Source: an uncultured Oscillospiraceae bacterium | Lineage (GTDB): Bacteria > Bacillota > Clostridia > Oscillospirales > Oscillospiraceae | Assembly: GCA_947599875.1 (NCBI GenBank) | Contig: CANQFV010000016.1 | Location: 1-54,794, forward strand | Direction: 5' to 3' | DNA: 54,794 bases | In this document: positions 1 through 54,794 of the stretch, in pieces | How the letters are laid out: each line of letters opens with the position of its first letter | Position numbering within the stretch: the stretch's first letter is position 1 | The notes under the pieces: generated by a model | What the model saw: only the letters and a program-made list of their open reading frames with translations | Databases searched by the model: none | Told to the model about the DNA's origin: nothing | Position numbers and translations under genes: made by a program

Positions 1-1127
1 CACGGGGACGGTTCCTTAGTCACACCAGTGTGCGCACTGGTGGTACAAAGAAACCGTCCCCTTTGTCCCACCTCCTCGGAAGACGGGAAGTTCCTCCGTG
101 AAAGGCGGGGCTGAGGGACGGTTTTTTTGTCACACCGCAGGTGGGACTAAAGAACCGTCCCTCTGTAACGCCGGGTCAGGAGTCTCGTCCAACGATAATG
201 GCCTCCTTCCAGGGAGTTATCGACAGCAGCGGTTCCTACTGTCCGTAAGAGTCCCCTGTAGGGGCCGATGACCTCATCGGCCCGGGTGGGTTGGGTGACA
301 GAGCGGTTGCGTTAAGATGGAAAACTTTAATATTTGCCGTAGGGGCCGCCGCCCACGGCGGCCCGTGTCGCGATGATTGAGCGTCTCCATTGCCTCACGG
401 GGAAGGGTACGTCCCCGGGCAGCCGGTGTTACACGGGGACGGTTCTTTAGTCCCATCTGCGCTTTGCTCCGATGTGACAAAAGAACCGTCCCCTTTGTCC
501 CACCTCCTCAGAAGACGGGAAAGAATTCATCAAACCAGACCGTTCGCCAGGCCCCCGTCAAAGGCGGGACTTGAGGGACGGTTTTTTGTCACAGGGGCCC
601 CACGCAGTCGTGATTGCGTGGGGAGAGGAGGAGCAAAGCCCGCGCCTGAGCCGTCACGCTCGCGTGGCGGCGAGGTTAAGCGGCTTTCGCGACGACGAAA
701 AGAACCGTCCCTCTGTAACGCTGGGTGAAGGCCCCTGGGCACGGAGAAGGGTGTCGTCTCCGGAAACCCGCCCCCGTTCCCCGCACGTTCCGTCCCAAGG
801 GCGCGCCACACAGCCCTGTGGCTGCTCAGCGCCAATTCGTCCCCTGCACCCCCAGGCAGCTCCCCGGGGGTTTCTCCAGTAGGGGGCCCGCAGGCCCCCT
901 AACTGGTCGTTTTTAAAAGGTGGGGTCCAGGGGAGGGAAGATCGAAATCCCTCCCCTGGTCGGTTTTCCCTCTTTGTTACTTTCTCCCTTTTGTCGAAAG
1001 CAAAAGGGAGAAAGAACAAATACCCCGTCCGCCCTGCGGGCGGACACCTCATTCCCCTGTTGAGGGAACCATCCGACGCCAGAAGCGCCTCCGCCCTTCG
1101 GGCGGATTTTCCCCTGCGGGGGGCCTG
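1..1127. repeat. Mosaic repeat island 1 (families A, B, E and C)
   Basis: No credible gene lies here; the open frames are short and run through palindromes. The order is: A-type GGGACGGTT palindromes (about 1-175), a B-type module with GTAGGGGCCG palindromes (about 255-372), more A palindromes (about 425-590), a module here called E (about 590-712), and one C block (about 743-1127) that runs up to the stop codon of glycerol kinase. All of these modules recur elsewhere in the window in other orders and orientations, which is what identifies them as repeats. Confidence 0.85.
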
Positions 1128-2609
1128 TCACGCCCAGGACTTAGCCCTTTGGATGGCTCTTGTCCAGTCCCCCAGGAGGCGGGAGCGGGTTTCCCCGTCC
1201 AGGTGGGGGGTGAACTCCGCCTCCACCCGCCACAGGGACTTCAGCTCCGCCGTGTCCCGCCACACCCCCAGGGCGAGGCCCGCCAGGTACGCGGCCCCCA
1301 GGGCCGTTGTCTCCCGGATCACCGGACGGCGCACGGGCTTTTGGATGATGTCGCTCTGGAACTGCATTAAAAACTTGTCCCGGCTGGCCCCGCCGTCGGC
1401 CCGGAGGGAGGGGATGGTCATCCCCGTGTCCGCCTCCATCGCGGCCATGAGATCCGCCACCTGATAGGCGATGGACTCCTGGGCGGCCCGGACGATATGC
1501 TCCCGCGTGGCGCCCCGGGTGAGGCCCACGATGATCCCCCGGGCGTCCATGTCCCAGTGGGGCGCGCCCAGCCCGGTGAAGGCCGGCACCAGGTAGACCC
1601 CGCCGTTGTCCGGGACGCTCAGGGCCAGGGTCTCCGCCTCCCGGGCCTCGGTGATGACCCGCAGCTCGTCCCGCAGCCACTGGATCACCGCGCCGCCCAC
1701 AAAGACGCTGCCCTCCAGGGCGTAGGTGACGCCGCCGGGCAGACCGGCCGCCACGGTGGTGACAAGGCCGTTGCGGCTGACCTGGGGTTCAGACCCCGTG
1801 TTCATCAGTAAAAAGCACCCGGTGCCGTAGGTGTTTTTAGCGTCGCCCTTGTCAAAGCAGCTCTGCCCGAAGAGGGCCGCCTGCTGATCCCCGGCGATTC
1901 CCGCCACCGGCACCTTCACCCCACCAAGATCGGCGTACCCGTAGATCTCGCTGCTGGACAGCACCTCCGGCAGCACGGCCCGGGGGATGTCCAGGGCCTT
2001 GAGGAGCGTGTCGTCCCAGCACAGCCTGCGGATGTCATAGAGCATGGTTCGGCTGGCGTTTGTCACGTCCGTGGCGTGGACGGCCCCGCGGGTCAGGTTC
2101 CACAACAGCCAGGTGTCCACCGTGCCGAACAGGACCTCCCCGCGCTGTGCCCGCTCCCGCAGGCCCGGGGTGTTGTCCAGCATCCACTTGATCTTGGTGC
2201 CGGAGAAGTAGGCGTCGGGCACAAGGCCGGTGACGGCCCGGATATGCTCCTCCAGCCCCTGGGCCACCAGGGAGCGGACGATTTCCGCCGTCCGGCGGCA
2301 CTGCCAGACGATGGCGCGGCCCACCGGCCTGCCGCTGGACTTCTCCCACATCACCGTGGTCTCCCGCTGATTGGTGATGCCGATGGCGATCAGCTCCCCG
2401 GGGGAGACGCCGCTCTCCTCCAGCACCGTCTCCATCACCCGGCGCTGGGACTCCCAGATCTCCTGGGCGTCATGCTCCACCCAGCCGTTCTGGGGGAAAT
2501 ACTGGGTGAACTCCCTCTGGGAGACACCCACGATGTTCTGCTCCGTGTCAAAGAGGATGGCCCGGGAGCTTGTGGTTCCCTGATCCAGCGCTAAGAGATA
2601 CTTTTTCAT
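1128..2609 (-). CDS. glpK: Glycerol kinase
   Basis: This cytoplasmic FGGY-family kinase phosphorylates glycerol with ATP to sn-glycerol 3-phosphate. The 493-residue length is normal for GlpK. The N-terminus carries the phosphate-binding signature [11 protein letters not shown]. The family motifs [29 protein letters not shown] and [13 protein letters not shown] are all present, as is the C-terminal [17 protein letters not shown]. The ATG is preceded by AGGAGT at good spacing. It stands alone: no glpF or glpD is adjacent, so its uptake partner must be elsewhere. Its stop codon abuts a family C repeat block. Confidence is high because the motifs separate GlpK from xylulokinase and gluconokinase. 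Confidence 0.96.
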
Positions 2610-2630
2610 GGGGAGGACTCCTTTCAGAAT

Positions 2631-2846
2631 TTACCGGCTAAGGCCGTGGCCTTTGCCGCCGGGGGAGGGGGTTTTCAAACGGTTCTCGCTCTGAAGCCTG
2701 TGCAACGACGCCTCTAAGACGAAGAACAGGTTAAGTCGATTCACCTCATCTTCATCCCCGTAAAAGTCATTCAAGTCATTGAGCGTCAGTTCCAGGATCG
2801 CTTTTTCATCAAAATACGGATGTCCGAAATCTATGCAGATCTTCAT
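2631..2846 (-). CDS. Small hypothetical protein (71 aa)
   Basis: I do not recognise this family. The predicted protein begins MKICIDFGHPYFDEKAILEL and has an acidic middle (DFYGDEDEV) and a basic, glycine-rich tail. It has no signal peptide or membrane segment. The start was chosen because GGAGG lies 7 bases upstream; a longer in-frame extension upstream would run through a terminator hairpin and is unlikely. It lies 21 bases upstream of glpK on the same strand and could be co-transcribed with it. It may be a small regulatory or structural protein, or a chance frame; the clear ribosome binding site is the main support. Confidence 0.5.
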   Translation of the reverse strand: MKICIDFGHPYFDEKAILELTLNDLNDFYGDEDEVNRLNLFFVLEASLHRLQSENRLKTPSPGGKGHGLSR

Positions 2847-2903
2847 GCGGAACCTCCCCTTCAGCTTTAAACATTGTACTGAGCCGGCGCGGGGCAATTT
2901 AAA

Positions 2904-2937
2904 AAAATACTTCCGTGGATGTCCACGGAAGTATTTT
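2904..2937. terminator. Bidirectional Rho-independent terminator
   Basis: A perfect inverted repeat (AAAATACTTCCGTGGA and its complement) has A/T tracts on both sides, so it can stop transcription in either direction. It sits just downstream of the minus-strand lipoprotein gene and would isolate it from the small gene and glpK. Confidence 0.85.
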
Positions 2938-2968
2938 ATCATAGAAGAAGGGGGTTGTCACGGATTTT

Positions 2969-4504
2969 CTATACATTTTCTCCCTGATCGCGCCGCCCGG
3001 ATGGGGCCTCCGGGGGCGTCTGCCCATCCGGCGGCGTCTGACCGTCGGGCATTTGTCCATCCGGAGGCGTCTGGCCTTCGGGGAACTGCCCGTCCGGCGG
3101 CATCTGGCCTTCGGGGAACTGCCCGTCCGGGGGCGTCTGGCCGTCGGGGCGGCCTCCGCCGAAGTCATCGGGGCGGCCTCCGCCGCCAAAGCCGCCGGGG
3201 CGGCCGCCCATGTTCTCCTGGCCCTGCCCGGCCTGGCCGGAGGCCAGGAGGGTGCCGCCGTCATACAGGGCGTACAGCCCCTCGCCGATCCCGGGGCAGG
3301 AGACGATGAGGATGGAGAAGCGGTTGACCGTGGGCACGTCCATCAGCTCCTCGCCGTCGCTGTCCTTCAGAGTGAGGACGGCCCCGGAGGCGTCCCAGGA
3401 GGCGGAGGACAGGTTGAAGAGGACGTATTTCTGGGCGCTGTCCCCGTCAATGGCGTCCAGCATGTTGCCGGTGGCCACCACCTCCCCGCCGTTCAGGAGG
3501 ATGCCCATGTCGGAGTCTATGCCCGCGTCCCCGGAGCTGGCGCAGGCATAGGCGTGGACGGTGCCGCCGTTGATGACCAGCCAGCCGTTGGAGTCGATGC
3601 CGTCCCCCTCGCCGGTGGAGCCGTTGACGGTGATGTTCAGGGTTCCCCGGTTCACCGTGGTGACGGAGACGCCGTCCTCGTTTGTGTTGATGCCGTCGTT
3701 GCCGGAGACGATGTTGATGACGCCGCCGCCGACGGTCAGGTGCAGCTCACTGTCCAGGCCCTCGTTCTGGGCGTTGATGTTCAGCACCCCGTCGTTTCCG
3801 GTGACGTTCATGGTCATTTTGGAGTAGACGGCCCCGTCATACTTGTGGAGCTTCTTGCTGTCCACCACGGTCTTCCCGTCCTCGGAAAGCTCCACGGATT
3901 TGTAGATCTTCGCCACATAGGCGCCGTTCACCGTGTTTTCGCTGCCGTCCGCGAGGATCAGATTCGCCCCGGCGCCGGAGGTGTCCACGGTGGGGGAGGG
4001 GGTGTCCGCGTCCCCGCACTCGTACACGTTGTAGAAGATGATGGCCGGGGCCACGGTGCAGGTGATGTCCACGCCGTCCAGCACCAGGGTCACTACGGCG
4101 CCGGGGTCGTCCCGCGCCTCCTCCCCCAGGTCAACGGCGATCTGGCCCGCGGACAGGGAGCCGGACAGGACGTACACCCCGGGGGCAGTGATGTGGACCA
4201 CCGTGTGGGCCTGGGCCTCCTGGGCGGTGTGGGCGTCCGCCTGCGTCCCCTCGCCGTAGGTGAAATCTTTGCCGGACTCGTAGTACACGATATCCCGGGC
4301 GGTATACACGTCATCGCCTTCGTTTTCCGTCACCGCCGCCCCCTCCAGGGTGACGCCGCCGTCGGAGAGGCGCAGGGCCAGGCCCTGGGGGACGGTCACG
4401 GGGCGGTCATCGGCGCCGGAATCGGAGGGGCGGGAGCAGGCGGCCAGGGAGAGACCGAGAGAGAGAGCAGTCAGCAAAAGGATGAATTTTTTCACAAAAA
4501 ACAC
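2969..4504 (-). CDS. Surface lipoprotein with Cthe_2159-like carbohydrate-binding beta-helix
   Basis: The N-terminus is a lipoprotein signal (basic start, hydrophobic LLLTALSLGLSL, lipobox LAAC with Cys at about residue 23), so the mature protein should be anchored on the outside of the membrane. The body, about residues 40-410, has repeated short strands rich in N, G and D (for example GNDGVLNINAQNEGLDSE, GNDGINTNEDG and GEGDGIDSNG), typical of the right-handed beta-helix carbohydrate-binding family named after Clostridium thermocellum Cthe_2159 (DUF4353). The last 90 residues are low-complexity: a GGRPGGFGGGG stretch and tandem PDGQ-PP(E/D)GQ units, probably a wall-spanning or flexible tail. 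A role in binding acidic polysaccharide is inferred from the family, not shown here. Confidence 0.8.
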   Translation of the reverse strand: MFFVKKFILLLTALSLGLSLAACSRPSDSGADDRPVTVPQGLALRLSDGGVTLEGAAVTENEGDDVYTARDIVYYESGKDFTYGEGTQADAHTAQEAQAHTVVHITAPGVYVLSGSLSAGQIAVDLGEEARDDPGAVVTLVLDGVDITCTVAPAIIFYNVYECGDADTPSPTVDTSGAGANLILADGSENTVNGAYVAKIYKSVELSEDGKTVVDSKKLHKYDGAVYSKMTMNVTGNDGVLNINAQNEGLDSELHLTVGGGVINIVSGNDGINTNEDGVSVTTVNRGTLNITVNGSTGEGDGIDSNGWLVINGGTVHAYACASSGDAGIDSDMGILLNGGEVVATGNMLDAIDGDSAQKYVLFNLSSASWDASGAVLTLKDSDGEELMDVPTVNRFSILIVSCPGIGEGLYALYDGGTLLASGQAGQGQENMGGRPGGFGGGGRPDDFGGGRPDGQTPPDGQFPEGQMPPDGQFPEGQTPPDGQMPDGQTPPDGQTPPEAPSGRRDQGENV

Positions 4505-4715
4505 CTCATCGTGGAAGAATACCGGGAGTATACCCTATAATTCTGACTGTTTTATGGCCGGAAAGTAAAACAAATATGACAGAAAGATGGATTTTTTATG
4601 TCCCCGGAGGGGGAACACGCCGGGATTTTGTGCATATTTTGCAATTTTAAGGCGAATTTTTTCGCAAAGCAGTAAAAAATAACGAAAAACGCCCTCGAAA
4701 TCCCTTGGAAAACGG

Positions 4716-4744
4716 TGGACAAATCGAAAAGCCGGTGTTATAAT
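4716..4744 (+). promoter_or_regulatory. Sigma-A-type promoter of the glycogen cluster
   Basis: TGGACA, a 17-base spacer and TATAAT lie about 84 bases before the glgB start. The surrounding 320-base gap is AT-rich and otherwise empty. The leader contains a small hairpin (CGGCAG/TTGCCG) and a second weak GC hairpin, with no recognisable riboswitch. Confidence 0.8.
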
Positions 4745-4827
4745 ACCACTGTAGCGGCAGTTTTTGCCGCGGTTTTCCCGCGCTTTTCTCCGGTTTTTTA
4801 CCATTATATGTGGGGGACGGTATAAAA

Positions 4828-6726
4828 ATGGACAGAAAATTACTGACGAATGACGAGAGCTGGGAATTCGCTGAGGGGACATGGACCCACGCCTTCGACG
4901 TGTTCGGCGCCCACCGCGCCAGCGTGGACGGCGTGGAGGGCTATTCCTTTACCCTCTGGGCGCCGGGGGCCAGATCGGTGCGCCTCACCGGCTCCTGGTG
5001 CGACTGGGATCCCAACCGGCATTTTATGGAGCCCACCGGCGACGACGGCGTGTGGACGGTGTTTATGCCGGGAATGAACGCCGGGGAGAGCTACAAATAT
5101 GTGATCGAGACGAAGCGGGGGGAGCTTCTCTACAAGGCCGACCCCTATGGCTTCTTCTGTGAGCGCCCGCCGGAGACCGCCTCACGCGTGGCGGACGTGT
5201 CGGCCTTCCAGTGGACGGACGAAAAGTGGATGCGGAACCGGCAGAAGGGTTCCCACATGACAAAGCCTCTGAATATTTACGAGGTACACCTGGGCTCCTG
5301 GAGACGCCATGAGGACGGCACCGTCCTCAGCTACTCCGAGCTTGCCGAGACTCTTGTGCCCTACGCCGTGGAGATGGGCTACACCCACCTGGAGCTTATG
5401 CCCGTGATGGAGCATCCCTTTGACGGCAGCTGGGGCTATCAGCTCACCGGCTACTACGCCCCCACCTCCCGGTACGGGGAGCCTTGGGAGTTTGCCCGGT
5501 TCATCAACGCCGCCCACGAGGCGGGGTTGGGTGTCATTTTGGACTGGGCGCCGGCCCACTTCTGCCGGGACGCCCACGGCCTTGGCAACTTTGTGGGGGA
5601 GCCGCTTTATGACGGGGGATCCCACCCCCAGTGGGGCACCTATAAATTTGACATCAAGCGGGGGGAGGTACGCTCCTTCCTCATCTCCAACGCCATCTTC
5701 TGGCTCCGGATGTACCACGCCGACGGCATCCGGGTGGACGGCGTCACCAGTATGCTGTACCTGAACTTCGGCATCGACGACGAGCGCTTAAAGCGCCACG
5801 CGGCCGACGGGACGGAGCATGACTACGACTCCATCGCCCTGGTGCAGAAGATCAACACCACCGTGGGCAAGGAGTACCCGGACGTCATGATGATCGCGGA
5901 GGAGTCCACCGCCTGGCCTTTAGTCACCTATCCCCCGGAGGAGGGGGGCCTGGGCTTCCACTACAAGTGGGACATGGGCTGGATGCACGACACCTTAAAC
6001 TACATGAAGACGGACTTCCCCTACAGGCCCGGCAGCCACGGGGGGCTGACCTTCTCCATGATGTACGCCTTTAACGAGAACTTTGTCCTGGCCCTCTCCC
6101 ACGACGAGGTGGTCCACGGCAAGGCGTCCCTCATCGGGCGGATGCCCGGGGACTACTGGCGGCAGTTCGCGGGTCTGCGCGCCCTGGCCCTCTACCAGAT
6201 GACCCACTCCGGGGCCAAGCACAACTTCATGGGCGCGGAGATCGCCCAGTTTATCGAGTGGCGCTACTACGAGGGGCTGGAGTGGTTCCTGCTGGACTAC
6301 GACGCCCACCGCAAGCACCAGCAGTATATCAAGGAGCTGAACGCCCTGTTCAAGAGGGAGAAGGCCCTGTGGCAGCGGAACTTCAGCTGGGACGGCTTTG
6401 AGTGGCTGGACGCGGACAACGCCGCCCAGTCCATCCTCACCTTCATCCGCCACGGGAACAAGCCCACGGACGACTTGGTCTGCCTCCTCTCCTTCGTGCC
6501 GGAGGTCCACGACGGCTACCGCATCGGCGTGCCGCGGAAGGGTACATATGTGGAGATCTTCAACTCCGACGACCAGCGCTTCGGCGGCTCGGGGCGGGTG
6601 AACGCCCAGGTTATGGAGGCGGAGAAGGTCCCCATGCACGGGAAGAAATATTCCGTCGTCGTCCGCACGCCCCCCATCGGCGGGCTGATCCTCAAGCGCC
6701 TGCCGCCGGATCCGAAAAAGGCGTGA
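4828..6726 (+). CDS. glgB: 1,4-alpha-glucan branching enzyme
   Basis: This enzyme introduces alpha-1,6 branches into glycogen by cutting and transferring alpha-1,4 chains (GH13). An N-terminal CBM48-like domain (GYSFTLWAPGARSVRLTGSWCDWD) is followed by the catalytic barrel. The branching-enzyme motifs are GWGYQLTGYYAPTSRYG-like, DWAPAHF, the nucleophile Asp in GIRVDGV, the acid/base Glu in IAEEST and the third Asp in LSHDEV. At 632 residues the length is normal for a GlgB lacking the extra N1 domain. The ATG was chosen over an in-frame GTG 18 bases upstream because GGGGGA lies between them at ribosome-binding distance. It is the first gene of the glycogen cluster, downstream of a strong promoter. 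Confidence 0.95.
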   Translation: MDRKLLTNDESWEFAEGTWTHAFDVFGAHRASVDGVEGYSFTLWAPGARSVRLTGSWCDWDPNRHFMEPTGDDGVWTVFMPGMNAGESYKYVIETKRGELLYKADPYGFFCERPPETASRVADVSAFQWTDEKWMRNRQKGSHMTKPLNIYEVHLGSWRRHEDGTVLSYSELAETLVPYAVEMGYTHLELMPVMEHPFDGSWGYQLTGYYAPTSRYGEPWEFARFINAAHEAGLGVILDWAPAHFCRDAHGLGNFVGEPLYDGGSHPQWGTYKFDIKRGEVRSFLISNAIFWLRMYHADGIRVDGVTSMLYLNFGIDDERLKRHAADGTEHDYDSIALVQKINTTVGKEYPDVMMIAEESTAWPLVTYPPEEGGLGFHYKWDMGWMHDTLNYMKTDFPYRPGSHGGLTFSMMYAFNENFVLALSHDEVVHGKASLIGRMPGDYWRQFAGLRALALYQMTHSGAKHNFMGAEIAQFIEWRYYEGLEWFLLDYDAHRKHQQYIKELNALFKREKALWQRNFSWDGFEWLDADNAAQSILTFIRHGNKPTDDLVCLLSFVPEVHDGYRIGVPRKGTYVEIFNSDDQRFGGSGRVNAQVMEAEKVPMHGKKYSVVVRTPPIGGLILKRLPPDPKKA

Positions 6727-6795
6727 CGGCAGAAAGACCGGTTTTTCAAGCGCCCGGCGCTTTTAAAATGACCCTATTATTTTAAGGAGACATAT

Positions 6796-9213
6796 ATGTT
6801 CAAGGACAAAAAGGATTTTACAAGACAGCTGGAAAACTCCGCGGTGGCCAACTACGGCAAGCCCTTTGGGAAGCTGGAGCCGAAGCTGAAATATCAGGCC
6901 CTGGCAAGGCTCATCGCCTCCAACGCCCGGAATGTCCGGGTCATGGCTGACACGGCACGTCAGGAGGAGAAGAAGCGGGTCTACTACTTCTCTATGGAGT
7001 TCCTCATGGGCAAGCTCTTAGAGAATTACATCATGAATTTCGGCATCCGCGACGTGGTGGAGGAGGGTCTGGCCGACTACGGCGTGACCATCGAGGAGCT
7101 TGCGGCGGAGGAGCAGGACGCGGGCCTGGGCAACGGGGGCCTGGGGCGTCTGGCCGCCTGCTTTATCGACTCCCTGGCGTCCTTGGGCTACATCGGGCAG
7201 GGCAACGGCATCCGTTACCGCTACGGCCTGTTCAGCCAGAGGATCGTCAACGGCTGTCAGGTGGAGGATCCGGACAACTGGCTGGAGGACGGCTACCCCT
7301 GGGAGATCGAGCGCCCGGAGGAGGCCGTGAAGGTGCGCTTCGGCGGCACAGTGGTCCACAAATACTCCGGCAACTCCATGAACTTTGAGTGGACGGGCGG
7401 GGAGGAGATCCTGGCCGTCCCCTACGACGTGCCCATCGTGGGCTACGGCGGGCAGCTTGTGAACAACCTGCGGCTGTGGAGCGCCGAGCCGGCCAGAGAG
7501 AACTTTGACATGGACGCCTTTAACCGGGGGGATTACGCCGGGGCCATGAAATTCCGCTCCGACGTGGAGGCCATCACCTCCGTGCTGTACCCCAACGACA
7601 ACGCCGACCCCGGCAAGGTGCTGCGCCTGAAGCAGGAGTATATGTTCGTGGCGGCGGGGCTGAAGTCCATCCTGCGCTACTATAAGCGGGAGTACGGCAA
7701 GCACGCCTGGAAGCGCTTCCCGGAGCTGATTGCCATCCACACCAACGACACCCACCCGGCCCTGTGCGCCCCGGAGCTTCTGCGCCTGCTCATCGACGAG
7801 GAGGGGCTGGACTGGGATACGGCCTGGGATATTGTGACCCGCTCCATCTCCTACACCAACCACACCATCCTGCCCGAGGCGCTGGAGAAGTGGCCCATCG
7901 ACATGTTCCAGAGGCTCCTGCCCAGGGTCTACGACTTTGTGGAGGAGATCGACCGCCGGTACAGGGAGAGCTTCAGCAAGAACCGGGAGGCCAATCAGGA
8001 GCTGCTGATGAACACCGCCATCCTCTGGGGCGGAAAGGTGCGCATGGCCAACCTGTCCATTATCGCCGGCCACGCCGTCAACGGGGTGGCGGCCCTCCAC
8101 ACCGAGATCTTAAAGCACGACGTGCTGCGGGACTTCTACGCCCTGACGCCGGAGAAATTCAACAACAAGACAAACGGCGTGACCCACCGGCGTTTCCTGG
8201 CCCAGGCCAACCCCTCCTACGCCGCCCTGATCACCGAGGCCATCGGCGACAAGTGGTACACGGACGCCACGGAGCTGGGGAAGCTCCGGGAGTTTGAGGA
8301 CGACCCCTCCTTCCTGGACAAGGCGGCCAAGAGCAAGGCCAAAAACAAGCAGGTGCTGGCCAGGTACATCAAGGACACCACCGGCCTCATCGTGGACGCG
8401 GACTCCATCTTCGATATCCAGGTCAAGCGCTTCCACGCGTACAAGCGGCAGCTGCTGAACCTGTTCAAGATCATGGATCTGTACAACAGGATCTTGGAGG
8501 ATCCCAACTTCGATATGCGGCCCACCACCTTCATCTTCGCCGGGAAGGCCGCCCAGGGCTATGAATTTGCCAAGAACACCATCCGGCTTGTGAACTCCGT
8601 GGCGGACGTGGTCAACACCGACTCCCGCGTCCGGGGCCGCATCCGGGTGGCGTTTATCCCCAACTTCTCCGTGAGCAACGGGCAGCTCATCTACCCGGCC
8701 GCGGACATCTCCGAGCAGATCTCCACCGCCGGCATGGAGGCCAGCGGCACCGGGTGCATGAAGTTTATGATGAATGGTGCCCTGACCCTGGGCACCCTGG
8801 ACGGGGCCAACGTGGAGATCGTGGAGCAGGTGGGCTTTGACAACGCGGAGATCTTCGGCCTGAAGACGGAGGAGATCGCGGAGCTGAAGCGCAGCTGGAG
8901 CTACTTCGCCAGGGGCGAGTACGAGGCCAATCCCAGGCTGCGCCGCGTGGTGGATCAGCTCACCGACGGCACCTACGCCAAGCTCTCCGGCGGGTTTGAC
9001 AGCGTATACTCCAACCTGATGAACTCCAATGACGAGTTCTTCGTCCTGAAGGACTTCGCCCCCTATGTGGAGGCGTGGCACCGGCTGGAGAACCTCTACG
9101 GCAGGAAGCAGGAGTGGTTCAAAAAGTCCGTCCACAACACCGCCTGTTCCGGCATCTTCTCCTCCGACCGCACCATTCGGGAGTACGCGGAGGATGTGTG
9201 GAAACTTAATTAA
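6796..9213 (+). CDS. glgP: Glycogen/starch phosphorylase
   Basis: This PLP-dependent enzyme (GT35) releases glucose 1-phosphate from glycogen ends. The 805-residue protein has the family hallmarks: MEFLMGKLLENYI, DAGLGNGGLGRLAACF, IHTNDTHPA, TNHTILPEALEKW, and the cofactor region EASGTGCMKFMMNGALTLG with the PLP lysine at about residue 656. The residue two before the lysine is Cys, where most family members have Asn (GTGNMKF). AAGGAG precedes the ATG. The gap to glgB is about 70 bases with a small GC hairpin, so read-through from glgB is likely. The stop codon is embedded in the first hairpin of a family D element. Confidence 0.96.
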   Translation: MFKDKKDFTRQLENSAVANYGKPFGKLEPKLKYQALARLIASNARNVRVMADTARQEEKKRVYYFSMEFLMGKLLENYIMNFGIRDVVEEGLADYGVTIEELAAEEQDAGLGNGGLGRLAACFIDSLASLGYIGQGNGIRYRYGLFSQRIVNGCQVEDPDNWLEDGYPWEIERPEEAVKVRFGGTVVHKYSGNSMNFEWTGGEEILAVPYDVPIVGYGGQLVNNLRLWSAEPARENFDMDAFNRGDYAGAMKFRSDVEAITSVLYPNDNADPGKVLRLKQEYMFVAAGLKSILRYYKREYGKHAWKRFPELIAIHTNDTHPALCAPELLRLLIDEEGLDWDTAWDIVTRSISYTNHTILPEALEKWPIDMFQRLLPRVYDFVEEIDRRYRESFSKNREANQELLMNTAILWGGKVRMANLSIIAGHAVNGVAALHTEILKHDVLRDFYALTPEKFNNKTNGVTHRRFLAQANPSYAALITEAIGDKWYTDATELGKLREFEDDPSFLDKAAKSKAKNKQVLARYIKDTTGLIVDADSIFDIQVKRFHAYKRQLLNLFKIMDLYNRILEDPNFDMRPTTFIFAGKAAQGYEFAKNTIRLVNSVADVVNTDSRVRGRIRVAFIPNFSVSNGQLIYPAADISEQISTAGMEASGTGCMKFMMNGALTLGTLDGANVEIVEQVGFDNAEIFGLKTEEIAELKRSWSYFARGEYEANPRLRRVVDQLTDGTYAKLSGGFDSVYSNLMNSNDEFFVLKDFAPYVEAWHRLENLYGRKQEWFKKSVHNTACSGIFSSDRTIREYAEDVWKLN

Positions 9214-9420
9214 ATTGAAAAGGGCGCTGCCCTTTTCAATTTAGGGGGATTGCCGGCCCCCTGCGCGCACGGCCCGAAGGGCCGCACACTCCGGGGGCCT
9301 GAGAGGGCATTTTTCCAAGGCACATGTCCTTGGAAAAATGATTGAAATTGATTCGCGTCTGCGGACGCGAAATCTGCGATGCCAAACTTTTTTCCGACGT
9401 ACATGCCGCCGGAAAAAATA
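9212..9420 (+). repeat. Multi-hairpin element D1 between glgP and glgC
   Basis: This gap holds a chain of hairpins. H1 begins in the glgP stop codon (AAATTGAAAAGGG and complement). H2 has lower stem GGCCCCC/GGGGGCC, internal loop TGCGC...ACACT and apical stem CGGCCC/GGGCCG. H3 is ATTTTTCCAAGG/CCTTGGAAAAAT around CATGT. A second H3-like hairpin follows (TTTTTTCCG...CGGAAAAAA). The linkers and loops match other D copies in the window although the stem sequences do not. It may act on the glgP 3' end or tune expression of the following glgC; this is inference. Confidence 0.75.
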
Positions 9421-9520
9421 TTAAAATTGGGATTTTCTTCCGGAGAATATGGTGCCGGGGAAATATTAAAGTCGTTAGTAAAACTAAAATACAATATTAC
9501 TATACAAGGGAGGTCATCTT

Positions 9521-10660
9521 GTGGTAAACAAAAAACCGTTTATAGCCATGCTGCTCGCGGGAGGGCAGGGCAGCAGGCTGGGCGCCCTCACCAAGCACAT
9601 CGCCAAGCCCGCCGTGTCCTTCGGCGGGAAATACCGGATCATCGACTTCGCCCTCTCCAACTGCGCCAACTCCCACATCGACACCGTGGGTGTGTTGACC
9701 CAGTACAGGCCCTACCTTCTGAACACCTACATCGGCACGGGCGCCAGCTGGGATCTGGACTCCCACGACGGCGGCGTGGCTATCCTGCCGCCCTACGCCA
9801 CCGAGACGGGGGGACAGTGGTACGCCGGGACGGCGGACGCCATCTATCAGAATCTGGACTACATAAACCTCTATGATCCGGACTATGTGATCATCCTCTC
9901 CGGCGACCACATCTACCGCATGGACTACCGGAAGATGCTGCGCACCCACATCGACAACAACGCCGACCTCACCATCGCCGTGATGACCGTCCCCTGGGAG
10001 GAGGCCCCGCGTCTGGGCATCCTGGCCGCCGACGAGAACGGCAAGATCTATGACTTTGAGGAAAAGCCCGCCAAGCCCAAGTCCAACCTGGCCTCGATGG
10101 GCATTTACATCTTCTCCAAGAAGGTGCTGGAGGACAGCCTGATCGCCGACTCCAGGGACGCCGACAGCGAGCATGACTTCGGCAAGAACATCATCCCCAC
10201 CCTGCTGGCCCAGGGCAAGCGCCTCTTCGTCCACCGGTTTGAGGGCTTCTGGAAGGACGTGGGAACCATCCCCACCTTCCACGAGACAAGCATGGATCTT
10301 TTGGAGGCCGAGCCTGAGTTTGATCTGATGGCGGAGGACTTCCCCGTCCTCACCCAGGACGACAGCCTGCCGCCCCACTATGTGGGGCCCAAGGGCAGCG
10401 TGGACCGGGCCTTTGTGGGCAACGGCTCCGTGGTGCTGGGGCGTGTGGAACACTCCATCGTCTCCAACGGCTGCACCATTGAGGAGGGGGCCAGCGTCGT
10501 GGACTCCATCCTGATGCCCAACGTCACCGTGGAGAAGGGCGCCCAGGTGGTCAGAGCCATTGTGGGCGGCGGTTCCACCGTCAAGGCCAAGGCCGTCTTC
10601 GGCTCGGCGGACACCGCCCAGCCCATTGCCGTCGTCGGTGACGACGCGGTTGTTGAATAA
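9521..10660 (+). CDS. glgC: Glucose-1-phosphate adenylyltransferase, catalytic subunit
   Basis: The enzyme makes ADP-glucose, the glycogen precursor, from glucose 1-phosphate and ATP. The nucleotidyltransferase signature [14 protein letters not shown] is intact near the N-terminus. It is followed by [20 protein letters not shown], the sugar-binding GTADAIYQN and [10 protein letters not shown], and the GYWKDVGT-like GFWKDVGTI. The C-terminal third is a left-handed beta-helix of the LbH type. At 379 residues it is normal for Firmicutes GlgC. The start is GTG with AGGGAGGT 6 bases upstream. It is followed 15 bases later by its partner glgD; in Firmicutes the two usually form a mixed tetramer. 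Confidence 0.95.
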
Positions 10661-10675
10661 GGAGGGTGTGAAATA

Positions 10676-11758
10676 ATGGATAGAGTTATCGGACTTATCG
10701 CCGCCAACTTTGAGACAAAGGACATGGGGGAGCTTACGGAGGACCGTACCATCGGTTCCCTTCCCTACGGCGGCAATTACCGGGTCATCGACTTCCCCCT
10801 TTCCAACATGGTAAACTCCGGCATCAACACCATCGGCCTTATTACCCCCTATAAGTACCGCTCCATCATCGACCACGTCGGCGCGGGCAAGGCCTGGGAT
10901 CTGGACCGGAAGAACGGCGGACTTTTCGTCCTGCCCGGCTCCGTCTTCGGCGTACACAGCGAGAACAGCCACTTCCTGCTGCGGGACATCCGCCGCAACG
11001 TCATCTATCTCCAGCGCAGCCCCGCCCCCTACATCCTGGTGACGGCGGCCAACGTCATCTCCCACATGGACTACCGGCCCCTGATCATGGAGCATATCAA
11101 GTCCGGCGCGGACATCACGATGGTCTACAACACCTGCGACCGGGACGAGCCTCACAGGCTGGGGGTGAATGTGGAGGACGGCCGCGTCACCGGCTTCAAG
11201 CCCAACCCCAGGAAGTATGAGGACGCCATGCTGGATACCTTTGTGATCTCCCGGGATCTTCTGATGAAGATCATGGAGTGGTATGCCGCCATCGACTATC
11301 TGGATTTCTTCGAGGCCATCGAGGGGGATCTGGACAAGATGGATGTGCGCGGCTACCGGTATGAGGGCTACGCCCGCCAGATGTTCACAAGCCGGGATTA
11401 CTTTGAGTATTCGATGGAGCTTCTGAATCTGGATGTGGCCAGGGAGCTGTTCACCCGGGAGAACCCCATCGCCACCAAGGCCGCCGAGTCCGCCCCCGCC
11501 AAGTATCTGGAGGGCGCCAAGGTGAAAAATTCTATGGTCTCCGCCGGGTCTCTGATCCGGGGCGAGGTGGATCACTCCATCCTGTTCCGGGGCGTGAAGG
11601 TGGGCCAGGGCGCCAAGGTGAAAAACTCCATCATCATGCAGCGCTGCGTCATCGAGGACGGCGCCGTGGTGGAGAATGTGATCCTGGACAAGTCCCAGGT
11701 GGTGAAGGCCGGCGCCGTGATCAAGGGCACCGGGGATACCACGTTCATCAAGTCGTAA
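10676..11758 (+). CDS. glgD: GlgD, non-catalytic partner of ADP-glucose pyrophosphorylase
   Basis: This is a GlgC paralogue of 360 residues. It keeps the fold (GGNYRVIDFPLSNMVNSGI, ISHMDYRPL, C-terminal hexapeptide-like repeats such as GAKVKNSIIMQRCVIEDGAVV) but lacks the N-terminal GGxGxRL nucleotide loop, reading GLIAANFETKDMGELT instead. That is the expected signature of the GlgD subunit, which modulates or stabilises GlgC rather than catalysing the reaction itself. It is preceded by GGAGGGTG and closely follows glgC, so the two are surely co-expressed. A strong GC hairpin (CCCTCCCCC...GGGGGGAGGG, about 11770-11801) separates it from glgA. Confidence 0.93.
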   Translation: MDRVIGLIAANFETKDMGELTEDRTIGSLPYGGNYRVIDFPLSNMVNSGINTIGLITPYKYRSIIDHVGAGKAWDLDRKNGGLFVLPGSVFGVHSENSHFLLRDIRRNVIYLQRSPAPYILVTAANVISHMDYRPLIMEHIKSGADITMVYNTCDRDEPHRLGVNVEDGRVTGFKPNPRKYEDAMLDTFVISRDLLMKIMEWYAAIDYLDFFEAIEGDLDKMDVRGYRYEGYARQMFTSRDYFEYSMELLNLDVARELFTRENPIATKAAESAPAKYLEGAKVKNSMVSAGSLIRGEVDHSILFRGVKVGQGAKVKNSIIMQRCVIEDGAVVENVILDKSQVVKAGAVIKGTGDTTFIKS

Positions 11759-11823
11759 ATCGTTGATCTCCCTCCCCCGTCAAAATACGGCGGGGGGAGG
11801 GACAGCGTAAAACGGAGGTTAAA

Positions 11824-13332
11824 ATGAGAAGAAAACTTCGCGTATTATTCGCCGCCTTTGAGGCCGTGCCGTTTATGAAGACCGGCGGGCTGGGCGACGT
11901 GGGCGGATCCCTCCCCCAGGCGCTGAAGGCCGCCGGGTGCGAGTGCCGCGTTATGATCCCCAAGTTTATGACCATCCCCGACGAGTACAAGGCCAAGATG
12001 ACCCACGTCACGGACTTCTATGTGCCCCTGGGCTGGCGCAACGTGTACTGCGGCATCGAAAAGCTCACCCACAAGGGCGTGGTCTACTATTTCGTGGACA
12101 ACGAGTATTATTTCAACAGGGAGCGGGCCTACGGGTACTTTGACGACGGGGAACGCATCGCCTTCTTCTCCAAGGCCATTGTGGAGTCCCTCCAGTATCT
12201 GCCGGACTTTAAGTGCGACGTACTCCACTGCAACGACTGGCACACCGCCCTGGCCCCCGTGTTCCTCCGGGAGTTCTATCAGGGGCTGCCGCTGTATGAG
12301 AACGTGAAGACCGTGTTCTCCGTCCACAACCTGAAGTTCCAGGGGCAGATGAGCGACTATGTGCTGGGGGATATTCTGGGCCTGTGGGGCATCCCGGCGG
12401 CGGCCAATCAGCTGCGGTGCGACGAGCGGAGCATCAACTTTATGAAGGGCGCTCTGCTCTACTCCGACATGCTCAGCACCGTGTCCAAGACGTATGCCGA
12501 GGAAATCAAGACCCCCTTCTTCGGGGAGCATATGGACGGCATTTTCCGGGACCGGGCCAGCGTCCTGTGCGGGATCATGAACGGCATCGACACCAAGGAC
12601 TGGGATCCCGCCACCGACCCCATGATCCCCTACCACTATGACCTGAAAAACCGGGAGGGCAAGGCCAAGTGCAAGGCGGAGCTGCAAAAGGAGCTGGGCC
12701 TTGAGGTCAACCCCGACAGGCCCCTGGTGGTGATGATCGGGCGCCTCACGGAGCAGAAGGGCATGGATCTGGTACAGCGGGTCATCGGGGAGATGCTGGA
12801 CCGCTCCATCCAGCTGGCGGTTCTCGGGACAGGCGACAAGCAGTATGAGGATATGCTCAGCTATTACGCCTGGGAGCGGGGCGGAAGCTGCGCGGCCTGC
12901 GTGCGGTTTGACGAGGCCCTCTCCCACCGGATGTACGCCGGCGCGGATATTCTGCTGATGCCCAGCCTCTTTGAGCCTTGCGGACTGAGCCAGATGATCG
13001 CCATGCGCTACGGCACGCTGCCTGTGGTGCGGGAGACCGGAGGACTGAAGGACTCCGTACAGCCCTACAACCAGTACACCGGCGAGGGCACGGGCTTCAG
13101 CTTTGCCAACTACAACGCCCACGAGATGCTGTTCACCGTCTTTAACGCCTGCGAGATCTTCTGGACGGACTGCTACGCCTGGAACAAGATCATCGACAAC
13201 GCGATGGCCGCGGATTTCAGCTGGGATCGGGCGGCCAAGGAGTATCTGGAGCTTTACGAGCGCACCCATCCGGAGATCGAGCCCTGGCGCAAGCGCAAGG
13301 ACGACAGCGAGGATGAGGCGGAGGCCGAATAA
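11824..13332 (+). CDS. glgA: Glycogen synthase (ADP-glucose)
   Basis: This GT5 glycosyltransferase elongates alpha-1,4-glucan from ADP-glucose. The ADP-glucose-binding motif KTGGLGDV lies near residue 19. DVLHCNDWHTALAPVF, VHNLKFQG and the C-terminal GADILLMPSLFEPCGLSQMIAMRYGTLPVVRETGGL-type region are diagnostic. The length of 502 residues is slightly longer than the usual 475-480 because of an acidic C-terminal tail (KRKDDSEDEAEAE). ACGGAGG precedes the ATG. Two GC-rich inverted repeats lie between this gene and the next (about 13338-13410) and could act as attenuating hairpins. Confidence 0.95.
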   Translation: MRRKLRVLFAAFEAVPFMKTGGLGDVGGSLPQALKAAGCECRVMIPKFMTIPDEYKAKMTHVTDFYVPLGWRNVYCGIEKLTHKGVVYYFVDNEYYFNRERAYGYFDDGERIAFFSKAIVESLQYLPDFKCDVLHCNDWHTALAPVFLREFYQGLPLYENVKTVFSVHNLKFQGQMSDYVLGDILGLWGIPAAANQLRCDERSINFMKGALLYSDMLSTVSKTYAEEIKTPFFGEHMDGIFRDRASVLCGIMNGIDTKDWDPATDPMIPYHYDLKNREGKAKCKAELQKELGLEVNPDRPLVVMIGRLTEQKGMDLVQRVIGEMLDRSIQLAVLGTGDKQYEDMLSYYAWERGGSCAACVRFDEALSHRMYAGADILLMPSLFEPCGLSQMIAMRYGTLPVVRETGGLKDSVQPYNQYTGEGTGFSFANYNAHEMLFTVFNACEIFWTDCYAWNKIIDNAMAADFSWDRAAKEYLELYERTHPEIEPWRKRKDDSEDEAEAE

Positions 13333-13445
13333 CAAAAAACCGTCCGGGGACGGCGCGCCCGTCCCCGGAAAACGGCCCCGGCGGCGGGTTTTCCGCCCCC
13401 CGGCGGGGCCGGCTATTCCATCGAACCAAAGGATCAAACAACTGT

Positions 13446-16400
13446 ATGAGAGCTTATCACAACTCCCGCGAGCTGAAATTTCGTGAACCTTTTGGCGCTG
13501 TCGCCCTCGGCGGCGCTGTTTCCATTTCCGTTGATACCTGGGACGGGGAGCCGGACTGGGCGGAGCTGAGGGTCCGGGTCAACAAGAGAGAGGATCAGTA
13601 TATCACGATGGAGCGCCACGGCGGGCGCTTCAGCTGCGTCTTTACGCCGGACAGCGCGGATCTTTTCCGGTATTCCTTCCAATTCCACTGGAATGACGGG
13701 GGATTTTGCCGCTACGGCCCCCAGTGGGGACGGACGGGCGGCGTGGGCCAGGTCTACTACGACGGAGACTGCCCGGACTATCAGATCACCGTCTACAAGC
13801 CGCGAAAGACGCCGGACTGGTACAAAAACGCCATCTGCTACCAAATCTTCCCCGACCGGTTTTTCCGGGGGGAGGATTTTCAGGAGAACGCCGGGCGCGT
13901 CTTCTCCCGGGAGCGCCGGGGGACGCCCAAGGCGCTGGTGAAGAAGTGGGACACCAAGGTGGGCTACAAGCGGATGCCCTCCGGGCGCATCAAGGTCTGG
14001 GAGTTCTACGGCGGCACCCTCCGGGGGATCCAGGAGAAGCTGGATTACCTCAAAAGCCTTGGGATCACGGTCATCTACTTAAACCCCATTTTTGAGGCCG
14101 CCAGCAACCACCGCTACGACACCGGCGACTACCGGAAGATCGACGGGCTGCTGGGGGACGAGGAGAGCTTCAAGAGCCTGTGCCGTGAGGCGGAGAGGCG
14201 GGGCATCTCCCTCATTCTGGACGGCGTTTTCAACCACACGGGGTGTGACAGCAAGTATTTCAACAAATTCGGAAATTACCCGGGACCGGGAGCGTTCCAG
14301 GGGCCGGATTCCCCCTATTACTCCTGGTACCGTTTTTACGATTTTCCCAACTCCTACGAGAGCTGGTGGGGCATTGACGACCTGCCGGACGTGGAGGAGC
14401 ATAATCCGGACTACAAGAACACCATCTACGGCGGGGAGGACTCCGTTGTGCGCCACTGGCTCCGGGACGGGGCCAAGGGCTGGCGCCTGGACGTGGCCGA
14501 CGAGCTGCCCGACGACTTTATCGAGGGGATCAAGTCCGCCGTGGTGGCGGAGAAGGGCGACCAGGGCCTGCTCATGGGGGAGGTCTGGGAGGACGCCTCC
14601 AACAAGGTGGCCTACGGGGAGCTGCGCCGGTATTTTCTGGGCACCGAGCTGGACTGTGTGATGAACTACCCCTTCCGCACCGGGGTGCTGGACTTCCTGA
14701 CGGGGAGCCTCCCGGCCTGGGATCTCCAGGAGATGATGGAGACCCTGAAGGAGAACTACCCGCCGGAGAATTTCAACGCGTCCTTAAACCTGATGGGCAG
14801 CCACGACAGGCCCCGGGTGATGACCGTCCTGGGCGGCGCGCCGGATCCCAACACCATGACCGAGGCGCAGCGGGGGGAGTACAAGCTGCCCGGCGACAGG
14901 CGCGGCCTGGCCAAGGGGCGGCTGTGGCTCATGGCCCTCTTGCAGATGACGCTGCCCGGCGTGCCCTGCGTCTACTACGGGGACGAGGCGGGGATGGAGG
15001 GGTATTCCGACCCCTTCAACCGCGGGCCGTTCCCCTGGGGACACGAGGATCGGGACGCCTTTACCATCTACCGCAACGCCATCAACCTGCGCCGGGGCTT
15101 CCCGGAGCTGGCGGGGGCGGGATTTGAGACGCTCTCTTATGGGGCGGACGTCTTCGGCTATACCCGCACCTGGGAGGATGGCGCCCTGACCGTCCTGGTG
15201 AACCGGGGCGGCGACACCCAGACCGTGCCCCTGGATATGCGCCTGGAGGACGTCACCGACGTGCTGGGCGGGGCCAGGTACACCATGCGGGAGGGGGGAC
15301 TGGATGTGACGCTGTGGCCGATGGGCTCGGCGATCCTCTACTTCCACCGCAGGGAGCGGCTGGGAAAGACCATGCCCCGCGGCTCCGGCGTTCTGGCCCA
15401 CATCACAAGCCTGCCCAACGGGAAAAAGCCCGGGGACATCGGCCCTGACGCCTACGCCTTTGTGGATTTCCTCCACGACTCCGGGCAGAAATACTGGCAA
15501 ATTTTGCCCCTGAACCCCACGGACGCCCACGGCTCCCCCTACGCGGGGGCCAGCGCCTTCGCCGGGAATATCGCCCTCCTGCCGGAGAGCGAGGAGGAGC
15601 TGCGGCGGCAGTTTGCCGCCTTTGTCCCGGATGAGGATTACCGGGACTTCCGGGCCAGGAACGCCAGGTGGCTGGAGCCGTACAGCGTTTTCGCGGCGGT
15701 GAAGGCGAAGATCAGCCCCCAGCGCTTTACCGCCTGGCCGGAGAAGTACAGAAGATACCGGCCGGAGCTGCTCACCGACCCGGAGATCGGGGAGGAGGCG
15801 GCCTTCCAGAGCTACTGCCAGTACCGCTTCGACAGGGCCTGGCACGGCCTTCGCGCCTACGCCGCCTCCCGGGGCGTCACCGTCATCGGGGACATGCCCA
15901 TGTTCGTCTCCGGGGATTCCGCGGACGTGTGGGCGGAGCCGGAGCTTTTCGCCGTGGACGGCAGGGGCGATCCGGCCCTGATCGCCGGCGTGCCCCCCAC
16001 ATACATGGACGCCGGTCAGCTGTGGGGGAACCCGGTGTACAACTGGGACGCGATGGAGGCCGACGGCTACGGCTGGTGGATGCGCAGGTTCGGGCGGATG
16101 CTGGAGCTTTACGACATCACAAGGCTTGACCACTTTATGAGCTTTGAGTCGGCCTGGGCCGTCCCCGCCGGGAAGAAACCGGTGGACGGGAGCTGGAGCC
16201 TGGGGCCGGGGCTGAAGCTCTTCCGGGAGGCGTACCGGGTCTTCGGGCCGCTGCCCTTTGTGGCGGAGGATCTGGGGGACATCACCCCGGCCGTCCGGGC
16301 GCTTCTGGCCCGCTGCGGCTTCCCGGGGGCGGATATCCTCCAGTACCAGAACGCCGATCCCCTTGACGGCTACTACCCGCCCAAGGAGAAGATCGGCTAC

Positions 16401-16682
16401 TCCGGCACCCACGACAATGAGACCCTGGCGGGCTTTGCCGCCGGGAAGTACCCGTCAAGGGACCCGGTGGAGACAGCCCGCAGGCTGAAGGAGAGGCTCT
16501 TCCGCTCCACCGCCCAGGTGGTGATCCTCCAGCTCCAGGACGTTTTGGAGCTGGGGAACGAGGCCAGGATGAACACCCCGGGCACCACCGGGAAAAACTG
16601 GAGCTGGCAGGCCGCGGAGACGGACTTTGAAGGCGCGTCAGAGCGCCTTTTGAGGGATACAATCAATACGAAAAGGAGCTGA
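13446..16682 (+). CDS. Bifunctional glycogen/maltodextrin-degrading fusion: GH13 alpha-amylase domain + 4-alpha-glucanotransferase (MalQ, GH77)
   Basis: One 1078-residue frame joins two complete enzymes. Residues 1-110 look like the beta-sandwich N-domain of neopullulanase-type amylases. Residues about 115-630 are a GH13 barrel with nucleophile Asp349 (GWRLDVADE), acid/base Glu379 (LMGEVWED) and Asp454 (GSHDRPR). From about residue 645 (GSGVLAHITSLPN) there is a full GH77 amylomaltase with Asp895 (RLDHFMSFESAW), Glu941 (AEDLGD) and Asp990 (GTHDNETL). All six catalytic residues are present, so both halves should be active. The fusion would cut limit dextrins or branch stubs and re-splice the short chains for phosphorylase. 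It sits between glgA and pgi. The ribosome binding site (AAAGGA) is rather far from the ATG. Confidence 0.93.
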   Translation: MRAYHNSRELKFREPFGAVALGGAVSISVDTWDGEPDWAELRVRVNKREDQYITMERHGGRFSCVFTPDSADLFRYSFQFHWNDGGFCRYGPQWGRTGGVGQVYYDGDCPDYQITVYKPRKTPDWYKNAICYQIFPDRFFRGEDFQENAGRVFSRERRGTPKALVKKWDTKVGYKRMPSGRIKVWEFYGGTLRGIQEKLDYLKSLGITVIYLNPIFEAASNHRYDTGDYRKIDGLLGDEESFKSLCREAERRGISLILDGVFNHTGCDSKYFNKFGNYPGPGAFQGPDSPYYSWYRFYDFPNSYESWWGIDDLPDVEEHNPDYKNTIYGGEDSVVRHWLRDGAKGWRLDVADELPDDFIEGIKSAVVAEKGDQGLLMGEVWEDASNKVAYGELRRYFLGTELDCVMNYPFRTGVLDFLTGSLPAWDLQEMMETLKENYPPENFNASLNLMGSHDRPRVMTVLGGAPDPNTMTEAQRGEYKLPGDRRGLAKGRLWLMALLQMTLPGVPCVYYGDEAGMEGYSDPFNRGPFPWGHEDRDAFTIYRNAINLRRGFPELAGAGFETLSYGADVFGYTRTWEDGALTVLVNRGGDTQTVPLDMRLEDVTDVLGGARYTMREGGLDVTLWPMGSAILYFHRRERLGKTMPRGSGVLAHITSLPNGKKPGDIGPDAYAFVDFLHDSGQKYWQILPLNPTDAHGSPYAGASAFAGNIALLPESEEELRRQFAAFVPDEDYRDFRARNARWLEPYSVFAAVKAKISPQRFTAWPEKYRRYRPELLTDPEIGEEAAFQSYCQYRFDRAWHGLRAYAASRGVTVIGDMPMFVSGDSADVWAEPELFAVDGRGDPALIAGVPPTYMDAGQLWGNPVYNWDAMEADGYGWWMRRFGRMLELYDITRLDHFMSFESAWAVPAGKKPVDGSWSLGPGLKLFREAYRVFGPLPFVAEDLGDITPAVRALLARCGFPGADILQYQNADPLDGYYPPKEKIGYSGTHDNETLAGFAAGKYPSRDPVETARRLKERLFRSTAQVVILQLQDVLELGNEARMNTPGTTGKNWSWQAAETDFEGASERLLRDTINTKRS

Positions 16683-16690
16683 AGATTCTT

Positions 16691-18271
16691 ATGGATGACT
16701 GGACAATGTTCGCAAACACCGTACTCTATTCCCCGGCGACGAAGCTGATGATGGAGTGGGGCGGGATGGATCTCAACGACGACTACATCTTCTCGATGGA
16801 GAGAAAGATGAACACCGCCCTCAAGGGAATGGCGGAGCTTGAGGCCGGCGCCATCGCCAACCCCGACGAGGGGCGCATGGTGGGCCATTACTGGCTGCGC
16901 GCCCCGGAGAAGGCCCCCACCCAGGAGCTGCGGGAGGCTATTGTCACCTGTCTTGACCGGGTGAAGGCCTTCGCCGCCGACGTCCACTCCGGGAAGATCC
17001 ACGGGGAGAAGGGCGGAAAGTTCAAATACGCGCTGGTGGGCGGCATCGGCGGATCGTCCCTGGGGCCTCTCTTCGTCAGCAAGGCCCTGGGCACCCCCCG
17101 GGATGAGATGAAGCTTTTCTTCCTGGACAACACCGACCCCGCCGGGATGGACGCCGTCTTCCAGGCGGTGGACGACCACGCGGACGAGACCCTGACCATC
17201 ATCATCTCCAAGTCCGGCGGCACCATCGAGACCCGCAACTGCCAGATGGAGGCCAAGGGCTTCTATGCCCGCCACGGCCTGTCCTTTGCCAAGCACGCCG
17301 TCACCGTCACCGGCGAGGGCAGCAAGCTGGACAAGACCGCCCAGGAGGAGGGCTGGATCCAGCGCTTCCCCATGTGGGACTGGGTGGGGGGCCGCACCTC
17401 CGTCATGTCCGCCGTGGGACTTCTGCCCCTGGCGCTCCAGGGCATCGACATCGACGGCTTTTTGAAGGGGGCCGCGGACTGCGATGAGCTGGGCCGCTGC
17501 GCCAACATTCTGGAAAACCCCGCCGCCATGATGGCCCTGGCCTGGTATCGGGTCTCCGGCGGCAAGGGCGGCGTCACTCAGGTGGTCCTGCCCTACAAGG
17601 ACAGCCTGGATCTGCTGGCCAAGTACCTCCAGCAGCTGGTGATGGAGTCTCTGGGCAAGGAGCTGGATCTGGAGGGGAACACCGTCCACCAGGGACTTGC
17701 CGTCATGGGCAACAAGGGCACCTCCGACCAGCACAGCTACGTCCAGCAGCTGGTGGGCGGCCCGGACAACATCTTCGTCATCTTCGTCCAGGTGCTGAAA
17801 GACCGGGAGGGGGACAGCGTCTGCGTGGGCGAGGAGTCCACCTCCGGCGACTACCTGAACGCCTTTATGCTGGGCACCAAGAAGAATCTGGAGGATCACG
17901 GCAAGAAGACCATGACCGTCACGGTGCCCTGCGTCTCCGCCTACAACGTGGGCCAGCTCATCGCCATTTGGGAGCGGGCCGTGGGCATCTACGCCAACCT
18001 CATCAACATCAACGCCTACCACCAGCCCGCCGTGGAGTACGGCAAGAAGTGCGCCGGCGTCCTCATCGACGTGAAGAACAGAGCCCGCGACCTGCTGCTG
18101 CGGGAGGGGAAGCCCATGACCGCCCCGGAGATCGCCGAGGCCCTTGACGCCGACGCCCAGGACGTGTTCAGACTGATGCTCCACCTGTGCGCCAACGACA
18201 GCGCCCTCACCATGAACGTGGACGAGGACGACGTGACGAACAGCACATTTGAAGTGTCGAAAAAGGCCTGA
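16691..18271 (+). CDS. pgi: Glucose-6-phosphate isomerase
   Basis: The enzyme interconverts glucose 6-phosphate and fructose 6-phosphate, linking glycogen turnover to glycolysis. Motifs seen are the sugar-phosphate-binding VGGIGGSSLGP and IIISKSGGTIET, GGRTSVMSAVGLLPLAL, and the catalytic Glu/His region GNKGTSDQHSYVQQL. The 526-residue length includes a C-terminal extension of about 70 residues that looks like a small helical domain (MTAPEIAEALDADAQDVFRLMLHL). AAGGAG precedes the ATG and the gap to the amylase-MalQ gene is 8 bases, so the two are translationally close. A family D element begins 5 bases after the stop codon. Confidence 0.94.
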   Translation: MDDWTMFANTVLYSPATKLMMEWGGMDLNDDYIFSMERKMNTALKGMAELEAGAIANPDEGRMVGHYWLRAPEKAPTQELREAIVTCLDRVKAFAADVHSGKIHGEKGGKFKYALVGGIGGSSLGPLFVSKALGTPRDEMKLFFLDNTDPAGMDAVFQAVDDHADETLTIIISKSGGTIETRNCQMEAKGFYARHGLSFAKHAVTVTGEGSKLDKTAQEEGWIQRFPMWDWVGGRTSVMSAVGLLPLALQGIDIDGFLKGAADCDELGRCANILENPAAMMALAWYRVSGGKGGVTQVVLPYKDSLDLLAKYLQQLVMESLGKELDLEGNTVHQGLAVMGNKGTSDQHSYVQQLVGGPDNIFVIFVQVLKDREGDSVCVGEESTSGDYLNAFMLGTKKNLEDHGKKTMTVTVPCVSAYNVGQLIAIWERAVGIYANLININAYHQPAVEYGKKCAGVLIDVKNRARDLLLREGKPMTAPEIAEALDADAQDVFRLMLHLCANDSALTMNVDEDDVTNSTFEVSKKA

Positions 18272-18276
18272 AGAAC

Positions 18277-18452
18277 CTGTCGGAAAAAGCCCTGAGGGGC
18301 CTTTTCCGACAAGGGGAACGTGCGAATTCTCGGAGCGAAATTAGAATTTCGCTCCGGGAATTCTGCTGCCGCGCCGCAGCGCACGGCCAAGGCCGCACGT
18401 TTGCGCGGCAAGAGGGATTTTTTGCAAGGCGCATGTCCTTGCAAAAAATATT
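18277..18452 (+). repeat. Multi-hairpin element D2 after pgi
   Basis: Four successive hairpins are visible. H0 is TGTCGGAAAA/TTTTCCGACA. H1 has a stem starting GAATTCtCGGAGCGAAATT paired with its complement. H2 has lower stem GCCGCGC/GCGCGGC and apical CGGCC/GGCCG. H3 is ATTTTTTGCAAGG/CCTTGCAAAAAAT around CATGT. The linkers GTGCG, CTGCT and AAGAGGGATTTTTT match other copies. It is oriented with the upstream gene. Confidence 0.75.
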
Positions 18453-18509
18453 TTTATTTAATTTACTAATTTACTTTGAAACAAAAAGCAAGAAATGGGC
18501 TGAGACGGT

Positions 18510-19706
18510 ATGGAGACGCGCAAAAAGCCGGACTGGGGCGGGGGACTGAAAAAGCTCCTGCTGCTGGCCGCGGCTGTGATTTCAGTGCTGCTGGTTCTGC
18601 GTGCGGAGGGCATCAATCTTTTCACACGCCACATGAGCGGCCAGGAGTACACCCAATATGTCCGCCAGAGGGCGGAGGAGACCATCCCCTACTTTGACCA
18701 GAGGTATTTCCTGACGGCCCTGTCCGACAGGGATCTGGACGTGGCCGTCACGGTGTACCAGTGCGCCATGAACTTCCGGAGCAGCTGCCGCTTTGACAGG
18801 CCCGTGGGGGAGGAGGAGTTCGCCAAGATCCTGACGGCCCTGAATATGGACTGCCCGGAGCTGATGCAGATGGATCTGGGCAAGGCGTCCTTCTATACCT
18901 ACAGCGCCCTGACGAGGCTTGTCATCCAGTGGGAGCCGGTGTACACCATGCAGGAGGGGGAGTATACCGGCCTGCGCCAGGCGTGCGAGGAGCAGATCCG
19001 CCGCCTTTTGGAGGAGACGGAGGGCCTGGACAGCCTGGCCCGGGAGCGGTATATCTTCGAGGCTCTGGCCCAGAGGTGCCTGTACAGCACCGCCGCGCCC
19101 CACTGCGCCCAGGCCTGCGGCCTTTTGGTGGACGGCTCGGCCAAGTGTGACGGCATCTCCAAGGGGTTTAAGTGGGTGATGGAGGCCGCCGGGGAGCGGT
19201 GCCTCACCGTCACAGCGGACATCCCCGGCCAGGACGTGGGCCACGCCTGGAATATCCTGGAGCTGGACGGGGCGTGGTACAGGGTGGATCTGACCCAGAG
19301 CGTCCGGAATGAGAAAAACGGCGATATCGGCTTCCCCGGGGTGATCTGCTACGCCTTTAATATCGCGGACAGCATCCCCAAGACGGAGTATGTGATCAAC
19401 GAGAAGCTCCTGCAGGTGGCGGAGCTTCCCCAGTGCGTCAGCATGGACAAAAGCGCCTACGCCGGGAGCGGCAGGCTCATCCGCGCCGGGGAGAACCCCC
19501 TCCGGCGGCTGCGCCAGGAGCTGGACACCCTCTGCCGCACCGGGGGAGGGGCGATGGCGGTGCAGTTTGAGAGCAACGAGGACTTCGCGTCCCTGGATAT
19601 CCGGGGGCTTGTCAAGGACGTGCTGAACAGCCAGGAACATGCCCTCTCCGCCCAGTATATCATCAGCGAGGAGTATAATTTGATTGCGATAGTTGTGCGG
19701 GCTTGA
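18510..19706 (+). CDS. Membrane-anchored transglutaminase-like protein
   Basis: A single N-terminal membrane segment (LKKLLLLAAAVISVLLVL, about residues 13-31) suggests the rest of this 398-residue protein faces outside. The middle has the transglutaminase-like triad: Cys in GSAKCDGISKGFKWVM, His in DVGHAWNILELDGAWYRVD, and the Asp of WYRVDLT, spaced as in bacterial transglut_core proteins. The substrate is unknown; such proteins usually act as thiol proteases or cross-linkers at the cell surface. Upstream is AT-rich sequence without a convincing AGGAGG (only GAGACGG). It is not obviously functionally tied to the glycogen genes. The assignment to the superfamily is firm; activity is inferred. 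Confidence 0.8.
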   Translation: METRKKPDWGGGLKKLLLLAAAVISVLLVLRAEGINLFTRHMSGQEYTQYVRQRAEETIPYFDQRYFLTALSDRDLDVAVTVYQCAMNFRSSCRFDRPVGEEEFAKILTALNMDCPELMQMDLGKASFYTYSALTRLVIQWEPVYTMQEGEYTGLRQACEEQIRRLLEETEGLDSLARERYIFEALAQRCLYSTAAPHCAQACGLLVDGSAKCDGISKGFKWVMEAAGERCLTVTADIPGQDVGHAWNILELDGAWYRVDLTQSVRNEKNGDIGFPGVICYAFNIADSIPKTEYVINEKLLQVAELPQCVSMDKSAYAGSGRLIRAGENPLRRLRQELDTLCRTGGGAMAVQFESNEDFASLDIRGLVKDVLNSQEHALSAQYIISEEYNLIAIVVRA

Positions 19707-19712
19707 AAATGC

Positions 19713-19960
19713 TGGCTTGAAAGGCCGCAAAGATTTGCTGGCGGGGGTGGTTTTCAGCGTGTTTCTTACCCTGACAGTAGACTTTGCGGCCTTTCAATGC
19801 CAGTTAAGACGCGTGCGGAAAGGGCCGCTCGAATTCTGCGGAATTCGAGTGGCCCTTTCCTGCTGCCGCGCTGTGCGACCAGTCTGCGGACTGGACACTT
19901 GCGCGGCAAGAGGGATTTTTTGCGAGGCAAAGCCCCGCAAAAAATATTTGAAATGGGGGT
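19713..19960 (+). repeat. Multi-hairpin element D3
   Basis: The element opens with an interrupted inverted repeat, TGGCTTGAAAGGCCGCAAAG pairing with CTTTGCGGCCTTTCAATGCC about 50 bases later. H1 follows (GGAAAGGGCCGCTCGAATTC and near-complement). H2 has lower stem GCCGCGC/GCGCGGC and apical CCAGTC/GACTGG. H3 is TTTTTTGCGAGG...CCCCGCAAAAAA. It is in the same orientation as the preceding gene and starts 6 bases after its stop codon. Confidence 0.75.
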
Positions 19961-20680
19961 GTGGAAATCGAGGCAGCTTCCGTTGACCGGAGGCCTTGAC
20001 CCGGCGTTACAGAGGGACGGTTCTTTAGTCCCACCTGCGGTGTGACAAAAAAACCGTCCCTCAGTCCCGCCTTTCACGAAGGAACTTCCCGTCCTCTGAG
20101 GAGGTGGGACAAAGGGGACGGTTCTTTAGTCCCATCGGAGCAAAGCGGAGATGGGACTAAAGAACCGTCCCCGTGTCACACCGGCTTCCCTGTGATGCTT
20201 GACGCTGCCCTTTCCCCGTTTATTATACCGCCCTCAATCAACGACATGGGCCGCCGTGGGCGGCGGCCCCTACGACAAATTTTAATATTTTCCGTCTTAA
20301 CGCAGCCGATCTGTCGCTCAACCCGCCCGGGCCGATGAGGTCATCGGCCCCTACAAGGGAGTCTTGCAGACAGTAGGGGCTGCCTCTCTTGGCGGCCCGC
20401 CCCTCAATTTTGCATCATTGTCCGAATCAACGGCATTTGGTGTATGTAGGGGCCGACGACCTCGTCGGCCCGGGTTTCGATAACCACCGGGTATCGATTC
20501 AACGCAGCTCAAACGACACGGGCCGCCGTGGGCGGCGGCCCGTACAGGCTTCCCGGTGACATCAAGGCCTTGCTCCGGTGTGACACGGGGACGGTTCTTT
20601 AGTCCCACCTGCGGTGTGACAAAAAAACCGTCCCCGCTGTCCCACCTCCTCAAAAGACGGAACTCTCCCCGATCTGCACC
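19961..20680. repeat. Mosaic repeat island 2 (families A and B)
   Basis: No gene is visible. A-type GGGACGGTT palindromes occupy about 19996-20185 and 20584-20660. B-type palindromes with GGCCGATGAGG and GGGCCGCCGTGGGCGGCGGCCC occupy about 20240-20360, with degenerate B units at about 20375-20545. The island is bracketed by D elements in opposite orientation. Confidence 0.8.
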
Positions 20681-20926
20681 CCCAAATTTAATATTTTTTC
20701 CAAGGACATGTGCCTTGGAAAAAATCCCTCTTGCCGCGCAAACGTGCGCCCTTGGGCGTGCGCTGCAGCGCGGCAGCAGGAAAGGGCCGCTCGAATCCCG
20801 CGCAATTCGAGCGGCCCTTTCCGCACGCTCCCCCTTGGCATTGGAAGGCCGCAGGGGTTACGCAAAAGCTCGGAAAGGCGCTGAAAGCCGCCCTCGCCAG
20901 AAGACTCCTGCGGCCTTTCAAGCCAG
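20681..20926 (-). repeat. Multi-hairpin element D4 (inverted copy)
   Basis: Read on the minus strand this has the same order as D3: an interrupted TTGAAAGGCCGC-type inverted repeat, H1 (GGAAAGGGCCGCTCGAATT), H2 (GCCGCGC/GCGCGGC with a longer apical stem) and H3 (TTTTTTCCAAGG/CCTTGGAAAAAA around the ACATG core). Its outer end lies 26 bases from the citrate synthase stop codon. In this orientation it is read antisense to citrate synthase's downstream flank. Confidence 0.7.
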
Positions 20927-20952
20927 CAAACTCCTGCGGCCTTCCAAGCCAG

Positions 20953-22332
20953 CTAATTCCTTTCCTGGATGGGGATATAGCGCTGGCGCTGGGCGGCGGA
21001 GCGGTAGGCCGGGCGCATGATCCGGCCGCCGGTGATCAGCTCCTCCAGGCGGTGGGCGCACCAGCCGGAGATGCGGCTGGCGGCGAAGAGGGGCGTGTAC
21101 AGATCCTCCGGGATGCCCAGCATCCTGTAGACGATGCCGGAGTAGAGGTCCACGTTGGCGGGGACGGGCATGGACTTGCCCTTCCGGGCCATGAGGCGGG
21201 GGATGCCCAGGCGCTCCACACGCTCGGCCACCTCGTACTCCTGGATGTAGCCCCGGTCGGCGGCCATTTCGCCGATCAGCTCCTTGAGCATCACGGCGCG
21301 GGGGTCGGAGACGGTGTACACCGCGTGGCCCAGGCCGTAGATCTTGCCGGAGCCGTCACCGGCCTCGCCCTCCAGGATCCGGTCAAGGTACGCGCCAACC
21401 TCGTCGTCGTCCCGGGGGTCCTTTACATGGTCTAAAATGTCGGCGATCATGTGCATCACGGCCTCGTTGGCGCCGCCGTGGAGGGGGCCCTTCAGGGAGT
21501 TGATGGCTGCGGCGATGGCCCCGTAGGTGTCCGCCCCGGTGCTGGTGACGGCCCGGCAGGTGAAGGTGGAGTTGTTGCCGCCGGAGTGTTCCGCGTGGAG
21601 CATCATCAGCGCGTCTAAGAGCTTGGCCTCCTTGTCGGTGTAGCTCTTGTCCCGGCGGGCCAGACGCAGGAAGTTCTCCGCCAGGCTCAGCTCCGTCTTG
21701 GGGTTGTGGATGTACAGGGACGCGCCGTCGTAGTAGTGGCGCTTCATGGCGTAGGTTTGGGCCACGATGGTGGGCATCCGGGCGATCAGCTCAATGGACT
21801 GGCGCAGCACATTCATCACGGAGGTGTCGTCCGGGTTGTCGTCATAGGCGTACAGGCTCAGCACCGCCCGGCTCAGGGCGTTCATAATGTTGCGGCTGGG
21901 CCGCTTCATCAGCTCATTTTCAAAAAACCCGTCGGGCAGGGTCTTGGCGGCGGAGAGGATGCTGAGAAAGCGCTCCTCCTGCACCCGGGTGGGCAGGGAG
22001 CCGCACAGCAGAAGATAGGCCACCTCCTCGTAGCCGAAGGTGTCCGCCGCCCGGTGGGCGTTGACGATGTCCTCCACGTCGTACCCCCGGTAGTACAGCT
22101 TGCCCTCGTGGGGGACGCGCTGGCCGTCCTCGATATAGTAGCCCCGGACGGAGCCGATCCTGCTGACTCCGGCCACGACGCCGGAGCCGTCCGCGTTCCG
22201 CAGCCCGCGCTTCACCGAGTCGTCATAGGCGGAGGCGGGGATGGAATATTCGGCCTTGAGCTGATCCGTCAGAAGCTCGGCGTATTCCCGGGAGGATGTG
22301 GAATTTGAATTCAAAGTGGGACCTTCTTTCAT
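20953..22332 (-). CDS. gltA: Citrate synthase
   Basis: The enzyme condenses acetyl-CoA with oxaloacetate to citrate. The protein has the citrate synthase landmarks KLYYRGYDVEDIV, LHGGANEAVMHM (catalytic His), GLGHAVYTVSDPRA (second His) and VPANVDLYSGIVYRMLGIP (catalytic Asp). It belongs to the 450-residue type common in Clostridia. A longer reading frame exists upstream but is excluded: its extra codons overlap the -10 box of the gene's own promoter. The ATG used here has a poor ribosome binding site. A TTG 18 bases downstream (at 22314) follows AGAAGG and may be the real start. It is divergent from aconitase, consistent with joint supply of 2-oxoglutarate. Confidence 0.92.
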   Translation of the reverse strand: MKEGPTLNSNSTSSREYAELLTDQLKAEYSIPASAYDDSVKRGLRNADGSGVVAGVSRIGSVRGYYIEDGQRVPHEGKLYYRGYDVEDIVNAHRAADTFGYEEVAYLLLCGSLPTRVQEERFLSILSAAKTLPDGFFENELMKRPSRNIMNALSRAVLSLYAYDDNPDDTSVMNVLRQSIELIARMPTIVAQTYAMKRHYYDGASLYIHNPKTELSLAENFLRLARRDKSYTDKEAKLLDALMMLHAEHSGGNNSTFTCRAVTSTGADTYGAIAAAINSLKGPLHGGANEAVMHMIADILDHVKDPRDDDEVGAYLDRILEGEAGDGSGKIYGLGHAVYTVSDPRAVMLKELIGEMAADRGYIQEYEVAERVERLGIPRLMARKGKSMPVPANVDLYSGIVYRMLGIPEDLYTPLFAASRISGWCAHRLEELITGGRIMRPAYRSAAQRQRYIPIQERN

Positions 22333-22378
22333 TTTCCGAATGAAACACAGGGGACAATACCGGATAAATTCCTGTTTC

Positions 22379-22407
22379 ATTATAGAGGAACCGGGGGACA
22401 AATGCAA
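22379..22407 (-). promoter_or_regulatory. Promoter of citrate synthase
   Basis: On the minus strand TTGCAT, a 17-base spacer and TATAAT give a near-ideal sigma-A promoter. The predicted transcript starts about 40 bases before the chosen start codon. Confidence 0.85.
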
Positions 22408-22492
22408 GTTGCAAAATAAATAATTCATATTTCACCAAACGCGGAGGGTTTATGCACAATAACTTTTATGGAAAGCAACAAAGGCCGGAGAC

Positions 22493-22521
22493 TTGAAAAC
22501 GGGGAAGAAAGCTGGTATACT
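22493..22521 (+). promoter_or_regulatory. Promoter of aconitase
   Basis: TTGAAA, a 17-base spacer and TATACT drive the plus strand, back to back with the citrate synthase promoter and about 85 bases from it. The 85-base leader contains a GC hairpin (GCCGTCCCCCC...GGGGGAGCGGC) before the ribosome binding site GAGGTGAT. Confidence 0.8.
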
Positions 22522-22612
22522 TTGATTGACTACTCCGGCGATTTGCGCGTGGGGCGGCGTGCCGTCCCCCCGGTGGGGGAGCGGCGCGGGAATACTTGAC
22601 TGAGGTGATACG

Positions 22613-24850
22613 ATGGTCACATTGACAAATACCGGTACTTACTACTACCAGGGCGCGCCCGCCGCCCGGTGCGGGGAAGTCACCCCGGAGGAGGGACGCC
22701 GGCGCACGATGGCCCACGCCATTTTATCCGCCCATGACAAGGGGAGTGACGGGAAGAACCTGCGTTTGCGCTTTGACAGCCTGATCTCCCACGATATCAC
22801 CTATGTGGGCGTCATTCAGACGGCCAAGGGGTCGGGGCTTCAGCGCTTCCCGGTGCCCTATGTGATGACCAACTGCCACAACACCCTGTGCGCGGTGGGA
22901 GGCACCATCAATGCCGACGACCACGCCTTCGGCCTGTCGGCGGCCCGGAAATACGGCGGCATTTTTGTGCCCCCGGGGTTTGCCGTCATCCACCAGTACG
23001 CCCGGGAGGAGCTGGCCGGATGCGGGAGGATGATCCTGGGATCCGACAGCCACACCCGTTACGGCGCCCTGGGCACGATGGGCGTGGGGGAGGGCGGCCC
23101 GGAGATCGTCAAGCAGCTTTTGGAGGCCACTTACGACATCGCCTACCCCCGGACGGTGCTGGTGTACCTCACCGGCGCGCCCAGAAGGGGCGTGGGGCCT
23201 CAGGATGTGGCCATTGCCCTGTGCGGGGCCGTATATAAAAACAACTTTGTCCTCAACTCCGTTTTGGAGTTCGCGGGGCCGGGGGTGAAGAACCTGCCGA
23301 TGGATTTTCGCATCGGCATCGACGTGATGACCACGGAGACGGCGTGTCTCTCTTCCGTCTGGCAGACGGATGAGGAGGTGGAGGCGTACTACCGCGTCCA
23401 CGGGCGGCCCCAGGACTACCGGCGGATGGAACCGGGGGACGGGGCCTACTACGACGCCTGCGTCACCATCGACCTGTCCGCCGTGGAGCCGATGATCGCC
23501 CTGCCCTTCCACCCCAGCGAGGCCTATACCATCCGGGAGCTGAAGGCGAACCTCACCGACATCCTCCGGAAGACGGAGAAGTCGGCGGAGGAGAAGTTCA
23601 AGGGCAAGGTGAAGCTTGACCTGGTGAGCAAGGTGCGTGACGGACAGCTCCGGGTGGACCAGGGCGTCATCGCCGGCTGCTCCGGCGGCATGTACGACAA
23701 TATCGCCGAGGCCGCGGCCATTTTGGAGAGCGGCGGCATCGGCGACGGATATTTCGGGCTGACGGTGTACCCGCCCAGCCTGCCTGTGTCGATGGAGCTG
23801 ATGGCCAACGGCGTCACGGGCCGCCTCACGGCCCTGGGCGCGGTGATGAAGCCCTGCTTCTGCGGCCCCTGCTTCGGCGCGGGGGATGTGCCGGTGAACG
23901 GCGGCCTGTCCGTCAGGCACTGTACCCGCAACTTCCCCAACCGGGAGGGGAGCAAGCCCGCGGACGGACAGCTGTCCTGCGTGGCGCTGATGGACGCCCG
24001 TTCCATCGCCGCCACGGCCGCCCACGGCGGGATCCTCACCGGCGCGGATGAGATCGACTACGTCCCGCCCCGGCCGGTGGAGCGCCGGTATGACCGCTCC
24101 CCCTATGAAAAGAGAGTGTACAACGGCTTTGGCAGACCCCATCCGGAGGAGGCGCTGCGCCTTGGCCCCAACATCACGGAGTGGCCGGAGATCCCGGCGC
24201 TCCGGGAGAATATCGTCCTGGAGCTGGCCTCCGTCCTCCGGGATCCGGTGACCACCACGGACGAGCTGATCCCCTCCGGGGACACCTCCAGCTACCGCTC
24301 GAACCCGGTGAAGCTGGCAAGCTTCACCCTGTCCCGGCGGGACCCCGGCTACGTCGCCAGGGCCGGCGCCATCGCCAGGCGCGGCGCGGCGGGGCCGGAT
24401 GAGGAGCTTCTGCGCGCCTATGAAAAGCTGGGCGTCACGGATGTGGAGAACACCGCCTTCGCCAGCGCCATATTCGCAAACCGCCCCGGGGACGGGTCGG
24501 CCAGGGAGCAGGCGGCCTCCTGCCAGAGAGTCCTGGGGGGCGCGGCCAACATCTGCTACGAGTACGCCACAAAGCGCTACCGCTCCAACTGCATCAACTG
24601 GGGGATCCTGCCCTTCAACCTGGGGGAGGACACCCCGTTCCCCTATGAGACCGGGGATCTCATCTACATCCCCGGGATCAAAAAGGCCGTGGAGACCGGC
24701 GCAAGACAGGTCCCGGCCAAGGTGCTGTCCGGGGGAGAGACGCGGGATATCACCCTGCTGCTCCCGGAGCTGACCCAGAAGGAGAGGGAGATTATCCTGA
24801 CGGGGTGCCTGATGAACTGGTACGCGTCGTCGTCGCGGAAGTCGCGATAG
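22613..24850 (+). CDS. acn: Aconitate hydratase
   Basis: This 745-residue [4Fe-4S] enzyme of the aconitase superfamily should isomerise citrate to isocitrate. DSHTRYGALGTMGVGEGG is the substrate loop. The cluster cysteines are in IAGCSGGMYDN (corresponding to GSCTN in canonical aconitase) and in PCFCGPCFGAGDVP. Both the three-domain core and a C-terminal swivel domain (NRPGDGSAREQAA, YRSNCINWGILPF) are present. Placement opposite citrate synthase and just before isocitrate dehydrogenase supports the substrate. The last residues (YASSSRKSR) are encoded inside repeat module E, so the native C-terminus may have been altered by repeat insertion. A homologous hydratase with another substrate cannot be ruled out. 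Confidence 0.88.
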   Translation: MVTLTNTGTYYYQGAPAARCGEVTPEEGRRRTMAHAILSAHDKGSDGKNLRLRFDSLISHDITYVGVIQTAKGSGLQRFPVPYVMTNCHNTLCAVGGTINADDHAFGLSAARKYGGIFVPPGFAVIHQYAREELAGCGRMILGSDSHTRYGALGTMGVGEGGPEIVKQLLEATYDIAYPRTVLVYLTGAPRRGVGPQDVAIALCGAVYKNNFVLNSVLEFAGPGVKNLPMDFRIGIDVMTTETACLSSVWQTDEEVEAYYRVHGRPQDYRRMEPGDGAYYDACVTIDLSAVEPMIALPFHPSEAYTIRELKANLTDILRKTEKSAEEKFKGKVKLDLVSKVRDGQLRVDQGVIAGCSGGMYDNIAEAAAILESGGIGDGYFGLTVYPPSLPVSMELMANGVTGRLTALGAVMKPCFCGPCFGAGDVPVNGGLSVRHCTRNFPNREGSKPADGQLSCVALMDARSIAATAAHGGILTGADEIDYVPPRPVERRYDRSPYEKRVYNGFGRPHPEEALRLGPNITEWPEIPALRENIVLELASVLRDPVTTTDELIPSGDTSSYRSNPVKLASFTLSRRDPGYVARAGAIARRGAAGPDEELLRAYEKLGVTDVENTAFASAIFANRPGDGSAREQAASCQRVLGGAANICYEYATKRYRSNCINWGILPFNLGEDTPFPYETGDLIYIPGIKKAVETGARQVPAKVLSGGETRDITLLLPELTQKEREIILTGCLMNWYASSSRKSR

Positions 24851-25445
24851 ATCCCCGTCACGCAAGCGTGACGGCTCACTCGCAGACTTCGCTCCTCCTC
24901 TCCCCACGCAATCACGATTGCGTGGGGGCCCCGAGCCCCACGAAGAAACTTCCCCTGTTGAACCGCCTCCTCAGGTATCGAAGATAGATCGTTGCCATTG
25001 CCTCACGGGGACGGTTCTTTAGTCACACCTCCGCTGACGCTCCGGTGGTACAAAAGAACCGTCCCCTTTGTTCCACCTCCTCAGTCAAAAGAACCGTCCC
25101 CTTTGTCTCACCTCCCCAGTCAACGGAGCCGTCCCACGTCCCCCGCCAGCTCAGTCCAAAGGGCGCGACGCACCACTGGGTAGCTCATCGCACCGATTCG
25201 TCCCCTGCATTTCCGGGCAGCTCCCCGGGGGTTTCTCCAGTAGGGGGCCGCAGCCCCCTAACTGGTCGGTTCAAGGGGGTCCAGGGGGGAAATCGAAATC
25301 CCCCCTGGCCGCTTTCCCTCTTTGTTACTTTCTCCCTTTGGCGGAACCAAAGGGAGAAAGTAAAATACCCCGTCCGCCCTTTGGGCGGACACCTCATTCT
25401 CCCGTTGGGGGAATCCCCCCGCCGGGGGATAAAAATTGAAACGAG
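24826..25445. repeat. Mosaic repeat island 3 (modules E, A and C)
   Basis: Module E (about 24826-24935) is an inverted copy of about 590-712 and overlaps the 3' end of the aconitase gene. A-type palindromes with ACGGGGACGGTTC and ACCGTCCCC follow (about 25005-25140). A C block (about 25140-25445) then runs to within a few bases of the isocitrate dehydrogenase start. No gene is credible between the two enzymes. Confidence 0.85.
25338..25366 (+). promoter_or_regulatory. Possible promoter inside family C block upstream of icd
   Basis: TTGGCG, a 17-base spacer and TAAAAT occur within the palindrome of the C repeat, pointing at icd about 90 bases downstream. Another C copy has TTGTCA, 18 bases, TAAAAT at the same place. 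There is no better promoter in the island, but the match may be a by-product of the palindrome. Confidence 0.4.
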
Positions 25446-25457
25446 GTACGAAACAGT

Positions 25458-26657
25458 ATGGCTAAAATCAAAATGAACCCCATCGTGGAGATGGACGGAG
25501 ATGAAATGACCCGGGTCATCTGGCAGGAGATCAAGGACGAGCTTCTCAGCCCCTTCGTGGAGCTGAACACGGAATATTACGACCTGGGGCTGCCCAACCG
25601 GGACGCCACGGCCGACCAGGTGACGGTGGACGCCGCCCAGGCCGCCAAACGTCTCCATGTGGCGGTGAAGTGCGCCACCATCACCCCCAACGCCCAGCGG
25701 GTGGAGGAGTACAAGCTCCACGAGATGTGGAAAAGCCCCAACGCCACCATCCGTGCGGCCCTGGACGGCACGGTTTTTCGTGCGCCCATTATGACAAGCC
25801 GGATAAAGCCCGTGGTCAGCACCTGGGAAAAACCCATCACCATCGCCCGTCACGCCTACGGCGACGTGTACAAGGCCACGGAGTACCGCGTCCCCGGCCC
25901 GGGGAGGGCGGAGCTTCTCTTCACCGGCGAGAACGGGGAGAGCTTCCGCCAGACGGTGTACGACTATGAGTGCCCCGGGGTTTTGCAGTCCATGTTCAAC
26001 AAGGACAGCTCCATTGAGGCCTTCGCCCGGGCGTGCTTTGCCTACGCCCTGTCGGAGAAGCAGAATCTGTGGTTCTCCACAAAGGACACCATCTCCAAGC
26101 AGTACGACCAGACCTTCAAGTTCATCTTTCAGGACATCTACGACCGGGAATTCCGGGAGGAGTTTGAGGCCGCGGGGATCGAATACTTCTACACCCTGAT
26201 TGACGACGCCGTGGCGCGGGTCGTCCGGTCAAAGGGCGGCTTTATCTGGGCGTGCAAGAACTACGACGGGGACGTGATGAGCGACATGGTTTCCACCGCC
26301 TTCGGCTCCCTGGCCATGATGACGAGCGTCCTTGTCTCCCCGGACGGGAATTTTGAGTACGAGGCCGCCCACGGCACAGTGACCCGCCACTATTACCGGT
26401 ACTTAAAGGGGGAGGAGACCTCCACAAACCCGGTGGCCACTATCTTCGCCTGGAGCGGCGCCCTGAAAAAGCGGGGCGAGCTGGACGGGAACGGGCCTCT
26501 CGCGGACTTCGCCCGGAGGCTGGAGGAGGCCGTCCTGGACACCATCAACGCCGGCGTTATGACCGGGGATCTGGCCGCGCTGTGCGCCGACCCGGATGTG
26601 CGGAAGGTCTCCACCGCCCGGTTTATTCGCGCCGTGCGGGAGAAATTGGACAGCTGA
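25458..26657 (+). CDS. icd: Isocitrate dehydrogenase (NADP-type, dimeric)
   Basis: The enzyme oxidises isocitrate to 2-oxoglutarate and CO2. The 399-residue protein resembles the eukaryote-like homodimeric NADP family: EMDGDEMTRVIW at the N-terminus, the substrate motif SPNATIRAALDGTVFR, TIARHAYGDVYKATEY, the metal-binding DDAVARVVRSKGG and YDGDVMSD, and the NADP-binding EAAHGTVTRHYYRY. With citrate synthase and aconitase it completes the branch to 2-oxoglutarate. No 2-oxoglutarate dehydrogenase or succinyl-CoA genes are in the window, so glutamate supply is the likely role. The leader consists almost entirely of a family C repeat; the ribosome binding site GAGGT is somewhat distant from the ATG. 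Confidence 0.95.
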   Translation: MAKIKMNPIVEMDGDEMTRVIWQEIKDELLSPFVELNTEYYDLGLPNRDATADQVTVDAAQAAKRLHVAVKCATITPNAQRVEEYKLHEMWKSPNATIRAALDGTVFRAPIMTSRIKPVVSTWEKPITIARHAYGDVYKATEYRVPGPGRAELLFTGENGESFRQTVYDYECPGVLQSMFNKDSSIEAFARACFAYALSEKQNLWFSTKDTISKQYDQTFKFIFQDIYDREFREEFEAAGIEYFYTLIDDAVARVVRSKGGFIWACKNYDGDVMSDMVSTAFGSLAMMTSVLVSPDGNFEYEAAHGTVTRHYYRYLKGEETSTNPVATIFAWSGALKKRGELDGNGPLADFARRLEEAVLDTINAGVMTGDLAALCADPDVRKVSTARFIRAVREKLDS

Positions 26658-26661
26658 AGCT

Positions 26662-26709
26662 GCTTTGCCCCCCTGGCCGGGAGGGAGAAGTCCCGGCCAA
26701 AGGGGTAAA
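26662..26709 (+). terminator. Terminator-like hairpin after icd
   Basis: TGGCCGGGA pairs with TCCCGGCCA, flanked by CTTTGCCCC and GGGGTAAAG that extend the stem. No long T tract follows, so termination would be partial or Rho-assisted. Confidence 0.5.
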
Positions 26710-26775
26710 GTGCCTTAAATCCCGGGGGAATCCGGCGGGGGGATTATTTAAAACGTAAAATCGCAAAATCGCCAC

Positions 26776-26804
26776 TTGACAGCCGGAGGGGAAAGTTGTA
26801 TGAT
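26776..26804 (+). promoter_or_regulatory. Promoter of the branched-chain amino acid operon
   Basis: TTGACA, a 17-base spacer and TATGAT form a near-consensus sigma-A promoter. The predicted start near 26811 leaves a leader of about 330 bases that contains a full T-box. Confidence 0.9.
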
Positions 26805-26810
26805 GTGAGC

Positions 26811-27108
26811 TAACCAGTTAAAGGCTGTGATGGGAACAAAGGCGTTCGTATCGGATCGCAGAGAGCCGCCGGTCGGTGTAAGGCGGCGTCGGGCGGGCGC
26901 TTGTACTCCTCCCGGAGCCGTCGGCTGAAAAGCTCCCCCTGGGGGCGGCTTAGTAGGCTGGAACGGGTTCTCCCGTTATAGAGAGGCCGCGTTGCCTGAC
27001 GCGGGTTGAGCGGGCGCATGACGCCAAGAAGAGTGGTACCGCGGAAGATTTCTTTCGTCTCTTTATCCAAAAATATTTTGCGTATTTTGGGTAAACGAGA
27101 CTTTTTTT
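26811..27108 (+). promoter_or_regulatory. T-box leader, probable tRNA-Leu sensor (specifier CTC)
   Basis: The leader has the canonical T-box layout. Stem I closes with GGCT/AGCC and GGGA/TCCC. Its distal part has the AGAGAG bulge and the CCGCC/GGCGG hairpin with loop GGTCGGTG. The specifier loop contains CTC (26906-26908), a leucine codon. Stem III with AGTAGG and the F-box (AACGGG/CCCGTTA) follows. The T-box itself, GAGTGGTACCGCGG, is at 27031-27044. The competing terminator is described separately. By analogy with ilv-leu leaders of Bacillus, uncharged leucyl-tRNA should stabilise the antiterminator and switch the operon on. The codon choice is my reading of the loop and is less certain than the T-box call. 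Confidence 0.92.
27055..27108 (+). terminator. T-box-controlled intrinsic terminator
   Basis: GTCTC-TTTATCC-AAAAATA pairs with TATTTT-GGGTAAA-GAGAC and is followed by seven T residues. It lies directly after the T-box antiterminator sequence and 31 bases before the leuA start. Confidence 0.9.
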
Positions 27109-27138
27109 GTACCCAAAATCACCCGGAAAGGAAAGATT

Positions 27139-28806
27139 ATGGAAGGCTTCAAAAAATACACACGGCAGTACACCGTTCCCCAGGGCGACTATGGCGACTG
27201 GATGAAGAAGGATCACATCGACAAGGCGCCCACCTGGTGCAGCGTGGACCTTCGGGACGGGAACCAGGCCCTGATCATCCCCATGAGCCTGGAGGAGAAG
27301 CTGGAGTTCTTCGACCTGCTGGTGAAGATCGGCTTTAAGGAGATCGAGGTGGGCTTTCCCGCCGCCAGCGAAACGGAGTATGAGTTCTGCCGCGCCCTTA
27401 TCGAGCGGGACCTCATCCCCGACGACGTGACCATCCAGGTCCTCACCCAGTCCCGGGAACACATCATCAAGAAGACCTTTGAGGCGGTGCGCGGGGCGAA
27501 AAACGCCATCGTACACCTGTACAATTCCACCAGCGTGGCCCAGCGGGAGCAGGTTTTCAAAAAGTCCCGGCAGGAGATCATCGACATCGCCGTTTTCGGC
27601 GCCAAGCTGTGCCGGGAGTACCGGGAGAAGACACCGGGGAATTTCCGGTTTGAGTACTCCCCGGAGAGCTTCACCGGCACGGAGCCGGATTTCGCCCTGG
27701 AGATCTGCAACGCGGTGTCCGAGGTGTGGAAGCCCTCGGAGAAGGACAAGGTCATCTACAACCTGCCTGTCACCGTCTCCCACTCCATGCCCCATGTGTA
27801 CGCCAGCCAGATCGAGTACATGTGCAAGAACCTGAACTACCGGGACAACATCATCGTGTCCCTGCACCCCCACAACGACCGGGGCTGCGCCGTGGCGGAC
27901 ACAGAGATGGGCATCCTGGCCGGCGCCCAGCGGGTGGAGGGGACGCTCTTTGGCAACGGGGAGCGCACCGGTAATGTGGACATCATCACCCTGGCCCTGA
28001 ATATGTACTCCCAGGGGGTGGATCCGGAGCTTGATCTCCACGACCTGCCCGCCATCACCAAGGTCTACGAAAAGGTGACGAGGATGCGGGTCTACGAGCG
28101 GCAGCCCTACTCCGGGGCGCTGGTGTTCGCCGCCTTCTCCGGCTCCCACCAGGACGCCATCGCCAAGGGGATGCGCTGGCGGGAGGAGCATCCGGACGCG
28201 CCCTGGACGGTGCCCTATCTGCCCATCGACCCCACGGATCTGGGCCGGGTGTACGAGGCGGATGTGATCCGCATCAACTCCCAGTCCGGCAAGGGCGGCA
28301 TCGGCTACATCCTGGAGACAAAGTACAATCTGAACCTCCCCGCAAAGCTGCGGGAGACCTTCGGCTACCAGATCAAGGGCATCTCCGACCGGGAGCATCG
28401 GGAGCTTCAGCCCCAGGAGCTGTACGACTTCTTCAACGAGGAGTACGTCAACCGCAAGACCGTGATGAACGTGCCGGAGGCCCACTACGTCCAGGAACCG
28501 GACGGCATCACCGCCACCGTGACGGTGCTGTACAAGGGGGCGAAGCAGAAGGTGACGGCCTTCGGAAACGGGCGCCTGGACGCCGTGTCCAACGCCGTGA
28601 AGATGGTGGTCAATCAGCCCTACACCCTGGAGATTTACACCCAGCACGCCCTGGAGGAGGGCTCCACCAGTAAGGCCGCCAGCTATGTGGCCGTCAGGAG
28701 CGATTCCGGGGAGCTGGTCTGGGGCGTCGGCGTCAGCCGGGACATTATCGTAAGCTCTATCAAGGCCCTGGTCTCCGCCGTGAACAGGCTTTTGGAAAAG
28801 AAATAA
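27139..28806 (+). CDS. leuA: 2-isopropylmalate synthase (class II, about 555 aa)
   Basis: This is the first committed step of leucine synthesis, condensing acetyl-CoA with 2-oxoisovalerate. The barrel motifs are clear: WCSVDLRDGNQALI at the N-terminus, GFKEIEVGFPAAS, LYNSTS, and the metal-binding HPHNDRGCAVADTEMGILAGAQRVEGTLFGNGERTGN-type region with its two His residues. The C-terminal 130 residues form the regulatory domain expected for leucine feedback. The 555-residue length and sequence style match the yeast/Corynebacterium-type enzyme rather than the 510-residue E. coli type. AAAGGAAAG precedes the ATG. It is the first gene behind the leucine T-box. Confidence 0.95.
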   Translation: MEGFKKYTRQYTVPQGDYGDWMKKDHIDKAPTWCSVDLRDGNQALIIPMSLEEKLEFFDLLVKIGFKEIEVGFPAASETEYEFCRALIERDLIPDDVTIQVLTQSREHIIKKTFEAVRGAKNAIVHLYNSTSVAQREQVFKKSRQEIIDIAVFGAKLCREYREKTPGNFRFEYSPESFTGTEPDFALEICNAVSEVWKPSEKDKVIYNLPVTVSHSMPHVYASQIEYMCKNLNYRDNIIVSLHPHNDRGCAVADTEMGILAGAQRVEGTLFGNGERTGNVDIITLALNMYSQGVDPELDLHDLPAITKVYEKVTRMRVYERQPYSGALVFAAFSGSHQDAIAKGMRWREEHPDAPWTVPYLPIDPTDLGRVYEADVIRINSQSGKGGIGYILETKYNLNLPAKLRETFGYQIKGISDREHRELQPQELYDFFNEEYVNRKTVMNVPEAHYVQEPDGITATVTVLYKGAKQKVTAFGNGRLDAVSNAVKMVVNQPYTLEIYTQHALEEGSTSKAASYVAVRSDSGELVWGVGVSRDIIVSSIKALVSAVNRLLEKK

Positions 28807-28895
28807 GCCGCCGGGGACGCGGCCGGAGGGGGACCGGAATCCCCTGCGGCGCGCCGCCCCCACCGTGTAGATTACCATAGATTAGGAGAAACGCA

Positions 28896-32242
<3,347 letters not shown>

Positions 32243-32249
32243 ATAAACC

Positions 32250-32455
32250 GGCTTGAAAGGCCGCAAAGCGGCCTCAGCCTGTCGAAAAAGCCCTGCGGGC
32301 TTTTCCGACAAAGGGGAACGTGCGGGAAATTTCTCTGAATTTTGCGAAATTCAGAGAAATTTCCCTGCCGTCACGCTGCGCGCACGGCCCGGAGGGCCGT
32401 ACACTTGCGTGACAAAAGGGATTTTTTCCGACGCACATGTCGCCGGAAAAAAGTT
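32250..32455 (+). repeat. Multi-hairpin element D5 after ilvC
   Basis: The element begins 7 bases after the ilvC stop codon. A GGCCGCaaaGCGGCC hairpin is followed by H0 (TGTCGaAAAAGCCC/GGGCTTTTCCGACA), H1 (stem GGGAAATTTCTCTGAATTT with its complement), and H2 with lower stem GTCACGC/GCGTGAC, loop TGCGC...ACACTT and apical CGGCCC/GGGCCG. H3 is ATTTTTTCCG...CGGAAAAAA. The H1 and H2 stems differ from those of D2 and D3 but remain paired. Confidence 0.75.
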
Positions 32456-32474
32456 TGAACTTGAGTTTTTTGAC

Positions 32475-32648
32475 AAACTGAGGCCGCAAAGCGGCCTTTC
32501 AATGCCAGGGGGACGCGTGCGGGATATGATTTCAAATCAGAATTTGAAATCATATCCCTGCTGTCGCCCTGCGCCCATGCCCCGCGGGTACACACTGGGG
32601 CGACATAGGGGATTTTTTGCAGGGCGCATGTCCTTGCAAATAATATTG
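32475..32648 (+). repeat. Multi-hairpin element D6, tandem with D5
   Basis: The order is the same as D5: AGGCCGC/GCGGCCT, linker ending GACGCGTGC, H1 with stem GGGATATGATTTCAAAT and its exact complement, and H2 with lower stem GTCGCCC/GGGCGAC and short apical stem. H3 is ATTTTTTGCAgGG...CCtTGCAAAtaAT, here with a broken A tract. The pair D5-D6 fills nearly all of the 478-base gap between ilvC and the next gene. Confidence 0.75.
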
Positions 32649-32721
32649 GATCGATACTTTGTGATTTGAATCAGTTTGCTGTCTCAAATCACTTAAAAGG
32701 ATGCTGTGAAGGGGGAGGACA

Positions 32722-33090
32722 ATGGACAACGCGGAAAACCTGTGCCAGAGCGGCAGGCACCAAGTGGTGACCCTCTGCGGCAGCACCCGTTTTAAGGAGG
32801 ATTTTCTGAAAGCGCAGGAGGCCCTGACCCTGGCGGGCAAGCTTGTGATTTCCCTGGGCTTTTTCGAGCATGCCGAGGGCAAGACCATTACCCCTGAGAC
32901 AGAGGCCCTGCTGGCGGATATCCACCGGCAGAGGATCGACATGTCCGACTCCATTTTCGTCATCAATCGGGACGATTACATCGGCAAAAGCACCGCCTCC
33001 GAGATCGCCTACGCCAGGGCCGCGGGGAAGAGCGTGAGCTTTATGTTCCCCCACGGCGCGCAGGCGCGCACGGGGGAGGTTCAGGAATGA
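32722..33090 (+). CDS. Nucleoside 2-deoxyribosyltransferase-like protein
   Basis: This 122-residue cytoplasmic protein has the compact Rossmann-like fold signature of the NDT/RCL superfamily. It shows [17 protein letters not shown] at the N-terminus, an acidic helix [17 protein letters not shown], and [20 protein letters not shown] near the end, the usual substrate-loop serines and glutamate. Proteins of this group hydrolyse or transfer deoxyribose or act on nucleotides, but many have no assigned substrate. Its role among branched-chain genes is unclear. Its stop codon overlaps the leader of ilvD, which shows that it is in the same operon. Confidence 0.7.
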
Positions 33091-33107
33091 ATAAAGGAGA
33101 GAGTGAA

Positions 33108-34772
33108 ATGGTAAAAGACACCATTGTGAACGGCTTCGGCAACGCGTCCCACAGGTCGCTGTATTACGCCCTGGGGCTGACGGATGAGGAGCTGCAGCGG
33201 CCCCTGATCGGCATCGTCAGCAGCTACAACGAGATCGTCCCCGGCCACATGAACTTAGACAAGATCACCCAGGCCGTGAAAACCGGCGTGGCTATGGCCG
33301 GCGGCACCCCCATCGTCTTCCCGGCTATCGCCGTGTGCGACGGCATCGCGATGGGTCATGTGGGCATGAAGTACAGCCTTGTCACCCGGGATCTGATCGC
33401 CGACTCCACGGAGTGCATGGTCATGGCCCACGGCTTTGACGGCCTGGTGATGATCCCCAACTGCGACAAGAACGTCCCCGGTTTACTCATGGCCGCGGCG
33501 CGGCTCAACCTGCCCACCGTCTTTGTCTCCGGCGGCCCCATGCTGGCCGGCCGCGTGGACGGGCACAAGACAAGCCTCTCCAGTATGTTTGAGGCCGTGG
33601 GCGCCTACTCCGCCGGGAAAATCGACGAGAGCAAGCTGCGGGAATACGAGTGCAAGACCTGCCCCTCCTGCGGCTCCTGCTCCGGCATGTATACGGCCAA
33701 CTCCATGAACTGCCTCACCGAGGTGCTGGGCATGGGCCTGCGGGGCAACGGCACCATCCCCGCCCCCTACTCCGCCAGGCTCTCCCTGGCCAAGCGGGCC
33801 GGAATGCAGGTGATGGAGCTGGTGCGAAAGAACATCCGCGCCCGGGATATTATGACTAAGGCCGCTATCCGCAACGCCCTCACCGCCGATATGGCCCTGG
33901 GCTGCTCCACCAACTCCATGCTCCACCTGCCCGCCATCGCCAACGAGTGCGGGGTGGACTTTGACCTGAAGATGGCCAACGACATCAGCGCCAAGACCCC
34001 CAACCTGTGCCATCTGGCCCCCGCCGGCCCCACCTATATGGAGGATCTGAACGAGGCCGGGGGCGTCTACGCCGTGCTGAAGGAGCTTTCCAAGCGCGGG
34101 CTTATCGACACCTCCGTTATGACCTGCACCGGGAAGACCCTGGGGGAGAACATCGCGGACGCGGAGAATCTGGATCCGGAGATCATCCGGCCCATTGACA
34201 ACCCCTACTCCCAGACCGGCGGCATCGCCGTGCTGTTCGGCAATCTGGCGGAGAACGGCTGTGTGGTGAAACGCTCCGCCGTGGCCCCGGAGATGCTGGT
34301 ACATGAGGGGCCGGCCCGGGTCTTCAACAGCGAGGAGGAGGCCATCAGCGTCATCTACGCCGGCGGCATCAACCCCGGCGACGTGATCGTCATCCGGTAC
34401 GAGGGGCCTGCCGGCGGCCCCGGCATGAGGGAGATGCTCAACCCCACCTCCGCCATTGCCGGTGCGGGCCTGGACAAGACCGTGGCCCTGATCACGGACG
34501 GCCGCTTCTCCGGCGCGACCCGCGGGGCCTCCATCGGCCACATAAGCCCCGAGGCCGCCTCCGGGGGACTCATCGCCTACGTCCATGAGGGGGACACCAT
34601 CGCCATTGATATCCCGGGTCACACCATCACCCTGAAGGTCCCCGACGAGGAGATCGCCAGGCGCCGGGCCTCCGAGAAGCCCCTGGTGAAGGACAACATC
34701 ACCGGCTACTTAAAGCGCTACGCCGCGCAGGTCAGCTCCGCCGACAAGGGTGCCATCATCAACAAGCGCTGA
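33108..34772 (+). CDS. ilvD: Dihydroxy-acid dehydratase
   Basis: The enzyme dehydrates dihydroxy acids to 2-oxo acids in valine and isoleucine synthesis and carries an Fe-S cluster. The cluster and metal motifs are [38 protein letters not shown] and, later, [22 protein letters not shown]. At 554 residues the length is standard. An in-frame ATG lies 21 bases upstream, but AAAGGAGAGAG sits between the two, so the downstream ATG is used. Confidence 0.95.
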
Positions 34773-34794
34773 CACGGGTAAACGCTAAAGAAAA

Positions 34795-34915
34795 GCTTGA
34801 AAAAAACGCAAATTCAGATATTTTTGCCGCACGTTCCCCTATGGGGAAAGGCTTCAGCCTTTTCCCATAGGTCGTTTCCCCTTGGCAGGAAAAGGACGAA
34901 GCCGTTTTTTCGCCA
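34795..34915. repeat. Partial D-type hairpin segment before leuC
   Basis: A strong palindrome (CCTATGGGGAAAGGC with its complement) is flanked by GCCGCACGTTCCCC, the reverse complement of the GGGGAACGTGCGG linker of D2 and D5. The rest of the element is degenerate. It occupies most of the gap between ilvD and leuC. Confidence 0.5.
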
Positions 34916-34938
34916 GACTGAGAAAGGATGTGACACCT

Positions 34939-36204
34939 ATGCCCATGACCATGTCCCAGAAGATCCTGGCCGCACACGCCGGGGTCGAGTCCGTGGAGGC
35001 GGGACAGCTGATTTTGTGCAGTCTTGACCGGATCCACGGCAACGATATCACCTCCCCGGTGGCCATCCGGGAATTTAAAAAGATGGGGTTTGACAAGGTG
35101 GCAAACCCCGAAAATGTGACGCTCATTATGGATCACTTTGTGCCCAACAAGGACATCAAGGCCGCCCAGCAGTGCAAGTGCTGCCGGGATTTTGCCGGGG
35201 AGCAGTCCCTGGAGAGCTTTTACGATGTGGGCCGCATGGGCATCGAACACGCCCTGATCCCGGAGGAGGGGCTGGTGGTCACGGGGGACGTGGCTATCGG
35301 CGCGGACTCCCACACCTGCACCTACGGCGCCCTGGGGGCCTTCTCCACGGGCGTGGGGTCCACGGATATGGCCTTCGGCATGGCCACGGGAAAGGCCTGG
35401 TTCAAGGTGCCCTCCGCCCTGAAATTCGTCCTCACGGGACAGCTGCCGCCCTACGTCTCCGGCAAGGATCTGATCCTGCACATCATCGGCATGATCGGCG
35501 TGGACGGCGCACGGTATAAGTCAATGGAATTTACCGGCCCCGGGGCCGGGAGCCTGAGTATGCCTGACCGGCTCACCGTGTGCAATATGGCTATCGAGGC
35601 GGGGGCCAAAAACGGCATCTTTGAGGTGGACGACGTGACCCTGGCCTACGAGAGGGATCACGCAAAGCGCGCCCTCCGCGTCTTCAAGGCCGACGAGGAC
35701 GCCGCATATGACGAGACGTATACCATCGACCTCTCCGCGCTGCGGCCCACCGTGGCCTTCCCCCACCTGCCCGAGAACACCCGGACTGTGGAGGAGGCGG
35801 GGAACATCCCCATCGACCAGGTGGTCATCGGCTCCTGCACAAACGGCCTGTTCAAGGACATGGAGGAGGCCGCCGGCATTTTACGCGGCCGGAAGGTGGC
35901 CAAGAACGTGCGGGCCATCATTATCCCCGCCACGCAGGACATCTACCTTCAGTGCCTGGAGGCGGGATTCATCCGGGACTTCATCGAGGCCGGATGCGTT
36001 GTCTCCACCCCCACCTGCGGGCCGTGCCTGGGCGGGTACATGGGGATCCTGGCCGAGGGGGAGCGGTGCGTCTCCACCACCAACCGGAACTTTGTGGGGC
36101 GCATGGGACATGTGGACAGTGAGGTCTATCTGGCCTCCCCCGCCACAGCCGCCGCCAGCGCCGTGATGGGCAGGATCGCGTCAGCCCAGGAGGTAATGAA
36201 ATGA
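34939..36204 (+). CDS. leuC: 3-isopropylmalate dehydratase, large subunit
   Basis: This aconitase-superfamily subunit isomerises 2- to 3-isopropylmalate together with LeuD. Cluster ligands lie in [18 protein letters not shown] and in [13 protein letters not shown]; the substrate loop is [23 protein letters not shown]. The 421-residue length fits the shorter LeuC subfamily found in Clostridia and archaea. An in-frame frame extends 57 bases upstream, but AAAGGATG before the chosen ATG and the repeat-derived sequence above it argue for this start. The stop overlaps the leuD start (ATGA). Confidence 0.94.
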
Positions 36205-36695
36205 AATGTACCGGTAAAGTTGTGAAATACGGCGACAATGTGGATACGGACGTGATCATCCCGGCCCGGTATCTGAACACCAGCGACCCCGGGGAGCTGG
36301 CCGCCCACTGCATGGAGGACATCGACAAGTCCTTCCACGACAGGATAAAGCCCGGCGACATCATGGTGGGCGGGGAGAACTTCGGCTGCGGCTCCTCCCG
36401 GGAGCATGCGCCCATCGCCATTAAAAACAGCGGCATCTCCCTGGTGATCGCCAAGAGCTTCGCCAGGATCTTCTACCGCAACGCCATCAACATCGGCCTT
36501 GCCATTGTGGAGTGCCCGGAGGCCGCCCAGGCCATCGAGGAGGGACATGAGGTCAGTGCCGATCTGGACGCCGGGGTCATCACGGATCTCGACACGGGGG
36601 AGAGCTTTAAGACCGAGCCATTCCCGGAGTTCATCCAGAATATCATTTCCGCCGGGGGACTGGTGGAGGCGGCCAAGACCGGGATCATCGGGTGA
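36201..36695 (+). CDS. leuD: 3-isopropylmalate dehydratase, small subunit
   Basis: This is the swivel domain partner of LeuC. It shows [18 protein letters not shown] at the N-terminus and [19 protein letters not shown], the conserved substrate-binding loop. At 164 residues it is the short type that pairs with the 420-residue LeuC. The 4-base overlap with leuC indicates translational coupling. Confidence 0.95.
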
Positions 36696-36791
36696 TTTGA
36701 CCCATACATCTTTGAATAAGGCTTCTTATGAAGCTGTGCGGGCCGCCGCCCAGGTTGGCCCATTAAACCTCTGACATTTAAGGTGATCGAC

Positions 36792-37868
36792 ATGACATAC
36801 AATATCGCCCTTCTCCGGGGCGACGGCATCGGCCCGGAGATCGTGGACAGCGCCGTCCGGGTGCTGGAGGCCGTGGGAGAAAAGTACGGCCACACCTTCC
36901 GCTTCACCCCCTACCTCATCGGCGGGGCGGCCATTGACGCCACAGGCGCCCCCCTGCCCCAGAAGACGGTGGACGGGTGCCTCAACTCCGACAGCGTGCT
37001 TCTGGGTGCGGTGGGCGGCCCCAAGTGGGACACCCTGCCCGGGAATTTAAGGCCGGAGAAGGCGCTTTTGGGCATCCGGGCGGCCCTGGGGCTGTTTACC
37101 AACCTGCGGCCGGCCAGGCTCTATCCGGCCCTCAGCGGGGACTGCCCCCTGCGGCCCGACCTGGTGAAGAACGGCTTTGACATTATGATCGTCCGGGAGC
37201 TTACCGGCGGCATCTACTTCGGCGACCGGGGGTACCGGGAGGGGAAGTACGGCCAGGAGGCCTACGACACCGAGTGCTACTCCCGCTTTGAGATCGAGCG
37301 CATAGCCCGGGTGGCCTTCGAGACGGCCAAAAAGCGCCGGGGGAAGGTCAGCTCCATCGACAAGGCCAACGTCCTGGAGACCTCGCGCCTGTGGCGGAAG
37401 ACCGTCCACGAGATCGGGGAGCGCGACTACCCGGAGGTGGAGCTTCAGGACGTGCTGGTGGACAACGCCGCCATGCAGCTGGTGAAGAATCCCGCCCAGT
37501 TTGACGTGATCGTCACCAGCAACATGTTCGGTGACATCCTCTCCGATGAGGCCAGCCAGATCACCGGCTCCATCGGGATGCTGCCCTCCGCGTCCTTGAA
37601 CGAGACTACCCGGGGCATGTATGAGCCTATCCACGGCTCCGCTCCGGATATCGCGGGGCTTGGAATCGCCAACCCCATCGCCACCATCCTGTCCGCCGCC
37701 ATGATGCTGCGCTACTCCTTCGACCTGGCGGCGGAGGCGGACGACATCGAGGCGGCGGTTGACCGGTGCCTCAACGACGGCTTGCGCACCGCCGACATCG
37801 TGGGTGCCTCCGGGCGGACGCCCCTGAGGACCCAGGCCATGACCGACGCCGTCATCGAGAGGCTGTGA
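36792..37868 (+). CDS. leuB: 3-isopropylmalate dehydrogenase
   Basis: The enzyme oxidatively decarboxylates 3-isopropylmalate to 2-oxoisocaproate with NAD. Motifs are [19 protein letters not shown], the substrate-binding [48 protein letters not shown] and the NAD-binding [18 protein letters not shown]. The ATG was chosen over a GTG 9 bases earlier because AAGGTGATC matches the ribosomal RNA at the right distance. The length of 358 residues is normal. The next gene starts one base after its stop codon. Confidence 0.95.
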
Positions 37869-37869
37869 G

Positions 37870-39069
37870 ATGCTGACGGACAGAGAAAACGCCGCCAACA
37901 GCCTGGCCTCCATCGTGGTCTTCCGGCAGGTGAAGGACGCGCCGGTGCTGCGCTCCCTCCGGGAATTTCTGGACTGCCGGGGGAGTATGGCCCAGATGCT
38001 GGACAGGTACGCCGCCTTTGTGGCGGAGGTGTACGAAAACGGCTACGACCTGGGGCGGTATCTTCTGGACGCCGCCGCCGAGGATGAGAACGAGTATGTG
38101 CGTCTGCGCGCCCACGGCTCCCCTGTGCCCCCGGCCCTCTCCCAGGCGGTGAGGGGGGAGCTTGCCATTTTCCAGGAGCTGTCCCGGCTCACGCCGGAGG
38201 CTTTGCGGGGGATGATGGGCTATACGGGCTTCCTCCCCGGGTTCGAGACAACGGTGACGGACTTTGCCGGGGAATTTGAAAAGCGGATGGAGCGCGTGGG
38301 TGTCACGGGGCTTGGCCCCTACGCCCGCCACGTCATGTTCCGCGTGGTGGAGGGGGAGATCCGCCCCGTCCACACGCCGGATCAGACGAGCGTTGACGAC
38401 CTTGTGGGCTACGAGCTTCAGAGGGGGCAGCTTTTGGACAACACCAGGGCCCTGCTCCAGGGGCTTCCCGCGGCCAACGCCCTGCTCATCGGGGACGCCG
38501 GGACAGGCAAGTCCAGCTCCGTCAAGGCGGTGACAAATCTCTTGGCGCCGCAGGGCCTGCGGCTCATCGAGGTGCCCAAGGCGGAGCTGCGCCACATCCC
38601 CGCCATCATGGAGCATCTGCGGGACAACCCCCTGAAGTTCATCCTGTTCATCGACGACCTGAGCTTTGAGAAGAACGACGACACCTTCAGCGCCATGAAG
38701 GCGATTTTAGAGGGATCCGTCAGCGTCAAGGCGGCCAACACGGTGATCTACGCCACGTCAAACCGGCGCCACCTGGTGAAGGAGTCCATGTCCGACCGGG
38801 ACGGGGACGACATCCACATAAACGACACCATCCAGGACACCGTGGCCCTCAGCGACCGCTTCGGACTCACCATCCTGTTCACAAAGCCGCCAAGGCAGCT
38901 GTATTTGCAGATCGTCCACGAGCTGTGCAGGAAAAAAGGCATACCCGAGACGGCGGATATGGACACCCGCGCCTGTGCCTTTGCCCTGCGCAGAGGGGGC
39001 ATGACGCCCCGGGCGGCGGAGCAGTTCACGGACAGCATCCTGTCCGGCGGCCTGTCGGAAAAGTCCTGA
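37870..39069 (+). CDS. DUF815-family AAA+ ATPase
   Basis: This 399-residue protein has a P-loop GDAGTGKSSSVKA (about residues 208-216) and a Walker B FILFIDDLSFEKND (about 256-265), with the sensor-like ATSNRRHLVKESMSDRDGDD. These are characteristic of the DUF815 family, AAA+ proteins of unknown function. The N-terminal 190 residues are helical and specific to the family. It lies tight against leuB and ahead of ilvA, yet has no known role in amino acid synthesis. The last residues (GGLSEKS) are encoded within a D-type hairpin, so its end has been shaped by the repeat. Confidence 0.85.
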   Translation: MLTDRENAANSLASIVVFRQVKDAPVLRSLREFLDCRGSMAQMLDRYAAFVAEVYENGYDLGRYLLDAAAEDENEYVRLRAHGSPVPPALSQAVRGELAIFQELSRLTPEALRGMMGYTGFLPGFETTVTDFAGEFEKRMERVGVTGLGPYARHVMFRVVEGEIRPVHTPDQTSVDDLVGYELQRGQLLDNTRALLQGLPAANALLIGDAGTGKSSSVKAVTNLLAPQGLRLIEVPKAELRHIPAIMEHLRDNPLKFILFIDDLSFEKNDDTFSAMKAILEGSVSVKAANTVIYATSNRRHLVKESMSDRDGDDIHINDTIQDTVALSDRFGLTILFTKPPRQLYLQIVHELCRKKGIPETADMDTRACAFALRRGGMTPRAAEQFTDSILSGGLSEKS

Positions 39070-39130
39070 CGGGCTTTCCCCGGCAGGGGCTTTTCCCGGC
39101 GCGCATCCTGCCGGAGAAAAGCCTTCATTT
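39053..39130 (+). repeat. Degenerate D-type hairpins over the end of the DUF815 gene
   Basis: CTGTCGGAAAAGTCC begins inside the coding sequence and pairs with GGGCTTTCCCCGGCAG, resembling H0 of D2. A following hairpin GCTTTTCCCGGC...GCCGGAGAAAAGC with CGCAT in the loop resembles H3. H1 and H2 are missing. Confidence 0.5.
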
Positions 39131-39183
39131 GAGTTTTTACAAGTTCCCGGACGGCACATGTCCGGGTCATTGGAGGAAGAAAC

Positions 39184-40383
39184 GTGTTAACACTTGACAA
39201 GATCTACCATGCCCGGTACGTTCTGAAAGAGGTCATCCGGGATACGGACGTGATTTACGCGCCCCACATCAACCAGGACGCCCAGATCTATCTGAAAACC
39301 GAGAATCTCCAGATCACCGGCTCCTTCAAGGTGCGGGGGGCGTACTACAAGATCAGCCAGCTCTCCGACGAGGAGAAGGCCAGGGGCGTTATCGCCTGCT
39401 CCGCGGGCAACCATGCCCAGGGGGTGGCCCTGGCCGCCCAGAAGGCCGGCATCCCCGCGGTGATCTGTCTGCCTGACGGCGCGCCCATCTCCAAGGTGGA
39501 GGCCACAAAGAGCTACGGCGCCCAGGTGGTGCTGGTGGAGGGCGTGTATGACGACGCCTACGAGAAGGCCCTGAGCCTCCGGGACGAGAAGGGCTACACC
39601 TTCATCCACCCATTTGACGACGAGCTGGTCATCGAGGGGCAGGGCACCATCGGCCTGGAGCTGATGGAGCAGATCCCGGATATGGACGCGGTCATCGTCC
39701 CTGTGGGGGGCGGCGGCCTGATCTCCGGCGTGGCCTTCGCCATCAAGGCCCTGAACCCGGAGGTGAAGGTCTACGGCGTCCAGGCCGCGGGGGCGCCCAG
39801 CATGGCCGAGTCCCTCCGCCGGAAGGAGATCGTCCACCTTCCATCCGTCTCCACCATCGCCGACGGCATCGCGGTGAAGACCCCGGGGGAGAACACCTTC
39901 GCCCTGACGAGCCAGTATGTGGACGGCGTGGTGACGGTGACGGACGACGAGATCGCCGCCGCCATCCTGGCGCTGATGGAGCAGCAGAAGCTGGTGGCCG
40001 AGGGGGCCGGGGCCAGCGCCGTGGCCGCCGCCATGTTCAATAAGGTGCCGGTGAAGGGGAAAAAGGTGGTGTGCCTCCTCTCCGGCGGCAATGTGGATGT
40101 GAACATCCTGTCCCGGGTCATCGACCGCGGACTCCTCATGTCCGGACGCCGGTGCCAGCTCACCATAGAGCTTGTGGATAAGCCGGGCCAGCTGGAGAAG
40201 GTGGCCGGCTGTATCGCCCGGGAGGGCGGGAACGTGGTCTCCGTCCACTACGAACACGCCAATGAGGGTTCCGACATCAACGGCTGCTACCTGAGGCTGG
40301 AGCTGGAGACCAGGAACTTTGAGCATATCAAAGCCATACGGGAGAGCCTGAAAGCCCAGAGCTTCAAGCTCATCGACGAATAA
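39184..40383 (+). CDS. ilvA: Threonine ammonia-lyase (threonine dehydratase)
   Basis: This PLP enzyme converts threonine to 2-oxobutyrate, the entry to isoleucine. The cofactor lysine is Lys49 in GSFKVRGA; SAGNHAQGVA and the glycine-rich phosphate loop PVGGGGLISG follow. A single ACT domain occupies the C-terminus from about residue 325 (CQLTIELVDKPGQLEKVAGCIA), giving the 400-residue form common in Firmicutes. The start is GTG with TTGGAGGAAG upstream. Its position in a leucine-controlled operon fits a biosynthetic role. Confidence 0.94.
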   Translation: MLTLDKIYHARYVLKEVIRDTDVIYAPHINQDAQIYLKTENLQITGSFKVRGAYYKISQLSDEEKARGVIACSAGNHAQGVALAAQKAGIPAVICLPDGAPISKVEATKSYGAQVVLVEGVYDDAYEKALSLRDEKGYTFIHPFDDELVIEGQGTIGLELMEQIPDMDAVIVPVGGGGLISGVAFAIKALNPEVKVYGVQAAGAPSMAESLRRKEIVHLPSVSTIADGIAVKTPGENTFALTSQYVDGVVTVTDDEIAAAILALMEQQKLVAEGAGASAVAAAMFNKVPVKGKKVVCLLSGGNVDVNILSRVIDRGLLMSGRRCQLTIELVDKPGQLEKVAGCIAREGGNVVSVHYEHANEGSDINGCYLRLELETRNFEHIKAIRESLKAQSFKLIDE

Positions 40384-40396
40384 GGAGGATATTTCC

Positions 40397-40771
40397 ATGA
40401 GCAAAACTGTACATACCGATTCCGCACCCGCCGCCATCGGCCCCTATTCCCAGGCCGTGATCACAGGCTCCCTGGTGTTCACCTCCGGCCAGATCCCCAT
40501 CAACCCCGCCACGGGCTTAGTGGAGGCCGTGGGCATCCAGGCCCAGACGGAGCAGGTCATGCGCAACCTGGGTGAGGTGCTGAAGGCCGCGGGATCCGGC
40601 TTTGACAAGGCCGTCAAGACCACCTGCTTCCTGGCGGACATCGGGGATTTCGCCGCCTTCAATGAGGTGTACGGGAAGTATTTCACCTCCAAGCCTGCCC
40701 GCAGCTGCGTGGCCGTGAAGGATCTGCCGAAAGGTGTCCTCGTGGAAGTTGAGGTTATTGCGGAGCAATAA
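40397..40771 (+). CDS. ridA: RidA-family enamine/imine deaminase
   Basis: This 124-residue protein has the YjgF/RidA signature: GPYSQAV, FTSGQIPINPATG, and the C-terminal PARSCVAVKDLPKGVLVEVEVIA, which includes the substrate-anchoring Arg. It hydrolyses the reactive 2-aminocrotonate released by IlvA and so protects PLP enzymes. Its place 13 bases after ilvA, with AAGGAGG, matches that role closely. Confidence 0.96.
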   Translation: MSKTVHTDSAPAAIGPYSQAVITGSLVFTSGQIPINPATGLVEAVGIQAQTEQVMRNLGEVLKAAGSGFDKAVKTTCFLADIGDFAAFNEVYGKYFTSKPARSCVAVKDLPKGVLVEVEVIAEQ

Positions 40772-40784
40772 GCGAAACTGACGG

Positions 40785-42113
40785 CCCGCAGGGGAATTTC
40801 CGGGCTGTCCCCGGAAGGGGGCTTTTCCCAACGGGAAATGAGGTGTCCGCCCGAAGGGCGGGGAAGGCGCTTTCAACGCCGGATGATCCCCCCACGGGGG
40901 GAAAAAGGTGTCCGCCCGAAGGGCGGACGGGGTATGTTACTTTCTCCTCTTTTGTGTTGACAAAAGAGGAGAAAGTAACAAAGAGGAGAAAAACAACCAG
41001 GGGAGGGATTTCGATTTTCCCTCCCCTGGACCCCACCTTTTAAAAACGACCAGTTAGGGGGCCTGCGGGCCCCCTACTGGAGAAACCCCCGGGGAGTCCC
41101 CCGGGGGTTTTCTGGACGAATCGGCGCGATGAGCCACCCGGTGGTACGTCGCGCCCTTTGGACTGAGCTGGTGCGGGACGGGGCGGGTTTCCAGAGACGA
41201 CACCTTTCTCCGTCTTCTGAGGAGGTGGGACAAAGGGGACGGTTCTTTTGTACCACCAGTGCGTACACTGGTGTGACTAAAGAACCGTCCCCACGTCACA
41301 CCGGCTTTAAGGTGACGCACGACGCCGCCCTTCCCCGTGCCCCACAGGGGACGGTTCTTGTGAACCATTGTCGCTTGCGCTCCAATGTCCCACAAAAACC
41401 GTCCCCGTGAGGCAATGATGCCACTCAGTTATAACACCGGCTTCCGGGGACGCTTGACGCCACCCTTCTCCGTAACACCGGCTTTAAGGTGACGCCTGAC
41501 GCCGCCCTTCCCTGTTTCTTTTGCACCCCTCAATCATCGCGACACGGGCCGCCGTGGGCGGCGGCCCCTACGGCAAATTTTAAAGTTTTCCGTCTTAACG
41601 CAGCCGATCTGTCACCAAACCCGCCCGGGCCGATGAGGTCATCGGCCCCTACAGGGGGACTCTTACGGACAGTAGGGGCCGCTGCTGTCGATAACTCCTT
41701 GGACGGAGGCCATTCTCGTTGAACGAGACTCTTGACCCGGCGTTACAGAGGGACGGTTCTTTAGTCCCACCTGCGGTGTGACAAAAAAACCGTCCCTCAA
41801 GTCCCGCCTTTACCGGAAGTCTGCAAAACGCTATACGACACACGAGCGTGTGGGTGCTCAGCACCAATTCGTCCCCTGTACTCCTGGGCAGCTCCCCGGG
41901 GGTTTCTCCAGTAGGGGGCCCGCAGGCCCCCTAACTGGTCGGTTCAAGGGGGTCCAGGGGGGAAATCGAAATCCCCCCTGGTTGTTTTTCTCCTCTTTGT
42001 TACTTTCTCCTCTTTTGTCAACACAAAAGAGGAGAAAGTAAAATACCCCGTCCGCCCTTCGGGCGGACACCTTGTTCCCCTTCGGGGAAGCTCCCATGCG
42101 CCCTTTGGGCGCT
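40785..42113. repeat. Mosaic repeat island 4 (C inverted, A, B, A, C direct)
   Basis: A C block in minus orientation (about 40785-41215) leaves ridA. A palindromes follow at about 41220-41310 and 41345-41410. The gap continues with B palindromes (about 41540-41690), another A unit (41745-41815) and a C block in plus orientation (about 41840-42113) that ends at the cinA stop codon. The two C blocks form a large inverted repeat about 1.3 kb across. No gene is credible. Confidence 0.85.
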
Positions 42114-43382
42114 TTACTCCCAACTTAGCACGTCCAGGTTCGTGAGAAACCTCCTTGTCATATCCAGGGCGTGGTTGGCGGCGGCGGTTCTCACCCGGTC
42201 CCGGTCGTGGCCCAGGTGCAGGCTCCGCACATACGTCCGCTCCGGGGCGGCCAGGGCCACAAAGACGGTGCCCACCGGTGTGCCGGACTCGTCCGTGCCG
42301 GGGCCGGCGATGCCGGTGATGCCGATGCCCAGATGGGAGCCGAATTTCTCCCGGACGCCCCGGGCCATCGCCTCGGCCACGGGGGCGGAGACCACGCCCT
42401 GGGCCTCGATCAGCTCCGCGGGGACGCCCAGAAGCGCCGTCTTGGAGGCGGCGGCGTAGGTGACGGCGCCGCCCAGATACACCTCCGACGCCCCGGGCAG
42501 ATCGGTCATGCGCTTGGAGACCAGACCCCCGGTGCAGCTCTCGGCGGCGGCCAGGGTGACGTGTTTTTCCTTTAAAAGCCGGAGGACGGTGTTCTCCAGG
42601 GTGTCCGTGTCAATGCCGTAGATGCAGTCGCCGATCTTCCCGCGGATCTCCTGGATGACCGGGGCCATCATGGCCTCCGCCTCCCCGTCCGTCCTGGCCC
42701 GGGCGGTGACACGCAGGCGCACCTCCCCGGATTTGGCGTAGGGGGCCAGCGTGGGATTTTGAAGCCTGAGCATGGTGTCCCGGAGCTTATCCTCCACAAA
42801 GGATTCCCCCAGGCCGAAGATGTGGATGTTGTGGCTCACCAGCTCCAGATCGGACAGACGCCGCAGATACGGCATGGCGCAGGAGCGGAACATGGGCACG
42901 CACTCCCTGGGCGGGCCGGGGAGCATCAGCACATGGACGCCCTCCGCCTCAAAGGCGCAGCCCGGCGCGGTGCCGCAGTCGTTGTGGAAGGGGACGCACC
43001 CCTCGGGCAGGTACGCCTGCCGGTAGTTGTTGTCTGTCATCTGGTGGCTGTGCAGGCGCGTGGCGAAGTAGTCCCGGATCTCCTGGGCCTCCCCCTCGTC
43101 AAAAATCAGCTTTTTCCCGAAGGCCTCGGCCAGGGTCTGCTTGGTGAGGTCGTCGCACGTCGGCCCCAGGCCGCCGGTGGTGATGATGATGTCGGCCCGG
43201 GACTTGGCAATGGCCACGGCGGCTTTGAGGCGCTGCGGGTTGTCCCCCACCACTGTGTGGTAGTAGACGTTGATGCCAAGCTCGGACAGCATCTGGCTGA
43301 TGTCCTGCGCGTCGGTGTTGGCGATGTTGCCGAGGAGAAGCTCCGTGCCGACGGAGATGATCTCGGCGGTGTGCTGTGCCAT
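42114..43382 (-). CDS. cinA: CinA, competence/damage-inducible protein (NMN amidohydrolase-type)
   Basis: The N-terminal half is a molybdopterin-binding-like domain (EIISVGTELLLGNIANTDAQ, ITTGGLGPTCDDLTKQ, MLPGPPRECVPMF). The C-terminal 160 residues are the CinA/PncC amidase domain (TLAAAESCTGGLVSKRMTDLPGAS and GITGIAGPGTDESGTPVGTVFVAL), which deamidates NMN in characterised members. At 422 residues both domains are complete. AAAGGAGG precedes the ATG. A TTG codon directly before the ATG was rejected as the start. Confidence 0.94.
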   Translation of the reverse strand: MAQHTAEIISVGTELLLGNIANTDAQDISQMLSELGINVYYHTVVGDNPQRLKAAVAIAKSRADIIITTGGLGPTCDDLTKQTLAEAFGKKLIFDEGEAQEIRDYFATRLHSHQMTDNNYRQAYLPEGCVPFHNDCGTAPGCAFEAEGVHVLMLPGPPRECVPMFRSCAMPYLRRLSDLELVSHNIHIFGLGESFVEDKLRDTMLRLQNPTLAPYAKSGEVRLRVTARARTDGEAEAMMAPVIQEIRGKIGDCIYGIDTDTLENTVLRLLKEKHVTLAAAESCTGGLVSKRMTDLPGASEVYLGGAVTYAAASKTALLGVPAELIEAQGVVSAPVAEAMARGVREKFGSHLGIGITGIAGPGTDESGTPVGTVFVALAAPERTYVRSLHLGHDRDRVRTAAANHALDMTRRFLTNLDVLSWE

Positions 43383-43458
43383 CAAAGGATGCCTCCTTTT
43401 TCAAGGGGCGAAAGCCCCGGTCCTGTCCAAAAGGCCCGTCAGGGCCATAAGGCGGGCA

Positions 43459-44715
43459 TTATGCCTTTTTATCCCGCTGGAAATACTTGTCCAGCCCCTC
43501 CTTCATGGTGTCCGGCATACCCTTGTCCACCGGCAGAAAGGCGGAATTTGCCACGCGGCCGATGATGCCGGAGGAGAAGGTGAAGATGTCGCCCATCGCC
43601 GCCTCGCTCAGGGGGAAGAGCAGGTCGTTGTGGGTGTGGATGACGCCGGTGTCCGTGCGGCGGGTGATGCCAAGGGAGGGGACGCCCCGGTCGGCGAAGG
43701 GGGCGGAGTCCGAGGAGTGGACGCGCTGGGCCAGATTGGCTGACCAGCCCACCTCCCGGGTGTACTGCTGGGTGAAGTGGAGAAGGTCGTCCCCGCCGGT
43801 GACGTAGATCTCGTTGGGGCCGAGGACTGTGCCGCACATGTCGAAGTTGAAGCAGAACTTCACCTCATCCATCAGATCCTCGTGCTTTTCAATCCACGCC
43901 TTGGAGCCAAGAAGGCCCTGCTCCTCGCTGCCGCACCAGATAAACCGCAGGGTGCGCCGGGGCGGGTTCTTCACAAAGTGCTTATACAGCGCCATAAGGT
44001 TCGCCGTCCCCGTGGCGTTGTCCCAGGAGCCGGTCCCCACGGGGACGGAGTCGTAGTGGGCGGTGAGGACGATGGACTCCCGCGGAAGCTCCGTGCCGGG
44101 GACCACCGCCAGCACGTCCCGGGAGGTGTTCTCCACGTCGCTCTGGCGAAGCTCCAGGTGCAGGGTCTGCGCCCCGTCCCGCACAAGCTCCGTGGCGTCC
44201 CGGCCCGTGATCATAAAGCCGGGGATCCGCCCGATCTCCTGCATCTTCGGCCGGATGGCCCGGGAGTACAGGTCAAGGCCGCTCTCGCCGTCGTACCACT
44301 TGCCCTGGTAGACCAGGAAGGCGCCGGCGTTCATCTCCTTGAGGAGCTTGTAGGCGTCAAAGCTGAGGCTGTTCAGCAGTACCGCGTACCCCTCCAAAGA
44401 CGCTAAGGAGCCGTAGTCCTCCCGCACGCCGCGGGGGGCGTACAGGAGCTTCAGCTCCGCCCCGCCCTCCGGCAGGGAGCCGGACAGCCAGTAGGGGACG
44501 CAGGGGATCTCGCGCCGGAAGGGGGCGCTGACGCTGACGGCGCAGGCCTCCACCCGGGAGGCGGGCACGGGGAAGTCCATAAGCTCCCCCTCTCCTCCGG
44601 CGCCCTGGATCTCGTCCAGCAGGATGCGGGCGGCCCGCAGCTCCTCCTCCGTGCCGCCGTAGCGCACAAAACTGAGCTTTTTCACAAGGGATATCTGATC
44701 TCTTCCGCTTTCCAT
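43459..44715 (-). CDS. M28-family zinc aminopeptidase
   Basis: The metal ligands of the M28 family are in order: His in LTAHYDSVPVG, the bridging Asp in GSWDNATGTANL, the catalytic Glu pair in CGSEEQGLLGSKAW, Asp in NFDMCGT and His in IHTHNDLLFPLS. A PA-like insert precedes the catalytic core (about residues 95-190). No signal peptide or membrane segment is visible, so this 418-residue enzyme is probably cytoplasmic, unlike many secreted M28 peptidases. It lies between thiI and cinA with short gaps, so the three may be co-transcribed. Confidence 0.88.
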   Translation of the reverse strand: MESGRDQISLVKKLSFVRYGGTEEELRAARILLDEIQGAGGEGELMDFPVPASRVEACAVSVSAPFRREIPCVPYWLSGSLPEGGAELKLLYAPRGVREDYGSLASLEGYAVLLNSLSFDAYKLLKEMNAGAFLVYQGKWYDGESGLDLYSRAIRPKMQEIGRIPGFMITGRDATELVRDGAQTLHLELRQSDVENTSRDVLAVVPGTELPRESIVLTAHYDSVPVGTGSWDNATGTANLMALYKHFVKNPPRRTLRFIWCGSEEQGLLGSKAWIEKHEDLMDEVKFCFNFDMCGTVLGPNEIYVTGGDDLLHFTQQYTREVGWSANLAQRVHSSDSAPFADRGVPSLGITRRTDTGVIHTHNDLLFPLSEAAMGDIFTFSSGIIGRVANSAFLPVDKGMPDTMKEGLDKYFQRDKKA

Positions 44716-44805
44716 AGAAATTACCTCTTGATCTGATGATTGATCCGCCGGGGACGTGTCCCGCGGCCGGAAATTTACCTTTCCTCGTCCCGTTCCGGGA
44801 GAGCC

Positions 44806-45975
44806 CTACCGGATGGGGATCCGCTCGATCCCCTGCAGGGCCTCGCTGACCAGGGCCTGCGTGTCCAGGGGCGCCTCGGCCTCCAAAACCTCCTGCAGCC
44901 GGGGCTTCGTCCGGGGGTGCCGGGGGGTGAAGACGGTACAGCAGTCCTCATAGGGGAGGATGCTTGTCTCAAAGGTGCCGATATTCCGGGCGATCTCCAC
45001 GATCTCCCGCTTGTCCATGCACACCAGGGGGCGCAGAACCGGGAGCTTCACCGGCTCCTGGGTCACGCCTAGGGCGCTCATGGTCTGGCTGGCCACCTGG
45101 CCCAGGGACTCCCCGGTGACGATGGCCCCGCAGTCGTGGGCCAGGGCAATCCTCTCCGCGATGCGGGTCATAAACCGGCGCATGATCACGGTGAAATACT
45201 CCTCCGGGCACTTGTCCCGGATCTCCTCCTGGATGTGGGTGAAGGGCACCACCTCCAGGGTCATCCGCCCGCACCAGGGGACCAGGAGCCTGGCCAGCTC
45301 CACCACCTTGTCCTTGGCAAGCTGGGAGGTGTAGGGGAAGGAGAAGAAGTGGACGGGGACGATGTGGACGCCGCGCTTGGCGGCCATCCAGGTACTCACC
45401 GGACTGTCGATGCCGCCGGAGAGCAGGCTCACAGCCGCGCCGCAGGACCCCACCGGCAGTCCGCCCGCCCCCAGGGCGGGTACGGAGTGGACATAGGCGG
45501 CGTTCTCCCGGATCTCCACATGCACCGTAAGCTCCGGGTCGTGGACATCCACGGCCACGTCGGGGAAGGCGTCGGACAGAAGGCCGCCCACCTCCTGACT
45601 CACCTGGATGCTTGTCATGGGGTAGGTCTTGTCCGAACGCTTGGACTCCACCTTAAAGCTCCTGACCCGGGAGAACTCCTGGGATAAGTAGTCCCGGGCC
45701 GTCTCGAAAATGGCCTGGGGCGTCTTTTCACAGGCGGCCGCCCGAACCACGGCCACACAGCCGAAGATCTGTTTGGCCGCCTCAAAGGCGGCGTCCATGT
45801 CCGCGCCCTCCTCCAGCGGCTCCACATACACCGTGGACTGGGCGGCGTATACCCTGAATTGCCCCACCCGCGCCATTCTCCGGCGGACGTTGGCGATCAG
45901 CTTTTCCTCAAAAATGCGGCGGTTGAGACCCTTTAAGACGATCTCGCCCTGCTTTAATAACAGTATGTCGTTCAA
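44806..45975 (-). CDS. thiI: tRNA 4-thiouridine synthase ThiI
   Basis: ThiI transfers sulfur to tRNA uridine 8 and can serve thiamine thiazole synthesis. The N-terminal ferredoxin-like and THUMP domains (about residues 1-165) are followed by the PP-loop ATPase with SLLSGGIDSPVSTWMAAKRG. The C-terminus ends soon after YEDCCTVFTPRHP. At 389 residues it lacks the rhodanese domain of the E. coli protein, as is usual in Firmicutes. The start has AAAGGAGTA upstream. Confidence 0.95.
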   Translation of the reverse strand: MNDILLLKQGEIVLKGLNRRIFEEKLIANVRRRMARVGQFRVYAAQSTVYVEPLEEGADMDAAFEAAKQIFGCVAVVRAAACEKTPQAIFETARDYLSQEFSRVRSFKVESKRSDKTYPMTSIQVSQEVGGLLSDAFPDVAVDVHDPELTVHVEIRENAAYVHSVPALGAGGLPVGSCGAAVSLLSGGIDSPVSTWMAAKRGVHIVPVHFFSFPYTSQLAKDKVVELARLLVPWCGRMTLEVVPFTHIQEEIRDKCPEEYFTVIMRRFMTRIAERIALAHDCGAIVTGESLGQVASQTMSALGVTQEPVKLPVLRPLVCMDKREIVEIARNIGTFETSILPYEDCCTVFTPRHPRTKPRLQEVLEAEAPLDTQALVSEALQGIERIPIR

Positions 45976-46016
45976 GATCCGTACTCCTTTTTTAATCTGG
46001 CGGAAGGGGATGGGTG

Positions 46017-46125
46017 CGGGAACCCCGGCGGGAATTCAGCAAAATAAACTCCGGGGTTCCTCTTGTCGCGCCGGCGCGGCAAGAGGGCTTTTTTGTGGGG
46101 GCAAGCCCCGCAAAAAAGATTGGAT
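46017..46125 (+). repeat. Compact D-type element D8 between thiI and comM
   Basis: H1 is GGAACCCCGG/CCGGGGTTCC. H2 is shortened to TGtCGCGCC/GGCGCGGCA, without the internal loop. H3 is TTTTTTGTGGGG/CCCCGCAAAAAA. The AAGAGGG linker before the T tract is intact. It is antisense to both neighbouring genes, unlike most other copies. Confidence 0.55.
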
Positions 46126-46143
46126 ACGGGCGTTTTGCCAGGT

Positions 46144-47661
46144 CTATTTTTCCACGTTGAAGTCGTAGGCCCGGTATTGGATGGCCTCGGCCAGGTGCTG
46201 GGGCTGGATGTTCTCGCTCCCCGCGAGATCCGCCACGGTGCGGGCCACCTTCAGGATCCGGTCGTGGCTCCTGGCGGTGAGGCCCAGGCGGTCAAAGGCG
46301 TTTTTCATCAGCTTGTCCCCGGCCTCGTCCAGCCGGCAGAACTGCCGAAGCCCGTCGGGGCCGATCTGGGCGTTGTCGTGGATGCGGGTGCCGGCGTAGC
46401 GCTCCTGCTGGACGGCTCTGGCGGCGTTGACCCGCCGGCGGATCTGGGCGCTGGATTCGGCCGGGGCGCGGTCGCGCAGCTCCTCGTACTCCAGGGCCGG
46501 GACCTCCACATGGATGTCGATGCGGTCCAGGAGCGGCCCGGACACCTTGGCCCGGTAGGCCGCCACGCTGGCGGTGGAGCATGTACACCGGCCGGACGGG
46601 TGGCCGAACCACCCGCATTTGCAGGGGTTCATGGCGCACACCAGCATAAACCGGCTGGGGTAGGTGGCCGTTCCCGCGGAGCGGGAGATGGTCACCTGGC
46701 CGTCCTCAATGGGCTGGCGCAGGGCCTCGATCACGTCCCGGTGGAACTCGGGCAGCTCGTCTAAAAACAGGATGCCGTTGTGGGCCAGGGAGATCTCCCC
46801 GGGCTGGAGCTGGGCGCCCCCGGCCATAGCCGCGTGGGACATGGTGTGGTGGGGGGAGCGGAAGGGCCGCTCGGCCATGATGTGGCCGTCCTTCACCGTT
46901 TGGCCGGCCACGGAGTAGATGGCCGTGGTCTCCAGCTGCTCCCGCCGGGACATATCCGGCAGGATAGTGGGCAGGCGCTTGGCCAGCATGGATTTTCCCG
47001 CGCCGGGAGGGCCGATGAGCAGGATGTTGTGGCCGCCGGCGGCGGCCACCTCCAGGGCGCGCTTTACATTCTCCTGGCCCTTCACCTCCGCAAAGTCCAC
47101 GTCGTATTCCGGGGCGGGGAGCGTATCTGAGGCGGCGGCGGGGGCGATGCGCTCCCGTCCCGCTAAGTGGTCGATGAGCTGAAGCACGCTGTTCACCGGG
47201 TAGACCTCCGCCGTCCCGGCAAAGCAGGCCTCCTCGGCGTTGATGGCCGGGACGAACAGCTCCTTGATGCCGCCCCGCCCGGCGCGCATGGCCATGCTCA
47301 GGACCCCCGGGACAGGGCGAAGCTCCCCGTTCAGCCCCAGCTCGCCGATAAAGGCCTGGGTGGGGTCCGGGGTCTTGATGATCTCGGCGGCGGAGAGGAT
47401 GCTCAGCAAAATGGGCAGATCGTAAAGCGTCCCGGCCTTCTTCCTGTCGGCCGGGGCCAGATTCACGGTGACCCGGGAGGGCGGGAACCTGAAGCCGCAG
47501 CTCTTTATGGCGGAGCGGACGCGCTCCCGGGATTCCTTCACCGCCGCGTCGGGCAGGCCCACGATGTCGAAATTGGGCAGTCCGCCGGACAGGGCGCACT
47601 CCACGGACACGTCAAAACCGTCGATCCCGGAGATGCCCAGGGAACGTACCTCACGAACCAT
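46144..47661 (-). CDS. comM: ComM/YifB-family Mg-chelatase-like AAA+ ATPase
   Basis: The protein has the ComM N-terminal domain (GISGIDGFDVSVECALSGGLPNFDIVGLPDAAVKESRERV), then the AAA+ core with Walker A LLIGPPGAGKSMLAKRLP and Walker B GILFLDELPEF, and the Mg_chelatase C-terminal domain. A cysteine group (CAMNPCKCGWFGHPSGRCTC) may bind metal. ComM in transformable bacteria is a hexameric helicase that promotes branch migration during DNA integration. The ATG for MVREVRSLG was preferred to a longer upstream frame because GGAAGTGAT precedes it and the family starts there. Length is 505 residues, as expected. Confidence 0.93.
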   Translation of the reverse strand: MVREVRSLGISGIDGFDVSVECALSGGLPNFDIVGLPDAAVKESRERVRSAIKSCGFRFPPSRVTVNLAPADRKKAGTLYDLPILLSILSAAEIIKTPDPTQAFIGELGLNGELRPVPGVLSMAMRAGRGGIKELFVPAINAEEACFAGTAEVYPVNSVLQLIDHLAGRERIAPAAASDTLPAPEYDVDFAEVKGQENVKRALEVAAAGGHNILLIGPPGAGKSMLAKRLPTILPDMSRREQLETTAIYSVAGQTVKDGHIMAERPFRSPHHTMSHAAMAGGAQLQPGEISLAHNGILFLDELPEFHRDVIEALRQPIEDGQVTISRSAGTATYPSRFMLVCAMNPCKCGWFGHPSGRCTCSTASVAAYRAKVSGPLLDRIDIHVEVPALEYEELRDRAPAESSAQIRRRVNAARAVQQERYAGTRIHDNAQIGPDGLRQFCRLDEAGDKLMKNAFDRLGLTARSHDRILKVARTVADLAGSENIQPQHLAEAIQYRAYDFNVEK

Positions 47662-47695
47662 TGCAATCACTTCCGTTTTATCGTTGTGTAGGGGA

Positions 47696-48457
47696 TCAGA
47701 GCGCCTTCCGCCCGGACAGCCAGTAGGGGAGGGCCACGAGCAGGACGCCGCCGAAGATGTTGCCCAGGGTGACGATGCCCACATTCAGCACATACTGCCA
47801 GAAGCCGGCGGCGCCGGTGAGCAGGGCCAGACCCAGGATGGACATGTTGGCCACGGAGTGTTCAAACCCGCAGAGCATAAAGACCATGATGCACCAGAAG
47901 ACCATGATGAGCTTGCCGGACTCGGACTTCATCCGGACGGAACACCAGACGGCCAGGCAGACCAGGGCGTTGCACAGCACGCCCCGCAGGAACGCCTGGG
48001 GGGCGGTGAGGGAGAGCTTGGCCGCGGCCACGGAGGCGATGTAATCGGCGGTGGGGCCGGAGACAAGGCCGGTGAACCAGTAGATCGCCACGGCCAGCCA
48101 GGCCCCGAAATAGTTGCCCAGCCAGCAGATGAGCCACAGCTTCATGGCGTCCACCAGTCCCACCCGCCGGGTGAGGACGCCCACGCCCATGACCAGGTTG
48201 TTGCCGGTGAAAAGCTCGCACCCGGCCATGATCACAAGGCTCAGGGCGCTGGTAAAGACAAAGGCGGCGGCCAGCTTCGTAAAGGCGCTGCCGGCGGCGG
48301 AGAGGACCCCGCCCACGGCCAGGGACACAAAGCCCCCGAAGGCCACGAACATCCCCGCCAGCATACTGGCCGCAATGTACCCCGCGGGTGTGGAACGCAA
48401 AAAGTCCAGCTTCTTCTCCGCCGAGGCGGCCACACTGTCCACAGTCTCTCTAAACAC
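47696..48457 (-). CDS. Formate/nitrite transporter (FNT family)
   Basis: This 253-residue membrane protein has six hydrophobic segments and the FNT motifs GGFVSLAVGG, GCELFTGNNLV (the Omega-loop region), GNYFGAW and the conserved pore histidine in GFEHSVANM. FNT channels move formate, nitrite or hydrosulfide. With pyruvate metabolism of the anaerobic type, formate is the natural guess, but the sequence alone does not decide between FocA and NirC types. Confidence 0.92.
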   Translation of the reverse strand: MFRETVDSVAASAEKKLDFLRSTPAGYIAASMLAGMFVAFGGFVSLAVGGVLSAAGSAFTKLAAAFVFTSALSLVIMAGCELFTGNNLVMGVGVLTRRVGLVDAMKLWLICWLGNYFGAWLAVAIYWFTGLVSGPTADYIASVAAAKLSLTAPQAFLRGVLCNALVCLAVWCSVRMKSESGKLIMVFWCIMVFMLCGFEHSVANMSILGLALLTGAAGFWQYVLNVGIVTLGNIFGGVLLVALPYWLSGRKAL

Positions 48458-48523
48458 CGGTGACTCCTCCTTCTCCTGCCCGCCACGGAAGGGCGGCGCA
48501 CAGCCCCTTTACATGATACGGCA

Positions 48524-48552
48524 ATTATACACCTTGTTTACCAAATTGTCAT
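48524..48552 (-). promoter_or_regulatory. Promoter of the FNT transporter gene
   Basis: On the minus strand ATGACA, a 17-base spacer and TATAAT point at the transporter gene, about 67 bases upstream of its start. Confidence 0.75.
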
Positions 48553-48571
48553 TCTTTTTTCCGGAAAAATG

Positions 48572-48600
48572 TTGTTTGGCGGCGGGAAATTTGCTATAAT
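48572..48600 (+). promoter_or_regulatory. Promoter of the CapA-type gene
   Basis: TTGTTT, a 17-base spacer and TATAAT form a good sigma-A promoter about 100 bases before the chosen start, divergent from the transporter promoter. Confidence 0.8.
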
Positions 48601-48702
48601 GGGCTGGACGCCGCGTTTCCATAAAATTCATCCCCCACTGCCCGGGGGAAACCGGGGCTTTTGCGGGGAAAGGCGCTTACTCTTCCAAGGGGGCGAAGCT
48701 TT

Positions 48703-49692
48703 GTGAGCTTTTTTAAATTTCTTCTGGCGATCTTAATGTTTCTCAGCTCCGGCGTGACCGGGTGGATCAAGCTGCCCGCGCCCAAGACGCTGACCATGTC
48801 CTTCGTGGGGGACTGCACCATCGCCACCCAGAAGGGGGCGTCCGGGGAGGGGACCTTTAATTGGTACGCCAAGAATTATGAGCCGACCTATTTTCTGGAG
48901 AAGGTGGCGGATATTTTCCGGGCCGACGACATCACGATGGTCAACTGCGAGAATGTCCTGTCAGACCGGGATCTGACCCGGCGGGACAAGGGATCGGACA
49001 CCGCCTTCTGGTTCATCGGGCCGGCATCCAGCGCCAGGATCTTCTCCAGCTCCTCCGTGGAGGTGGCGGGCTTTGCCAACAACCACGCCCGGGACTACGG
49101 CCAGGCCGGCTATGACGACACCGTGGAGGCCCTGAAGGCCCAGGGACTCACCGTGGCGGAGGACGGGGAGCCGGTGTACCTGGAGAAAAACGGCATCCGC
49201 GTGGGCATCCTGGCCTGCGGGATCTGGTATCTGGGGCAGGAGCGCAATTACTATGACGAGCTTCGGGAGATGGAGGCAAACTCCGACTTCCAGGTGGTCT
49301 ACCCCCACGGCGGCACCGAGGGAACCTATGAGGTGGATCCCTGGCGGGTGACGGCCTTCCGGAACCTGATCGACCACGGGGCGGATCTGGTGGTGGGCAC
49401 CCACCCCCACAGGATCCAGCCCATCGAGCGGTACAACGGCGGGACTATCGTCTACGGGCTGGGGAATTTCTGCTTCGGCGGGAACAACAGGCCCGACCGG
49501 CGCACCGCCATCTACCAATGCACCCTGGCCCTCCGGAAGGACGGGGTGGAGTTTAAATCCGACCTTGTGATCCCCTGCACGGTGTTCACCGGCAGCCGGA
49601 ACAACTGGCAGCCCGCCCCCATCCCGGAGGACGACCCCATGTACGACGAGATCTACAACTTTATGTACGGACTGACGGAAAGTCTGGGTTGA
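48703..49692 (+). CDS. CapA-family metallophosphatase-like exported protein
   Basis: After an N-terminal hydrophobic segment (FFKFLLAILMFLSSGVTG), which is a signal anchor or signal peptide, the protein has the CapA/PgsA fold motifs: MSFVGDCTIAT, MVNCENVLSDR, AGFANNHARDYG, VYPHGGTE, and GADLVVGTHPHRIQPIERYNGGTIVYGLGNFCFGG with the paired metal-binding His residues. Relatives take part in poly-gamma-glutamate or capsule assembly and others are phosphoesterases; no pgs or cap partner is adjacent. The GTG start (preceded by AAGGGGG) was chosen over an upstream TTG. The stop codon lies in the first hairpin of a D element. Confidence 0.85.
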   Translation: MSFFKFLLAILMFLSSGVTGWIKLPAPKTLTMSFVGDCTIATQKGASGEGTFNWYAKNYEPTYFLEKVADIFRADDITMVNCENVLSDRDLTRRDKGSDTAFWFIGPASSARIFSSSSVEVAGFANNHARDYGQAGYDDTVEALKAQGLTVAEDGEPVYLEKNGIRVGILACGIWYLGQERNYYDELREMEANSDFQVVYPHGGTEGTYEVDPWRVTAFRNLIDHGADLVVGTHPHRIQPIERYNGGTIVYGLGNFCFGGNNRPDRRTAIYQCTLALRKDGVEFKSDLVIPCTVFTGSRNNWQPAPIPEDDPMYDEIYNFMYGLTESLG

Positions 49693-49870
49693 AAGCCCTT
49701 TGGGCTTTCAATCCCAAGGGGATGCGTGCGGAAAGGGCCACTCGAATTCTGCGGAATTCGAGTGGCCCTTTCCTGCTGCCGCGCTGCGCGACCAGTCTGC
49801 GGACTGGTCACTTGCGCGGCAAGAGGGATTTTTTCCGACGTACATGCCGCCGGAAAAAATAATTGAAATG
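49687..49870 (+). repeat. Multi-hairpin element D7 after the CapA-type gene
   Basis: H0 (GGTTGAAAGCCC/GGGCTTTCAATCC) contains the stop codon of the gene. H1 is GGAAAGGGCCACTCGAATTC with its exact complement. H2 has GCCGCGC/GCGCGGC, internal loop TGCGC...CACTT and apical ACCAGTC/GACTGGT. H3 is TTTTTTCCG...CGGAAAAAA around ACATG. H1 and H2 closely match D3, with paired changes in both stems. Confidence 0.75.
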
Positions 49871-50290
49871 GGGGGGAGCATCGCCGGGAAGCCTGTAGGG
49901 GCCGATGACCTCATCGGCCCGGGCGGGTTGGGTGACAGAGTGGTTGCGTTAAGATAGAAAACTTTAAAATATGCCGTAGGGGCCGCCGCCCACGGCGGCC
50001 CGTGTCGTTGATTGAGGGCGGTATAATAAACGGGGAAAGGCGGCGATGCGGCGTTACAGAGGGACGGTTCTTTTGTCACACCTTCGCTTCGCTGCGGTGG
50101 TACAAAAGAACCGTCCCTCAGTCCCGCCTTTTTCGGAGGAGCTTCCCGTCTTTTGAGGAGGTGGGACAAAGGGGACGGTTTCTTTGTACCACCAGTGCGC
50201 ACACTGGTGTGACTAAGGAACCGTCCCCGTGTCACACCGGCTTTCCGGCTTTCCGGCACACCGGCTTTCCGGCACGCCGGGTTGCGCACC
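49871..50290. repeat. Mosaic repeat island 5 (B, A and a short tandem)
   Basis: A B module (about 49893-50005) is followed by A palindromes (about 50058-50250). The end has a small tandem of CCGGCTTTCCGGCac units (about 50236-50282). Sequence from 50290 to the nifJ promoter is not repeated in the window and has no gene. Confidence 0.8.
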
Positions 50291-50390
50291 CCATTTCAAG
50301 TTGGGCTGGGGTTTTTGGAAGATCGGGGCGCCGGGGCGGGGGGCGCTGGACATATGTCCTAAAAATGCTCTTGAAAAACACGAATTTCTA

Positions 50391-50419
50391 TTTACATTGA
50401 AGACTAAACGTGATAAAAT
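50391..50419 (+). promoter_or_regulatory. Promoter of pyruvate:ferredoxin oxidoreductase
   Basis: TTTACA, a 17-base spacer and TAAAAT lie in an AT-rich stretch about 70 bases before the start codon. The ribosome binding site ATAAGGAGAG is strong, as expected for a highly expressed enzyme. Confidence 0.85.
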
Positions 50420-50487
50420 TCACAAAGATGAGTCACCGGACTCATAAATCGTTGTTTTGAAAAAATTTTATATAAGGAGAGAAGAAC

Positions 50488-53400
50488 ATGGCGAGAAAAT
50501 TCAAGTCTATGGACGGCAACAACGCGGCCGCGTGGGTATCCTACGCGTTTACCGAGGTTGCGGGGATCTACCCCATCACGCCGTCCAGCCCAATGGCGGA
50601 CTATGTGGATCAGTGGGCCGCCGCGGGTCAGAAAAACATTTTCGGGACCACTGTTAAGGTGGTGGAGATGCAGTCCGAGGCGGGCGCCTCAGGTACGGTC
50701 CACGGCTCTCTTGCCGCCGGCGCTCTCACCACTACATACACCGCGTCTCAGGGCCTGCTCCTGATGATCCCCAACATGTACAAGATCGCCGGCGAGCTGC
50801 TCCCCTGCGTCTTCCATGTCTCCGCCCGCACCGTGGCCTCCCACGCCCTGAACATCTTCGGCGACCACTCCGACGTTATGGCCTGCCGCCAGACCGGCTT
50901 TGCCATGCTGGCTGAGGGCAGCGTCCAGGAGGTCATGGACCTGGCTCCCGTGGCGCATCTGGCCGCCATCCGCGGCCGCGTCCCCTTCATCAACTTCTTT
51001 GACGGATTCCGCACCTCCCACGAGATCCAGAAGATCGCCGTGTGGGATTACGCGGATCTGGCCGAGATGGTGGACATGGACGCCGTGGAGGCGTTCCGCA
51101 AGCACGCGCTGAATCCGGAGCATCCCAATATGCGCGGCTCCCACGAGAACGGCGACATCTTCTTCCAGCACCGCGAGGCCTGCAACAAGTATTACGAGGA
51201 GCTGCCCGCCGTTGTTGAGGAGTACATGGACAAGGTCAACGCCAAGCTGGGCACCGACTACAAGCTCTTCAACTACTACGGCGCGCCTGACGCCGACCGG
51301 GTCATCGTCTGCATGGGTTCCTTCTGCGATGTCACCGACGAGGTCATTGACTACATGAACGCCCACGGCGAGAAGGTGGGCATCATCAAGGTTCGCCTGT
51401 ACCGCCCCTTCGCCGCCGACCGCTTCGTGGCCGCCATCCCCGCCACCTGCAAGAAGCTGGCTGTTCTTGACCGCACCAAGGAGCCTGGCTCCCTGGGCGA
51501 GCCTCTGTATCTGGATGTTGTCACCGCCCTGGCTGCCGCCGGACGCAGCGACATCAAGGTTGTGGGCGGCCGTTACGGCCTTGGCTCCAAGGATACGCCT
51601 CCCTCCAGCGTCTTCGCCGTGTACAAGGAGCTTTCCAAGGATCAGCCCAAGCAGCACTTCACCATCGGCATCAACGACGACGTCACCTACATGTCCCTGC
51701 CTGAGGAACCGGCGCCCAACACCGCCGCTCCCGGCACCATCGAGTGCAAGTTCTGGGGCCTTGGAGGAGACGGCACCGTGGGCGCCAACAAGAACTCCAC
51801 CAAGATCATCGGCGATTACACCGACAAGTACATCCAGGCGTACTTCCAGTATGACTCCAAGAAGACCGGCGGCGTGACCATCAGCCACCTGCGCTTCGGC
51901 GATCAGCCCATCAAGAGCCCCTACTACATCAACAAGGCTGACTTTGTGGCCTGCCACAACCCCAGCTATATCACCAAGCGCTATCCCATCGTCCGTGACG
52001 TGAAGCCCGGCGGGACGTTCCTGATCAACTGCCAGTGGACGCCTGAGGAGCTGAGCCACCATCTGGACGCCGCCTCCAAGCGGTACATTGCCAAGAACGA
52101 CATCCAGGTCTACACCATCAACGCCATTGACCTGGCCATCCAGGTGGGCATGGGCAAGCGCACCAACACCATCCTCCAGTCCGCCTTCTTCTCCCTGGCC
52201 AAGATCATGCCCCAGGAGGAGGCCATCCAGCACATGAAGGATGCCGCCACCAAGTCCTACTCCAAGAAGGGCATGGACATCGTGGCCAACAACCACAAGG
52301 CCATTGACGCCGGCGCCACCGCCTATGTGAAGATCGACGTCCCCGCCGACTGGGCCGACGCCGTTGACGAGGACACCGCCACGGAGCTGGAGGGCCGCCC
52401 GGAGGTGGTGAAGCAGGTTCGCAACATCATGGAGCCTGTGGGCCGCATGGACGGAGACTCCCTGCCCGTCAGCGCCTTTATGGATCATGTGGACGGCCAG
52501 TTTGAGCAGGGCGCTGCCGCCTATGAGAAGCGCGGCGTCGCCGTCACCGTCCCCCACTGGGATGAGACGAAGTGCATCCAGTGCAACAACTGCGCCTATG
52601 TCTGCCCCCACGCCACCATCCGTCCCTACGCTCTCACCGAGGCCGAGGTCGCTGCCGCTCCCGCCGTCATGCGGGCCGTGGACATCAAGGCCGGCAAGGG
52701 CAAGGGCGTCTATAAGTACACGATGGCCGTCTCTCCCCTGGACTGCATGGGCTGCGGCGTCTGCATCGGCCAGTGCCCCACCGGCGCCCTGACAATGGTG
52801 CCGCAGGAGGGCGAGCTTCCCGAGCAGGATACCTTCAACTACTGCGTGGCCAAGGTGGCCGACAAGCCCGACATGCAGGACAACACCGTGAAGGGCAGCC
52901 AGTTCCGCAAGCCGCTTCTGGAGTTCTCCGGCTCCTGCGCCGGCTGCGCCGAGACCAGCTATGCTCGCCTTGTCACCCAGCTCTTCGGCAACCGGATGTA
53001 CATCTCCAACGCCACCGGCTGCTCCTCCATCTGGGGCGGCCCGGCTGCCACCTCCCCCTACACCGTCAACGCCCAGGGACACGGCCCCGCGTGGTCTAAC
53101 TCCCTGTTCGAGGACAACGCCGAGCATGGCCTGGGTATGTATCTTGGCCAGAACGCCATCCGCAACCGTGCGGCCGACAAGGTGAAGGCCCTCCTGGCTG
53201 TGGAGTGGGCCACGGCGGAAATCAAGGAGACCGGCGCCAAGTGGCTGGAGACAATGGACGACGGCGAGGCCAACCAGGCCGCCACCGACGCCTTCGTGGC
53301 CGCCCTGGAGGACGGCATCTGCGAGGGCTGCCAGTGCGACGCCTGCAAGCTGGCCCGGGAGATCCTGAAGGATAAGGATTACCTGAACAAGAAGTCCGTG

Positions 53401-54045
53401 TGGATCTTCGGCGGCGACGGATGGGCTTACGATATCGGCTTCGGCGGCGTGGATCACGTTCTTGCCTCCGGCAACAACGTGAACATCTTCGTCTTCGACA
53501 CCGAGGTCTATTCCAACACCGGCGGCCAGGCCTCCAAGGCCTCCAACATCGGCCAGGTGGCGCAGTTCGCCGCGGCCGGCAAGGAGATCAAGAAGAAGAG
53601 CCTCGCCGAGATCGCCATGAGCTACGGCTACATCTACGTGGCCCAGGTGGCTATGGGCGCCAATCCCAACCAGACCATCAAGGCCATCGCCGAGGCCGAG
53701 GCCTACAACGGCCCGTCCCTGATCATCGGCTACGCCCCCTGCGAGATGCACTCCATCAAGGGCGGCATGGTCAACTGCCAGAAGGAAATGAAGAAGGCTG
53801 TTGACTGCGGCTACTGGAACCTGTTCCGCTTCAACCCCGACGCGCCTGCCGGGAAGAAGTTCGTCCTGGATTCCAAGGCCCCTGCCGGCGGCTATCAGGA
53901 GTTCCTCCTGAACGAGGCCCGCTACAGCGCCCTGACCCGGAGCTTCCCCGAGCGTGCCACCAAGCTCTTCGCCGAAAACGAGAAGGCCGCTATGGAGCGG
54001 TGGGATCACCTGAATCGCCTGGTGACCATGTACGCCCAGGAGTGA
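50488..54045 (+). CDS. nifJ: Pyruvate:ferredoxin (flavodoxin) oxidoreductase, single-chain
   Basis: This 1185-residue enzyme oxidises pyruvate to acetyl-CoA and CO2 and reduces ferredoxin, the central anaerobic step. All domains are fused in one chain. The N-terminal domain starts MDGNNAAAWVSYAFTEVAGIYPITPSSPMADYVD. Two [4Fe-4S] motifs follow: CIQCNNCAYVCPH (from Cys696) and CMGCGVCIGQCP (from Cys753). GSCAGCAETSYARL holds ligands of the third cluster. The ThDP site is GDGWAYDIGFGG (Asp977) with DTEVYSNTGGQASKA. Full length and intact motifs indicate an active enzyme. It is a single-gene unit with its own promoter and terminator. Confidence 0.98.
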   Translation: MARKFKSMDGNNAAAWVSYAFTEVAGIYPITPSSPMADYVDQWAAAGQKNIFGTTVKVVEMQSEAGASGTVHGSLAAGALTTTYTASQGLLLMIPNMYKIAGELLPCVFHVSARTVASHALNIFGDHSDVMACRQTGFAMLAEGSVQEVMDLAPVAHLAAIRGRVPFINFFDGFRTSHEIQKIAVWDYADLAEMVDMDAVEAFRKHALNPEHPNMRGSHENGDIFFQHREACNKYYEELPAVVEEYMDKVNAKLGTDYKLFNYYGAPDADRVIVCMGSFCDVTDEVIDYMNAHGEKVGIIKVRLYRPFAADRFVAAIPATCKKLAVLDRTKEPGSLGEPLYLDVVTALAAAGRSDIKVVGGRYGLGSKDTPPSSVFAVYKELSKDQPKQHFTIGINDDVTYMSLPEEPAPNTAAPGTIECKFWGLGGDGTVGANKNSTKIIGDYTDKYIQAYFQYDSKKTGGVTISHLRFGDQPIKSPYYINKADFVACHNPSYITKRYPIVRDVKPGGTFLINCQWTPEELSHHLDAASKRYIAKNDIQVYTINAIDLAIQVGMGKRTNTILQSAFFSLAKIMPQEEAIQHMKDAATKSYSKKGMDIVANNHKAIDAGATAYVKIDVPADWADAVDEDTATELEGRPEVVKQVRNIMEPVGRMDGDSLPVSAFMDHVDGQFEQGAAAYEKRGVAVTVPHWDETKCIQCNNCAYVCPHATIRPYALTEAEVAAAPAVMRAVDIKAGKGKGVYKYTMAVSPLDCMGCGVCIGQCPTGALTMVPQEGELPEQDTFNYCVAKVADKPDMQDNTVKGSQFRKPLLEFSGSCAGCAETSYARLVTQLFGNRMYISNATGCSSIWGGPAATSPYTVNAQGHGPAWSNSLFEDNAEHGLGMYLGQNAIRNRAADKVKALLAVEWATAEIKETGAKWLETMDDGEANQAATDAFVAALEDGICEGCQCDACKLAREILKDKDYLNKKSVWIFGGDGWAYDIGFGGVDHVLASGNNVNIFVFDTEVYSNTGGQASKASNIGQVAQFAAAGKEIKKKSLAEIAMSYGYIYVAQVAMGANPNQTIKAIAEAEAYNGPSLIIGYAPCEMHSIKGGMVNCQKEMKKAVDCGYWNLFRFNPDAPAGKKFVLDSKAPAGGYQEFLLNEARYSALTRSFPERATKLFAENEKAAMERWDHLNRLVTMYAQE

Positions 54046-54083
54046 TATTCATACTCCGAGGAGTAAGCAGGCAATACAAAAGG

Positions 54084-54113
54084 AGAGGCGGGGCCAAGTG
54101 CCCCGCCTCTTTC
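54084..54113 (+). terminator. Intrinsic terminator of nifJ
   Basis: AGAGGCGGGGC pairs perfectly with GCCCCGCCTCT around a 5-base loop and is followed by TTT. It lies 38 bases after the stop codon. Confidence 0.85.
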
Positions 54114-54794
54114 GCACCCGCCCGCAGGGCGGGGGGAGGCCCCCGGATGGGGGCGGGAGGTTCCCCGACGGGGGAAGGGTGTCCGCCTGAAAGGCGGACG
54201 GGGAGGTTCTCCCGTAGGGGAAAAGGTGTCCGCCCGTAGGGCGGACGGGGGCGATTTACTTTCTCCTCTTTTGTGTTGACAAAAGAGGAGAAAGTAACAA
54301 AGAGGAGAAAAACAACCAGAGGGGGATTTCGATTTTCCCCCTCTGGACTCCCCTTTTAAAAACGACCAGTTAGGGGGCCGCGGCCCCCTACTGGAGACAC
54401 CCCCGGGGAGTCCTCCGGGGGTTTTCTGGACGAATAGGTGTTGAGCAGCCACCTGGTGGTACGTCGCGCCCTTGGGACTGAGTCTGTGGTGGTCGGGGGC
54501 GTGTTCACGGAGACGACACCCTTCACCGCAACCGGTAGCTTTCTCCCGGCGTTACAGAGGGACGGTTCTTTAGTCCCACCTGCGGTGTGACAAAAAAACC
54601 GTCCCTCAGTCCCGCTTTTTTCGGGGGCCTGGTGGCGGTGTGCGGGGGAATTGCCGTGATACGGCAGTAAGCTGTAACGCTGGGGTAATTCCTCCGTCCT
54701 TTGAGTAGATGGGACAACGGGGACGGTTTCTTTGTACCACCAGTGCGCACACTGGTGTGACTAAGGAACCGTCCCCGTGTCACACCGGCTGCCC
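54112..54794. repeat. Mosaic repeat island 6 (C inverted, then A)
   Basis: A C block in minus orientation (about 54112-54530) follows the nifJ terminator directly. A palindromes follow (about 54553-54620 and 54705-54790) and run off the window end. No gene is credible. Confidence 0.8.

Follow-up and report, generated by a model that had tools for sequence, protein, structure and literature searches.

Four-hairpin miniature elements in an Oscillospiraceae genome and their probable link to IS1182-family transposases

Family D of this uncultured Oscillospiraceae bacterium is a family of structured miniature elements which occurs across an order and, judged from sequence, is tied to IS1182-family insertion sequences (IS) by its ends and its target behaviour. 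Its members, each roughly 200 bp long, are probably non-autonomous transposable elements mobilised by an IS1182-family transposase, which would recognise the ends CAGYYTGTCRAAAAA. The case is strong for the class with TGTC/GACA ends, which includes copy D5; the TGGC/GCCA class, which forms the majority in the source genome, presumably spread in the same way. Several observations count in favour of mobility: the nesting of D5 in another copy, the uninterrupted hairpin in relatives, hairpin duplications at the ends, an IS with the same ends, presence and absence of D at one orthologous site, location at gene 3' ends and the precedent of the staphylococcal elements IS1272 and TnSha1. All but the precedent can be read in the sequences, as can the covariation of the stems and the independence of the modules. 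"The window" below is the whole stretch of 54,794 nucleotides that was analysed.

The plan of family D comprises four hairpins, H0 to H3; D5 and D6 are both copies of it. D5 is a complete element of 206 bp (32275..32480, plus strand) with the left end CAGCCTGTCGAAAAA (32275-32289) and the right end TTTTTTGACAAACTG (32466-32480). On the plus strand it contains H0 (TGTCGAAAAAGCCC..GGGCTTTTCCGACA; 32280..32310), H1 with a stem of 19 bp (32324..32365), H2 (32370..32413) and H3 (32422..32452). D6 (32248..32650, plus strand) is interrupted by D5 and its right end is undefined; its H0 is split in two (approximately 32248-32274 and 32481-32507) and is followed by H1 (32521-32558), H2 (32563-32604) and H3 (32613-32643). 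The cores (H1-H3) of D2 (18319..18452), D3 (19812..19948) and D7 (49725..49863) lie on the plus strand; that of D4 (20690..20827) lies on the minus strand and faces D3. D1 (9197..9343, plus strand; model match 71.7 bits) lacks H1, and a reduced copy (46013..46121, plus strand; 54.9 bits) lacks the H2 apex. A copy in another locus (L004, 1339-1543) has extra hairpins in its H2 apex.

A preliminary description of the window had assigned a shared plan to D1-D7. This holds in general, but D1 has no H1 and the extra 5' hairpin H0 had been overlooked. The linkers between the hairpins are as first noted, and so are the H2 lower stems, GTCACGC/GCGTGAC in D5, GTCGCCC/GGGCGAC in D6, GGCCCCC/GGGGGCC in D1 and GCCGCGC/GCGCGGC in D2, D3, D4 and D7; both are read directly. 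The paired H3 stems CCAAGG/CCTTGG and GCAAGG/CCTTGC are likewise found in the sequence. A second dispersed hairpin repeat, GGGGACGGTTCTTT..AAAGAACCGTCCCC, is present in the window at 2-61, 424-492, 20103-20171, 41233-41292, 50169-50228 and 54717-54776; where two D copies face each other, it also occupies the interval between them, as at 19948-20690.

D5 and D6 had been described as lying in tandem. They are adjacent, but D5 sits inside the H0 of D6, between 17-bp copies of the whole palindromic H0 hairpin, and its ends are CAGYYTGTCRAAAAA. The duplicated target is AGGCCGCAAAGCGGCCT, with its left copy at 32258..32274 and its right copy at 32481..32497, neither assigned to a strand. When D5 is removed, the flanks match, by eye, the uninterrupted H0 found at the same place in relatives.

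Copies of D are numerous. With up to three mismatches allowed, the linker AAGAGGGATTTTTT occurs 19 times in the window, where 2.1 matches would be expected; 0 of 100 shuffles reach 19. A pattern of linker plus H3 has 166 matches in the whole 2.73-Mb genome (87 forward, 79 reverse); the same pattern read backwards has 0. A structure-aware collection, which the preliminary description had proposed, was carried out with a covariance model built from 15 copies, and it yields many copies in the genome and its relatives. The 2.73-Mb genome has at least 150; this is a lower bound because exactly 150 candidates were scored.

Model matches at E<=0.001 are found in 33 of 60 genomes: the source genome, 30 of 33 genomes of the same genus and two from other families, one of which has a single weak match only. 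At this threshold the same-genus genomes G003, G007 and G021 have no match. At E<=1e-6, an order-wide sample of 245 genomes from 127 genera has matches in 25 genomes and 14 genera. Inspected by eye, the 11 distant copies keep the general plan; the CATGT loop of H3 is present in nine, and an added 3' hairpin followed by AACTCTGC is also present in nine of the 11. A 21-base pattern matches at least 67 stretches among named genomes. Of the matches listed, 62 are in 'Lapin' MAGs of Oscillospiraceae from rabbit gut; five others (L091, L103, L119, L130, L140) have no model match at E<=0.001 and are probably due to chance. A 38-base exact pattern has no match among named genomes, and plasmid and phage records contain no match to bases 32292-32480.

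The preliminary description did not recognise the element as a known family, and the Rfam search agrees: the window and 13 further loci contain no match at gathering score for it. A permissive Rfam scan of 32230-32720 returns microRNA families and RsaE only, all far below gathering scores. The sole gathering-score match in the window is a T-box leader (RF00230, 95.3 bits, 26818-27065) upstream of the branched-chain amino acid gene cluster.

Copies were compared using the best 84 of 195 matches in relatives (at least 96.9 bits) and the best 133 of 279 in the source genome (at least 71.7 bits); the remaining matches are, to judge by their listing, mostly fragments, degraded copies or palindromes matched on the opposite strand. 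Once duplicates were removed, the set held 209 copies (77 from relatives, 132 from the source genome), six of which cannot be split into modules. The source-genome set is incomplete because the model scan left out some loci, and the relatives' set leans towards well-kept copies because loci were obtained by score or linker pattern.

Both end repeats, as a pattern, are found in 30 of the 209 copies. Only two of the 132 source-genome copies have both, D5 and one other, which counts against mobility; the TGGC/GCCA H0 class, the majority there, has no clear right end, and its flanks merge into other repeats. In 16 of the 30 end-bearing copies a whole hairpin is duplicated at the ends or within a few bases of them, with scores of 17-33; the maximum in 583 shuffled pairings is 14. 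Two of these cases (L139 and L104) have diverged hairpin copies. The other 14 count against mobility: three have partial repeats (L093, the second copy of L146, and L144), two have exact short repeats (8 bp in L094, 7 bp in L148) and nine have no duplication. Whole-hairpin duplication is also seen outside the end pattern, in L067 (35 bp) and L071, and in a locus from another genus (L296). Some duplicated hairpins are followed by T-rich sequence, as in terminators.

An autonomous IS with the same ends as D is found in genomes of the same genus. Among the PF13751 loci of the genus is a 1.5-kb IS whose ends read CAG[TC][CT]TGTCAAAAAA and whose transposases are 470-474 aa long; another copy of it (L267) has an altered C-terminus. 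The two IS transposases that were scanned both pass the NCBIfam IS1182 cut-off of 270 bits (371.9 and 385.1 bits). At seven distinct sites, spread over seven genomes, an IS1182-type element lies between direct repeats of a whole hairpin. The ends are D-type at five of these sites (G001, G011, G013, G015, G030) and variant at two (G020, G032); other IS loci have no whole-hairpin repeat or are cut at contig ends. Three IS1182-type elements (L259, L260, L262) have a different end repeat, GGGGCTGTGAAAAAA, and at L259 no whole-hairpin duplication is seen.

Transposase matches at E<=1e-10 are found in 15 of the 60 genomes. The source genome has no transposase match at this threshold and no PF13751 match, and the IS is also missing from several D-rich genomes among the 60; both facts weigh against the mobile reading, as does the interior of D, which by eye is not recognisably IS-derived.

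IS1272 and TnSha1, IS1182-family elements of staphylococci, target hairpins, several of which are confirmed terminators, and remove them (PMC5678879, PMC4923244, in their available text). They resemble the proposed partner of D in having an IS1182-family transposase, inverted-repeat targets that include several terminators, and no primary-sequence target consensus. In contrast to D, whose whole target hairpin is duplicated, they are described in these sources as removing or partly deleting the target hairpin, with no target duplication; D also differs in being gene-free and in having four hairpins. In the available text of PMC5678879, whole-hairpin duplication is drawn as possible pathway b. 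Within the papers accessible to a literature search, published whole-stem-loop duplication was found only as this possible pathway.

A mechanism can be proposed on this basis. The transposase would join the ends CAGYYTGTCRAAAAA at the feet of a palindromic hairpin, often behind a gene, and repair would duplicate the whole hairpin. Insertion would be mild for the host because a complete hairpin is left on each side. Copies would gather at gene 3' ends and insert into one another, as D5 did in the H0 of D6; they would outlast the loss of the transposase, and their hairpin modules would be exchanged.

Among copies with an upstream gene called, that gene is in the sense orientation for 111 of 128 in the source genome and 56 of 72 in relatives. 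Copies with both neighbours lie between convergent genes in 74 cases, tandem genes in 83 and divergent genes in six; all called gene pairs in the same loci, D sites included, are 82 convergent, 206 tandem and 48 divergent. Gene calls were made by a simple codon score and include at least one error: the call at D5 is divergent although the plus-strand ketol-acid reductoisomerase gene lies upstream. Between tandem genes, sense copies (62) outnumber antisense ones (21; p 7.5e-6). Among the 16 copies with a whole-hairpin duplication there are five sense and three antisense cases in tandem, too few to separate insertion bias from later selection.

The genes flanking D5 and D6 encode, by Pfam, acetolactate synthase, ketol-acid reductoisomerase and dihydroxy-acid dehydratase. 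Of 14 same-genus loci compared at the 3' end of ilvC, eight have a D copy and six have a short hairpin only; a contig-end fragment (L177) was left out of this comparison. Among the D copies at this site, L164 lacks H2, and L165 and L167 have a shortened H2. A small ORF of 122 aa with no Pfam match lies between ilvC and ilvD (32722-33090); by eye, it is present at this site in some relatives and missing in others.

The hairpins of D may terminate transcription. For H0 this suggestion comes solely from its appearance (A-run, GC stem, T-run) because the terminator scan of 32200-32720 does not mark H0, a result which counts against the mobile reading. The scan marks one terminator-like site, H3 of D5 on the minus strand; this is chance level, as shuffles average 0.7.

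The covariation noted in the preliminary description is real over many copies and far exceeds its controls, which were shuffling, swapping of arms and sliding of partners. In the 15 copies, both sides change in 22 of 47 pairs. Cells changed on both sides number 91, against 27.7 (sd 4.0) in 500 shuffles, none of which reaches 91; 96.4% of cells are paired against 83.7% in shuffles, with 0 of 500 reaching the observed value. When partners are slid by 1-3 columns, pairing falls to 42-53%. A larger set of 61 distinct H1s with 20-base arms was taken with no pairing filter (104 of the 209 copies were excluded, 98 by arm length or loop and six as unsplit). Here 97.3% of cells are paired, against 70.5% (maximum 74.7%) when whole arms are swapped between copies, and 349 both-sided changes are seen against 94.6 (maximum 140).

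What maintains this pairing is less clear-cut, and presumably both arm-to-arm copying and some selection on the minus strand contribute. It is conceivable, if on balance somewhat improbable, that DNA-level template switching between hairpin arms is the main source of the covariation, with little or no selection on structure. Selected RNA pairing would be expected to tolerate G-U on the working strand. H1 is the best-paired helix, and in it G-U (34) and A-C (42), summed over source genome and relatives, are about equally rare. At inner H1 positions, to which these mismatch counts are confined so that fixed loop positions do not confound them, G-U/A-C is 22/15 in the source genome and 12/27 in relatives, with no common preference.

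A difference at a single base pair separates 33 pairs of H1s; in 16 of them it is a full double change (10 transitions and 6 transversions; two of the 16 at the loop-closing pair), in 10 it is G-U, in four A-C and in three some other state. When up to three differences are allowed, transversions make up 116 of the 239 double changes; these pairwise counts depend on each other, and modules recombine, which weakens the argument. One base pair at the ilvC site reads A-T in D6 and L165 but T-A in L166. Since H1 has no G-U preference and has many double changes, transversions among them, the covariation may partly reflect arm-to-arm copying.

Template switching that copies one hairpin arm onto the other has a precedent (PMC8794818). 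In the available text of that source, both stem arms of RNA hairpins change in concert, as in D; its cases are RNA genes, whereas D is a repeat family in which loop inversion is rare in H1 and H2. Loop inversion was sought as a mark of template switching: H1 loops are TGCG in 168 copies and CGCA in three, and H2 loops are not inverted, which speaks against frequent copying of this kind. H0 loops of relatives do occur both ways (four AAA and four TTT; three GAA and three TTC), as template switching would allow; H0 mismatch counts are unreliable for source-genome copies with long loops. The strand preference of H2, H3 and H0 also speaks against template switching as the main source of the covariation.

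The preliminary description had taken covariation as an argument for selection on RNA or single-stranded DNA. Partial support comes from H2, H3 and H0, which favour the minus strand; the claim is not established, since the H1 evidence fits arm copying equally well. Of 203 copies, 193 fold more stably as the minus strand: 73 of 74 in relatives (mean 9.9 kcal/mol) and 120 of 129 in the source genome (5.8 kcal/mol). Control pieces of equal length from the left flank have an average strand difference of -0.66 kcal/mol. The minus strand is also more stable in 10 of 11 distant copies, and the folding z of D5 is -9.8 on the minus and -5.9 on the plus strand. The TGCGC/ACACT 'internal loop' of H2 is indeed open on the plus strand, but on the minus strand the same bases pair, partly as G-U; the fixed A-C of two H3 types likewise becomes G-U there. 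Part of the energy difference must come from the loops because H1 contributes to it yet its mismatches show no asymmetry. The preference of H2, H3 and H0 is consistent with selection on the minus strand; mutation bias could be another source of strand asymmetry.

These data, with the conserved loop orientation of H1 and H2 and the conservation of the element plan across genera, are what an RNA reading has in its favour. D would then be a selected structured RNA of about 190 nt, transcribed from the minus strand in the order H3-H2-H1-H0 with H0 as its 3' hairpin, and copies would be retained because this RNA serves either the element or the host. This is unlikely. H1 has no wobble preference, and a promoter scan of 32200-32720 gives two promoter-like sites, both on the plus strand, and none on the minus strand. 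Damaged copies persist at the ilvC site, and most copies are sense to the upstream gene, so that read-through would chiefly give a plus-strand transcript. On the minus strand, the linkers left unpaired are rich in C (UCCCUUUU and UUCCCCUUU; 32414-32421 and 32311-32323) and complementary to ribosome-binding-site-like sequence; they may resemble the C-rich small RNAs of Firmicutes.

The modules of D combine almost independently. In the source genome, mutual information has p 0.10 for H0 and H2 apex types (n=110), 0.81 for H0 and H3 types (n=113) and 0.32 for H2 apex and H3 types (n=120), with copies of unassigned type left out. One H1 sequence, GACCCGGC (12 copies), is combined with H2 and H3 of three types each and with several types of H0. 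Such combination requires recombination between copies or repeated module switching. A speculative and rather improbable extension of the mobile reading would join all these features: the hairpins would be cassettes that exchange freely, with linkage equilibrium across about 200 bp, DNA template switching would rewrite each of them from arm to arm, and the minus strand would be a structured RNA with C-rich unpaired linkers for spread or host use. If this were true, textbook covariation would largely arise from DNA copying, in a terminator-homing element found across an order.

Family D is very unlikely to be a plain immobile repeat of the 3'-UTR or REP-like kind, retained to terminate transcription or to stabilise mRNA. 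The upstream sense genes, the excess of sense copies between tandem genes and the REP-like GGGACGGTTC repeats which adjoin many source-genome copies would suit such a repeat; the end repeats, the nesting, the duplication of whole hairpins and the IS that shares its ends would not. REP/RAYT systems have a Y1 transposase as partner, and Y1 enzymes are not known to make target duplications when they move REPs. A single Y1_Tnp protein is encoded in the genome, and its locus (L319) contains the GGGACGGTTC motif, as in REP/RAYT systems. A REP/RAYT origin of D was set aside because of the target duplications; the putative partner of D is a DDE transposase, and the Y1_Tnp protein lies among a different repeat.

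With its probable IS1182-family partner, D can be set beside other known repeats. BOX, RUP and SPRITE of Streptococcus pneumoniae are, like D, highly folded intergenic repeats with many dispersed copies and mutual insertion; BOX is modular, and SPRITE is terminator-like and enriched near gene 3' ends, both as in D (PMC3049150, available text). Their description there gives them other sequences and another module plan, and its available text does not mention whole-hairpin target duplication or free combination of variable stems, both found in D. Prokaryotic MITEs, in the available text of PMC10969869, are short and gene-free, with terminal inverted repeats, target duplications, folded transcripts and presumed use of IS transposases. 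D5 is likewise short (206 bp) and gene-free with terminal inverted repeats (CAGCCTGTCGAAAAA / TTTTTTGACAAACTG), and 16 of the 30 end-bearing copies have a whole-hairpin target site duplication. Compared with MITEs in general, as treated in that text, D has GC-rich stems, palindromes as targets, duplications of 17-35 bp in clear cases and an interior structure conserved across genera.

Family D and the IS with the same ends provide sequence evidence, in both an IS and a miniature partner, for target duplication of a whole stem-loop, which the available text of PMC5678879 draws only as a possible pathway. They present terminators as safe landing sites, to the extent that the target hairpins act as such. 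Family D is also a large natural set for dividing compensatory change into selection and templated copying, and so bears on the use of covariation as proof of functional RNA.
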